DNA from: Misgurnus anguillicaudatus
Lineage: Eukaryota; Chordata; Actinopteri; Cypriniformes; Cobitidae
Reading direction: 5' to 3'
DNA: 64,000 nucleotides
Assembly: GCF_027580225.2 (NCBI RefSeq)
Contig: NC_073341.2
Location: 9,644,001-9,708,000, forward strand
Shown here: piece after piece, positions 1 through 64,000 of the stretch
How the letters are laid out: each line of letters begins with the position of its first letter
Position numbering within the stretch: position 1 is the first letter of the stretch
Notes under the pieces: model-generated
What the model saw: the letters and a program-made list of their open reading frames with translations, nothing else
What the model was told of the DNA's origin: nothing
Databases searched by the model: none
Program-made: the position numbers and the translations under genes

Positions 1-635
1 CCTTTGTAAGTGTGAGCAAAAATATGCCGTTTTGCCACTTAATGGCAGAGTCATGGTTGGATAGTGCACGTTTAAGGGGCAGTATAATTTTAATAAGATC
101 TAGGGATGCATATCAATTAATCGCGATTAATCTATAGCAGAATAAAAGTTTTTGTTTACATCATATATGTGTGTGTACTGTGTATAATAACTTTGTATAG
201 TTAAATGCACACACATGCATGTATATATTTAAGCAATGTTTACATGTGTTTATACATTTGTATATTTATGTATAATTTATATTATATATAAAAATAAATA
301 CTTAATATATAAATATATTTTTTTCTTAAAATTATACATGCATGTGTGCATATTTATATATACATAATTATTATACACAGTTCACACACATATATGATGT
401 AAACAAAAACTTTTATTCTGCTTTAGATTAATCGCGATTAATTGATATGCATCCCTAATAAGATCCCTTTTTGATGTCACAAGGGGAGCCACATTTCAAT
501 GATCTATTTTTTACATGCTGGTAGAGAATGGTTTACCAAAACTAAGGTACCTGATCATTTTTACATTTTCTAGGTTGATAGAAGCACTTGGGACCTAACC
601 CAGCACTTAAACATGTAGTCAGATTTTATGTCCCT
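1..635. repeat. TTAA-flanked dispersed repeat (R1), right part, cut by window edge
   Basis: The right end reads TGTCCCT followed by TTAA at 636-639. The body matches the copy at 7301-9275: the same stretches about a 'gagaatggtttaccaaaact' run, 'ggttgatagaagcac' and 'agcacttaaacatg' occur in the same order. A left part of a third copy lies at 49099-49271. TTAA flanks fit a non-autonomous Kolobok or piggyBac-type family. The left part lies outside the window, and a hAT MITE (101-457) is nested inside. Confidence 0.7.
101..457. mobile_element. hAT-type MITE with long terminal inverted repeats
   Basis: The element starts TAGGGATGCATATC and ends with its reverse complement GATATGCATCCCTA. The two arms pair over about 80 bp each around an AT-rich centre. 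It is flanked by a perfect 8-bp target duplication, ATAAGATC (93-100 and 458-465), as expected for hAT. No coding capacity is seen. Confidence 0.85.
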
Positions 636-763
636 TTAAAAGAAGGTTCTTCTGCAATTTTACTTAAGAAAATATTTGTAATGGATCTTAGTAACTCCAT
701 TACTTGTAACAGAGAAATACTTGACCAGTAAGTAATAGAGTTGTTTACCTCTGTTTTCCATAG

Positions 764-2778
764 ACTATCGCACAAAAGTGCTGCAGAAACTGCAGGAGCT
801 TGCTGAAAACCAGCGAGAACTCCTTTCAATACAGCAACGGATTTTGGCTGCTCTAGCTCCAAATGTTGACACAGATGAGGAGCTTCTTGATGGACCATGC
901 CAGACATTAGAAGCGTTTGTGCAATTCGACGCAACACTAGAGAGCAGGGAAAAAAAGAAAAAGATGGTAATAAATATACATTCAGCAATATACATAAGCT
1001 AGGCATGTGCCAATCCTAAACTTTCAATATAGTTAATGGATATTTATATTATATTTCACAAATAATGATTTATATGCATAAAATAATGATTTACTGACTG
1101 CTTAATAATATGTTCTAGACTTTAAAAACGGTTGTGTTAAAACAAACCCAATCAGTGTTATTTTTGGGACACATTTTAACTCACTGCCTTGTCCCAAACT
1201 AGACACAGCTGTGTTTTTATTTGAACAACACATGTGTGTTACTTTTAATACAACGTTGTTGTATACACACAGAGTTGTTTCTAGTTTTGGACAACGCATT
1301 TAGTGTTTAATGTAATATATAAACACTGATTGGGTTTGTTTTAACACAACCATTTTAATAAGATACTGTGATTTTAGAAAAATGCAAACAATTGCTGTAT
1401 GTTAGAATTGTTAATTTTAAATTGCTCACAGTAGGACTATAGTGAATTACTACGGTAAACAATTCTGCCAAATGCATAAATGCAACGTAGTATATAGTCA
1501 GTATGTGTTCATAATTATTTTCTACTAATTAGAAAATACATGTTGCTGTTGTTTTAGATTAACTACATACGTTCCCTTGGGGGAGCCAACCCAGGATCTG
1601 CTGTACGCAAAATTTTGCGTAAATTGGCCTCCACTGAAGTCCTGAGTGCCTACAGCATGAAAGGGAGGAAGGGTAAACTAGCCTTCCAACGGCTCAGAAT
1701 GTGCCCTTTAATAATAGGCAAGCTTTCTTCTTCGTCTCATTGTTTAAAGAGAAACTCATTTCTGTCCGTTTATTCTCAGCAATATCCAATTAAAAGAGAC
1801 AGAATAAGATTGGACCAGAATATCACACTTTAAATTCTGCTGGGTTATTTTTAACCCAATCCTGGGTAAATATTGGACAGAACACATTGGTTACCTTTCA
1901 AATACAACACTGCATTGAAACAACCCAGCATAGGATTATTTACTAATGCAGTATGCCTACTAGAAATGGGTAAATTAAGGCATGCTCAAGAAGAAAAGTG
2001 GCCAAAGAGAAAATACATTACATTAGGACTGATGTGATTTGTAACTGGTACTGATGTGGTTATAAAATAAGAAAAACATGATTGATCAGAATATGATCAG
2101 AATATCAACTTGCATAATAATTATGCATGTAGTAATCATAACAACAGTTACAACAATACATCACAATTGTGGTTACACAGGAGTATGATAATTACATGAC
2201 GAACTTGTATGTTTAATTCAGGGGTGGCAAACGTTGGTCCTGGAGGTCCGCAGTCCTGCAGAGTTTAGCTCCAGCTCTAATCAAACACCTGAACAGGCTA
2301 ATCAAGGTCTTAAGAGTTACTAAAAAGCTACGGTAACGGGCAGGTGAGGTTTTATCAGGGTTGGAGCTAAAATCTGCAGGACTGCGCTCTCCAGGACCGA
2401 TGTTCGCAACCCCTGGTTTAAATGGTACATATTTTACAAAGCCAATTCTTATGAATTTGTACAGTAAATCATACAAGTACCTATGATTATTATAAAAATA
2501 AGAATGAATCAAATCAGTACAATGAGACACCTCATAACATACATAGTACTAATTGCCATGAGATTGTGTTTTCTTTTATAATCAGCTGAAAAATTAATTT
2601 AATTCTTTCATCGAATTGTATTTACAATCTACACATTATAGAAATTATTGACTGTGATTATTTTATTTTATTTACAGAAGCAACACAGAAAAACTACAAA
2701 GCATTAAAGGCCATTGACGTGGAAGACTTAATTGCATTAGCCTTGAAATTTGCCCCACACAGAAATTTAAAATGGTAA
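764..2778 (+). CDS. DUF4806-domain protein, 3' exons (5' exons outside window)
   Basis: Three exons join in frame: 764-966, 1558-1717 and 2678-2778 (stop TAA 2776-2778). The first encodes a coiled-coil-like stretch (KVLQKLQELAENQRELL) and then an acidic linker. The second and third carry the DUF4806 signature: INYIRSLGG, VRKILRKLAS, SMKGRKGKLAF and, at the C-terminus, LIALALKFAPHRNLKW. The second intron appears to use a GC donor (AG|GCAAGC at 1718). The frame runs only if this GC-AG intron is spliced, since reading on past it loses the conserved C-terminal block. The function of DUF4806 is not known to me; the family is multicopy in fish. A second, broken member lies at 12.8-14.4 kb. The start codon and N-terminus are upstream of the window. 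The gene may be real, or may be cargo of a mobile element. Confidence 0.7.
1130..1351. mobile_element. Short MITE rich in AACACA/TGTGTT
   Basis: About 30 bp at each end are inverted copies (GGTTGTGTTAAAACAAACCC at the left, its complement at the right). The internal text (an ACACA-rich stretch around 1200-1320) resembles the elements at 8668-8927 and 21435-21578. It lies in the first intron of the DUF4806 gene. Confidence 0.6.
2219..2415. mobile_element. hAT-type MITE, 197 bp
   Basis: The ends CAGGGGTGGCAAACGTTGGTC and GTTCGCAACCCCTG are imperfect inverted repeats of about 40 bp. The flanks GTTTAATT and GTTTAAAT form an 8-bp target duplication with one mismatch. It lies in the second (GC-AG) intron of the DUF4806 gene. 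Confidence 0.75.
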
Positions 2779-2869
2779 TCATATTCAGTGTTTCCCACAG
2801 GATTTAGAGAGACTTTTTAGAGTGTGTGGCAATTACGTCACACGCTAATTAGCATATATGTGACGTGTT

Positions 2870-3361
2870 CAGTGTTGGGGAAAGTTACTTTTAAAAGTAA
2901 TGCATTACAATATTTAGTTACTCCCCAAAAAAGTAACTAATTGCGTTACTTAGTTACTTTTCATGGAAAGTAATGCTTACGTTACTTTTAAGTTACTTTT
3001 GCGTTACTTTTTCTAACTTGGTTAAGGCTTGATCTCTTTTAGGCCTTGCAGGTGTTTTTTATGATCGCAAAAATGTCAAGCTCTGGCCTGCCATCCCCGT
3101 TTCTGACTCAAACTGTTCCCGCTCAGGAGCACAGAGTTCGTAATTTTACGTTAATTAGTAATTCAGTTCAGTTTAATTTAGTAATTTTTTTTTTTTAATT
3201 GAATTAATTAAACTGAAAAGTAACTCGCATTACTTTTTTTAAAAGTAACTCAAATATTAATGTGTACATTTATAAAGTAATGCGTTACTTTACTCGTTAC
3301 TTCAGAAAAGTAATATTATTACGTAATGCGCGTTACTTGTAATGCGTTACCCCCAACACTG
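2870..3361. mobile_element. hAT-type non-autonomous element, 492 bp
   Basis: The ends are CAGTGTTGGGG and its inverse CCCCAACACTG. The body is full of GTTACTTTT/AAAAGTAAC repeats. A perfect 8-bp target duplication GACGTGTT lies at 2862-2869 and 3362-3369. The family is very common in fish. No open frame is seen. Confidence 0.85.
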
Positions 3362-3445
3362 GACGTGTTTGCGTTTGATCGAGTGTTGGCACCTGAAATA
3401 TGTTTAATTTCTTCTCTTTTATCTGTCACATTATATTGCATATTA

Positions 3446-4212
3446 CAGTTTTTCTCAGTTGCTTAAACACATTTACTGAAATTATGCCTCATATTCTCTA
3501 AACAGTAAACACAATTGCATAACATCTCACACAATACTCCAAGTATTATATTTTCAGGTCAAAATGAAGCTCTACACTCAAAACCATGGAGGCAACAGTG
3601 AAGCGACTCAAATTAGGCTTTGCTCGTGGCTCAGCCTCCCTCATAATCATACCATGGACAAGGACATGGTCAGCTAGAGTGGCTTGAATTTCATCTGAGA
3701 CTGCTTGTCACCTTTCACCATGTCCTCCTCCTCTTCCTCCTCCTTCAACAAGTCCTCTTTCTTTCCCTCCTCCTCTTCCTCTCCCCCCTCCTCCTCGACC
3801 TATTCCTTCATTTTTCTGTGAATCCATTCTTCAAAAGCTCAGTGAACTGATTCAGGTCCTTTATCTATCTATTGAAGGATTTGATGCGTGTTCAGTTTTT
3901 AATCTTTGTGTTTCCACCTGGGTAATTGTTTGCTAATTGAGCCTTAGTTGTGCTGACTTGAGTGAACAGTATTGAATGCTAGTGCTTTCCATATGACCAC
4001 ATGGTGTAAGCCATGAGAAATGTAGGGATTTGTGTGTAGAGTTTTGAAGTAAAACTTCACCAAATATAACTCATGTGTTAAAGCAGAGGAGTAGTGTTTA
4101 TTGTTCAGCAAATTGATTTTGAATGATTGTGCTTCTTGAAAAATTGCGTTATGGTTTTGAAATTTTAGTTCAAAAGCCTGGTTATAGTGTTTTAGCAATC
4201 GAGGAAAAACTG
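3446..4212. mobile_element. Mariner/Tc1-like non-autonomous element
   Basis: CAGTTTTTC at the left and GAAAAACTG at the right are inverted and directly flanked by TA on both sides. The adjoining about 25 bp (TCAGTTGCTTAAACAC against a diverged complement) also pair. The interior has a CCT-rich stretch (3720-3800) that on the minus strand would be a GGA/AGG-rich linker. No intact transposase frame is present. Confidence 0.55.
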
Positions 4213-4271
4213 TAAAACAACTGCATGCTATTTTTTACATATCTGTTCGGTTGTCAGACATGAAACGAGTA

Positions 4272-5809
4272 CCCAGCTAGAAATAAAAAGTTCTAAGAAC
4301 GTTCCCTGGGGGTTCCCAGTGTTCCCGGGGGCATTCTGCCGGCGTTGAAGGCGGCTAGTTTTTTTTGAGTTCTGGGGACGTTTCTGTTGTCTGGGCGTTG
4401 GAGTGGTGTTGCATTTTGCCATTTTTGGACGTTGTGGCAATGTCATGTTTTGGTGTTCACACAATGTTTAAAACAACAGCTGTTTATTATATTGACTTGT
4501 TTGATTGTTATGTAAATGATAGAGAAACATTGCATTTTATTATTTTAGAAAACATTATTTCTGAATGTTCGGTGGATGTATTGCTGTGGGGAACTCAATT
4601 CACTTGCTGGGTTTGGATGTTGATGTTTCGTTTTGGGTCACCCTTGTTGTGATTCGTGTTTGTTTTGGTTGGTCTCTTGACACTTGACTTTTTGCCTGCT
4701 AGTGTTAACTTTGTGTTAATGCACCACATTTGTTATGAAAAGTTATTAGTGTATTACTGTGGTCGTTGGTACACAATGGTAAAGATCATCACCCCATCCA
4801 TTCACCAATCAAAAGTTCATTTTCTGCCAATACTGCACACCAGATCCAACTCCTTCACAGCAGCCCGTCACCAAGGAGTTCCAGAAACTCCGGACAAAAA
4901 AAATACGCTGTATAGTTGGGATGCCCAAACATCAAGAATCAGACCATGAATCTCAACCATGGTGACAATTAAAATTGTTTAAAAAATCCTTATTTATCCA
5001 TGCTGCAGTGCATGCTGGGAGTCCTGAATGAGGTTTGTAATTTGTTAATACCCAGCATGCATTGCAGCATGAAGTTTTTCATTTGATTGTCGCCATGGTT
5101 GGGATTCGTGGTCTGATTCTTGGTGTTTGTGCATCCCAGTTATACGGCGGATGTTTTTTGTCCAGGGTTTCTGGGGCTCCTTGGTGACGGGGTGCTGTGA
5201 AGGTGCTGGATCTCGTTTACATTTTTGACAGAGGATGGACTTTTGATTGGTGGGTGAATTGGGTGATGATCTTTGCCGTTGTGTGCCAACAGCCACAGAA
5301 TAACACTATTAACTTGGCATGTTCGTGGCAAATGTGGTGCATTGATACAAAGTTAACACAACCAGGAAAAAACTAGCAAGCAAAAAGTCAAGTGTCAAGA
5401 GACCAACTAAAACAAACACGAATCACAATAAGGGTGACTTAAAATGAAACAAAACATCAACATCTAAACCTAGTAAGTGAATTGAGTTTTCTACAGCAAT
5501 ATATTTACTGAACATTCAGAAATAATGTTTTATAAAATAATAAAATGCAATGTTTCTCTATCATTTACATAACAATTAAACAAGTCAATATAATAAACAG
5601 CTGTTGTTTTAAACATTGTGTGAACATTAAAACATGACATTGTCATAACGTTTAAAAATGGTAAAATGTAACATTACTCTAACGTTCAGACAACAGAAAC
5701 GTTCCTAGAACTTAAAAAAAACTAGCCGCTTTTCACGTTGGCAGAATGTTTTTGGGAGCATTTGGGAACTTTCGGGGAGCGTTCTTGGAACTTTTTATTT
5801 CTAGCTGGG
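4272..5809. mobile_element. 1.5-kb foldback (palindromic) transposon
   Basis: The left arm (from CCCAGCTAGAAATAAAAAGT) and right arm (to ACTTTTTATTTCTAGCTGGG) are inverted copies over roughly 700 bp each, meeting near 5020-5060 at paired GCATGCTGGG/CCCAGCATGC. TA lies on both sides. The element interrupts a dispersed repeat (4216-4270 and 5812-5930) of which an uninterrupted relative is at 46230-46390. Long frames inside are arm shadows without recognisable domains. Confidence 0.75.
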
Positions 5810-5811
5810 TA

Positions 5812-6549
5812 TACTATAAAGTAGTGACAACACGACCCAGAAACACCTTGTGTTCAATTCAACCAGTTGTTCCTTTAACTGCAGCTAAAATCCTGATTTT
5901 TAAACGCGACATCGTCTGAAGCGCTCGCAACAATGGATTAAGCCGTTTTACCAGTAAAACAAATGTAAATTGGAACCAAGAAAAATCTAGTCGTGCTGTC
6001 AGTGCTGATTCCGTGGCCGTGCGCCACGAGTAAATCAATGTAGGCTATGAAACACTAATCACATTGTAGAAAAGTATAAGAGCTGACACATGACATTAAA
6101 ATAATGTAATGCAAGCACTGTAAAAGGCTTTGCCTGTTTTAAAAATCTGCTAATTGTCCGAGTCAGTGTGCACAATGTGAAAAACTAACCATTCTGACCA
6201 ACTTGATAATACTGACACCTTATACAATGTAACAGATTGACGAGATGTCATCCGCCTGTCGGTTCGGGTAGCATGAAGTCAAACACGCGTGTAAATTATG
6301 CCTATTAGTAATGTACTATTATTCAGATATGTTCTTCTAAAATTAATTAAAATTATCTTTAAGGAGCATTATTATAGCCTGTTTCTGCTGTTTTGCAACG
6401 CAAACCCCTCCGCTGTACCTACATAATAGTTCTGCCCACACTGTATTTTATTGAAGTGTTATCTCTATCATTTTGCAAACAGCCAGTGGTCGATCACTTG
6501 AGTTGTTGCCTGAGTTTTATCAATGGGATATCTAACGACAGTGATTTAA
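5812..6549. other. No gene; right half of interrupted repeat, then unannotated
   Basis: The first ~120 bp continue the repeat broken by the foldback (shared words include CCAG, TTCCTTTAACT and AAATCCTGAT with 46230-46390). The rest is AT-rich sequence in which I see no exon, RNA gene or defined repeat. Confidence 0.5.
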
Positions 6550-7643
6550 AACCCTTTAACTGCCTGCTCAACCAAACGGTTGAGCACATTTTGAGTCCCT
6601 ATATTTTATTGAGAGGAGTACCTAACTTAACTCAAGCTGATTGAGCCATCTCTACTATTTGTGTAAGATATGTTTTGCCAAAAAAATCCACTAGATATCA
6701 ATGTATCAATCAACAGCAGTTGTCACAACACATCTTGTTATGTGGATTTTAGAAATAAAAAAATCACTTCTGTTATATGAACTGTTCTTGTTGAAATTTT
6801 GCAAGGAAACCATATTTTTTTGACATAATACACTGTAAGAGCCCTAACTTTACAAAATTATGTTACTTGGTGCCATGAAAAAACTTTCATATGTTTTGAA
6901 TAATTTTTCAAAAACATGCTCAACCAAACGGTTGATTTGTCACTTAATGGTAAAAGTACAAAAGCTAGGGTAATGTTTTCAGATCATCCATTTCTGCAGT
7001 CAGAGTGTACTATTTGCCATGAAATATACATTTCTGATCATTCACAGCTATGAATATGACACAGCTATTGTTATTTCTTATTTAATATATTGAGATCATT
7101 TCTTAAGTATGTATTTTTGCCACTTCTGGATATTTTTTTGAAATAACTATAATGAATTCATATAATTAATGTATGGAAATCATAATTACTCATTAATTAA
7201 TCAATAATTACTTCTTAAATGATGTTTTAAATTGTTTGAAGGATTGTTTGCAATGTTGGCTTACTCTACACAGCATTGCTGGTTTACAAAAAAATTTTAA
7301 AGGGGCCATGTCACCAGACTTTTTTAAGCTGTCAAATAAATCTTTGGTGTCCCCAGAGCACATATGTGATGTTTTAGCTCAAAATATCATATAAATAATT
7401 TATTATAGCATGTTAAAATTGCCACTTTGCAGGTGTGAGCAAAAATGTGCAGTTTTGGGTGTGTCCTTTAAAATGCAAATGAGCGGATGAAATGCAAATA
7501 CCGATCACAATGATGGTGGTTTGTTGAAATTAAAACTTAGTTGTGCTGTGAATTATTTTCTCTGTCTCTCCCTCTCTGGATTAAAACACTGGAAATGGCA
7601 GTGCTGTGGTTGGAAAGTGCAAATTAAGGGGTGGTATTATTAT

Positions 7644-9071
7644 TAGGGCTGGGACTTTAACGCGTTAATTAAGATTAATTAATTACACAAAAATAACGCG
7701 TTAAACATTTTTAACGCATTTTAATCGCACTTATTTTTGCACCGCGGAACATTTCTCATGAGTTTCGGCGGACCGATTATACTGGAGCACCAACTAGCGT
7801 TCATGACTTCACAACAAACCACAGTGAACATGAACCAAGAGGCTGATGAGATCGCTTTGGTTGGCCCCGTGGATGGGAATTTTTTTATAAAAAACGAACG
7901 GATGTAAGCGTCGATAAAAGCATGGTCGTGTGTAAGCTATGCAACAAGGAATTCACATATCACCGCAGCACATCGAGCATCTCATGCAAAACATACAGCA
8001 GCTAGCGTGGACATTAGCCCGACTCCGGGCACAATCATTACGGACAATGTCAGTAAAGATTACGGCGTCTTTTACCTTCTGTAAAAAGGTCCGGAGAAAT
8101 TACCTCAGGTAATACAAATCCAGTGCGAATAGACCAGCTGTAAATATACACGTAAATCGCGTCATTTCCTTTTAATTTGCGGGTTTCTTTTAAATATAAA
8201 AGCGCTTAAAGAAGCATTTACTTGCGTTCTAGACGGAGAAACAAGTCAGTTACAAGTCAGTTTCTGAATAAAACACGACACAAACTTTAAAAAAAAAGTC
8301 AAATTTACTTCTCAGAGGGCGGCATGGAACTGTTTATGAAACTGACGTTCTCCCAAACTGAAATTAAACACAGTGTTTCGCGTTTTCCTTGTCTGTGTCA
8401 TGTTGTTTGCACATCTGATATCTGGAAGCAAGGTAACGTGCACGTGAAGACGAGAGGTGACACGCTGCGCCAACGAGTTACCCCTCCCACTTCTGAATGT
8501 TTTACAGAGATTTCTAATCCCGTCCGAATTGACCATTAATATTACCGACGTCCTGTGGTAAAATTACATTACGCCTTCTACCCCTGTAAAACTAATCCTG
8601 TCCGAATAGGGCTCAATAAACAATATTTTGTGGCTTAAGCTTATGTATTCAGTCATTATTCATGGTACACTCTAAGAACGAATGTGTTAAAAACAACACA
8701 TTAGTGTTGATTCCGGGACAACACACTAACTGCGTCGTCCCGGAATCCACCCATCTCTGTGTTATTATTGAAACAACACATTTTGTGTTACTTTTAACAC
8801 AACGTGTGTTATACTTGAACACAAAATCAAGACAAAATGACTCATAATGTGTTAAAATTACACATAATGTGTTAAAAGCTTACAGCACAATGATGTGTAT
8901 AAAATTAACACATCATTTCTAAGAGTGTATACTTAAATCCATGTAAAAAATTACTTCTTAATGTTCTCAGGTCAAATATTTATATGCGATTAAAATGCGA
9001 TTAATTTAGATTAATTAATTACAAAGCCTCTAATTAATTAGATTAATTTTTTTAATCGAGTCCCGGCCCTA
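7644..9071 (+). mobile_element. Decayed hAT element with BED zinc-finger remnant
   Basis: The ends TAGGGCTGGGACT and AGTCCCGGCCCTA are inverted, with a perfect 8-bp duplication ATTATTAT (7636-7643, 9072-9079). Around 7890-7990 the plus strand encodes KSMVVCKLCNKEFTYHRST, the first half of a BED zinc finger of a ZBED-like hAT transposase, after which the frame decays. A MITE (8668-8927) is nested inside. It is certainly non-functional. Confidence 0.8.
8668..8927. mobile_element. TA-flanked MITE (CACTCTAAGAA ends)
   Basis: CACTCTAAGAA and TTCTAAGAGTG are inverted ends with TA on each side. The interior is rich in ACACA/TGTGTTA and is related to 21435-21578, with which it shares a stretch around 'ggaatccacccat' and 'gtgttgtttc' in opposite orientation. 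Confidence 0.7.
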
Positions 9072-9793
9072 ATTATTATAATAAGGGCTCCTTCTGACAT
9101 CACAAGGGGAGCCACATTTCAATTACCTGTTTTTTCACATGCTTACAGAGAATGGTTTACCAAAACTAAGTTACTGGGTTGATCTTTCTCACATTTGCTA
9201 GGTTGATAGAAGCACTGGGGACCCAATCATAGCACTTAAACATGGAAAATCTCAGATTTTCATGCCGTGACCCCTTTAATTTATCTAAAAAAAGACAAAA
9301 AATTTATTTTGCACTACCAAACTTGACAGTGTGTTTCTTAAATCATAAAATACTAATATGCCAGTGTATTACTATCTTTGGCCTTCTTTTATTTTAGGTT
9401 TTAAATGCAGAATATCCTTATTTTTGTTAATTTTGGTCATTTTTATTACAAAAAACATGAAAACATGTCATGTCCTGCGTTAAAATGAAAACCTGAAATA
9501 TTTTAATATGTTATACTTCAATAAATAAAGAAGATTTAATATACAAAACCATTTTATTTGGATTATGTTTGTAAAAAATTAGTATTATAGTTCATATTTT
9601 CTAATTTCCATAGTATGTGTTCGAATTCCTTTAAGTGACATATCAACCGTTTGGTAGAGGCCGATTTTTAAAAAATGATGGGATGTGTTGAAAAAAAATA
9701 CATTGATTGTGTTAAGTGGTGACATAAGGAGATAAGAAATGCAAACAAAAAAATTTTCAAATGCCTTTTTCTTGGTGTGGCAGTTAAAGGGTT

Positions 9794-11170
9794 AAAAGCA
9801 GTTCTGCTTACCGCACTTCCACTCGCTTCTCCCTCGTGCCTCGTGTCTAATTTTAACAGATGCACACTGACGCTGCCTGCATGCTCCCAAAGAGCATGTA
9901 ATTGGGCTATCTAAATGTCAAATAAAAAAAGAACCAATGGACTGCTGATTAGGTGTCTCGTGGGTTAGGTCGTTGGCCAATTAAAAAAAATCATATTATA
10001 ACGACAAGCCCCCAAGTCCCATAGGTCCAGCACTGATCATGAGTAGATAGATTACCTGATGAAAAAGTAGTCTTATCTTAATTTTCAAACATTTAAAAGT
10101 TTAACTTAAGAAAACTGTGCCTACAAAGTGAGGTCACAGAAAATGTCAAGTGAACATAAAGTTAATTTATGCATTTATGTTTTTTTAAAGTGCTATGTCC
10201 TTCGCGATTTCAAAAAACATGGTTCTGAACCACCATACTCAATCCCACAGCGACATCTAGCGGTACATTAAAATAAAACTCGTTTAAATCTGTATAAAAA
10301 ATGTACTATTGCAGTTTTAAACTTTTACCAACTTGTAGCAGTCGAAGTAACAAAAAAAAACATTTTGAAAAGATTTATTCTAAAAATACTAAGGTAAAAG
10401 AGAATCATTTTGCTGATTAAATCAGTTTTTGTAGAGAAAATAGCCTACTTTTAAAGAAACCATGCGTAAAAGATAGCATACTTTTAAAAATTATGGTGCG
10501 AAACTTTTTTACTTTTATACACGTTATCATATTGGGTTAATTACTCTGCTTGTTCGAATCTATATATATATATTTTATCAGATTGGTTTTTTATTTATAT
10601 ATATATATATAAAACCAATCTGATAACCAAACTGCAGCATACTAAATATATTTAAGACGTTTTACGAAGAAAACGCGTTTCAAATCTGTAGATGCATTTT
10701 TATCAGACCATTTGACGCGGTCGTGCAACTTAATGATAATACTTTTGTCATTGAATTGTTCATCTAAATGTTTAATCTAATGTTACTCTAACTTACGTTG
10801 CCTTTATTGTTTCTTACTTTTGCAGATGGGAGAGATTGCCGTGGAGTTCCGAAGTTCATCGTTTAAATGTTTTGGTTTTTAATATATTAAAGTGTTTTTA
10901 TAATAGACTGTTCTACATGTTTTTATGTTTTATGCCAATTTTATGTTTTATATAATCAAATTATCTACCCTATTATATCATTATATATATCTCTATAAGT
11001 TCTTTAAATGTTCCTGTGATCAATGATGATTTTGATTTTATGTCTACAAATAAAGAATAGATCAACATGTATTGTGTGATTATTTGTTCATTTAAATAGA
11101 TTATATATGAATAAACTTAGTTTATATAGTGAAATTGTTTTTTTTTTTTGATGATTTAATTGTGAATTTT
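9794..11170. other. No gene; AT-rich sequence with one perfect hairpin
   Basis: I see no supported exon. At 10577-10624 TCAGATTGGTTTT and AAAACCAATCTGA pair around an AT dinucleotide run. A pyrimidine tract and CAG at 10815-10826 look like a splice acceptor, but joining it to the DUF4806 gene gives an immediate stop. AATAAA occurs near 11050 without an associated gene. Confidence 0.5.
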
Positions 11171-11179
11171 CTATTATTA

Positions 11180-11520
11180 ATGGTGCCTAAATATAGGGAA
11201 TAACCGGAGGTTTGGAGAACGTCCTGAGAACCTTCCGGGAACGTTCTGGCAAGGTTCTGCAAACGTTCTGAGCAGGTTAGATTGATGTTACCCGAACGTT
11301 CCCGGAACGTTCTAGGAACGTTCCCGGAACGTTCCGACAAGGTTAGGGGAACGTTCTGAGAACCTAAAAATAACGTTCTATTTCCATAAAGAAAACTTTC
11401 CTGGGGAACCAACAGGGAACGTTTCAAAAATAACGTTCTGGGAACCAAAAACTAACGTTCTGGGAACGTTCCCGGAACCAAAACCTAACGTTCTGGGAAC
11501 CAAAAATTGTTAGCTGGGAA
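11180..11520. repeat. AACGTTC-rich repeat field
   Basis: Over ten copies of the palindrome AACGTT occur, mostly as GGAACGTTC or CTAACGTTCTGGGAACC, at irregular 10-40-bp spacing. It ends GTTAGCTGGGAAT. Related words occur at both ends of the foldback at 4272-5809 (GAACGTTCC, GTTCCAAGAACGC), which suggests a shared family of subterminal repeats. Confidence 0.65.
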
Positions 11521-11525
11521 TCTAG

Positions 11526-12189
11526 AGCTGTGTCTGAAACCGCTCCCTATCCACTATATAGTGCACTATATCGGGTGTCGGCCATTTTGTAGTGGTGTCC
11601 GAAACCTGAGTGAACAACTTCATTCCCTACATTTATTCACTACTTTTTACCCACAATGCACTCTGATTTTGAGGGTACATTCGATGTACACTCGTTCACT
11701 CATATTTCCCATGATGCAACGGGAGACGAACGCGTAACTTGAATCAGCTGAAGGATACTGACAGTAAACACCAAACATTTTCTTCTTGTCAGTTATTTTC
11801 TACTTTTTGAAAATAAACAAATGAAAAATAATTGCGTTATCTTTTATTTAAAATCTAATACATATTTTTATTAAACAATAAATAAACAGCAGTAAATAAA
11901 TATTATAAGCAGCTGTTTTGTTCTCTTTATTATCAACTAATACAATAAACATGACAAATGTAAAAACAGTTAGAAAGTAAACTTTACCATTTCAGAGCAC
12001 AATCAATAAAGCCACACAGGTGTTTTTAATGAATCTCTGCGACAGCTCTCTGACGCATGATATTTGCGTCAGTGTCCGAAATCGCTCACTCATTTTCATT
12101 TGCTTCTTCCCCATATAGTGGACTCAACTGTCATTCCCCATATAGGGAATAGTGAATGAGTGAACGAGGGAACGGTTTCAGACACAGCT
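11526..12189. mobile_element. DNA transposon with 3-bp TAG duplication
   Basis: AGCTGTGTCTGAAACCG and CGGTTTCAGACACAGCT are inverted ends, and the subterminal CCCTAT/TTCACT words also pair. TAG flanks both ends (11523-11525, 12190-12192). A 3-bp duplication suggests a PIF/Harbinger-like family. No transposase frame is seen. Confidence 0.65.
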
Positions 12190-12494
12190 TAGGTCCGATT
12201 GCTCTGCGAGCGCTCGGTTTTAACGCGCCCCGAAGACACGGCCGAGCACTCAGTTTTAACGCGGCCCGATTGCGGAACCCCGAGTGAGAGGACGTAAGCT
12301 CCCCTCCAATCCTGTTCCTTATTTGGGCTTGTTTAATTGATTGATTTTATTGATTGGTTAATACTAAAATTGCTAAGCAACCATTATGCAACATTAACTG
12401 AAAATAAAACACACAAGGAAGAACAAGGATTTCATGTTTAATGCATTTTTTATTCACTTGAACACACATTCTCTCTCTCTCGTACACACAAACA

Positions 12495-12760
12495 GGTTTC
12501 CATGTTTTGTGGGGACATTCCATAGACGTAATGCATTTTATACCATACAAACTGTATATTTTATTCCCCTTACCTACCCCAGTCCCTAACCCCAACCATC
12601 ACAGAAACCCTTCTCCTACTTCACATTTACAAGAAACATCATTTTGTTTGATTTATAAGCTTGTTTCCTCATGGGGACACAAGGTCACAAAAATACTGGT
12701 ATTCCTATCTTTGTGGAGACACAACGTGATAATTACCAGGTGCACACACACACACAATCA
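12495..12760. repeat. Dispersed fish repeat ending in a CA microsatellite
   Basis: The sequence runs from GTTTCCATGTTTTGTGGGGAC through 'ccccttacctaccccag' and 'tcatggggacacaaggtc' to 'acaacgtgataattaccagg' and (CA)n. I recall this arrangement as a common fish dispersed repeat. It is diverged, with no coding content. Confidence 0.6.
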
Positions 12761-12814
12761 GTTCAAATACGAATTTTCCAAAAATCAACATTTTTAAATT
12801 TAAAACATTTTAAT

Positions 12815-14030
12815 TCATTGTCTGTCTATTGTCTGGATTCGGCCACCATCCCTGTCATATGCTAGCACCGACCACCTGGTGATGAGGAGCTCTATCTCCT
12901 TTTCTGTGTTATCTTTGGTCAGGGCATTCCGGCGGACTGCATCTGAAAAAAAAAACAAAGATAGAAGAGGTCAGCATGACCATGTGATGTTACTCATAAA
13001 ACAACCAAAACTTATTTTGGATGCAGGGCTCTACGCTTACATTTCTTTTTAGTTTAGGAGCACATTCAAAAATTTAGGAGCACATTCTGATCAATGACAA
13101 AATAACCTTCCCATTATAAGGAGATATTTGACTATAAAATTTTAACCTTATTAAATTTCAAATTCATAAATTGAGTTAGAATAATAAGAGGCAATCAGGA
13201 AGAATAAGTTACCAATCAAATGAAATCAGTAGCAACACAATTCATCTTTGCACTGCAGAGGTGGCATATAACAGAAATGTGGGATTTAGTTATATTTACA
13301 GACTGTTTAATGAGGCTCAGAAGTAGCATTAATGCATTTCAATTTATGATAATGTTATGATGTTAATGTTTTAAATAGAGTTTGAGTATAGAAATACAAT
13401 TATGATCAGTCTTAAAGAAAAAAAAATGACTAACTTTTAAGACTAGTCTTAAAGGTTTATGCAACCAGCCACTGATCGAGTCAGTCGCACTGTAGAGCCC
13501 TGGGATGTCACTACAGTGCCGTTTCCAGCACTGATACTCACCCAAAACCACACTTTTCAAAGTGAGCCCTTTGAATGCAGGCTTTCAGTTGACCCCACTT
13601 CAATTGATGAGTCTCGCCACGAAGAGTTCATTGTTTTTTTTCAGGACCCACCCCACGGTGTCTTTAAGAGTCTTGTCTCCGACCATTCCAGGAAAAACAG
13701 TCTGAAACAAAAAGACATGTACCTTATTAGTTATTTAAGGAATATAGCATGAGTGAAAATGAGGATTGACTTTTAGGAATGATCTGATTAAACCTTAATT
13801 TAACTCACCAAATTCTTCTTCTCATCTGGATTATTTAATGTCTCCTACAAACATTGTAGCTCCTCAATAGTTGAAAGTGGGAGCCCAAAATGTGTTGGGT
13901 CTGGGCTGAAGTCTGCAACTGCTGCTCTCTAATAAAATCGAGCTGGATGAGGATCTCCTTAGCAATAGGCTTTATGCCCAGCTGCACTACTTCCTGAATT
14001 TCAGCCAGCTCCTTGTTTCCTGTCTGCCAT
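12815..14030 (-). pseudogene. DUF4806-domain gene, pseudogenised but with intact splice sites
   Basis: Minus-strand exons are about 14030-13809, 13701-13542 and 12942-12815 (stop TGA 12817-12815). Acceptors (tttgtttcag, tttttttcag) and donors (GTGAGT) keep phase. The N-terminal exon reads KELAEIQEVVQLGIKPIAKE, then after one frameshift PLSTIEELQCL, a TAG, and ETLNNPDEKKNL. The middle exon has LKDTVGWVLKKNNELFVARL and KPAFKGLTLKSVVLG, with two in-frame TGA codons where the family has Trp and Gly. The last exon is clean: DAVRRNALTKDNTEKEIELL then RWSVLAYDRDGGR. Three stops and a frameshift make it dead. An inverted duplication (13961-14193) covers the start of the first listed exon. A further 73-bp exon-like piece (14365-14293, acceptor and GTAGG donor) may belong upstream. 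The paralogue on + at 764-2778 is distinct in sequence. Confidence 0.75.
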
Positions 14031-14193
14031 TACTGGACAAACTGATAAATCCAGGTGTGTCTGATTATTGTTGTTGTGACTACTAAGCTCAGGCACACCT
14101 GGATTAATCAGTCCGTCCAATAATGGCAGACAGGAAACAAGGAGCTGGCCGAAGTCCAGGAAGCAGTGCAGCTGGGCACAAAGCCCATTGCTG
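13961..14193. repeat. Inverted duplication (hairpin) overlapping a pseudogene exon
   Basis: AGCAATAGGCTTTATGCCCAG at the left mirrors CTGGGCACAAAGCCCATTGCT at the right. The arms of about 105 bp also pair through 'ctccttgtttcctgtctgcc' and 'ccaggtgtg', leaving a short TTG/GTTG loop near 14085. The left arm contains coding sequence of the DUF4806 pseudogene (KELAEIQEVVQLG), so part of an exon was copied in inverted orientation. Confidence 0.8.
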
Positions 14194-14411
14194 TAGAACA
14201 CAAGAAAAAGCAGGCATAGCAGATTACTAGCAAAACATTGTACGTAGATATGTCAGAGTAAACCGAGAGAGATCACTTTGTATAATTCCTACCTGTAGGC
14301 ACAGCCTCCTGAGAAGACCTGTGTTGTGTGTCATATACTTGTGTGCCATGTAAGGGTGGGGTGTGCTAAAAGAAAAGAAAAATATGTTTTAATCTCATCA
14401 CATATACCAAA

Positions 14412-15341
14412 TAGGAATAGGCAAAAAAAAGTGAATTTTTTTTTTAAAATGTGGTCAATTCAATATCAATTCTCATCGTTTTTCTGTATTTATTTTCATT
14501 ACATTACATCTGAAAAGCATTCCCGTTGAAGGAACTGTCAATGTCCCGATTGGGCCAGTGCTGCATGATCATAAAAGTTTACATTTTGCACGCATTTTTA
14601 AGCCTTGTCAATTTAAGCATTCAAGCGAAAGAGAACTTGCATGCGCTATGTGAGAAGAGCACACACTGGAAGCGCTTACAGCTGCGCGACAGCGTGCAAA
14701 TTACGAAATTAATTCTAGTTCTCTCCTTGCAAATTCACACATTTTTTAAAAAAATGCCGGCCTTTGCGAGTAAACAGACGGTTATGAGAAGAAGTAGAAA
14801 AAGAATGCATTCATTGCCTATCATAATTTGATCCGTGCATTAGTCTTAAAGTGGTAGTAACCTTCACCTGTCTGTGTTTTTAAATGTTAATCAAACTACA
14901 AAAGAGGAAGTCACTCCCTGCTTTTCACTGAATAACGATTTGTAACTTTGTGCAGATTAAATAAAGGTTAATCCTAATTAGTGAAGATATGCCGTGTTAT
15001 TTTACATTTGATTACTTTTTTCAATTTCTGTATCTGAAAAATACTGTTAGACCTACCTGAAATGCACAGATTTCTTCATTTGTATCTTTGTTCTATTGTA
15101 CTTATATTGCGTTGCTTATATTGTATACTGCAGGTGTTTTTAAATTTTCTGCCATTTTCTCACTCCCTCTAACTTCTGAGACATTGGCCGAATGGCCGTA
15201 TATGGCAGACAACTGGACAGTGACAACTACAGCAGCGGCGAGGAGGTCGTTTGACACACACAGAGGGATTTGATGGTTTTTAAAATATCGACAGTAGAGA
15301 TCGAAATATCGATACACGATCTATTTTTTTGCACAGCCCTA
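14412..15341. mobile_element. Decayed hAT element
   Basis: The right end AAATATCGATACACGATC ... GCACAGCCCTA and left end TAGGAATAGGCAAAAAAAA ... CAATATCAATTCTCATCG are typical hAT termini. The flanks on both sides contain a near-identical ~22-bp word beginning TTTTAATCTCATCACA, longer than a normal hAT duplication. No intact frame is seen. Confidence 0.6.
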
Positions 15342-16790
15342 GTTTTAATCTCATCACACATATCAGTCATCAGTCAGATCATCGTCAACAAGCTTACTGT
15401 CGTTCTTAATACCTTGCAGCAAATTAGACAACGATTTAACTGCTTTGTGTCTCAGATTAGATTTAAAATAATGCATTTGATCAGCCATTCTTACCTAAGA
15501 GCAGTGTTTATTTTAGAAGAGCAAAAGCAAGATTACCTGAGGAAAAAAGAAAAAAAGATTAGCATTGTACAAAACCATACATAATGTCTTATTATACTAA
15601 ACCATTACAATTTCCCTTTTTTAGTCCAAGCCCAACCCAATAACCATTATGACATTACCCAACTACCAGCATAACTGCACAGTGCATAAATTAGGGTCCA
15701 TCAAGACATGTTTAAGTTTACACACAAATCTATAATTGTGACATTCCATACACTGGTATATATTAATCCGCGAATCACATGCGAGCCGAACCGTGGTTCG
15801 GATCAACTGCGATTTGTCACAGCACTACCAGCTAACATTTTGTTCCACTTAATTTTTTTCCAAAGAACACTATGCTTGTAAATATTAATCACGTAAATTG
15901 CATTTAATAAAAATTGCGTCCCATTATTTAACATCCCAGCTAGTCAATGCTAGCTTCGTTCGCGCCATAAAAGTTGGAGCCACTTTCATATTATCCAAAA
16001 TTTGCACTAACTTACTTTTCTCAGACATGATAAATAATTTGATGTTGTCCTAATTAATAATTCTTAAATGAATTATGAATTCTTTATGTTTGTTTCATCT
16101 GGAAAAAAGTACATGAACATGTCAAAGGAACATGAACGAATCAATAATAACCAACATGTAATCAGCAACAGTTCGAAATAGAGTTAATATATGATGTGAC
16201 GGGAACTCGATTGAAACTATGCTTAGCGTGAATGTTGATGCTTTTTAAGCAAACTGAACACAAGACTTACCTCAAGTTTAACGTATGGCGTAGGATCGAA
16301 AAGGGAATGGATGATTTAGTCAGGCGTTGAGTTTTATCTCACCCGTTGTACAGACGTTACTCCAGTGATGAGCTGAGCGTGCTGACGCTTTCTGCAGTTA
16401 CCGTTGAAATCGGCTTCATACTGGCAAAAGGGTCTGAGCCGAGCACCCAGTTTAAAACAGCCGCCAACGTACGGGATTCATCTTAAAATGAATTTTTTAT
16501 ATTTATCAGCTTACCCCGAGGCCATCCAAGATGTATGTGATTTTGTTTCTTCAGTACAACACAAATGTAGAAACTCCAACCGTTTCAGTCTGTATGCATG
16601 TGAATAGTAACAAAATCTCAGACAGTAAAAACATGCACAGACAAATCCAAATTAAACCCTGCCGCTCGTGACGACACATTGATATCCTAAGAAACGAAAC
16701 GATCGGTTTGTGCGAGAAACCGAACAGTATTTATATAATTTTTTTACCTCTAATACAGTACTATGCGTAGTCAAATGAGCCCGTGCACAG
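15342..16790. other. No supported gene; possible minus-strand 5' exon near 16270-16340
   Basis: On the minus strand ...AACTTGAG|GTAAGTCTTG (donor at 16270) looks like a real donor. The sequence before it carries stops in the best frame, so at most it is a 5' UTR exon of the DUF4806 pseudogene. The rest is AT-rich without recognisable features. Confidence 0.35.
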
Positions 16791-16793
16791 CAC

Positions 16794-16970
16794 CTTCTTC
16801 TTTAGAGTTTTAATGGGGGGCTGCGAAGCAACCCCACAGGTGCATACCGCCACCCACGGTCTCGGGTGTCCCTGTATAGCCCTCAAGCCGTGCACCCGAT
16901 ACAGTAGATGGCAGTATGCAACCACGACGCCGCCTCGCAACCCGCCATTAAAACTCAAAAGAAGAAGAAG
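16794..16970. mobile_element. Palindromic MITE, about 177 bp
   Basis: CTTCTTCTTTAGAGTTTTAAT at the left and ATTAAAACTCAAAAGAAGAAG at the right are inverted. Pairing continues through GGGGGGCTGCGAAGC/GCCTCGCAACCCGCC and the inner CATACCGCC/GGCAGTATG, so nearly the whole unit can fold into one hairpin. Confidence 0.7.
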
Positions 16971-17925
16971 GCGCCGTACTAGAGGTATAAATTACATAAC
17001 ACAGTTCGGCCTCTCACAGAAACCGACCGTCTCGCGTCCTAGGACATCAACGAGCAGCAGGGTTCAATTTGGATTTGTCCGTGCATGCTTTGTTTTTTAC
17101 TGTCTTTTGTTATGGACAGACTAAAACGGTTGGAGTTAAAAATCTACATTTGTGTTAAAGAAAGTCGCCTACATTGAATGGCATCCATTAAAACCATCCT
17201 TGATTTAACATAAGCCGAGTCATTTCCAAAAGTGGTCCAGATCATACAGCCAGAGCTGGGTTACCAGTTACGGTGAACATGAATCGGCCCAGTGCTTACA
17301 GCCAGAACAAAAATGAATGTGCCAGAGCGAGCTGCGGGGCACAATCGGCTCGGTTAACACACGCCGATGCCGAGTCTGAGCCGCACCTGCCGCAGGGCAG
17401 CCGAGCTCGGGCCGATTATACATGCTAGCTGGGTAGCTACTGAGAAACTATTTGATTTAGAAAGCAGCTAAGCTACCGCCAAGCTACTGAAAAATGTAGT
17501 TAAACTACTAGCTTCGCTACTTGTAGTGAAGCTACTGCCCAGCACTGATTATAATAACATTAATAATTAAATTCACAAACGAGGACTATAAATCTTCATG
17601 CTTTTTTAAATAATACCTTTATTTTTTTTACAAAATATAATTAAGTGGTCTTCGCGCGTGATATAAAAGTTATTGACATTCGCACGGCGCACGAGGCAGA
17701 CCCTTGGCGTGGAGATTTGCACTTTTCCAATATTTTTCTCAATGAATCCCACTCCCAGGTTTTTAAGTGGATCACACCAAGGGAATCAAAAACCATTATT
17801 AAAGTATTAAACTTTGTTATTTAATAATATAACGTAATTCAGAAGCAGAATAGTCTCTTACGAAAATGAACCATGTTTTTTTGTGGTTAAAGTGTAGTGA
17901 TTTTTTTTGGTGTATTGACTACTAT
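16971..17925. other. No gene; GC-rich repeat remnants then AT-rich sequence
   Basis: 17270-17430 has several copies of GGC(T/C)CGG/CCGAGC-type words ending in 'catgctagctgggta', probably a diverged repeat end. The remainder shows no exon, RNA gene or clear repeat border. Confidence 0.4.
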
Positions 17926-18477
17926 TAGCCTAGAAATCTAGACGCACCCTAGCGGCCGCAAAATATATTTGCTGCCAGGGTTTAACAGCTCCAAAAACCA
18001 AAATTTGGTCAGGCCAATCACATCGTGTGTAGCGTCTGTGGGGCGGGCTTAACATGATGACGACAGAGCTGCCTGCGACGGTTCCTACTTGAAAACAAAG
18101 AATGGCTGCTGCTGCTGCTGGCGAACAGCTTTCTTTTGAAGCGGCTTTGGCCGCGACTCTGGAGGACTTAGACTTATGTTTTTCTTTGAGAGAAGAGCAA
18201 ATAACCCTACTGAAGTCCCTTTTAAGCAAGAAAGATGTGTTTGGAGTTTTGCCGAATGGTTACGGTAAAAGTTTGATATACCAATTAGCTCCACTGGTGG
18301 GGAAACGCAGGGGACTCATACGTCACCTTCTTCGTTGCTCTGATTGGTCATAGCGCTATCCTATTGCGTGCAGAGGCATTTTGAGGGACAACCTTATATC
18401 CCGCCCTTTGCATTGAGCCGTTTGTGTGAAGAGTTGCCAGACCTTACATCTTGATGTAGGTCTGGCTAACCAGGCTA
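17926..18477 (+). mobile_element. 552-bp DNA element carrying a RecQ-like helicase exon
   Basis: The ends TAGCCTAGAAATCTAGAC and, inverted, TAGCCTGGTTAGCCAGAC match at most positions. The flanks GACTACTAT (17917-17925) and GACCACTAT (18478-18486) form a 9-bp target duplication with one mismatch. Near the right end GCCAGACC and GGTCTGGC (18436-18466) form a hairpin. The element contains an ATG-initiated helicase exon (18102-18353) that appears to run into its right terminal region just after a GTGGGG donor-like site. This looks like an internally deleted copy of a larger element that encodes the helicase. Confidence 0.6.
18102..18353 (+). pseudogene. First exon of a RecQ-like (SF2) DNA helicase, truncated
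   Basis: The 83-residue frame starts at an ATG followed by an alanine run. It contains FSLREEQITLLKSLL (like the RecQ motif 0 Arg/Gln region) and GVLPNGYGKSLIYQLAPL, a Walker A loop with GKS. RecQ-family helicases read LPTGxGKS at this point. After LAPL a GTGGGG donor-like site is followed by unrelated residues and a stop, so only the N-terminal ~65 residues are helicase. Motifs Ia-VI (DEAH and others) are absent, so it cannot be an active helicase. It lies wholly inside the 552-bp element with a 9-bp target duplication, so it is probably element-borne rather than a cellular gene fragment. Confidence 0.65.
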
Positions 18478-18486
18478 GACCACTAT

Positions 18487-18620
18487 AGTTTTACTACAGA
18501 AACCATGGTTATTGAAAACCATGGTTTACAAAACTATGCTTATTTTGGTAACCATGGTTTTACTACAGTAATCATGTGTTTTTTTAACTGTAGTAAAACC
18601 ATGGTAAACCACCAAATGAC
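18487..18620. repeat. ACCATGGTTTTAC-type hairpin repeat
   Basis: Multiple copies of AACCATGGTT and AGTTTTACTACAG/CTGTAGTAAAAC occur in both orientations and can fold. This word set is, from recall, very common in cyprinid genomes and is one reason for the suggested taxonomic group. The 552-bp helicase element is inserted at its left edge. Confidence 0.65.
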
Positions 18621-18913
18621 ACGTGTACACATGTGCACTGAACTTAAAACATTTGTGTATGCAACAGCGTCCACTGCATGGATTATCTCATAATGTTTAA
18701 AATGGACATTTTTAAACAACACTGAATAAAAAATGTAATATTAATGATAATATTTCATGAAACGTAAGGGGCCATATGACAACAATGTTCATTTCACACA
18801 GATAGTAGAAAAACAAGGCATTCTGCCATGACAAATCCTTCAAAATGTCTACTGTATAGTAATTGAACATTTCATTCTGAAAATAATCATTTAATGTTTG
18901 TTGCCAGTGATCA

Positions 18914-20373
18914 ATGGAAGAGCCACTGCCCCCTCGAGAGTCCGGTCAGTTTGTATCCGAGCGAAGTCGTGACGTGTTCGTGAATGAAGATGGAGCTAAA
19001 CGCTTGGCACAGACGATCTACGAGCTCCGGCAGAGTGAAGACTTCACAGTCGGCTTCTGGAAGAAGAACAACCCACTGGCACCTCCACCAGATTCGGATG
19101 AGGCCATCAACTGGGTGTTCGTAACCGACACAATGAACTTTTCCTTCTGGCCTGATAAAGAAGAAGAACAATGTGAGGTCAACTGCCGGGGAAGCACCTA
19201 TAGAGGTTACATGTCTCTCTGTGCTGCTATCACCCGGGCTATGGATGAAGGTGACCCAATTTATATATTGTCTGTCATTGTTGTAAAAGACTTTGGCAGA
19301 TGTATCATGTTCATCAATTAGTTCCTACTTACTGTTATTTTATTTGACATAATATACAAACCTGTTAAACTGATCTTTATTTAGGAGTGCCCATCACAAG
19401 CCCCTCCTACTTTTCACAAATCACTGAGGCTGAATTAGCGCACGTTCTGCGTTCAGACAGCGCTACCCCTATGCCCATGCTGAAGGAGCGTCACCGGGTG
19501 CTAACAGAGGCCGGACAAGTGCTCATCGATCATGGTGGTTCCTTTCGGAAATTCATTAGTCGCTGCGAAAACGATGCTGAGAAGATGGTGAAGTATGTTG
19601 TGCAACACATTCCCTCATACAGAGACGAGGCCATCTATGAGGTAAAAATATTCACATGATTGGTCTTTTCAAAAATGTCTTTTGGGACGGTTTAAAGCTA
19701 CATTCTTTGGTGCTTACGTACGTTGTCTGCTTGTCATAATATTTTAATTTACTAGGGTAAGCGGATCTCATTTTACAAGAGGGCTCAGATCCTTGTGGCG
19801 GATTTCTGGGGCATCATGGAGGCCCGAGGGGAGGGCAACATTCCTAACCTTGACTACCTTACCATGTTTGCTGACTACAGAGTACCACAAGCACTTGTCT
19901 ATCTTGGAGCTCTATGCTACTCGGATGAGCTTATGAAGGCATTGAAAAGTGGTTTGTTGTACCTTTTATTGCATCTAGTCTGAACTTGTCTGGAGCTGGA
20001 GATAGGCCGATAAACTTATAGGAATGCCTGGAAACATTGTTAGTGCCATTCCTTTTAGTAATTGCTGATTATGTTACTGTGACTGAATAAAGAGACTTAC
20101 ATTAGTATTGTATTTTAAAATCCTGACACGTTTTTGTTTACAGGCGAATTGTTGAGCTCAGGGGAAAGGCGAGAGGTGGAGATCAGGGGTTGCTCTATCT
20201 GGTGTGTGGAGAGAATCCGGGAACATCTGTGGAATCTTGTGGAACAGAGAGATGGGAAGAGCTCTCACATCAACTCGGCTCTTATTGACTTTTACCTGTG
20301 GCCGTATGCTAAAAAACACCATAAAGAAATGGCACACATACCAATACATCACACACGATGCATCTACTATTGA
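18914..20373 (+). CDS. qng1: Queuosine 5'-phosphate N-glycosylase/hydrolase (DUF2419, C9orf64 family)
   Basis: Four exons, 18914-19250, 19385-19641, 19756-19951 and 20144-20373, join with canonical GT-AG introns in phases 1, 0 and 1 to give 339 residues, close to the 341 of human C9orf64. The family releases queuine from queuosine monophosphate, salvaging it for tRNA wobble-base modification. The N-terminus [22 protein letters not shown] (72-79), [11 protein letters not shown] in exon 2, [14 protein letters not shown] (204-217), [10 protein letters not shown] and the C-terminal [14 protein letters not shown] are all family landmarks. No stop or frameshift is present, and the acceptors have normal pyrimidine tracts. 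ATG at 18914 is the first in frame with the conserved N-terminus. AATAAA follows 52 bp after the stop. Introns are short (114-192 bp) and free of transposons, unlike everything around it, which suggests purifying selection. I have no doubt about the family; catalytic residues are not assigned. Confidence 0.94.
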
Positions 20374-20424
20374 CAGCGTCCCTTATTGTATCCTGCTGTT
20401 TTTGTTATGCCGTTTATACTTCTA

Positions 20425-20430
20425 AATAAA
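20425..20430 (+). promoter_or_regulatory. Poly(A) signal of qng1
   Basis: AATAAA lies 52 bp after the qng1 stop codon, within a 3' UTR that shows no other features. It is the only canonical signal in the first 100 bp downstream. Confidence 0.7.
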
Positions 20431-20519
20431 GTTAGAAACAACTGCTGGTATGAATATCATTTTTACAAAAGGGAGGAAAATAAAACTTTTCTCAATAATT
20501 CAACTTTACACCTCCTTTA

Positions 20520-21235
20520 GAGAAAAGTGTAACAAGTGGTTGCTAATGGTATTGTAAAGGAATACACTAAAATTTCTATGATGATTTGTATTAATTTATT
20601 TCTCAATAGTATTACAACTTTAATCTGAATGTCACAGGTAAATCTTAGCTTTCATGGTAGTTTGTATAGAATTCCTTTTACTTTGAAAGATCTGACGTAA
20701 TTTATAAACAATTAAATTAAAACACATCATTTTCAGCACAGTTTTGTTCATTGTTGGTTCAAAATAGCAGCATAGACAGAATAGGCTTCAATAAGAAATC
20801 AGTAAGTTGATTTCTGGGTTAATTTTGTGAACAATATTGATAATGATTTCAATACTTCCACTGAACATTTTAGGAAGTTTGGTTTTGCTTTGTGTATAGT
20901 GAACATTTCTGTTTATTCAACAAAATACTTTATAGCAAAGGTCTGGGATCAATCAGTATCCAATTGTGCATGAAAAACAAATAGAGAGGGAGTGGTCAGG
21001 CAGGGCAGTGTTCATATCTCAGGTCATAGGGTCAGTCTCATATCATCATTAAATTATTTTCACAAACTTATTTTACTTCAGATTATTAAGCCACCAGAAT
21101 CATTTTAGATTTGGTATTTTAATAAAAAATATTAATTTGTGTTCAACTGAATGTATTTTCTTATATAATTATCTATACTTATGGAGCTATCTGGAAGCTA
21201 CCTGTCTAAAGTAACTGCACATTTACTGTACTGTA
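20520..21235. other. No gene seen; AT-rich intergenic sequence
   Basis: No exon-like frame with splice sites, no RNA gene and no clear repeat termini were found on either strand. Confidence 0.5.
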
Positions 21236-21345
21236 TGAATTTGGCAGACACTTTTGTACAAAGTGACTACAAGGTATACATTTTGGGATTGAACCCACAA
21301 CCATCAGTGCAAGCCTAGTAACGCAATGCTCTACCATGCAGAATC
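21236..21345 (-). repeat. Fragment of a tRNA-derived SINE-like repeat
   Basis: It runs from TTTGGCAGACACTTTTGTAC through GGGATTGAACCCACAACC to AACGCAATGCTCTACCA. The last part is the complement of tRNA-like A- and B-box text. A sister copy lies at 27801-27945. It is diverged and cannot fold as a tRNA. Confidence 0.6.
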
Positions 21346-21380
21346 ACTGACGTGTACATTTCCAAAATGTGAACCGATTG

Positions 21381-22788
21381 GCATCTCCGTAAATTACAAT
21401 GTCAGGGAAAAGTTCATTTATCTCAGTAATTGTGCTTTTAACACATTATGTGTCATTTTCTGTTGAATTTTATAAGTAACACAAAATAAGTTGTTTCAAT
21501 AATAACACAGAAATGGGTGGATTCTGGGATAACGCATTTAGTGTGCTGTCCCAGAATCAACACTATTGTGTTGTTTTTAAGTACCAAGTCTTTTTTCTTT
21601 TAATTGTGATGATTGTGGCTCACATTTAACAAAACCACACCAATCTCATTCTCAACTAATTAGAATATTTCATAAGACCAATAAAAAAACATTTTTAGTG
21701 AATTGGAAAAGTATGGAAAGTATGTTAATTTACTGTATACTAATGAAGGTGATGTGGCACTGCTGAGGTGGTATGGACACCCAGGTTTCTTTGAAAGTGG
21801 CCTTCAGCTCATCTGCATGTTTCGGTCTCTTGTGTCCTATTTTCCTCTTGACAATACATCGATTCTCTATGGGGTTTAGGTCTGGTGAGTTTGCTGGTCA
21901 GTCAAGCACACATAAACAATGGCAATTTAACCAACTTTTGGTGCTTTTGGCAGTGTGGGCAGGTGCCAAATCCTGCTGGAAAATGAAATCAGCTGGTCAG
22001 CAGAAGGAAGCATGAAGTGCTCTGATATTTCTTTTTGGTAAACGGGTGCAGTGTCTTTGGTTTTCAGAAAATACAGTGGACCAATACTAGCAGACGACAT
22101 TGCACCCCAAAACATCACAGACTGTGGAAACTTAACACTGGACTTTAAGCAACTTGGCCTGTGAGCTTCTCCGCCCTTCCTTCAGATTCTAGGACCTTGG
22201 TTTCCAAATGAAATACAAAACTTGCTCTCATCTGAAAAGAGGACTTTGGACCACTGGGCAACATTCCAGTTCTTCTTCTTTTTAGCCCAGGTAGCCTCTG
22301 ACGTTGTCTGTGGTTCATGGGTGGCTTTACAAGAGGATTACGACAACTGTAGCCAAATTCCTTGACATGTCTGGGTGTGGTGGCTATTCCTTGTGAAGTT
22401 CACTCAAATTCTTGAATCGATTTTGCTTGACAAACCACTCAAAGCTGCGGTTCTCTCGGTTGGTTGTGCATCTTTTTCTTCCACACTATTACCTTCCACT
22501 AACATGCTTGGATACAGCACTCTGTGAACAGACAACTTCTTTGGCAATGAATGTTTGTGGCTTACCCTCCTTATGAAGGGTAAAGGGTTTCAATGATTGT
22601 CTTCTGGACAACTGTCTTCCCCATGATTGTGTAGCTTAGTAAACCAAACTGCGACAATTTTTGGAGGCTCGGGAAACATATGCAGTTGTTTACCTGATTG
22701 GCATTGAGATTTTTTGAGGATGTGAACCAGAATCATCACAAGTACTTCTCTTAAAGTACTTCAGTCCGTGTGCATTTAATTTATTTTA
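21381..22788 (-). mobile_element. Decayed Tc1-like transposon
   Basis: On the minus strand the sequence encodes scattered Tc1 transposase blocks: MMFWGAMSSASIGPLYFLKT (21927-22118), FCISFGNQGP, the SSKVLF block, and a C-terminal PDLNPIENR-like region near 21850-21890. Frameshifts and stops separate them. The left end (GCATCTCCGTAAATTACAATG) matches the Tc1 terminal repeat as I recall it, but the copy is interrupted by a MITE at 21435-21578. The right end is cut by the next repeat at 22787. It is not functional. Confidence 0.75.
21435..21578. mobile_element. TGTGTTA-rich MITE inside the Tc1 terminal region
   Basis: It shares long words with 8668-8927 in opposite orientation (ACACAAAATAAGTTGTTTC, ATGGGTGGATTC, CAGAATCAACAC). 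It divides the Tc1 left terminal sequence between AGTAATTGTG and CAAGTCTTT. The exact ends are not resolved. Confidence 0.5.
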
Positions 22789-23876
22789 AGGGGACACATA
22801 ACTTTTTTTGAAAATATCCTAATTTTCCAGCTCCCCCAGAGTTAAACATTATTAGATTTGTACTGTTTTGGAATCCATTCAGCTGATCTCCGGGTCTGGC
22901 GGTACCACTTGTAGCATAGCTTAGCATAATCTATTGAGTTTGATTACACCATTAGCATCACCCTATGGAGTTTTGATATTTTTCCTATTTTTAAACTTGA
23001 CTCTTCTGTAGTTACATCATGTACTAAGACCGACAGAAAATTAAAAGTTGTGATTTTCTAGGCAGATATGAACTATACTCTCATTCTGGCGTAATAATCA
23101 AGGACTTTGCTGCCGTACTACGACTGGAGCAGGCGTAGTGATACTACGCACTGCCCAAAAATAGTCCCCTGGTAACTTTTAATAGCAGAGAACTATTTTC
23201 GGGCACTGTGTTTCATTGTGCCTCCTGCAGCCAGCAAAGTTCTTGATTATTACGCCAGAATGAGAGTATAGTTCCTAGCCATATCAGAAATATCATATCA
23301 GAAATATCCGAGATAAAGTTAGAAGTGACCAAACACATCAACGTTTTTCCTATTTAAGACGAGTAGTTATACGAGCAAGTTTGGTGGTACAAAATAAAAC
23401 GTAGTGCTTTTCTAAGCGGATTTAAAAGAGGAACTATATTGTATGGCGTAATAGCACTTTTGGGAGTACTTTGACTCGCCTAAAAAGTCCGCTCCCCTTC
23501 TCCCTCTCTTAATGGGAGAGGGAGGGTGTTACTGCGCAGAGTCGAAGTACTCACAAAAGTGCTATTACGCCATAAAATATAGTTCCTCTTTTAAATCCGC
23601 TTAGAAAAGCGCTACGTTTTATTTTGTACCACCAAACTTGCTCGTATAACTACTCGTCTTAAATAGGAAAAACGTTGATGTGTTTGGTCACTTCTAACTT
23701 TATCTCTGAGTGGTACCATTGAATGAATGGGGCTAAGCTAAATGCTATCGATGTGTCGCAGGGCGCTCCAGCGCTTACGTGCACGCACACAGATGATAGA
23801 GGGATATATCAACAATTCTTAGTTAAGGTAATAACATATTTTAATATTGAAAATGAGTAGACTATTCCTTTAAGAT
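22787..23876. repeat. Dispersed repeat with two internal palindromes
   Basis: It starts TTAAGGGGACACATAAC and ends GACTATTCCTTTAA. The body includes 'tggaatccattcagctgatc' and 'agcatagcttagcataatc', which I recognise as a widespread fish repeat. A smaller hairpin (23074-23273, ACTATACTCTCATTCTGGCG with its complement) and a larger one (23312-23705) sit inside. There is no protein-coding content. Confidence 0.6.
23312..23705. repeat. 394-bp near-perfect palindrome
   Basis: AGATAAAGTTAGAAGTGACC at the left mirrors GGTCACTTCTAACTTTATCT at the right. The arms of about 180 bp pair almost without mismatch, around a short centre near 23508 that is itself CTCCCTCTC/GAGAGGGAG. A single-stranded copy would form a long hairpin. 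Confidence 0.85.
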
Positions 23877-23904
23877 GGGTAATAAACCAGTTTCACATCG
23901 TTTA

Positions 23905-24046
23905 GGGGTCTCATTTATAAAACTGTGCGTATGATCCTTACTAAAAGTCTACATATGCACAAAAGGCAAAAATGGCATACGTCAAAAAAAAAAAAAATAT
24001 TAAGACTTATAAAACAAAGCACTTTTCTCTTTATAAATCACAGATC
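23905..24046. mobile_element. Left part of a MITE split by the 13.25-kb insertion
   Basis: It starts GGGGTCTCATTTATAAA and runs to CTTTATAAATCACAGATC. Its other part, 37299-37653, ends TTTATAAATGAGACCCC. The inverted complement of that right arm reads through CACAGATCACCTGC, showing what the uninterrupted sequence looked like. Confidence 0.8.
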
Positions 24047-24059
24047 CCTTGTCAAAAAA

Positions 24060-24440
24060 TCCTATAGGATTTTTAATAAGAATCCTGTACAGGAATCCAA
24101 TTAGAATTTCTATCATATTTTGGAACCGTTCCATTAGAAAATCCTATAGGATTCCATTAGAAAAATCTTACAGGATTCCATTAGAAAAATCTTACAGGAT
24201 TCCATTAGAAAAATCTTATGGGATTCCATTAGAAAAATCTTATTTGATTCCATTAGAAAATTCTACAGGATTCCATTAGAAAAATCTTATAGGATTTCAT
24301 TAGAAAAACCCTAAAGGATTCCATTACAAAAAATCTATGGGATTCCATTAGAAAAAATCCTATAGGATTCTATTAGAGGATATTTCTAAAGGATTTTAAG
24401 ACACAACAAAAATATCCTTTAGGATAATTTGTGGAGGATT
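24060..24440. repeat. Left subterminal minisatellite (about 24-bp units)
   Basis: About ten units of the form ATTCCATTAGAAAAATCTTA plus AGG lie in a row with small changes. The plus-strand open frame through it (repeated EKSYRIPL) results from the unit length being divisible by three and has no protein family behind it. Confidence 0.8.
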
Positions 24441-25311
24441 TTAATGGGATCCAATTAAAATTTTTGTTTCTTAAAATATGCTTTCCTCTTTTTGATTTTG
24501 TACATTGTTATTACACTGTAAAACCCGAAAAGTTAACTCAACTTAAACCGTTTGAGAAAACCGATTGCCTTAAACCAAACATTAGTATAAAAAATTATGA
24601 CAGAAAAGGGTAAAATTATTACAGTTTATTAAACAATCATTTATTTTACAAACATTGTTTTAAACATAAAACAAAGGTTTGATTTTCTGTCCAAATTCAC
24701 ATTAAAACTAATATTAGATTTACACATTCCTTATGAAATATATCAAGTATTCCTTTATGACTTTAATAGACTCAGTGTATTGTACACTTTTAATAAATCC
24801 TTAACTCAAATGACATTTAAACATTTTTAAGACGTACACTTTTCCCATGAAATTTCCAAATTACACAGGGTCACATTTGTCTATGCCAAGCATTGAGAAA
24901 ACACAAACATTATTGTTTCACTGATAAAATTGTGGTGTACTCACAGCATAATGAGTAACTGAATAGGTCCACTTGTAGTAACATTTCTTTAGTTTTTGTT
25001 GTGTTAATGACGGTTGGTAGATGAAAGTCAGTCAACCTCCTCAATGGTAAAGATCCAAAACTGCTCTAGACACGTTCATACTTACCTGTGAGAAAACACA
25101 AAAGTATGATTAAATGTTTCACTAACAGAACTGTGGTATACTAACAACTTAAATCAATGTGGTACCTTTAAAGTTTTTGTTAGTGAATGATGGTTGGTTG
25201 AGAACAGTCAGCCAGTCTCCTCAATGGTAAAAATCCAAAATTATGCTGGATGCATTCGTGCTAACCTGGGAGAAAACACACAAATATGAATTACTTTTCC
25301 ACTTACAGAAC

Positions 25312-26356
25312 TAGGGATGTGCATTTATGTCATTTCGATTAATACATAGGTCTGAAGAACAAGTACTCGATTAACTGGGGCGGGGCAATCAAAGGGGCGG
25401 GGCGTACACGTCATGGTGAAAATGAAAATATTTTTATTTAAAACACTGAAATAAAACTTAATTTTGAAGAAACTATGACAGAACAATGAACACATACTAG
25501 ATTATTAATTAATTAAATGTTTTAACAGAAACCTCTAACAGGAATAGCTGTGTGATAAGTGAATCTAAAGGGTTAATAAGCACAAACCGCTTTTCTATAT
25601 GACGCACTCTAAATATAGTAAGCCTTTATAAAACAAATGTACATTGTGCATCTATCTGCATAAAATGCTAGACTTCAACTAAGTTTTCAACTAAGTTATG
25701 TACAGAAAGTTTAACTCCCGTTGTGGATGTGCACCATAAACAGCGCCCTTTTAAACATGTCCAGTCAAAGCACAAGCTTCATAACATTAAGCAGCTTTAA
25801 GTGTTTTGCTATTATTTTAGCGATTAGCTGTGGCGTGTCGTCCCCTTACCTGTTCTCAGTCAATATGTAATGTTAAATGCTCGTATGGCTCTCTGGTATC
25901 TTTTTACATTGATGTTTAAATATGAGATGATAACCCATTGAACTTTTGACGGCGCTGTACTTTTGCACCTGACTGACTGTATTTCTGAAAATCAGGGCAT
26001 CTTTTTAAACCATAATGCCTCAGTGATGTGAGGTGTGACCGGCTTCCCGGGATCGGCGAGTTGCCGCGCATTGCGCGGATCGAGGGGTTGCCGCGTGCAC
26101 GGCGGGTGCGCGGAATTATCTGTTTGTTTTTTAATCATGCATGGTAACGTTACTGATGTCATACGCCGGTCTGCATAGCTCAACACAACGTCAAACAGGC
26201 ATCTTCAGACCCAGCCTTTACTACCACATGCGCTTGTAATGCTAACCAGACATCCATTGCCGTCATATCCACAATAAATAAATAAATAAAGCCGCATGAT
26301 CATCGTTTTCGTGATCGATCATCAATGCCACGTTCGAGTACTCGTGCCCATCCCTA
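25312..26356. mobile_element. hAT element, 1045 bp, nested
   Basis: The ends TAGGGATGTGCA and TGCCCATCCCTA are inverted. The 8-bp target duplication TACAGAAC is perfect (25304-25311, 26357-26364). Only short open frames occur, with no recognisable transposase domain. Confidence 0.8.
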
Positions 26357-26403
26357 TACAGAACTGTAGTATACTCACAACATAATAAATGTGGTAACGT
26401 TAC

Positions 26404-26852
26404 CTTTAAAAGGTTTTATGAGTGAATGGCCACCCGTCAGTCCTTACTGAGAGAACTTCAAATTTGCGTGGGAAACACTTGTGCTAAACAGTAAGAAAAC
26501 ACACACAAATATGAATTAATTTCCCAATGAAAGCAGTGTGATGTACTAAACATAATAAATGTGGTAATGTTACCTTTAAAAGGTTTTATGAGTGAATGGC
26601 CGTCCGTCAGTCCTTACTGAGAGAAATTCAAACTTGCGCGGGACACACTTGTGCTAAACAGTAAGAAAACACACACAAATATTTTCAATTGAAAGAACTG
26701 TGGTGTACTAAACATAATAAATGAACAAATAAATGGGGTAACGTTACCTTTAAAGGTTTTTATGAGTAAGAATGACCGTTTGGTCGAGAACAGACAGCCA
26801 GTCAATTAGTCCTTAGTGAGAGAGATTCAAACTTGCACGGGAAATGTTTGTG
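26404..26852 (-). other. Three tandem exon-like units on the minus strand
   Basis: Segments 26852-26748 (105 bp), 26653-26574 (80 bp) and 26483-26404 (80 bp) each follow a TTACTGTTTAG acceptor and end in TTTAAAG before GTAACGTTAC. Similar but weaker copies lie at about 27,000-26,948, 25,265-25,165 and 25,080-24,985. The best frame (HKCVPRKFEFLSVRTDGRPF in one unit) ends in a stop at the donor, so these would be untranslated or non-functional exons. Splicing is not shown by sequence alone. Confidence 0.4.
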
Positions 26853-26980
26853 CTAAACAGTAAGAAACACATAAATATGAATACATTTTTCACAACTGTG
26901 GTGTACTCAAAACATAATAAATGAATGAATAAATGTGGTAACGTTACCTTTAAAAGGTCTTGAATGACCGTTTGGTTGAG

Positions 26981-27011
<31 letters not shown>

Positions 27012-27605
27012 AGTTAAAGTTAGTCCTTACTGAGAAAGAAACACACATAAATATGAATTATTTTTTCACTTACAGAACTGTGATGTACTCAAAGCACACT
27101 AATCTGCTGATAAAAATGAGTCTGAGGTCAAATTGCTGTGGCAATGTCGCGTTGTTTCATCGTATGTCCAACATTACACAAATTACTGTAACCGGGTGAG
27201 TATTACAATGTAGAGTCACGACAAACACGTTTTTAAAGTTTAAAGATGCTTTAAAAAGGTTGAAAGAGTTTGCAGTGCTTACCTGTTGCTCTTCATATCT
27301 GTGTCCTGGCTGTTGCTTACTTATTTGGTTTAAGTTATGGTTAATCATTTGCAGTTTTTGAGTTCATATCACAGTTTTTATTAAGTGAAATTAACTTTAA
27401 AAAATAATAAGTTAAATAAACTAATTTCGTTTAGTGACTTACACTGTTAGGTTTTACAGTGTATATACATAAAAAATAAAACAAACAAGGCTTATAAGAG
27501 GTTATGAGCTAAATAACCAAGGAGCACACATACTAATAAAAAGTATATGCTTTGGATAAAGTTGTCCACCTAATGCATGCATGTTTCACGGTGGTCAACC
27601 TGGGG

Positions 27606-27761
27606 CAGGGGCGTTGCACAAGATCTTGGGCCCTATGCATAGGCAGTCTTGATGGGCCCCAATGCCCCACCCCCATAATATATTCCAGACTTTCAAGGGC
27701 CCTCTCTTCCTTTGGGGCCCTGGTAATCAGTACTGGTTTTACCCCCAGTCCGACGCCCCTG
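27606..27761. mobile_element. Small MITE with CAGGGGCGT ends
   Basis: CAGGGGCGTTG and GACGCCCCTG are imperfect inverted ends, and GGGCCC-rich words pair inside. I could not find a convincing target duplication. Confidence 0.5.
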
Positions 27762-27800
27762 AGTCCTGGGGTTACATCATGTGTAAATATATAATATTTA

Positions 27801-27945
27801 TGCATTTGGAGACGCTTTTATCCAAAGCAACTTAAAGTGCATTACAAGCTGCTTATTATTTGTATCAGTATTTGTGTTCCCTGGGTTCAAACCCACGATG
27901 ACCTTTTGCATTGCAAACGCAATGCTCTACCACGGAGTTATACAT
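27801..27945 (-). repeat. tRNA-derived SINE-like repeat
   Basis: TGCATTTGGAGACGCTTTTA and later GGGTTCAAACCCACGATGACC and ACGCAATGCTCTACCACGG are the complement of a tRNA-like region (A box GTGGTAGAGCA, B box GGTTTGAACCC). A sister copy is at 21236-21345. It does not fold as a functional tRNA. Confidence 0.65.
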
Positions 27946-28231
27946 GAACAGCTGCTCTAAGGCTGGTGGAGGAAGCAGAAAGAGTAGTCATGTTGTTTTT
28001 TGTGTTAATAAGAAAACAATTAAAACCATACTTTGTAATTATGCTGTGTTTAAACAAAACAATTTCTTACCTATTTTGAATAGAGTATTAGTGACCATTT
28101 GTTTACGCACTGTTTTAACAGGTAAAACATAACAGACACAGTGACAAATGCTTATAACTGTAATTATTTTATTACATACTGTAATCATATTATATTTGTT
28201 ACTTTCAAAAGGTAAAAAAATCTATATTACA

Positions 28232-28374
28232 TTACCGTGAAATATCATTTAATGCAAAGCAGTAATTTTCACAAACAATGACTGTGGTGCCTTTTTGACA
28301 TCTTACATTCATCTGCACATTTCTGGGAGATGGTCTTCCACTAAGTTCCATATGGAATTCATTTTTGACGTAGC
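28232..28374 (-). CDS. Single exon of an unrecognised protein
   Basis: After a TTTTATAG acceptor (28375-28382), 47 codons run to a TAA stop (28234-28232). Key stretches are YVKNEFHMELSGRPSPRN, MNVRCQKGTTVIV and YCFALNDISR. I do not recognise the family. The acceptor quality and non-biased residue composition suggest a real terminal exon. An upstream 5' exon with a GTAAGTGG donor at 34858 lies on the same strand beyond the 29094-34676 insertions, but linkage is a guess. Confidence 0.35.
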
Positions 28375-29093
28375 CTATAAAATAAAGAAATAGAAAACAT
28401 ATTTTAACAAACCAAAATTAATAAATAATGTCATTAGTTGTAAATTCTGTTCATAGCCTACTTTAGAGATTTGAGAAAGTAGAATTGTACAGTTTTATAA
28501 AAAACAGATCTGTCGACATACATAGTAATATACTTTAAGTAGGTTGGTTGCTACACAATTTGAGACCTTTAATGGCTGATTGAATGAATTGCATGAAATA
28601 ACCAAGAAAACTCTCTTACAATGTAGTGAACAGATCGCATGAAGTGTTAGTGTTGTTAAAATGAAGTGTTAACTGTATTCTTATCAGCTGAAGCTTGAAA
28701 GTTACCACATTTAAACCATTAGTACTTTATACACTAGATTTATATTAGAGAACAACAAGCTGACGTGCTGAGCCACGCGCTGACTGGTGTTTGTTCATTC
28801 ACGTGTTCACATAAAGTATGACTTTTCTTTCCCATGCACGGAGAAAAGACAGTAACATTAGACATAACTGCGGTGTCCATAATAGTTTACCATGGCTCTC
28901 TCTTATAATAATATAACAATTGTAAAACTTTGTTTGTAGTTACCTCTATTCTGGTTAAAAAGGCGAGTTCAGTTTGAGAAAAGTGACGCAAGCTCTTTGA
29001 CGTGCAGCAAAGCTGTTATGAACTAACATCAACAAAAAAGGTCGATAACTTATCATTAGTTACAACAAACATTTAATGCCTATCCAGTTTTGT
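28375..29093. other. No supported gene; possible small 5' exon (-)
   Basis: On the minus strand AACCAGAATAGAG|GTAACTAC (28941-28955) could be a donor. No coding frame is associated. The rest is AT-rich. Confidence 0.3.
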
Positions 29094-32000
29094 CGTTCCC
29101 TTTCGAGAGCGGTCACTCGACATTGCGTCCGCTGACGCTATGGGGAAACTCCTCCCTCTTCCGGTTTCTGAAGCTTTTATTGAACAACGCCAGTGTTCTG
29201 GCCGGTGCCGCCCATGGCAGCCTTGTGGGGGCTGGACTTCCACTGCTGTGTAGCCTGTTTGGGCGGCAAAATACTCAGATTCTTTCTCTTCACCGTGACT
29301 GAAGCGTCTCGCCGTAGATCGTCGCACTTGTGAGGGACGCAAGGATCGCGTCCCTTACACGCGTTCCGGCAGAATTTTACAAGGATTTTGAGCTTCGCTC
29401 CTCGAGTGAAGAACCGTATATCTAATGGACTCCGAGATATATCGAATAATTGCGTTCTCGGCAGCAAACCACCGCCGCCAGAGCGCCGTTGGTGGCAATG
29501 CTGTCAAACTGAGGAGAACGTCGCGTGCGTTCCACGGTAACGTACCCGCCCTATTAGCCTCATACCCCCGGGGTATCCGAGGTTACGGACGCGGGAAAGA
29601 CACAAGGCTTCCTTTCCCCACCTACGCAGTGCGGAAAATGCCACAGTGTGCACAATACATACCGTTGCAATACCCTCTCATATATGTTTGTCTTGTACTT
29701 ATAGCGTGCTTCGGCCGCTCCCCTTACATGATTAGACCCCCACCCTGGTGTCTGCTTTGTAATTTAACACACTTCGGCCAGTGCTAGCATGCACGACCCC
29801 CTTCGGGACCGGTCGCATGCGAGCACAGCGTGCAGACGGCTCCTTTCATAGACATGGCCGTCTGTGACGCTTGTGTGGATGTAACTTAATATTTTCCTTG
29901 GCTTCTTTGTGTGTATACAGTGCGCTCTGGCTGGTTTTAAACGTTTCAGCCATTAGCACAGCGGCTGGCCTAACATAACATTATGCTCGCCTCGGCTGTC
30001 CCGCGTGAGTCGCGCCCATTTTGGCCACGTCACTACGCGCGCTATTTTGCGTAGCGTCATACGTTCACAAGGACCTGCTATTCTTCGGTCGTACTGAGGG
30101 GGGCAGCAATACACCATTAATGTGTCTAAGCTGCCGCAAAAATTATACGAGAAGAAACGTTACGTATACAGAGAGTTATACTTGTGCCTGTTATCCATGC
30201 TACACTTATTGCTCTTCGTATGATCAGTGATGGTACCGCATCACACACCACACACACATTCACGCCCCTCATCTGTTTCGGGTGACGACGGGAATATGTG
30301 TTGGCTATGCTTAAATGCTTTCAGATGTTGTGTGCAATGGCCGCTGACGGGCAGCGAGCTACCAATCAGCACAACAACATCCTTCTGTGCCCTGTTGACA
30401 TTCCCTCTGCACTTGTCCTCTTTCAACTATGTGCCAATTGAGACCATATATTTAGCAATATACAGCTCTTACGGAGGATACTCAGCGCGCTGCGCTCAGC
30501 CATACTCTGAATGTGCCCGTTATACACGCGCTGCAAAGAAAAAGGGGGGAGGATAATGTCGGGTTTGATCCTTCGCACTGAGTAGCGATCCGTATCAAAA
30601 CGCAATGCACAACTCACAGTGCTCAACCCCGCTCACCATGCATCCGTTACACACGAGCTGCAGAGCAATGGGGACAGACCGAGTATAGCGAAGTGTGTTG
30701 AGTGTGGCCGCTCGCTTCGCACAGCGATCTGTCTCGACACACATACACACATCTAAGCAGTGCACAATGCATCTCGCACGCCCCCGATTGGTGGCAACGT
30801 TGCTCTATACTTACGCATTGCACTTTATATATATATTCTTTCATATACGTATATATATTTATACATTTCTTATAGCAGCCTATACGCCTGGCTATTAATG
30901 TATATTTGCATTGAATAGAGGCTTATTGTACTCCATTCCACTATATATATATATATATATATACTCATACGTATATTTATATATATTTATACAGTAATAG
31001 CAGCCTACATGCCTGGCTATTAATGTATATCTGCATTGAATAGAGACTCATTGTACTGCTTGAAACTATATATACTCATACGTATATTTATATTTATGCA
31101 TTAATAGCAGCCTACACGCCTGGCTATTAATGTATATCTGCATTAAATAGACTCTTGTACTGCTTGACACTATATATATTTATATATATATATACTCATA
31201 CATATATTTGTATATATACACATCTTTAATAGCAGCCTACACGCCTGGCTATTTATGTATATTGACATTGAATAGAAGGCTATCTCTCTCCTCACTCATC
31301 TTGCTCTTAGCTCCCTGGCTGAATGCAGTGAGCCGATGTGGATGTAAACTTTTAGGAGTTATGTTGCTGTACCAACAGAGGATTACTATCGTGCCTTACA
31401 CATCCATGCAGTGTTCAGGCAATATCTCACTACAAACACAGGTATCTGACTCCCTGCGTGCGCGTGGCGAGCTGTTACTAAGTTGTTCATTCTTAAGGAA
31501 GTGTGTCTCTTTCTCTCGGGTTCTGCATCCGACCTTGCACAAAGCAGCAAGCCACTGCAGACCCAGACTTGGTTTTTATATGGCTCTATGTGCAGCAAGT
31601 GAACCAGTACCCTTCAGCGGATCACTCCGCTAGATGATTCACACGCGTCTGGGTTGTGCACTGTGTGGTACAGTTCAGGAGTTTGCAACATCACTGTACA
31701 GCCGTTAACAAACTCTATTAAATGGCAACCTTGCTTCAAAGCACACAGTATGTAACTGGCACCCGACACGCACAGACGACCGGTTACTATCCGTTCCAGT
31801 GTATAAGGAGTGTATCTCCTCGCTCGGTGCTATTGCAGAACCAAGCTCTGTTCTTCCATGGCTCTGTGTAACACACCATTGCTTTATGCCACACAATATG
31901 TAACTGGAATCCTGTGCGCTGCAATCCCTTACAGAAATGTCCCAGATGCGTGGAGTCGAATCTGCACTTGTATCCTACATTCAGCCATCCAAGCGGTGAG

Positions 32001-34359
32001 CTGTGACAGGTTTGACTGGTCGGCCAACAGTGCATGTCTGAACACACAACCCCTGTGGCCCTACAGCAGCCTCTCAGGCACATATGGCTCGCTCGGCGCC
32101 ATTATGATTTGTCATGGGTTTGTAACGTCTCCATATGATGGGTGGCTCACACACCTATGTTTAGCAGCAGGCTTGTTCCACGGCTGACAACATATACTAT
32201 AATAGGCACACGCATGTGTGATCGGAGCCACTGCAAACATGTCAATATGGAGCTACAACATCCCGATCGCTCGGCAGTGTTTAGCCCATTACCTTACCCT
32301 GTACAGCACTCAATTCCTCCCTTGGCTAACGCCGCTGTGATACAGAAGGGAGAGAATTATGAACACCCGCTTTATAGGGTATTTGTATATACTATTACCC
32401 AGAGCGGCTGCCAATTTGATTCGACACAGACCACCCCAGCTGTGCAGACCTGTCGCAGAATCGGCGCAGTGCGCCTTTACTGAGTCTGGAGTTTGCGAAC
32501 GGGTAATATAGTTGTTACCTGACGAGAGAGGTAGAACAGCTTGTGCAGCCACTATTCTCTCACCCTTTACTATGACCTCTGTTGTGATAGGAGACTACTA
32601 GCCGCGCCGGTGGTGCTTATAGCAGGCTTTATGTAGACCCGCACACATTCACAGGGTGTAACGCTGTTCCCTCTTAGCTGAGTGTAATGCGCATCCTGCT
32701 ATCTTATTGCCCGTTTGGGACTGTACCAACCAGCCACAGACACACTCCTTTGATTAAAGTAGTTTCTGCTTGCGTGCGTGTGAGCATATAAGCACAGTGT
32801 GCATGCCAGCTTTACGTTTATGTGCTTCATGCGAGCCGTCCCTCTCAGGAGCACTCTGGATATGAGTCTGCTCTGAGATATTCCACCCGAGACACTGCTG
32901 TGCTGGTGACGAACGCCTCCGTGGTGGACCGGCTTACAAGTTCACAGCGCACTACCTGCTGTACCAGACAGGAATTTGCGCCTGCTCTTCATTAAGCAGC
33001 TCATGTCCTGGCTGCCGCAAATGCGACACAGACTTAAGGGCTGTTAAGGACTTTAGAATGTTTGAGATTGTTTGGACATAATGAATCAGTACATGATGGT
33101 GGAAAGTGTAAGCTTTGTCCTTATCAGAGTTACGCTTTGTATGAAACACGTTGTGCTCGGCCAAGTGCCAGCGGTTACGTGTTGCCCTACTTTGGTTTTG
33201 CTGCTTATACACGCAAAATCAGTAAGGACAGCGAGCCCTTTCTACAAGACGCCCTCTTTACGCAGCACCTGTAATGGTGTGAAGCAATGACTACGACCCG
33301 TTGCACTGTCACGTGTCGAATGTTCTATCTTTGCAGCAGTGCACAGATGAAGGAAAAGTGGGCTGTCTACCCCAAAGGTTTTTCATGCAGCTATCGCTGC
33401 ATTTCATGCTGGTGCCTTGGGTGCGCAGTGGCCAGGCACAATTAATTCTCTTAAGTGAGAGAAGTGGCCAATCATTTGCATATTTTAGTGCCGTCATGGG
33501 CTGTACATGCCCTTAAGGGACTATATGTGCCAAAACCACCCTCAGCGCAGTTAGAGCATAGACGGTTGCATTCTACCTTCCCATCTAGCTGATGTGAGCT
33601 GTGCCCGGTATGAGTGTTATACATTTATCTAAGCACTCCGCTCTGACATTACTGTTAGAGCAACTCTTTATGCTTCAGAGATGGGCTGTGGCATTTGTTA
33701 ACGATCGCTGTGACCTGCCCAGCTCATTCTAAGAAATTTCCCTGCTCCACCTAAGCAGTCAGCTGCTGGGATCCAGCTGGGGTCACTGGATCATTAGGTG
33801 ATAATGAGGGCAGCACATTACTGCCACACTGGCATAGCGGTGTTATTCTAATTCGGCAGTCGCACTATCCGACGCCTCTTCATAGTTTGTACTGGATGGC
33901 CAGTACAGCTGATGTATTAATATGGAGCCGCGTTTTCGCTTCTTCCTTACTTTCACGCTAGCTATCTTGGCCATCGTGCATCATATGTTAATACCAGCAA
34001 ATACTCTGCGTGGATATGCTTGCTACCGCCCACATTGGGTCGGCCTAGCCGTTGCTGTTGTAATGTTACAGGTTGCTATCTGCTGTAGGGCTGCAATAAG
34101 ACCTACATGCAGCCTGTGACTGTATGCATTCTGTTCTGTATAAGCTCTGGATTGAGTCCCTAGAGACTCAGGCATCCAATCTACTGTGCGTTAGCTTACA
34201 CAGACTGGACGGGGATTGTGCACCGACTCAGGCATTGTGGTGCACAGACTTGAGTAAGCTTCACTGGAGCTGCTCTTCGCTGTTCTCACGGCGTGTTTGA
34301 ATACATTCCCCATAGCGTCAGCGGACGCAATGTCGAGTGACCGCTCTCGAAAGGGAACG
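29094..34359. mobile_element. 5.3-kb element with perfect 54-bp terminal inverted repeats, no recognised genes
   Basis: 29094-29147 and 34306-34359 are identical in inverted orientation (starting CGTTCCCTTTCGAGAGCGGT). The adjoining left subterminal ~150 bp recur inverted in the 34357-34676 element. The inside is less AT-rich than its surroundings and holds a ~120-bp tandem repeat (30869-31285). The open frames it contains (up to 141 codons) lack domains and are not supported by splice sites. I cannot assign a superfamily and found no clean target duplication. Confidence 0.65.
30869..31285. repeat. Tandem repeat, about 110-120-bp unit, four copies
   Basis: Each unit reads AGCAGCCTA(C/T)(A/G)CGCCTGGCTA then TTAATGTATATCTGCATTGAA and a TATATA run. 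The four copies differ mainly in the length of the TA microsatellite. Confidence 0.8.
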
Positions 34360-34676
34360 TCTCGGTTACTATCGTAACCTCGGTTCCCTGAGAGACGGGA
34401 ACGAGACATTGCGTAAGCCGCCGTGTCACTGCTCAGATCAGCTCTACTGTTCGTTCAATCGAAAGAATCTGAGTATTTTGCCGCCTAAACAGGCTATATA
34501 GTAGCGGAAGTCCCGCCCCTATAAGGCTGTCATGGGCGGCATTGGCCAGAACACTGGCGTTGTTCAATAAAAGCTTCAGAAACCGGAAGAGGGAGGAGTT
34601 TCCCCATAGCGTCAGCGGACGCAATGTCTCGTTCCCGTCTCTCAGGGAACCGAGGTTACGATAGTAACCGAGACGT
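34357..34676. mobile_element. 320-bp relative of the 29094-34359 element
   Basis: ACGTCTCGGTTACTATCGTA and its exact inverse close the unit; the arms pair for about 55 bp. Its right half repeats, inverted, the subterminal text of 29110-29290 (AACACTGGCGTTGTTCAATA, AAACCGGAAGAGGGAGGAG). It abuts the larger element with only ACG shared between them. Confidence 0.7.
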
Positions 34677-34857
34677 TTTATCACCTGAATTTGCGTATTT
34701 TGCACGGATACTCTCTCGCTCGCTTCATAACGGTTAAGAATGTTGCTAGGTAACGGGAACAACAACGGTAGCTTATACTGACAAATTATATTTTACACAC
34801 GCTTACATTTCTAGACTGTGCAAAATATTGAAAAAATAGTACAACTTAGCCACTTAC

Positions 34858-35003
34858 CAGTTGTTTGTGCTCCTCAGAGTTTCCATTCAGACGAACTGAG
34901 TTGTGGCTAGAAGGGATACTAGCCGGCTTACAGCTGCGTCCAAAATCTCGTGAGCTCTCGCCGAACGAGCGCTGATTTCAGCTAAACCCAACATCTCGCG
35001 AGA
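34858..35003 (-). promoter_or_regulatory. Probable promoter and 5' UTR exon with TCTCGCGAGA motif
   Basis: TCTCGCGAGA at 34994-35003 is a known vertebrate core promoter element, often at bidirectional or TATA-less promoters. Downstream on the minus strand, GAGGAGCACAAACAACTG ends at a strong GTAAGTGG donor (34857-34850). Together they suggest a transcription unit running leftward into the insertion cluster. A second copy of the motif (36078-36087) was created by tandem duplication. Confidence 0.45.
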
Positions 35004-35202
35004 TTTGGCCATAGCTGTACTTCATAGCCAGAACCCTCAAACTGCTGAAGTTTTTGAACAGGACAAAGGATGCCTATGCCCAATGTTAATGACTACAAAG
35101 TGTGATAGGGAAGTGTAGACATTTTATGTATAAATATACAAATTATTTTATTTGTATTTTATTATGATTACTTGAGAAAGACACAATTTATTGTTACTTT
35201 TG

Positions 35203-35233
<31 letters not shown>

Positions 35234-36286
35234 GTTTTACTGCTGCTCTTTGCAGTTAACTACATGTGTGATTTCTTATATAATAGAAATCTAATAAGTC
35301 AAATATGATCCTATAGGTCAAAATGAAATTTCGATAGGGTGTATAACAATGTCAAACAGGATTTGTTAAATCAAATACAATCCTAAAGGATACACTGAAA
35401 ATCCACTAAAATAAATCTGAATGTCCAATAGGATTGTATAATCCTTTAGAATCATACAGGACAAATTAAAATCCCCTAAAATATATCTGAATGTCCAATA
35501 GGATTTTAAGAATCCTTTAGAATCCTACAAGACAAAGTTAAAATCCACTAAAATATATCTGAATGTCCAATAGGATTTTAAGAATCCTTTAGAATCCTTC
35601 AAGACAAAGTTAAAATCCACTAAAATATATCTGAATGTCCAATAGGATTTTAAGAATCCTTTAGAATCCTACAAGACAAAGTTAAAATCCACTAAAATAT
35701 ATCCGAATGTCCAATAGGATTTTAAGAATCCTTTAGAATCCTACAAGACAAAGTTAAAATCCACTAAAATATATCTGAATGTCCAATAGGATTTTAAGAA
35801 TCCTTTAGAATCCTACAAGACAAAGTTAAAATCCACTAAAATATATCTGAATGTCCAATAGGATTTTAAGAATCCTTTAGAATCCTACAAGACAAAGTTA
35901 AAATCCACTAAAATATATCTGAATGTCCAATAGGATTTTAAGAATCCTTTAGAATCCTACAAGATTCTATGAAATTCTAATAGGATTTTTTGACAAGGGA
36001 TACTAGCCGGCTTACAGCTGCGTCCAAAATCTCGTGAGCTCTCGCCGAACGAGCGCTGATTTCAGCTAAACCCAACATCTCGCGAGATTTGGCCATAGCT
36101 GTACTTCATAGCCAGAACCCTCAAACTGCTGAAGTTTTTGAACAGGACAAAGGATGCCTATGCCCAATGTTAATGATTACAAAGTGTGATAGGGAAGTGT
36201 AGACATTTTATGTATAAATATACAAATTATTTTATTTGTATTTTATTATGATTACTTGAGAAAGACACAATTTATTGTTACTTTTG

Positions 36287-36317
<31 letters not shown>

Positions 36318-37298
36318 GTTTTACTGCTGCTCTTTGCAGTTAACTACATGTGTGATTTCTTATATAATAGAAATCTAATAAGTCAAATATGATCCTATAG
36401 GTCAAAATGAAATTTCGATAGGGTGTATAACAATGTCAAACAGGATTTGTTAAATCAAATACAATCCTAAAGGATACACTGAAAATCCACTAAAATAAAT
36501 CTGAATGTCCAATAGGATTGTATAATCCTTTAGAATCATACAGGACAAATTAAAATCCCCTAAAATATATCTGAATGTCCAATAGGATTTTAAGAATCCT
36601 TTAGAATCCTACAAGACAAAGTTAAAATCCACTAAAATATATCTGAATGTCCAATAGGATTTTAAGAATCCTTTAGAATCCTTCAAGACAAAGTTAAAAT
36701 CCACTAAAATATATCTGAATGTCCAATAGGATTTTAAGAATCCTTTAGAATCCTACAAGACAAAGTTAAAATCCACTAAAATATATCCGAATGTCCAATA
36801 GGATTTTAAGAATCCTTTAGAATCCTACAAGACAAAGTTAAAATCCACTAAAATATATCTGAATGTCCAATAGGATTTTAAGAATCCTTTAGAATCCTAC
36901 AAGACAAAGTTAAAATCCACTAAAATATATCTGAATGTCCAATAGGATTTTAAGAATCCTTTAGAATCCTTCAAGACAAAGTTAAAATCCACTAAAATAT
37001 ATCTGAATGTCCAATAGGATTTTAAGAATCCTTTAGAATCCTACAAGACAAAGTTAAAATCCACTAAAATATATCCGAATGTCCAATAGGATTTTAAGAA
37101 TCCTTTAGAATCCTACAAGACAAAGTTAAAATCCACTAAAATATATCTGAATGTCCAATAGGATTTTAAGAATCCTTTAGAATCCTACAAGACAAAGTTA
37201 AAATCCACTAAAATATATCTGAATGTCCAATAGGATTTTAAGAATCCTTTAGAATCCTACAAGATTCTATGAAATTCTAATAGGATTTTTTGACAAGG
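34913..37298. repeat. Tandem duplication of the right end of the 13.25-kb element
   Basis: 34913-35996 and 35997-37298 are near-identical, with unit starts GGGATACTAGCCGGC at both. They differ chiefly in the number of 72-bp subterminal units (about 8 versus 11) and a few bases. The first copy ends in its own ATAGGATTTTTTGACAAGG terminus at 35980-35998, so the element has two right ends in series. Confidence 0.85.
35420..37285. repeat. 72-bp minisatellite arrays (two blocks)
   Basis: Units begin GTCCAATAGGATTTTAAGAA and contain TTTAGAATCCTACAAGAC and AAATCCACTAAAATATAT. Block one is 35420-35985 and block two 36505-37285, separated by unique sequence 36000-36500. Within the blocks, variants such as CCTTCAAG and ATATCCGAAT recur at the same spacing, showing that runs of units were copied together. 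Confidence 0.85.
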
Positions 37299-37653
37299 GA
37301 TCACCTGCAAGTGTTCATACATGAATCATCCTCAGGTCCCACCCTGCAACCCTGTTCTCCCATTAAGTTTTTTTATAGATCACAACCTTTGCGTGGGAAC
37401 TGGTGTACGCACATTTCCAGCCCTGTTTTGTGCGTGCGCCAGTTCTACGCAAAGGTTGTGATCTATAGAAAACTTAATGGGAGATGTGCTTGCAGGGTGG
37501 GACCTGAGAATGATTCATGTATGAAGAATTGCAGGTGATCTGTGATTTATAAAGGGAACAGTGCTGTGTTTTGACGTAATATTTTTTGGCGTATACCATT
37601 TTTGGCTTTTGTCCGTACGCAGACTTTTAGTAAGGATTTATAAATGAGACCCC
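37299..37653. mobile_element. Right part of the MITE split by the 13.25-kb insertion
   Basis: It begins with the duplicated GATC and ends GAGACCCC, the inverse of 23905. A strong hairpin (37318-37531) pairs ATACATGAATCATCCTCAGG with its complement, and CACAACCTTTGCGT with ACGCAAAGGTTGTG. Confidence 0.8.
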
Positions 37654-39319
37654 AGGTGTCTGGTTTTGTTGATAATAACGATGCCATAATTGAAAAGGTA
37701 AATTTTGTAGGTTGTTTTTATTATATTACTGTTAATACACTGCATCTACATTTGTACTACTCTTTTACTTTTACTACACTGCACATGTGTATATATATAC
37801 ACTGTATATGTCACCATCCCCCGGCGATTTTCTATGTAACTGTTATAATAATCTTAAACCATTTGTCTATGGTGCATTTTTGGTCTGCTATTTAAAGGCT
37901 ACTGCTAAAACATTGCATATTTTATTTATACTACTGTAAACCATACTACTTTCTTCACTGCATGTCTATACAATATAAGATCAACCTTCCTTTGCAGTTT
38001 CTTTAATAAAAACTTCCTCTCTTCTCCTTTGTGCGCTTTATATCTTTGTGATATTTGTGAAATGGCTGTAGCACTCCCTCTGGTAGCCAGTGTTAGCTAG
38101 TTTGACTAACTTGTTTGTAGGATCCTGGCTTTGTAACTTGTATGCCTGTGTTCTTGTATAATGCTTTCTCTGCATTCAAGGTCTTTCCACAAAAACACTG
38201 ATTTAATCAATTTCTGCCAACTTGTGCCTGTGAAGGGAATGGTGGGTCCACTATCCTCAAATACATGCATGCAGCACTTCATTTTTTGACATTTCTTTCT
38301 TTCTGTCTGTCTCGTTTTTTTGACGTTGTGTTTCCAAGCGATAACACAGATCAAATGTATGAAATCAGAACGGTGTAAAAAATAGAACGGTGTATTTATT
38401 AAAAATTACAAAAAAAATGACAGTACATGACAAAGATGGTTATATAAATTAAAAACAGCAAGAATGGGCAATGTTACCTCTACTTTCACATTTTGTGTCA
38501 AACTGAATATTTAAACTGCATTAGTGGCTAAAATTAGTTAACAAGTTCAATCTTTCCTGCAAAACTCGCCAGTGTGTTGACACGCGTCATCAACACCGAA
38601 ACTTTTCCACGCACGCTATTGGATGAAGGCAACAAATACGTCATGAACTTCGGACCCCAAACGTAGCTGCTTGCTCTATTCGCCGGGAAAATAACCTGGA
38701 GAAAGTTACCGATATTATAGAAATGTGCAAAGTATGTAAGTGGCAACAATTTGTATTTGATTTGTTGAAAAGCGTAGCGGTTACATTAAAAAAAAACTGG
38801 GGCATCCATCACCAGAGATCGTCTGATAACACGAAATCTCCCCTCAGCCCACCGTCTATGGTGGGGCATGTGATTTCCGTGGCCGTGAATTCATGAGATT
38901 GATTTACAGGTATCTAGCACCCATGATTTTGCCATTAATACTAGTTATAATAATAATAATTATTAAAATATTAGTTTTTAAAATAATTATTATTGGTTGT
39001 TATTATCTTAGCAGATAATTTCTTTTTGATGTTTATTGTTATTGTTGAATCAGAAAGCATAACTAATTTTATAAAGGTCTGTCCATTTTCAACAAAATGT
39101 GCATGCATGTTTATGTAGAAATAATTGAACACCCCGTCGAATGAAGATCTAAAAAGCTTTGCTTTAAAAGCACAATATTTCTGTTTATTTTTATAATAAA
39201 ATAATGTTAGACGAGTTCTAAAAAAGTCATTTTTTTCAGTTCTGTCGTCCGACTTCCATCTTAGTTTCTTTAACATAGTATTGTCTTTTGTTACGTGTTA
39301 TTAGGCTTGTTCGACTTCA
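37654..39319. other. No complete gene; one exon-like frame (-)
   Basis: At 38120-38315 the minus strand encodes KCCMHVFEDSGPTIPFTGTS and then WQKLIKSVFLWKDL, which resembles a Cys-containing N-terminal block seen in repeat-associated fish proteins, though I cannot name the family. ATG codons precede it but no clear donor follows. The rest of the interval is AT-rich and shows nothing else. Confidence 0.3.
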
Positions 39320-39462
39320 TGTGGCGTTGCGAGAAACGGCAGGCGGGTGACGTCAACGTACCGCGAGAGCGAGTCGAGAAATCACACGTAGAAGTCTAAT
39401 TTCGAATTGCTCTCGCGGTACATTGACGTCATATGCTTGTCGGTTCTTGCAGCGCCCCACGA
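39320..39462. mobile_element. Palindromic MITE (first copy)
   Basis: GTGGCGTTGCGAGAAACGGC and, inverted, GTCGGTTCTTGCAGCGCCCC pair, as do GTACCGCGAGAGCGA and TTGCTCTCGCGGTAC. A diverged second copy with the same arrangement is at 56680-56822. Confidence 0.65.
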
Positions 39463-42239
39463 GGTTAAACACAGCTATTATTTGCGAGCGCGCCCCTCGT
39501 GTAAGTTCAAACAGCGCGCAGACGACAGTTATCGTTTCTGTGGTAAATTCTGAGGCAAGTTTTCATTAATTCCTGGTTACTTGATTAAAATAAGTTCACA
39601 GTAATGTTAATTTTGTTGTTGGTAAATCGATATGATTAATATATTATGAACTTCAATGTTATCAATGTTAACTGTTGATGTTAAGCAGACAGACGTGACG
39701 CAGCTGTGACTGAGCTAACGTTTTTAACGGTAAGTTAGTGGTGCAGATCTTTTATTTCTTTACCTGGTATAAAAAATTCGTATGCCTGTTCTTAAATTTA
39801 TTTGCCATTGTTTAGTTAACTATAATAACGAAAGTATTTCGATATGGGGTTTGACGCGTAACTTAAATCTAATGTTATACAACTTGCAGTACGAGCAGAG
39901 TTTACAGTAAGTTAGAAGAATTAAAACAGAAGCCAGTCATTTTCTTTGTGTATTTTGATGTTTTATTGGCTGAACTAAGAGTAAGTATTACTTTGTGTTT
40001 ACATTGGCACCCAGAACAGTAAATCAACATATTTTTAAAGCTCTCTTCAATACAATGGATACATTAAAATATTAACTACAACTAAATAGTCAGAGCTCAC
40101 TTTGACTTGATGTACACCTCAGTCTTATATAATGTATTACCACCAAGCTACCATGTTGTAATGGAAACCAATACTGACCTTTTTATTGTGACGCATATCC
40201 CCTACTACAACCTTATAATGCATTTAGTATTTGTTTTGAGTTGTATTCAGATCAAAAATAGTAATCCTAATAATTAAGATGCAGTGTTTTATATTTCACA
40301 ATTTATGTTTTCTTTTAAAATGGGTTATGGTTTGTTCTTCTATTTTATTATGTGTTTTATGTAGGCAAATCGCCATGCAATTTAAAGAAGTGTAATAAAA
40401 TACACAGAGGTGAAGTCACGTGTCTTTCCAGATGCCCAAATCAGTACCCCTCAAAAACTAATGAAGTAATAGTTTTCCATGACAATAAATCGAAACATTC
40501 TTAATTTCTTTAAAAGGTGTACGTGGGCCACAGGTTTTTTTTGTATTTCTAACCAAAACATTACATTTATGTTTCTATAGTAATGAAATATGTTTTTCTT
40601 TTTCAGAACTTTATCAAATGCCATGATAGATACAGTAAGATGAGCCTGAAGAGGAGATTTGGGAAGAGGCTGTTTCATAATTATTTGCTTTGCCAGGTCA
40701 CCTGTGGTAAGATTGTAAAACGTACTGTAGCACTTATGTCACTGCAATCGTAATAACTATGCTACTGGACCAGTTCTAGGTTTGTTGAGTGGTGTATATT
40801 ATATTAGAACGAGACATGAGACATGAAAACTTATATAAATTAATTAGCAGTTTACTGAACAGGCATAAAAATGGAATAGGTAAGTTAGAAAGATAAATAG
40901 AATAATTAAATAAATATATCAATATAAATTATTCAATAAATGTATTGATAAGTATTTACCCCACAAAATGTAGATCAATAAATAATCAATAAATATTTAC
41001 AGTAAAAGATGTGTCAATAAATAATCAATGTAGATCAATAAATAATCAATAAATATTTATAGTAAAAGATGTATGTCAATAAATAATCAATAAATATTTA
41101 CAGTACGGTATGTATAATAAATAATTTTAAATCCTTTATATTTAATCTTTTCTTATTTAAATAAGTTTAAATGGATTTAAACTGGTTTAAGTATGGGTTT
41201 ATTCTGGTTAGTTTTGTTCTTAGACCGGTCTATTAAATTTAATCAGCTCTTTTAGTACAGTTGCTTTTACTATTTTTAAGCTATTTGTTTCTAGTTTTCT
41301 TTTGAGTTAACTCTTCTTTCTTTAAGGGAACAGGTAGATATTTTAGCGTGCTTATGTTAGTGTGATTGTTTCACTTTACAGGGTCTAACTCTTTCTTTGC
41401 AGGTAAAATGTAAGGATTTTTAAATGTTTCTTTTGTTTGTGCAATTGCTACACTTTAGAGTCTCACTTTAACAGAAAAACATAAAAGAAAAAATACAATA
41501 CATCAACCAATTTACATTCATACATTCACCTATTCACAAATTTCTCTATTCGATAAATCTAAATTATTGTGCTGCAATTTCAGAATTTCAGTTCAGAGGA
41601 TCCGTCCAATTCGATGTGTTCAAAAGTCAATATCCAATGTGATTAAAAGAATATAGCTCAGTGGTTCACTTTGTTCAGGTCAAACCGTATAAGCGATCAA
41701 AGTGCGGTGTTTCAGTTCTTGCAGGTTAGAGATCCTTGGGTTGGCTCCCCATCTAGTATCCAGTTGAAATATCTGTTCGGTCGTATGCTGTCTCGCAACT
41801 ACGCTGATTATCCAATCCGGTGTCGAGCTGTCCACAAACTTTCTGTCTAGGGGAAAAAAACCTGGCCAAAACCGTCTTCAAAACACTCCTCAAAACCACC
41901 GTTAAGATGTTATAGGGTTGACTTCTTGATTAACAAAATATCAGAGGTGTTAAATAAGCTTAATTTTGGAGTTTAGTTTAAGGTGTCTGGATTCCGTGTG
42001 TATCTTATCGATTTTCCGTTAGCTTTTGATCGTTTTTTCGTCTGTGTTCGTATATTTTCGTAAGTCCCGCCCACTGATCTGTAATAGGTCTTTAGCGTGA
42101 GTGGGTCCCACCCATAGCCCCCACCTTGGAAAAATGAGGAATGAGTGTCTGTAGTCTTTCACCCTAAACAAAGATACAGCAGTTCCTTCTTTCATTGACG
42201 CAAAATGACGATTTTTACATAATTGAAAGAAGGAAGTGC
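39463..42239. other. No supported gene; exon-like piece at 40607-40708 (+)
   Basis: A TTTTTCAG acceptor is followed by a frame containing MSLKRRFGKRLFHNYLLCQ and a GTAAGATT donor (40709). Upstream GTAAAT and GTAAGTT donors at 39542 and 39729 could mark 5' UTR exons. With no downstream partner exon and no recognised family this stays tentative. 40900-41110 holds AATAAATAATCAATAAATATTTA tandem words. 41600-42230 shows nothing. Confidence 0.3.
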
Positions 42240-42245
42240 AACACT

Positions 42246-43383
42246 AGGGCTGGGTACCGTACGTTGATACTTTTATGGTATCGAACGAAAAACTCTGATA
42301 CTTTGAGTATCGGAAAATGATCTTTCGGTGCCAAATTTCGATTCCAAAAGCCAAGCGGCTGTGTCTGTGTGACCCTGTACTTGCGTGTAAGGACCTTAAG
42401 CGCGATTGGCTTTCCACCACCACGTGACCAGGAGGATTTCTTAAAATACTTGCAGTCACCCAACACAAGTGTAGAAAGGATGCAATATGATAAATATAGA
42501 GAAAGTCTTTGTAACAGTTGTCTTACCAATAGATTTAGCGCAAGTATGGCCGTGTTGTCTCCGTGAAAGGCACGTCAACCAAAACAGCGCTTCTCCTAAA
42601 CTGACGAGGGGTTTCAATTTAAAGCACGCGCGCAGCCTGTGTCTCTGCTTGTTTTTACTCGCGTCTGTTTCCGCATGGCAAAGCCTTCATGCCATCATCT
42701 CCCAAAATGGACGATGCGTCTAAACCTATTTTTTACAGTCTATGGTTTAAACTTGACGCACACACGCAGCCCAACACTGCTTACAAAGCCTGAAACCTAA
42801 AATTTAACTGGTTTGCTAATTTCACTTGAATGAAATGACATTGAACGCATTTTCTACTCATTTTAAAAATCCCAAATGCATTTAATATTTTGATAATTAT
42901 GAAGTTGAGTATTGTTTATAAAAACAAACATGCATACAAATCTTCCCATTAAAACTCTCTCACCGATTTAAATATTTTTACTTTTTGTCAAAGTTGCAGC
43001 TATAATGAACCCACTTATTTAAATAATGTTAGTCCAAGCTAAAGACGATTTTACATTTCATAAAGTAAAGAAGTGTTATTTATATTCTTAATTTCTTTAT
43101 TTTTCTTTCCTTATTTTCATAAAAAAACCTGATAAGTGTGTCTGCTGGCGCACCGCTATCCAAAAACCACAACCAGTTGTTTTAATAATGTTACCCTGAG
43201 TGAGAAGTGTTACCAGAATTAGTTTTAATTAAGGTGAAAAATAAAAGTTGTATGTTTAATGTCCTTTTGTTAATGTTTCAAGGGATTTTAAAACATATGG
43301 TATCGTATCGTTAGGAACCGGTATCAAAACTGAGGTATCGAAATTGGCACCGGATCGAAAGATTTTAAACAATACGCAGCCCT
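42246..43383. mobile_element. hAT-like element, 1138 bp
   Basis: AGGGCTGGGTACCG at the left and TACGCAGCCCT at the right are inverted, with GGTATCG words near both ends. AACACT flanks both sides (42240-42245, 43384-43389), shorter than the usual 8 bp. No transposase frame is intact. Confidence 0.65.
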
Positions 43384-43447
43384 AACACTGAAATCTGTAT
43401 TTCTCCCATTTCAGGGGAAACTGAGGGAATGATGCACGACCATTTAA

Positions 43448-43942
43448 CTCTTTCACCGCCAGCGTTTTTAAAAAAAGTCGCCAGCCAGCGCCAGCGTTTT
43501 TCATGATTTTCATCAAAGTTAAATGCCTTCCAGAAAATGTTCTTCTTTAAATATATAAGCATACAATATACCAAATGAAAGAACAGACCCTCTTCTTTCA
43601 AAAAAAAAAAAAAAACGTTTCATCCTACCTTAAGTGGTTCTTTTGTAATCAGCTTTAGAATATGTGTAAGTTTCTGCAAAAACACCACATTTTGAGCAAA
43701 AAGCTGAGATAATTCCATTTTTGTGACGGACTTTTCATAGAGATCCCATTCAGAGCGATCTTTAAAACAGACACGGACATGCAGCCGCTTGTTATAGGGC
43801 AATACTTCCGGGTTTAAAAAGTTGCGGAAGGGCGCCACCTTGTGGATAATAGCGGTATTGCGGAAAGACGGAAAATCTCTTCATTGGCGGAGAAGGGTTT
43901 TCTCTTAATTGACGAGATATCTGGTCAATGGCGGTGAAAGAG
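43448..43942. mobile_element. TTAA-flanked element with CTCTTTCACCGCCA ends
   Basis: CTCTTTCACCGCCA and TGGCGGTGAAAGAG are perfect inverted ends between TTAA sites at 43444-43447 and 43943-43946. The interior of under 500 bp has an A-run and no coding potential. TTAA suggests a piggyBac or Kolobok-type non-autonomous element. Confidence 0.75.
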
Positions 43943-44084
43943 TTAAAAACATGACTGGGGTTCTAACGATACAAAGCTTAATGCAAATCTGTGAAGTGTC
44001 CCTTTAAGAGCTGTCTGACCAAATAAGATGATGATCTAATTAAATTTCTATGAGCAGTAAATCACAGTGTAAAACCTGACATTT

Positions 44085-44165
44085 CCTGCTGCCAGCAGGT
44101 GGTGCTATGACTGTCTCTGAATATTGCCTATTTAATGTGTTCAGGCCAAGATCCTTATCTAATGG
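44085..44165. repeat. Single unit of the 48.3-kb tandem repeat
   Basis: CACTTCCTG-like text, GGTGGTGCTATGACTGTCTC and ATGTGTTCAGGCCAAGATCC match the units at 48300-48680. It is cut at 44160 by the next repeat. Confidence 0.7.
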
Positions 44166-44458
44166 TGCTTTTCCATTGCATAGTACCCCACTGTTTAGTT
44201 TAGTTTGGGTCGGGTCAGCTCACCTCACTTTGGCGTGGTTAGCTTTTCCATCAAGTTTGGTATCACTTCGCAGTGGGAGGGATTATAGGCGTGTCTTTAT
44301 ATGTGCGCTGCCTACTGCTGTGACATCATACAAGTGAAAGTGTCGTTGTACATTCCCATACATTTATTTATTTCTCAGTCTGCCACAAAATTAAATTTGG
44401 CCACCACAAATAGATGTTTGCACATCACGTTTATCACCACCTCTGTCTCACATGACAG

Positions 44459-45379
44459 TAGGGATGGGAATTGATAAGAATTTAACGATTCCGATTCCAT
44501 TATCGATGTTGCTTATCGATCCGATTCCTTATCGATTCTCATTGGGTGAGGGAATAAGTACAAATTTGTATGTTTGCATTAACTCGCTTTAATATTTGTT
44601 CAGAAGACACAGAACAGAGTATACACAAATTATGTGTAGCAACCTCAGAACAAACTTAAAAGTAGGCGAGCTACTTCTTAAAGTAAAGTCCAGGGACCTA
44701 TAGCCTAGGGCAGTGTTTCTCAACCAGTAAACATGTGATAGGACTAGGAATTAATAAATAAGAACTAGACTGACATAAAACATGAAATTTTTGGTCATGC
44801 ATGCCTTTGTTATTTTTGTTTTGAAAAGACATGATGCTGGAGCAAATACAGCACGTCGGCGCGGAGGATAAATGAAAATGATACGGAACCTACGCCGTCG
44901 CGGCTACGCCGTAGGACCTACGCACGACTTAACGAGCCCTTTAGTCATTGCTCGGCAGAGGTGGACACTACTTGAGTATTTTAGTTTCATTTTCCAAGAA
45001 TCTGTGCTTTATCAGAGTGTTGTCTTGGGAAAAAATGTACTTTACTAAAAATTGTTCACTAAATTCTAAAGCATAGAATCATAATGTGTATTCCTTTTAT
45101 ATTGCATATTAAAATTGATTTAATACATAATTACATAAAAATTGTGTACTTTTACTCAAGAAAAGTACTTTTTCAGTGTTTCACGAAGCCTCGCTCTGCC
45201 CACCACTAATTATAACCAAACTTTGTATCATTCTGTCTCTATGCAATGTTTGCTGCATTCTTAACCAAAACAACACAGCGTGTGTGTGACGTCATGACAC
45301 ATTTGCAACGAGCGGAACCAATAAGCGGAATCGTTAAGCAGGCATGCTAACGGTTCCAAGGAATCGATTCCCATCCCTA
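44459..45379. mobile_element. hAT element, 921 bp
   Basis: TAGGGATGGGAATTGATAAG and AATCGATTCCCATCCCTA are inverted ends. The target duplication CATGACAG (44451-44458, 45380-45387) is perfect. It is inserted in another repeat (44166-45767, recognisable by GGTGCTTTTCCATTGCATAG). No coding frame is seen. Confidence 0.85.
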
Positions 45380-45767
45380 CATGACAGTTTCTGCTCAAAC
45401 ACCCGTGGCGTCAGTCGACGGCGCTCCGCTGAGCCTCATTGAAGTTGCGTTTAAGCATATATAATGCTGACGTGCTCGTCACGAATGTTCCGCCATAAAC
45501 TGCAAGTCTGGAAAAAACTGTTATGGTGTCCCTGATTCTCAACCTGTAGATGTTTTTCATCGCTAAAAGGGAGTTTGGGAACTTATAGCAGTCTCAGAGC
45601 ACAGATGACAACATGTTTGCTCTAAACAAAGCAAGCTAGTACTAAGTTAAAGCACATCTTTTACATTATAGCTGGTAGTGAGGATTCACTCAGACCAATC
45701 AGTGATCTACAGTGTTTTCGCGTCATGTTTGGTATCAGCTCGGGTCGCTTCGAACCCCAACCGAATA

Positions 45768-46172
45768 GGGGTGGCACGGTTCATGAAAAAATCTGAACCA
45801 TTCAGTTCGTTTGTCTCGGTTCGGAGCGTTAGTGCTTTGCACGGTTCGACGGTTCATGGCATGCGCAGTGTAGCCTTGTGCCCTGTATGTGACCTCAGAT
45901 AGCGTGTTTCCCTTTCGCGAATGGCGCGAAAGAAAAGGTGACTGGTGTGGAGAGTGAGTGCTACAAGTCATGTTACGTGTAGAAATAGCAATTGGGAAGG
46001 AAGTCTGCTCAGAGTTGGAGAATGCGCCAGCGTCGTATAAGTTTGGTGTGTGGGTTATTTTTTTATTTCATGTTACCTATGATGATAGCGGAAATAAAAT
46101 AAAAGACAGAACTGCAGTCTATGGGTTGAATGTGTTCAAACAGCCCAAGAACACCGCCTATATATATCAATG
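45768..46172 (+). pseudogene. hAT transposase N-terminal fragment with BED-finger remains
   Basis: The sequence starts ATAGGGGTGGCACGGTTC, a hAT terminus. At 45990-46170 it encodes ENAPASYKFGVWVIFLFHVT then DSGNKIKDRTAVYGLN, matching the aromatic and basic first half of a BED zinc finger. The Cys pair expected after DRTAV is lost. There are no further domains; it is a truncated copy. Confidence 0.6.
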
Positions 46173-47222
46173 TTAGTTAATAAGTTTATTATAACAAATT
46201 TTAAATGATGCATTTGTTGGAGAGAATAATCCTGTTTTTTTAATTATCTGTTCTGTTGTCAGACATAAAACGAGTCGACTTTTAAGTAGTGAGTAAACAC
46301 GATCCAGTCACACCTTGAGTTTAATCCAACCAGCTGTTCCTTTAACTCTGCTGAAATCCTGATATATAAACTCGATTTATAATTATCTGACAAAATAACC
46401 ATACATTTACATTGAAGCCTTACTGCTGTTTTCTCATCATGTCTTTTTGTGTTATGAGCTTTTTTAATGTGAGTTTTATTGTATGTTGCATACAGGGCTT
46501 GACAATAACTTTTTTACTCACCAGCCAAAGTGGCTAGTTGTTTTCCAAAGTTACTACCCACTCAGCATTTTCACTGGCCAAAATTTTGTTGCTGGTAAAA
46601 TACATTTTATATGATTAAACTTGACTTTGGCATCCTAAAATGACTTTGAGTAATTGTACTCGATTTAGCTAGATTAGATGCAGATTGACTTTCAAATGCA
46701 GACTGACCACCCAAGTTAAGACTACATTATTTAGCTGTTAATATCAGTATAGATCATATCATATATTTAGGTGCATGAAAAACATGCTAGAAAGGCATAA
46801 ATAGATTAACTTTAAATTAATATATTAACAGTGGAGCGCGGTGTAGAAGATTAACTAAAAAGATAAACCCAAAACCCAAAACAAACACTTGAAATATTTA
46901 TTAACAACAGCAGTAAAATGTATATGCTTGATAATGGTTTCTGTTAAAAGTTATTTAAGACTTTAAATGGCAAATGTCGAGAGGGTATTATTTTTGCACA
47001 AAGTAGGCTACATTAAAATGATGCGCGAACCTCTCATTATTTACATTAGCCTTTCGGTCCTTTCCCTTTGCCACTATATTCTAATACTGTTATGCCTCAA
47101 TTAGCTAGTTAAAGATTAAAAGTTGTTGTTTAAGGTGTACAGGCTTGCTGCTGTGTTTAATTAAAGATGAGGTTTAAATAACATTCTGTTTGGTCAACTA
47201 CACTCTTGTGAATCTTCCCTAG
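46173..47222. other. No gene; dispersed repeat copy at 46230-46390
   Basis: 46230-46390 is the uninterrupted relative of the repeat broken by the foldback at 4272-5809 (shared TCTGTT, GTTGTCAGACAT, AACGAGT, CTGTTCCTTTAACT). The rest is AT-rich, with no exon found. Confidence 0.5.
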
Positions 47223-47734
47223 GAGCCCTGTTGAAATATTTTGGAGGTAGGGTACATCTGCCCCAAGCGCCAGTGCTACCACTGATGATAATGCTGCAGC
47301 AGGTGAGTTTTCAACTATCCCAGATCAATAGAATTATATGGATAACCCATGTCTTTTTGTGAGATCTTTTTATCATCACTACTATTTTATGTTTATCTTT
47401 CATAAGGTCCATCCTCTGCAGGTTATGAGCACTTACCAGCACTTGAATCAACTCATCCTACTGTTCTTTCCGTGTCTGTTTTAACCTCAGCAGATGTGGC
47501 AGGTAAGTTAATAACATAGCAGCCTTTGTATTTGCTCAGTTTACTGTCGAATGTCATGTGATTAAAAATTATAATTAGAAATATTAATGTATTTTTCCTA
47601 TAGGTCATTCTACTTCTGTGGTCATTGGGATTGATGTAACACTTACTCCAAATGCAACTTCCAGCCTACACCATGGATCAGCAACTTCTCCAGTTGATCC
47701 AGCTAAGCTACCTTTTTTTACTACATTGCATTAA
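47223..47734 (+). CDS. Three phase-1 exons of an unrecognised Ser/Thr-rich protein
   Basis: Exons 47223-47302, 47407-47502 and 47604-47734 (stop TAA 47732-47734) have good acceptors (TTCCCTAG, CATAAG, CCTATAG) and donors (GTGAGT, GTAAGT), all in phase 1. The joined frame reads SAPSASATTDDNAAAG, then PSSAGYEHLPALESTH, then HSTSVVIGIDVTLTPN, ending FFTTLH. A TAG lies upstream in the first exon's frame, so either the acceptor or the start is elsewhere or the gene is broken. The composition suggests a disordered linker. Such symmetrical exons are easily duplicated or captured. Family unknown. Confidence 0.4.
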
Positions 47735-48299
47735 GTGTGCCACAGCATCTGATCACTCTTGTGGGTTTGCTTCTTTAGAAATTAAAACGGTAGAAGGGTA
47801 AAACGACAAGTCTAGATTGCTTAATCACACACTGCTTTGTTCAGAACGCAACAAATTAATAGACATAATAACAAACGTAACATTATAAAATGCCAAGTTT
47901 ACCTTATTATGGCCCTGGTTTCATAATTCAGATAGCAATATTTAATTCATTACTTCAGTAGTGTCAGTTTCTAAACTTAAAAATTTTTTATTACCTCACC
48001 TCTGACATGATGGCGGCAGAGCCGTATAACAAAACAGACAGTCGCATCACATAAACAATTAAAGCTGCAATCAGTGATGGCCACCATCAGCCATTGGCTT
48101 TAGGAAAACAGTGAACAGTCGGGGATATGGATTTAAGTGGGTAAATATAGGAGGAATAGGGCAATGTTATTTTGCAGAAGGAGAAGCGATAACTAAAACT
48201 GAAAAGTGTACATAAATGCCTTCATTCCTAGAGTCTTATTAAACATTAATTAGATCACATATTGAACACTGTATGTTTAAGATAATGTAAACATGCCTG
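47735..48299. other. No gene seen
   Basis: AT-rich sequence. A CATGATGGCGGCAGAG word (YY1-like, 48006-48021) occurs but no transcript can be supported. Confidence 0.45.
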
Positions 48300-48680
48300 T
48301 TCATGATGCCACTAGGTGACGCTATGACTGTAACTGAATATTGCCATGTTGATGTGTTCAGTCCAGGACTCTTGTCAATCATGTGAAGAGAAGCAGATTG
48401 GACATTGCATAATACGTGAAAAACGTCACTTCCTGTTGCCAGCTAGTGGAGCTATGACTATATGTGAATACTGGCATAGATGTGTTTAGGTCAGGACTCT
48501 TATCAATCATGTGAAGTTAGGGAAAGATTGGACATTGCATAATCAGTGTAAAACATGTCACTTCTCATTGCCAGCTGGTGGCGCTATGACCATAAGTGAC
48601 TATTGAAATGTAGATGTGTTCAGGTCAGTACTCATGTGAATTTTGGGACAAATCCGACATATAATCATTGTAAACATAGG
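48300..48680. repeat. Tandem repeat of about 115-120 bp, three units
   Basis: Each unit has CACTTC(C/T), TTGCCAGCT(A/G)GTGG, GCTATGAC, ATGTGTT(C/T)AGG and CAATCATGTGAAG. The unit at 44085-44165 is a relative. No coding content. Confidence 0.75.
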
Positions 48681-48970
48681 GCTGGACAGTAATTCAATAT
48701 CAATATATTTCACTGTATAATTTATTTCAATAACGGTGATATGGTTTCTAAACACATTTCCAAAATATTTCGATATACATTACGGTGTCCCTTGGCCGTT
48801 TACATGTCACGTCTAAATGCATGTGTTAAACGCAGGTCAAGACGTTTCTTCCTTCCAAAGCGTGTGACATCTTTTGTAGTCAGCCATGAGCCGCACGAAT
48901 GCGGATTTAAATCACTCATCTGTATCTCGTGTCAGCTTGCTTGCTATGCAATTAGATCAGTAATATAAAT
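48681..48970. repeat. hAT terminal fragment
   Basis: ATAGGGCTGGACAGTAATTCAA followed by ATATCAATATATTTC is a typical hAT left end, continuing with CGATATACATTACGG. No right end was found. Confidence 0.45.
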
Positions 48971-49098
48971 TTTTCTTACAGTATGTAACATTAAATACTA
49001 CTGAAGTTTTAGGGTCACTTTGACTTATTAATATTTTTCCACATATTACTATAATAGCAACTTGATCAAACTATGGAAAAACACAGACGGAACTTTAA

Positions 49099-49271
49099 AG
49101 GGGGCATTCCACAAGACGTTTTTAAGATATTAAATAAATCTTTGATGTCCCCAGAGTACATATGTGAAGTTTTAGCTCAAAATACCATATAGGTAATTTA
49201 TTGTGGCATGTTAAAATAGGCACTTTATGGGTCTGAGCAAAAATGCACAGTTTTTGTGTTTATCCCTTTAA
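49099..49271. repeat. Left part of R1 repeat interrupted by the 6.7-kb transposon
   Basis: AGGGGGCATTCCACAAGAC after TTAA matches the start of 7301-9275. The body words 'ccccagagtacatatgtgaa', GTTTTAGCTCAAAATACC and GAGCAAAAATGCACAGTTTT follow in the same order. It stops at TTAA (49268-49271). The match resumes at 55982 (TTAAATCCAAACGAGC against TTAAAATGCAAATGAGC at 7472), giving the pre-insertion site. Confidence 0.8.
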
Positions 49272-49462
49272 AGAGCAACTTGAAAGTTAAACCACCCATT
49301 CACTCAAAGTACAGAAAAATACTGTAGGAAATAGATTTAAAAAAAAATATTTTTCTAAATGCACTAATTAGGCTTCTGGGGTCATTTTTGTAAGAAAATT
49401 TTAGACCCGCCTCTAAAAACCGCCAAACCGGAAGTGACATCACGAGAGGCGCACGCCGCACG

Positions 49463-50542
49463 ATGGATCGCAATGACAGTTTTTCGGATGCTGAGGAAGT
49501 AGTAAATGTTTATTCTTACTCATATGACGGACCACAGCCTTACAATTATGAGCCAGTTATGCAGCCAAGAGAGCAGGGACAAGCCAGGATTAGACAGGTC
49601 GGTCAAAGGAGACAAATTGAGTTGTGGTGTGAGGAGAACCAGTGGAGAACTGGGCAGGTTTCATGGTGAGAGATCAGTGTTTATAGATTCATACACGTCA
49701 GGTAACGAGATGTAATATGTGCTCAGATCATAAAATTGGACAGATTATCATCATTAATCATGCAATAGCAAAGAAAGTACTGGTCATCTAGTGTTGCTAC
49801 CTATCAGTAACATAAACTAGTAAGGGTTGAGCAGGTGTAATGTCATTCGTTAATATCCCTCCCCACTTACGTTACGTGATGCAGCGGTTTCTCATCACAG
49901 CAGGAGAGGGACAGGAGCATTTACCCGAAACCCGTTCTTGTTTAATAGGTGCTTGTGTGGGAAATGTGTGCCTATGGTCACAGCTGAGGAAAGTCAGTGC
50001 TGCAGGGAGTTGGATGCATACTGGGCATTGGTGGAAAACATCACGCCCAGACTTCAAGTACAGTGCCTGACTCTGCATCCGGGCTTTGAGGCGTGTTGTC
50101 TAAATCCATATGTGCTACAGATAGCCTACATGCACTTTAGACAGGAACATGGACCTCTCCATGCCAGCAGAAATGAGTAGGTTTAGGGCAGAGATAATGT
50201 TTTACTATTACCAATTTATGTAGTACCTATGTGTGTAAGGGATAGTAAATTTAACTAATTTGAATATTAAAACAATCTGAATGAATTTGTTTTAATTACA
50301 AGTTGTGTATATCACACTTTTGATGCCACTGTTATAAGACAATAATTACATATTTTGTCCCCATCTCCAGACAGTACCGCTACACAGCATACAGGCAGGT
50401 TGTCCGCTGGGCCTATGGTGTTCTGGGCAGACACATCAGAAAGCCATTACCTGCATGTGTTGTGTCCGCTATTAGAAGCCAGTTTCCGGAGGAAGGTGGT
50501 CTTTATAAAGGCTTTGAATGGCCCCATTTTGGTGATGAATAA
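49463..50542 (+). CDS. P2X7 receptor intracellular (ballast) domain protein, element-borne
   Basis: Exons 49463-49665, 49949-50176 and 50371-50542 join in frame (phases 2 and 2) to 200 residues. The N-terminal ~55 are acidic and Tyr-rich (SYSYDGPQPYNYEP). From residue 68 follows WCLCGKCVPM and SQCCREL, the cysteine cluster that in P2X7 holds two zinc ions. Then come CLTLHPGFEACCLNPYVLQ, the AYMHFRQE helix, YRYTAYRQVVRWAYGVLGRH, LPACVVSAIRSQFPEE and YKGFEWP, all in the order of the P2RX7 C-terminal domain. The P2X extracellular and transmembrane parts are absent, so this is not an ion channel. In P2X7 the domain binds zinc and guanine nucleotides; a similar role here is inference. AATAAA overlaps the stop. 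The gene lies inside the TTAA-flanked element, convergent with the transposase. Splice sites are GTGAGA, GTAGGT and normal acceptors. Its job in the element is unknown. Confidence 0.85.
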
Positions 50543-50745
50543 AACAAAGAAATTACTATTTGTCTTAATTTACCATAGTTTACATCAAATATATACCAAG
50601 CAGATCTGCATGTGTGGTAAATTAAATGCAGTTTTTATTTATGTAGCACCTAGAGAGAAATACACCATCTCATCCGTTTAAAAGCATTTCATAATTGTTC
50701 AGTAACTTCAGTAATTTGGGAGATTATCACAGCAATGCGTTAAGG

Positions 50746-51238
50746 CAGTGGTTCTCAAACTTTGTTGGCATCTCTTCGTGCCCCCCCAAAGAAAGTGTAT
50801 AACACAAAACATTGCGAAACTTAAAATTTGAAGTAAACAAAACATTACATTACACACACACTGTAGTGGTATTGGTTAGTAGCCTTATTTTTCTGAGGTT
50901 TAATTACACAGGATTTATGATGTTTTTGGGGCGGTTTCCCAGACCAGGATTACCTTAATCCAGGACTAGGCCTTAGTTTAATTAGGAAATATAACTAGTT
51001 TTAACAAACATGCCTTACTAAAAACAGTACTTGTGTGCATTTTGAGGTAAAACAAAGGGCCCTGATGTATTTTAAGATATGTAAGTGCAAGTTGTTTTCA
51101 GTTTGGAGAGCTCTTAAAAGTGTTTAAGTATAGAACTAGTCTAATCCTTGTCCGGGAAACCGCCCCTTTATTTTATAAGAAGGCATTAACCTGGGGCCCC
51201 CTGGTACCACCTCAGTGCCCCCAGTTTGAGAACCACTG
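50746..51238. mobile_element. hAT element between the two transposon genes
   Basis: CAGTGGTTCTCAAACTTTG and CAGTTTGAGAACCACTG are inverted ends. The flanks CGTTAAGG and CGTTATAG are an imperfect 8-bp duplication. The transposase stop codon (51243-51241) falls within the right copy, so insertion left that reading frame complete. It interrupts only the shared 3' region. Confidence 0.8.
50938..51166. mobile_element. MITE nested in the hAT element
   Basis: GGGGCGGTTTCCCAGACCAGG and CCGGGAAACCGCCCC are inverted ends, with TAATCC/GGATTA also pairing. TTT flanks both sides. This is the fourth nesting level (MITE in hAT in Kolobok-type in R1). Confidence 0.75.
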
Positions 51239-51240
51239 CG

Positions 51241-54200
51241 TTATAGTATGTTGAATCTTGAATGCTGTGCTTTATATAAGCCAACAGCCTCATCCTTGTC
51301 AATCCTCTGGTAGGAGCTGGAGAGGGGTGCAGGTGCATTTAAAAACAGAACAGTGCTGGATTCTCGTAGACTCTGTGGTGACCTTGAATATTCCACTCTA
51401 AGAGACTCCATGAGGGATGATGCATATGCTGGGGGAAGGAGGCACAAGTTTAGATCAGTCATTGCAGACTCGTGGTCTGATTTACTTAATTATATTTAAG
51501 AACTAACTGAAACTGCTTACTGTATGATGGCTTTTCCTTAACAGGACGGACTACCCAGCCACCTTTGCGGAACCTAGGGTAGCGAACAGCATAACGCGCC
51601 TCACCATCACTGGTTTGAGCATCTTGTCTGTCGGAGTTGTGGTTAAAGTGCAGGGCCGCAAGGAGAAGTCTGTAAAAAAAGTATAATTTCTACCCATTAC
51701 AAGTTGTACATATGTGAATAAACCCAGAAGAAAAAACAACACACAGAACATGTGGAAAACACTTATATATAGTGAGAGAATATGTAAGGAATAATTGACG
51801 ACGGGCCATTGAATTATAAGAAAATATACACACCAAGGTGGTAATGCGGCACGACGCAAAGCGGATATGCATCATTTTTTTAATAATTCAAAGGACCGGA
51901 GTCAATTATTCCGCTTATACTACGGTTACCACAAACATTGCTCTTTTAAGACATTTGAAAAGTTAGGTGTGCGGTTTACAGAAAAATAATCAACACCCAT
52001 AGAACATTTCTCAGCCAATCAGAATGCAGCATTCAACAGACCGTGGTATAATAAAATATAAAACATTCCTACTACCTGTTCATAGGGTACAACAAGATAA
52101 TGCAGTTTTGAAAAAATTTGGATTGCCAAGGTTTTAATTTCTTTGTTCAAGCCCTTTGAAGTGGTGGTGATTCAAATTTATTTTATTTTTTGAGAGCTTT
52201 ATGCAATGCTGTTGTTCAGACATAAATAAGCTTGTAATCATTTGCTGCAAATTTAATGAAAGATGGGCTGGCATGCATTAGTTTCAGAGGGTGCTCATTC
52301 TTTCATCATAACATACTAACCGGCTGTACATTCCAAGGAAGGAGAACCCAGTGTGTTTTGGTGCAAAGTGCAGCATGAGAGAGTGAAATGCCTTTAGTGA
52401 AAAGGTCTGATGCTGTGGGGACAACTGACGAACATCCTTCACCAGCGCTGTTCTAGAGGCTATACTCTCCAGTTTAACTGCTACAGTTGATCCTACAGAA
52501 ACACACATTTTGTTTTTACAATGAAATTATGTTAAAATGAGTATCTAGTGCACTTACACTGGATAATGTGAATGTTGAGTATGCAAGAAATAACCAGATG
52601 TATTTTAGACTTAGGTCTCTGAAATGTCAAACAGCCGTTATTTAGAAAACAAGCACAATGATGTTTCTCTATAAATTTGCGGTCACATAATGAACCTAGT
52701 AGGTTGTACCTGGTTCCAGCCACGCCTTGTTTCTTGTTTCCCCCTCTAGAGGTAGATGTGCACAGCAGGGAAACGTAGGAGTGTCATGTACGTGGATGTC
52801 CTGAACATGGTTGACCATACTTTTCCACTTAGCCTCCATCACATCTGCATCTCCATTAGGAGTGGAAGCTGCAGTCCAGTAGAGATGGTTAATTACAGCT
52901 GGCCTCCACAGCTTCAGATCTTCACAATCCCTGTCCTTTGCAGCAGCATCCAAAGCTTTCCCTACACCTGTTTCAGAACAGACACATACAAAATGTTAAA
53001 AAAGTAAAATGTAATTATAGGCAACCTAAAATAAAACACGTACACACTTACTTTTGCCAATATGCCATATGTCAAAGAAATGGTTGGTTCCCTTTGAACA
53101 CAACTCCTCCCGCACCCATTTGACAACCTAAAACATGGGACACAACACATAGATAACAAAAAAATTTAAGCTGTAAATATAGTCAGCAGAATAATATTTT
53201 GTGTGTACATGTGCGTGTCTTTACCTGCCGATTTCTGTCTGTGATGAGGGCTGACACTTGCATATTTTGCTCAGTCAGAAACCTTATGCTGCGCTTTAGA
53301 CCCTCTAACTCACACCAGCTGCTACTTGGGACTTCTGAGCTCTGTATAAAAACATTTCACCATGTCACTATGTTACATGAGATGGGTGATACTGATATGT
53401 GTGTTTCATAACATGAACTTACCTGTACAAGCTGAACATCTAAAACCTTGTTTATTCGGTCTTCGATCAAAGAATATGTGCCGTACTTTGCACAATGGCC
53501 AGGAGAATCTGACCTACGAATGGCAAGAACAGTTTAATTAAGTATTTAAGCACAAAAATAATACATTGAACAATATTAAGCTATATAAGTGTGCAACCTG
53601 CAGTCACCAGACAGGATCAGTCCCCCACTCATCTCCTTCAGATCTCTTATTATTCCTGCCTGTTCATTCTGCCACGCCTTAATGACAGTAGGAATTGTAT
53701 ACAATCGCTGATGGCGGAAGAAGGTGTTGACAGTGATGCACTGAAGCCCAAAGAGTTTCAACATCCTGATGGTTTGGGTAGCCATGCAACCTGAAAAGTG
53801 TATTGCCCCGCTCAGTAAGAGGTTGCATGCTGGCATATTGCGATGCAGCATTGGCTGGTTCTGCCAGAAACGCTGGTACCCACATGCTGCACAGACCTAA
53901 GAAATGTATAAAAAGGGGAAAAAATTACTATACCATAAAAACATAAATGTATGTAAAGAAAATAAAAAATACAAGTTTGGGAAGTTTTTTTTACATAATA
54001 ATAAACAGCCCTTACCTGCTTTACTTTTAAAAAAGTTCCCTCCTGCTTCTCAACATTTCCTTGCGTTTTTCCAGAACAGGCTGGGCAAATTGTAAAGAGA
54101 GACATCAGCTGGCTTCGGCACACAATGAACTTGTCAGCAGCACTGAATAAAAGAAGGACATTATTTTTTGACTTGACATAATTTGGTTAATACAGATAAT

Positions 54201-55662
54201 CTAAAGTTAAAATAATAAATTCTTACATGTGATCAGGGGGAGTTTCCTGCAGTGTTTCCTCCTCAGATGAATCACTTGTCTTTTCACCTTCTGGTGTCCA
54301 CAACACATCATCAGGTTCGTCCATGAAAAGAGAGGATGAATCATCATCGCTGTGCACAGGACTGGTAGATGGAGCGGATGTTTTTGTCTGAGTCCCCACA
54401 CTAACCATCTTGGGCTGTGCCTGAACAGCTATAACAAAAACAGGTCCAGCTTTATAGAAAAACAGGTCTACCTTATAAAAAATGTGTAACAGCATATCAC
54501 TGCTTAGGTACCGCTGTCAAATCCAACAACAACTCTGTCACACAATCTAAATGTGTTAATTTAGTGGTTTCAAAATGAAAATGAGAAAAAGTGCATCATA
54601 CAGAAATATTTTACTATGTATTTGCCCTTGTGCATTTTGTAAACAGATGGTGTCATGTACAACTACTTTTAGATATGACTACTGGTAATGTACCTGATGA
54701 ACGATGTAAAGGTCTCAGGTTACACTGTGAGCCAAAGTCATGCACTGATGACACAGGGACCAGTGGAGAGAAAGCCTCCTCCTCTGGGTCAGCAAGCACT
54801 GCAGCACTGGCTGTCGACGGATTACCTTCCAAGTCTCCCAACAACTTATTAACAAAACCACATGAAAATACATTATGAATTAGTTGTAGAACGTAACTAA
54901 ACTGTAACTACACGTTATAATATTGTCAAACTGAAAGTACAAGAATGATTTCAATAATTAGATGAAACGTGATGTGGATAACTTGTTAAGCACGACCGCG
55001 ACTGTGAACGTGATTTCAGAAATTATGATGTGATCCGGGATCAACATCATTGTTGGTAACGTTAATAAGTCTTGGTTGGTAATTTGAGGGTTTAAAATAG
55101 GGTTTGAGTTAAGGGTACGATTTGGTATGTCTGATTAAAACGTAGATCCAGGATCACATTTTTACTTGGTGAAATCACGGTGACCACGCAGCTACACATC
55201 ACGTTTTATCTAATTATTATAATAATAATGTTTAAAAACAAGACTTACTGTGCACAGTGTGCGTTTTCGTTCAGCTGCACCTCTGACAGACCCATTATCA
55301 TCCTTTTTCCCGCCGGCGCCATCACCACATGCTGACGACGACGGACCGGGCGGACTTGATGGACGTGCTGCGTGCACCGAAGGAACCGCACCAACTCTGA
55401 GTCTCACGAAGTTTTTGCTTCGGTAGCCCATGTTGAGCTCCATCATATCGCTGTCATTATAATCCTCCGGCCTAAAGTGAACGCTGCACACTACCGCGTT
55501 TTTCGATACAGATGCAGAAGTGAAATCCCGTCTCCTCATCTGCACAAAACGCACCCAGGCACGGAAGACACCGCCGTCCTTGGTCTTTTTCGGAAACCTA
55601 AAGACGCGATGTCCTGACAGACTGGAGTTTGTGCAACCTCCACAAACACAACGATTTACCAT
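51241..55662 (-). CDS. THAP-domain Kolobok-type transposase, apparently intact, 12 exons
   Basis: Exons (high to low): 55662-55249, 54844-54694, 54428-54227, 54142-54016, 53896-53598, 53513-53423, 53341-53225, 53127-53052, 52967-52710, 52492-52321, 51669-51521, 51428-51241. All joins keep phase and give 747 residues without a stop. Residues 1-96 are a THAP domain: C5, C10, C59, H62, W36, FRFP at 21-24 and AVPSV at 92-96. 97-255 is a Ser/Asp/Glu-rich linker. C275-C278 and C300-C303 (CPAC, CAACGY) form a likely zinc ribbon. Candidate catalytic acids lie in SGDCRSDSPGHCAKYGTYSL (D396/D400), ALITDRNRQ (D463) and FFDIWHIGKS (D486); then NHLYWTAASTPNGD and GGWVVRPVKEK. This long fish family is known to me as THAP/Kolobok-like multicopy proteins; which acids are catalytic is inference. 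ATG at 55662 opens the THAP domain directly, and an upstream in-frame codon would add only a hydrophobic stretch. Intron 1 donor is GTAAGT. Confidence 0.85.
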
Positions 55663-55981
55663 GACGATGATAAACAGAAAACCAAAAACCAAAACTATCG
55701 AGAACACACCAAATTGCGACTGCTTTCACTGAAAACCAACCTACTCTGCACTGAGCCAGGGTACAGCCTGTCAGACACTGCGCCTCTGATTACGTAATAT
55801 GACGCGTTGTTGAAAAAAACCGGGATTTTGAGAACTGTCTTAGAAACAGTCACCTTTTTTATAAAATTTATGCGCTCAGAGTGTTGTTAAAAATTTTTAC
55901 TTTCGCATTTAATTTTTATATGGTACTTTCATACAAGGTTATATATTTATCTCACAAAAAATGTTACTTTCAAGTTGCACT

Positions 55982-56060
55982 TTAAATCCAAACGAGCTGC
56001 TCAGGTGGGCAGAGTCTCAAGCGCTCGCGCTATAGACATGACAGAGCATCGAGGAAGATT
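55982..56060. repeat. Continuation of R1 repeat after the transposon
   Basis: TTAAATCCAAACGAGCTGCTC continues the R1 text that stopped at 49271; the following GGGCAGAGTCTCA and AGCGCTCGCGCT agree with the R1 subfamily I remember. The right border of R1 is not resolved. Confidence 0.55.
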
Positions 56061-56679
56061 CTCTCACGAAAGAAGTTAGTGAGCGATGTTCAGCATTATA
56101 TATTTGAACAAGTTTCATGGATTAAAGTTCTCCGTCGTAGCGACGGATTTCCGTTGATTGCAGCGAGTCTACGACGGATTTCCGTCATTTGCAAAATTAT
56201 TAAATTAACTTTTCATAAAGACGCCTTGTATTCACCTTGTTAAGTGGAATGTGATCAAAGCCTGGAGTGGAGCGAAATCATGTTCCTCTCTCCACTGTAA
56301 GCGGTAATCACTACGCACCAGATCCACTCTGGGTTTTCTGGCTGTATCTCACGTTAAGCTGAGGTAAAACTTTATTTCTGCTAGCATGGACATACTTGTA
56401 ATGCAGGAAGGATCCGATGTTTTGGACATCGATAAAGGTGTATAAGACCAATAGAGATTAACTTGGCTTAGCGAAATGAGGAAGATTGGCAAGCCTTTCA
56501 GTTCGTGGGCTAAGAAAATCAAACAGACAGGTAATTTACAGTGTCTTTGCACTGTAAGCCTAGGGTTCTGTATTTTGGGGGTAACGTTAATTGATTTGTC
56601 TCGTACGTGATCGTTTTTGACTGCTACGCTGATCTAACCAGTGACTGATACAACGAGTTTGTTAAACTCATGGGTAAAC
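56061..56679. other. No supported gene; weak 5' exon candidates on +
   Basis: 56385-56438 (MDILVMQEGSDVLDIDK before GTGTAT) and 56477-56530 (MRKIGKPFSSWAKKIKQT before GTAATT) each start with ATG and end at a GT donor, but they lack partner exons. CGACGGATTTCCGT is repeated at 56140 and 56170. Confidence 0.25.
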
Positions 56680-56822
56680 TTCACGTGGCGCCACAAGAAC
56701 CAAGAGGCAGTCAGATGACAACAAAGCCCCGTGAGAGCGAATCGAGAACTCGTTAGATGAGACTGCTTCCAAAATGCTCTCGCAGTACTTTGATGTCATC
56801 CACCTGTCAGTTCTTGCAGTTG
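56680..56822. mobile_element. Palindromic MITE (second copy)
   Basis: It has the same plan as 39320-39462: GTGGCGCCACAAGAACC against CAGTTCTTGCAG, with the CTCTCGC/GTGAGAGCG arms. It is more diverged than the first copy. Confidence 0.55.
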
Positions 56823-59014
56823 CATGTGCGCGTGGTCGGGAAATCTTGACGTTTGTACATGTATCCGCATTCAAAAACAAGTGATTTTAAATTGAAACAA
56901 TAACAACAGTGTTAAATGTGCACGCTGTTTCTGTATGAGGGGAATAAGCAAGTTGCGCATTCGCTTCTCTTTGAGCTTGTGAGTATTTTTGCCGCTTTAT
57001 TGGCCTTAAATACACATAAGGTTATGCGTCAAAAATCCCGTCTTTGCAAGTATCCTCAAACACGACCATTTAGGGCTTAGGAGAAAGTAAACAGCAGAAA
57101 AAAGGGTAAGTTACCTTTTTTTTGCTTATATCTATCACTAATGTTAATCAAACAATTAATATCTCACTGCTCTTGACTAAATCAATTTATACCTTTACTA
57201 AGATATATAGTCCAAAATCAGGATTTGGTTGGTCAGTTCTCATCATAGATATGTACAATAGATATCGCCTTGGCTACGGTAGTTCATTGGAACAAATGTG
57301 TCAAATAGAGCTGCCATCTTGAAAAAGGGGAGCCCTGCATCAGTAACGGAAATAAAATCACCAAAATCGTCATGAATGCAGTTTCAATTTTTTGTTTGTT
57401 GTTGTTGTTAATTGCAACAGCCAGACTTGTATTTAGCATTGAGTCCAGAATTTTTTTTTTTTGATATTATGAAAATCTACTTTTGTAACTATACTGCATA
57501 GTGCTAGTAGGCCTAACATCCATACGCAACACAAAAGTCCATCATCGTCCATGAATTCGAAGTACAGGCGGAGATAGCAGCATTACCTAGCTACTTCCTA
57601 TGGCAAAACCCCTGTTTCAAGATGGCGGCGGTTTTGACGCATGCTTAGAAGCCCAGGGTGACATCTAGTGTATATATATCTATGAGTTCTCATGAGCTGA
57701 AAGGGCACCAAAAAGAATAATGGAATAAATAAAAAAGTGGAGTTCAAGAATTAAATAATTTAAGGTTTTAATAAAATTGTCTGGTGAAATTAATAGTAAA
57801 GCTTTCTTTGATTGTATTAGAAAGACGGGGTTGATAATAAAATATAAATCGGTCTGTTCCACACTCCAGAGCAGAATGTGTTCTTGGTGACTTTGTCGCT
57901 AGATTCAGCGACTTTTCAGACTCCTTTAGCCACTGTTTTACAAAAAGCGCCTATTGACAAATCCGCGACCTTAGAAGGGTCCACACCCTGAATTGGCACC
58001 CGTAGTCAGCGTAGAGCATATAACCGGAAGCAATCTACTATGTTTAACAGGAATGCAGATGAAAGTTGCGCATATACCCTATTATAAAGTTGACTATTAT
58101 TCTTAGTTAATCGAAAATTGTTCTTCATAGGTGTATTAAGACCTTGTAGTGCCCCTGGAACTTTTCTTCCGGTCTCTGTTTGTTTAATGGTTTGTTTAAA
58201 CTGAACTCTGGAACACATACCTTATCGAAAATAACAAATGTTTTGGTGTCCTAAAGACGAGGGAAGATGGCGATCATGGATCACCGCTTTTTAATGGGGG
58301 GTTTGGCTGCCGATCTGTAGTTAAGATTGTATACATTATATAGTACACATTTTACACAGTAACGTTAACGTTTTTCGAGGGCTCTCGATGCGAAGTTCGT
58401 CACAACATGTATGTAGCCCCATGTGTGTGCTTTGTAATTTCAAAATATGTGTTCTGCGTGTCGAGTGATCCTATGTGCATCACATGTCTTGTTAAAATAA
58501 GTGCCTGCTGCAGAAGCGTCTAAAGAGTTTATGATAAAAGAGACGCTCGGGCAATGACATTTTTTCCTGAAAAACAATCAATACAAAATGAACACAAGAA
58601 TTGTTTTGTCTCACATGAACTCCAATAGCAGTGCTTCTTATAACAAAACAGACAAAAATAAATATTCATGTAAAGAATGTGCAGATAATGAAGAGTTGTT
58701 CAGTATATCCAATGCTAACCAGCTACTAGCAGAATAAACAAGAAGTTTGGGATCAAGTAAGAGTGAAACCACTTTTAAAAACCTAAATATTTCTTTAAAT
58801 AAGCAAATCAGGACAAGATAAAAGGAAAAGCTCAGGAGTCATTCTGATGAATCAAGAGAATACCGAATAACTGAATAACACTGAATAACATGACATACCG
58901 AATACACACTTATTACGATAACTGGGCAAAGGTTTGAAACAAATAAAGTACATTCGACAAGGGAGAAAATTAAAGCAGACAAAAAAGAGCAGAACACAAT
59001 AACATTATACTCAC
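56823..59014. other. No gene supported
   Basis: 57540-57690 carries CAAGATGGCGGCGGTTTTGACGC and GACATCTAGTGTA, which resemble a dispersed fish repeat. 58263-58320 has AAGATGGCGATCATGG, a short frame with a stop, perhaps a promoter-proximal YY1-like site. Otherwise AT-rich. Confidence 0.35.
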
Positions 59015-59123
59015 AATCACTATCGCTTGATCGCAGGCTAGATGAACCTGACCGATCAGCTACTTCTTGAAAAGCTGTTATGTCCAAGGATGATGAACCA
59101 AACTGGCAATAGTCTGGTTCCAC
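59015..59123 (-). other. Exon-like piece adjoining the 178-bp array
   Basis: On the minus strand, DYCQFGSSSLDITAFQEVAD and SGSSSLRSSDSD end at a GTGAGTAT donor (59014-59007). A related frame (SSLDLSAFQEATDHG) is at the other end of the array near 60130-60180. The array units between contain a decayed version (SLETCPFQEEDD). The acceptor is not certain. Confidence 0.35.
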
Positions 59124-60190
59124 AAGCTCGCCGTCTCGAGTCCGATGGGACTATACTGCCTGTGTTTCTCACGAGCTGGGTGCAGGTCACATAAACCTGA
59201 CTGACTAATCAGCATGATCTGGTTGAGCATGGGACTCATGGTCGAAAGGACCACATTTAAGATCATCCTCTTCTTGGAAAGGGCATGTTTCCAAGGAAAA
59301 CAAGCTCGCCGTCTCGAGTCCGATGGGACTATACTGCCTGTGTTTCTCACGAGCTGGTACAGGTTACATAAACCTGACTGACTAATCAGCATGATCTGGT
59401 TGAGCATGGGACTCATGGTCGAAAGGACCACATTTAAGATCATCCTCTTCTTGGAAAGGGCATGTTTTCAAGGAAAACAAGCTCGCCGTCTCGAGTCCGA
59501 TGGGACTATACTGTCAGTGTTGTTCACGAACTGGGTGCAGGTTACATAACCCTGACTGACTAATCAGCATGATCTGGTTGAGCATGGGACTCATGGTCGA
59601 AAGGACCACATTTATGATCATCCTCTTCTTGGAAAGGGCATGTTTCCAAGGAAAACAAGCTCGCTGTCTTGAGTTCGATGGGACTATACTGTCAGTGTTG
59701 TTCACGAGCTGGGTGCAGGTCACATAAACCTGACTGACTAATCAGCATGATCTGGTTGAGCATGACGCTCATGGTCGAAAGGACCACATTTAAGATCATC
59801 CTGTTCTTGGAAAGGGCATGTTTCCAAGGAAAACAAGCTCAGCGTCTCGAGTCCGATGGGACTATACTGCCAGTGTTGTTCACGAGCTGGGTGCAGGTCA
59901 CATAAACCTGACTGACTAATCAGCATGATCTGGTTGAGCATGACGCTCATGGTCGAAGGACCACATTTATGATCATCCTCTTATTGGAAATGGCATGTCT
60001 CCAAGGAAACAAGCTCGCCGGCTCAAGTCCGATGGAACTATACCGCCAGTGTTGTTCACGGACTGGGTGCAGGTAAAAAATACCCGACTTAAAATCAGCT
60101 GGTCTCGCAGAGCGCATGGGCTATGGTTGAATGGACCATGATCAGTTGCTTCTTGGAAAGCTGATAAATCCAAGGATGACAAACAAGACC
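59124..60190. repeat. Tandem array, six units of about 178 bp
   Basis: Units start AAGCTCGCCGTCTCGAGTCC at 59124, 59302, 59479, 59657, 59835 and 60011, so the period is 176-178 bp. The first five are 90% or more alike by eye; the last is diverged. Units contain CATGATCTGGTTGAGCATG and GGTCGAAAGGACCACAT. Because 178 is not a multiple of three, the frames on the minus strand are not a repeat protein. Confidence 0.85.
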
Positions 60191-60266
60191 GGCAATAGGG
60201 TGGTTCTTGACCCGTTTGCTTAAGACCAGAACCTCTCTACAGATCAGCTTTATCTATACGGGCACT

Positions 60267-62254
60267 TCAATGCAGGCCGGATGGGCCTCCCTGAGGATCA
60301 AATGGCTCCACTTCGTCCTCATTTCCGCAGCAACAGCAGGCTTTTTTGATAGCCTGCAATGCACTGCGCAAGAAAGCACAGATTTTCTTCCAGCTTTTTG
60401 GTTTTGGTTCTGAAAGACAAAAATAGAAAAGATGAACAACAGATGTTACCACCAGATTAGAGCCCGATCGATATGGCTTTTTTGGAAACCCATAAAGTAA
60501 TAACACTGGGAAATATATGTACAGTATTGTGTATTAATTTATTATATCAATATTTAATGCCAGCATATGGATTCTAACGCACGAAGACAGACAATGATAA
60601 ATCCACATATCGATGTAATGTCCCACACTTATTCCTGATCAGAGATCTGTAAATTCAAATCTCACTAGCCAATGGGATTAAAGTATGGTTAAGTCCTACC
60701 TACACAAGAGGTTTGTGCCAGAATGGCAAATGTAAATTTGTAAACCTTAAATGAAAACCTTGCTTAGAAAACAGTTAAGAAAGAATGTGAAACCTGTGTT
60801 AGATTTTTGCCTTTGAGATGTTTTCTTTCGTTCTCATTTTACGTTTGTTTGTTTAATAAAAAGTTCCATTAACATCATATTTGGGGTGTCATTATAATGG
60901 TGTAATACACTGACCTGGTAAGCTTCTCTCCTCCTCAATGCTTTCTTGATCCGCTGCAGGTGTAGACACAGCTGGAAAGATCGGACACAAAGAAGACATT
61001 ATAAACTTCTCTAAAATCTAACACATTGTTACTGTATAGTTATTATGGTATTGTGAAAAACGTTATAAAACCTACTACATAAAAATGTCATATATGCTAA
61101 TGTTACATGTGTGTTATTACACAGTTTATTCTTATTGTAAAATGTGGAAAAAGAAGTGTTGTAAAATTATATATATTTAATGTATCATTATAATAGTGTA
61201 ACACAGTGATTCTCAACTCGAGGTCCACTGCTCTGCACATTTTGTATGTCTCTCTCATCTGACACAATCAGTTCAGTTCATAGAGATAAGGGAGACAAAC
61301 AAAATGTGCAGAGCAGTGGGCCTCCAGGCATAACCTTGAGAACCACTGGCGTAACAAACTGACCTGCAGGGACCCACTCTTCATCATCAATTGCCCCGTG
61401 AAGGACAAACCTTGTTTCGCAAACTGTGGGTGCAGAGATGCACAACCTCCGTTGTGAATCTTGTTCACTGCAGCTTGTAACTTCTTGCCCCTGAGCTGGT
61501 GTAGACACAGCTGGACAAAAAGAAGACATTATAAACTTCTCTGAAATCTAACACATTGTTACTATTGTAACATTATAAAACCTTTTACATAATATTTAAT
61601 ATATGCTAGTGTTATATATTTGTATTATTCCACACCGTTTTTGCGTTTATTCTTATTGTAAAATGTGGAAAAATATATAGAATGAGTGTTATAAAATTAT
61701 ATATTTAATGTGTCATTATAATAGTGTAAGAGACTGACCTGCAGGGACCCACTCTTCATCATCAATTGCCCCGTGAAGGACAAACCTTGTTTCGCAAACT
61801 GCGGGTGCAGAGATGCACAACCTCCGTTGTGAATCTTGTTCACTGCAGCTTGTAACTTCTTGCCCCTGAGCTGGTGTAGACACAGCTGGACAAAAAGAAG
61901 ACATTATAAACTTCTCTGAAATCTAACACATTGTTACTATTGTAACATTATAAAACCTTTTACATAATATTTAATATATGCTAGTGTTATATATTTGTGT
62001 TATTCCACACCGTTTTTGCGTTTATTCTTATTGTAAAATGTGGAAAAATATATAGAATGAGTGTTATAAAATTATATATTTAATGTGTCATTATAATAGT
62101 GTAAGAGACTGACCTGCAGGAGGGACAGCCCACATTTGCAAAGCTGGGGGGGCAGAGACGCACAACCTCAGTTGAGCATCTCCCTCCCCACTGCTTGGTA
62201 CGAGATTTACAATCCCTTCAGCTGATGAGGACGAGATCTTATCCTGTCCATCAG
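60267..62254 (-). CDS. Five phase-1 exons of an unrecognised protein; exon-duplicated, 5' end not found
   Basis: Minus-strand exons: 62254-62114 (47 codons), 61885-61739 (49), 61510-61364 (49), 60971-60915 (19) and 60409-60267 (stop TGA). All splice in phase 1 with pyrimidine-rich acceptors and GTCAG donors. The second and third are near-identical (TPAQGQEVTSCSEQDSQRR, RFVLHGAIDDEEWVPAG), and the first and fourth are diverged relatives (LRLCVSAPPALQMWAVPPAG; STPAADQESIEEERSLP). The introns between duplicates are also alike, so a block of about 375 bp duplicated recently. The final exon, KPKSWKKICAFLRSALQAI then KKACCCCGNEDE, is amphipathic and Cys-rich, possibly lipid-modified. No enzyme domain is visible. 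The N-terminus and promoter must lie to the right, perhaps beyond the LTR element. I do not recognise the family. Confidence 0.5.
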
Positions 62255-62363
62255 CTGCACAGACCGGAAACAAACAACACATTATAAACTTCTTTATACA
62301 GTAACAATGTGTTATCTTAGATACTGTGGTATTTTCACACACATTGGAATAATGTGACATTAA

Positions 62364-62628
62364 GGGGCGCCAGTGGCTCAGTGGTTCATGTAGGTTGTCT
62401 ACAAACCGGAAGGTTGGTGGTTCGATCCCCAGCTCCACCGGACCAAGTGTCGAGGTGTCCTTGAGCAAGACACCTAACCCCAGCTGCTCCCGACGAGCTG
62501 GATGGCGCCTTGCATGGTCGGTGTATGAATGTGTGGGTGAATGGGTGAATGTGAGGCAAACTTGTAAAGCGCTTTGGATGGCCATAGGTCTGTTAAAAAA
62601 GCGCTATATAAATGCAGTCCATTTACCA
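62364..62628 (+). mobile_element. tRNA-derived SINE
   Basis: The head GGGCGCCAGTGGCTCAGTGG carries an A-box-like region. GGTGGTTCGATCCCCAGC is a good B box. The body has GGTGTCCTTGAGCAAGACAC and CCTTGCATGGTCGGTG. The tail AAGCGCTATATAAATGCAGT is a LINE-like 3' end. It is nearly intact by memory of the fish consensus and lies in the first intron (or upstream) of the five-exon gene. No target duplication was clear. Confidence 0.8.
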
Positions 62629-63189
62629 TTAACAGTTAACGCGGTATTTCCACATTGTGGATGAATAGTTAAAGAATTTTATAACTGACACTTTTTTTTA
62701 TTGCACATGACAGGAGTGGAAAGGGCGCGAGGCTGCGGGAAGCTGACAAATGAGTGTTTATAACATCATAACACATGTTAAAAACAAGTTAGCATAGCGT
62801 TTATCTGCTAATAGTTGCAAGCCTCCATTTAACAGACCTAAAACAATGCGCTGTCACTTTAAACCCAGTGTCCTGATCACTATGAATGATTTGTGTGTTC
62901 TCATTAGCAGGACCGGTTAAACACAATGTAGTGCCCAAGAAAGTCACCATGAACTGAAAGTAGTGATGGTCTTGTAACTCTGTATGTATTTATTGCATGT
63001 CATTATGCAAAATTGATCAAACTTTCACACTATTTATGAACCAAAGAATCATGTAAACCTCCTTCACTAATTCTAGACATAAGATAGTGTAGGATTACAA
63101 ATTTATAAAATGTTATATCTAGGTTCCAATGTAATAGTATATAAACTGAAAAAGTGATATACATTGTGTTTTACATCTTGAGGTAAAGA
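62629..63189. other. No gene seen
   Basis: AT-rich sequence between the SINE and the LTR element. I found no exon with supporting splice sites. The left border of the LTR may lie in this stretch. Confidence 0.4.
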
Positions 63190-63674
63190 TTATGACATTC
63201 TACAATCAAGTCAGGCAGCACAGGTGGCTAAGACATTAACCTTTTGTCTTTATGCTCTTCCTGACCATTGGGAAGGGTACGAAATGAAAGGTGACTGCTA
63301 AGCTCAAGGCACAACTGTGCCTTTGTCTCTATGCATTTGAAGGTATCGACGATACAGTTAGAATGATTGGATTAGCACCTATGCATTTGAATGACACTGT
63401 TATGCTGATGAGACCGGGGCTGAAGCTATTCCTGGTATCGGGCTGGTTCCTTGACTGAATTTACATGCTTTGTTTAAAGTTGAGTGCTTTGTATTCCATT
63501 TTAGGGGACTGCCCCCTAAAATGTGTATAAATGCAATGTAGGGCTACTGTAAGTCAGACTTGGTGACTGCAGCGCCCCAAGCTCTATGCTCTGATTTGAA
63601 GATCGCTTTCTGCAATGAAGACTACTGCTCGAGGAAATCCAAGTCTCCTGGTCTTCGCTAAAAGATTTAGAACA
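63190..63674 (+). mobile_element. Probable 5' LTR of an LTR retrotransposon
   Basis: The right border ends AGATTTAGAACA two bases before a primer-binding-like site. TATAAATGC at 63523-63531 would serve as a TATA box, and CCCCCTAAAATGTG precedes it. The left border is uncertain (TGACATTC near 63190 is one option). The body of the element runs out of the window to the right, so neither gag-pol nor the second LTR can be checked. Confidence 0.5.
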
Positions 63675-63676
63675 GA

Positions 63677-63694
63677 TGGTGCCGTGACCCGGAT
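63677..63694 (+). promoter_or_regulatory. Candidate primer-binding site
   Basis: TGGTGCCGTGACCCGGAT begins 2 bp after the LTR end, the usual position. It should be complementary to the 3' end of a host tRNA, which I cannot name with certainty. The following leader contains tandem 30-bp words. Confidence 0.55.
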
Positions 63695-63849
63695 AGAGCT
63701 TCTCATTTCACCAAAAACATCTACAAACATAACTCCAGACTGATTTTATGTCAGCTCAACTTTGATTTGGTGAGTGTCACTCTATCAAAAGAACCTCTAC
63801 AGACCAGTACATGTGGTGAAGTGTTAACAAACAGCTGCAGGTTTCTGTT

Positions 63850-64000
63850 AACAAATGTTGGTTTACCCTCTGTTTAGGCAGGGAAGATTAGCATAACGTG
63901 CTAATATTTATGTTATCTTCTGTTCAGCCAGAGAAGAAGTTTAGTTATCCTCTGTTCAGTCAGAGAAGAAGTTTGGTTATCCTCTGTTTAGGCAGGGACG
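63850..64000 (+). repeat. Leader tandem repeat, about 30-bp units
   Basis: TTATCCTCTGTTCAGTCAGAG followed by AAGAAGTTTGG repeats with variants (TCTGTTTAGGCAGGGA). It lies in the untranslated leader after the primer-binding site and continues past the window edge. Confidence 0.65.

Follow-up and report, generated by a model that had tools for sequence, protein, structure and literature searches.

A recently mobile Kolobok transposon with a P2X7-tail gene as its second gene in Misgurnus anguillicaudatus

Positions 49272-55981 of the 64,000-nucleotide stretch analysed here (the window) are a 6,710-bp Kolobok element whose family has recently been mobile and which carries, next to a THAP-domain transposase gene, a second gene for a protein related to the cytoplasmic ballast domain of the P2X7 receptor. 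We consider it highly probable that this is a transposon of the KolX-bearing Kol0 lineage (an assignment made from the published description of that lineage); in this reading KolX would serve it in trans as an accessory protein, and copies with a working transposase would mobilise the others. The pairing of such a transposase with a P2X7 tail was already published in 2022, and the element is a well-preserved fish example of it; what is added here is a recently mobile fish family, a lysine at the predicted catalytic Glu (transposase residue 612) in two of its three open copies, which suggests movement in trans, and a transposase tree that conflicts with fish relationships, which suggests horizontal transfer.

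According to the available passages of the earlier work, elements of the Kol0 lineage encode KolX, a protein resembling the cytoplasmic ballast of P2X7; fusion of KolX to a P2X4-like gene is proposed to have given rise to P2X7 (a transposon-to-receptor direction), and nanor is regarded as a probable domesticated form of KolX (Kojima & Bao 2022, PMC9587614). Capture of the P2X7 tail had been described before that, without a transposon in the passages available, along with a tick protein that joins a 'TAHP' domain (read here as THAP) to the ballast (Rump et al. 2020, PMC7016195), and a review mentions Kolobok and P2X7 once each (PMC9319628). Within the open-licence PMC literature, the name KolX was found only in PMC9587614, as was the combination of P2X7 ballast with transposon or transposable element, and no functional test of KolX was found there.

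Element ends and the two genes

The element lies between two TTAA target duplications read directly from the sequence (49268..49271 on the left and 55982..55985 on the right; no strand is assigned to these or to the element). Its terminal inverted repeats, AGAGCAACTTGAAAGT on the left (49272..49287, plus strand, 5'-AG) and AGTGCAACTTGAAAGT on the right (55966..55981, minus strand, CT-3'), agree at 15 of 16 bases and at 16 of the first 18, which bears out the matching 18-bp termini and flanking TTAA of a preliminary description made from the sequence. Among the 76,998 pairs of TTAA spaced 0.5-12 kb apart in the window, three have an end match of at least 14/18; one is the element and the other two both fall within a single unrelated palindrome at 4.3-5.8 kb. 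A host repeat was likewise said to be split at TTAA, and this holds: the repeat in the flanks is interrupted there, an uninterrupted copy lies at window positions 7293-7484, and the joined flanks align to that copy at 83% over 193 columns, only about 12 of which lie past the junction. The terminal dinucleotides AG...CT have the 5'-RR...YY-3' form given as a Kolobok criterion in the passages available (PMC9587614), and the original Kolobok assignment is upheld by the TTAA, the RR/YY ends, the THAP transposase and KolX.

Inside the element KolX (plus strand) and the transposase (minus strand) are convergent; both splice models were pieced together manually, guided by splice sites and open frames, and their exons are predictions. 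The KolX model comprises 200 amino acids in three exons with GT-AG introns, at 49463..49665 (ATG at 49463), 49949..50176 (where the WCxCGxC motif starts at the splice) and 50371..50542 (stop at 50540-50542). The transposase model comprises 747 amino acids in 12 exons with all 11 introns GT-AG. Exon 1 (55249..55662) holds the THAP domain, located by its PF05485 match, and is followed by exons 2 (54694..54844), 3 (54227..54428), 4 (54016..54142), 6 (53423..53513), 9 (52710..52967), 11 (51521..51669) and 12 (51241..51428, stop at 51243-51241), which come from the splice model, together with exons 5 (53598..53896, predicted catalytic D396), 7 (53225..53341, predicted catalytic D463), 8 (53052..53127, FDIWH motif) and 10 (52321..52492, residue 612, the predicted catalytic Glu that is Lys here), for which the model was combined with an alignment. 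The claim of two convergent, fully open genes stands as regards the open frames and the GT-AG at every intron; being open is not the same as being intact, however, and the window transposase has Lys at the predicted catalytic Glu.

Profile searches agree with both protein identifications made at the outset. Residues 5-97 of the transposase match the N-terminal THAP domain (PF05485, E 1.7e-11). Residues 41-193 of KolX match P2RX7_C (PF20478, E 3.2e-15), which is its sole Pfam match, the P2X channel domain being absent; at E<=0.001, its PDB matches are P2X7 chains only (four distinct sequences, best 5.7e-9). The first 60 residues of KolX are acidic (pI 4.4; the remainder, pI 7.7), and its C-terminus contains eight residues that are invariant in an alignment of 23 of 31 relatives, including the counterparts of P2X7 R546 and C572. 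An AF2 model of one KolX relative (P0001), built with 22 others, had a mean pLDDT of 47.9, too poor for use.

KolX shares with the P2X7 ballast (PF20478) its sequence and part of the cysteine pattern (WCxCGxC, a later C, PxC), and by this homology we infer a zinc-binding fold of the P2X7-ballast type. KolX differs from the receptor in having no channel domain and in having one Cys where P2X7 has PSCC. The ballast domain is characterised by the binding of two zinc ions and guanine nucleotide. In rat P2X7, the passages available list R546, H547, R574, R578 and K583 as GDP contacts (PMC7016195). KolX retains the counterparts of R546 and R578, whereas by alignment Tyr, Val and Glu take the places of H547, R574 and K583, respectively; since the first and fourth contacts are kept and the others changed, nucleotide binding by KolX is possible, but not indicated.

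Several other repeats were observed in the window. A nested palindrome of 1.5 kb with arms about 82-92% complementary occupies 4270-5811, and inverted repeats at 29094-29295 and 34306-34677, separated by about 5 kb and with 54 bases matching at 100% and 186 at 90%, are possibly the ends of another element. Tandem arrays with units of 72, 178 and 375 bases lie at 35398-37264, 59122-60074 and 61351-62120, respectively. A search of the window against Rfam gave no matches at gathering scores.

Copies in the same genome and residue 612

Searches of the same genome returned at least 40 matches to the left end and at least 41 to the right end. Pairing of ends on one strand within 20 kb gave 34 pairs (six left and seven right ends were unpaired), namely three of 6,710-6,719 bp, one decayed copy of 6,360 bp, 28 of 3.3-3.7 kb, and two longer. 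The preliminary description had proposed a search for further full-length copies with the same ends, TTAA and both genes, and two such sisters of the window copy (L009 and L010) were found, 99.66% and 99.78% identical to it and at different TTAA sites; in each, both genes are open and every transposase intron has GT-AG ends. The decayed copy (L011) is 91-95% identical in its main pieces; both of its genes contain stops and frameshifts, and its left end is altered. TTAA is present on both sides in 29 of the 30 copies readable at both ends, a count that excludes five copies with an end missing or altered (L011, L016, L018, L019, and L020). The remaining copy, the 3.4-kb L038 (G000:C23:15070516-15074017), has TGAA on both sides, which possibly reflects non-canonical target use. 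Together, these copies show that the family was recently mobile.

Of the 28 short copies, 27 were read, in groups of 7 and 20. Their median pairwise identity is 98.3%, and TTAA flanks both sides in 7/7 of the first group and 19/20 of the second. The refuting result named at the outset, copies lacking the P2X7-domain gene while its orthologues sit at conserved loci outside the element, was not found: the short copies read have no working KolX, but recognisable KolX remnants are present in 27/27, and broken transposase pieces in all seven that were searched with the transposase. The pattern CxCGxC...C, which is uncalibrated on intact KolX, matched 0/27. As the short copies keep remnants of both genes, their ancestors were two-gene elements, and it is proteins produced elsewhere that move them, which shows that KolX is dispensable in cis.

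Sequence divergence was compared between the window copy and its relatives, indels aside. Against L009, and likewise against L010, there are 12 differences in 3,863 non-coding positions and 2 in 2,847 coding positions, the latter made up of 2/2,244 in the transposase and 0/603 in KolX. Against L011 the corresponding values are 213/3,238 for non-coding sequence, 84/2,225 for the transposase and 25/592 for KolX, and the codon changes are 16 non-synonymous and 8 synonymous in KolX and 53 and 26 in the transposase, which is no strong sign of constraint on either gene; it should be noted that these counts are small and that the L011 branch is partly neutral. Taken as a whole, the comparison suggests selection on both genes.

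Further insertions were observed within the copies. A hAT-like insert with the terminal inverted repeat CAGTGGTTCTCAAACT occupies 50746..51238, two bases beyond the transposase stop; it has an imperfect 8-bp duplication (6/8), is common to all three near-identical copies, and contains a second, nested insert with its own terminal inverted repeats at 50928-51166. Positions 50929-51202 are missing in L011. The segment 51782-52050 in a transposase intron, with a palindrome at 51788-51912, is present in the three near-identical copies and not in L011.

The transposase was aligned as the window protein with 43 of its 111 relatives. D396 and D463 are each present in 42 of the 43 rows with a residue, the window included, and Glu occupies position 612 in 38 of 41 rows, again with the window counted; the three rows that differ are the window protein (Lys), P0038 (Lys) and P0096 (Asp). 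Conservation is just as high in further acidic columns, among them E431 (43/44), E439 (44/44), E441 (43/44), D400 and D486 (both 42/43) and D598 (39/40). In a structural model of the relative P0037, the counterparts of the predicted triad are D349 on a strand, D416 just after a strand, and E571 in a helix. Because the other acidic columns are as conserved, the triad D396/D463/E612 is a prediction from residue order and the P0037 model, and with it the role of residue 612 as the catalytic Glu. A fold search of the transposase model gave no matches under E 0.001; weak matches to Hermes and to the integrase cores of retroviruses, among other RNase H-like enzymes, are only consistent with this prediction. 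The motif HFNHN (NEN in many distant relatives) was also considered as the site of a lost catalytic Glu and was set aside, since its column varies among close relatives and column 612 is nearly constant.

Lys612 is found in the window copy and L009, and Glu612 in L010 and L011. As Lys612 is common to two copies at different sites, at least one insertion event involved a Lys copy. This suggests, as the simplest account, mobilisation in trans by a transposase made elsewhere; a less simple alternative is that Glu612 is dispensable.

P2X7-tail genes across the genome and in other fish

The PF20478 profile detected at least 118 matches in the same genome, merging into at least 116 loci, many of them partial; these are lower bounds, as 150 of 207 candidates were scored. 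None were found in 14 control genomes. Eight of the 116 loci were read, a non-random set comprising the window copy with both sister copies, three non-receptor genes with open frames, the best match, and one fragment. A Kolobok-like transposase is convergent to the tail gene at six of these eight, in line with the proposal of the P2X7 domain as a recurrent second gene, and two lack a transposase. The three open non-receptor genes (L043, L044, and L045) represent three distant lineages, 31-36% identical to three KolX-type queries, and each has Kolobok-like transposase matches downstream on the opposite strand (best E 4.4e-19, 8.5e-13, and 2.6e-11). When five transposase motif patterns were run on these loci, D.R.DS[PA]G and D.WH occurred at 3/3, LE.[FY]H at 1/3, and TDRH and NEN at 0/3; the transposase genes there may have decayed or be interrupted by introns. 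TTAA-flanked ends were not found at L044 and L045, and L043 has three TTAA-flanked end pairs, each matching at only 12/16, two of them spanning. The best PF20478 match (L046, 192.7 bits) has a P2X7-like PSCC motif and no transposase match, and is taken for the putative last exon of a P2X7 receptor. The fragment (L047) is a truncated ballast-domain gene, and no match to a Kolobok transposase lies less than 5 kb from it. Its frame around 4711-5221 lies near long open frames of 497 and 662 amino acids.

A KolX protein search returned 31 relatives, 26 of them with an organism name, all of which we take to be fish genera; the genera of the nearest proteins are presumably cyprinoid. The name P2X purinoceptor 7 or 7-like is borne by four relatives, and a further 13 take theirs from the P2X7 intracellular domain. 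A search of viral contigs for KolX gave 16 pattern matches, none confirmed. The transposase core has 111 relatives in fish and invertebrates, under names other than Kolobok or no name. A Pimephales P2X purinoceptor 7-like protein and a transposase relative, also from Pimephales, come from contigs of equal size (9,717,021), and are probably encoded on one contig; this example supports the earlier suggestion that stand-alone 'P2X7-like' fish gene models can be transposon genes.

In a tree of the window transposase and 27 of the 111 relatives, the window protein is grouped first with a pair of Pimephales proteins (100/98) and next with notothenioids (93/87, under the usual mark), Leuciscus chuanchicus groups with Alosa (100/100), and L. 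waleckii groups with Perca (98/91). The hosts paired in this way are distant relatives, which makes horizontal transfer of the transposase likely; hidden paralogy or mis-assigned contigs offer an alternative account of the conflict. In the KolX tree (18 rows), the window protein groups with Anabarilius, Pimephales and Labeo (100/96), few of the remaining forks are resolved, and the notothenioid protein is not beside the window. The KolX tree thus does not show joint travel of the two genes, and its resolution is too poor to confirm horizontal transfer.

The role of KolX and comparison with known systems

In the mechanism that we favour, the THAP domain of the 747-aa transposase would bind the element ends, and its RNase H-like D/D/E domain would cut and insert at TTAA; the domains themselves are either detected or modelled. 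KolX would be supplied in trans as an accessory protein, and we see about an even chance that its conserved basic C-terminal helices contact either the transposase or the DNA of the ends. The 3.4-kb deletion copies, and probably Lys612 copies such as that in the window as well, would be mobilised by copies whose transposase works.

The role assigned to KolX has rivals of different standing. Two-gene elements can encode their own repressors, and KolX could be a regulator that limits the element or silences its rivals rather than a helper in cut-and-paste. The acidic N-terminus would suit a protein partner and nothing direct speaks against this reading, which we nevertheless regard as unlikely. 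It is also conceivable that a P2X7-tail exon of the host was caught by the element and is carried, as KolX, as inert cargo with no role; DNA transposons sometimes catch pieces of host genes. The movement of short copies without a working KolX of their own and the ratio of 16 non-synonymous to 8 synonymous changes against L011 are compatible with such a passenger. Against it, KolX is identical in the three full copies, differs from L011 less than the non-coding sequence does, and recurs in convergent pairing in three distant lineages; moreover, lacking the second Cys of PSCC, it is not a recent copy of a receptor tail. We therefore judge inert cargo to be quite improbable. That the two genes are chance neighbours, with only the transposase belonging to the element, has next to no probability, as no supporting point was found, both genes lie within the same ends in 3/3 full copies at different sites, remnants of both occur in 7/7 short copies searched for both, and the pairing recurs in distant families. 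For this family, chance neighbourhood is refuted.

A bolder extension of the accessory-protein reading is that KolX acts as a transposition switch dependent on zinc and guanine nucleotides, from which P2X7 inherited its nucleotide-sensing tail, and that the two-gene element, with both genes aboard, has passed horizontally among teleosts, so that most fish tail genes other than P2X7 would be live or dead parts of Kolobok elements. We offer this as speculation and give it little credence.

The near-identical two-gene copies, the short copies moving in trans and the variants at residue 612 form a ready system for the role of KolX, and learning what KolX does would indicate what P2X7 gained. Fish gene models named 'P2X purinoceptor 7-like' can be transposon genes, which is a warning for annotation. 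The element also connects a transposon gene with the tail of a major inflammatory receptor, a link that is itself already published.

Among known systems, Kol0 (Kolobok-1_XT), as described in the available passages, has in common with the present element TTAA duplications, 5'-RR/YY-3' ends and a ballast second protein, and its DDD/E transposase has a predicted counterpart here (PMC9587614). It comes from another host and family, whereas here three near-identical copies have both genes open. The Nanor/ZCD proteins are likewise short, consist of the ballast domain alone and have no conserved synteny in fish, but are given in the accessible text as one or few (<10) genes per species, compared with at least 116 loci here, fragments included (PMC7016195). 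No transposon is named for them in those passages, the link having been made in PMC9587614. The Xenopus XKol and T2-MITE families also have THAP Kolobok transposases and TTAA-flanked ends, one family starting with AGAGCAAG; in the passages available the transposase alone is described, in contrast to the two genes of the present element (PMC6004289).
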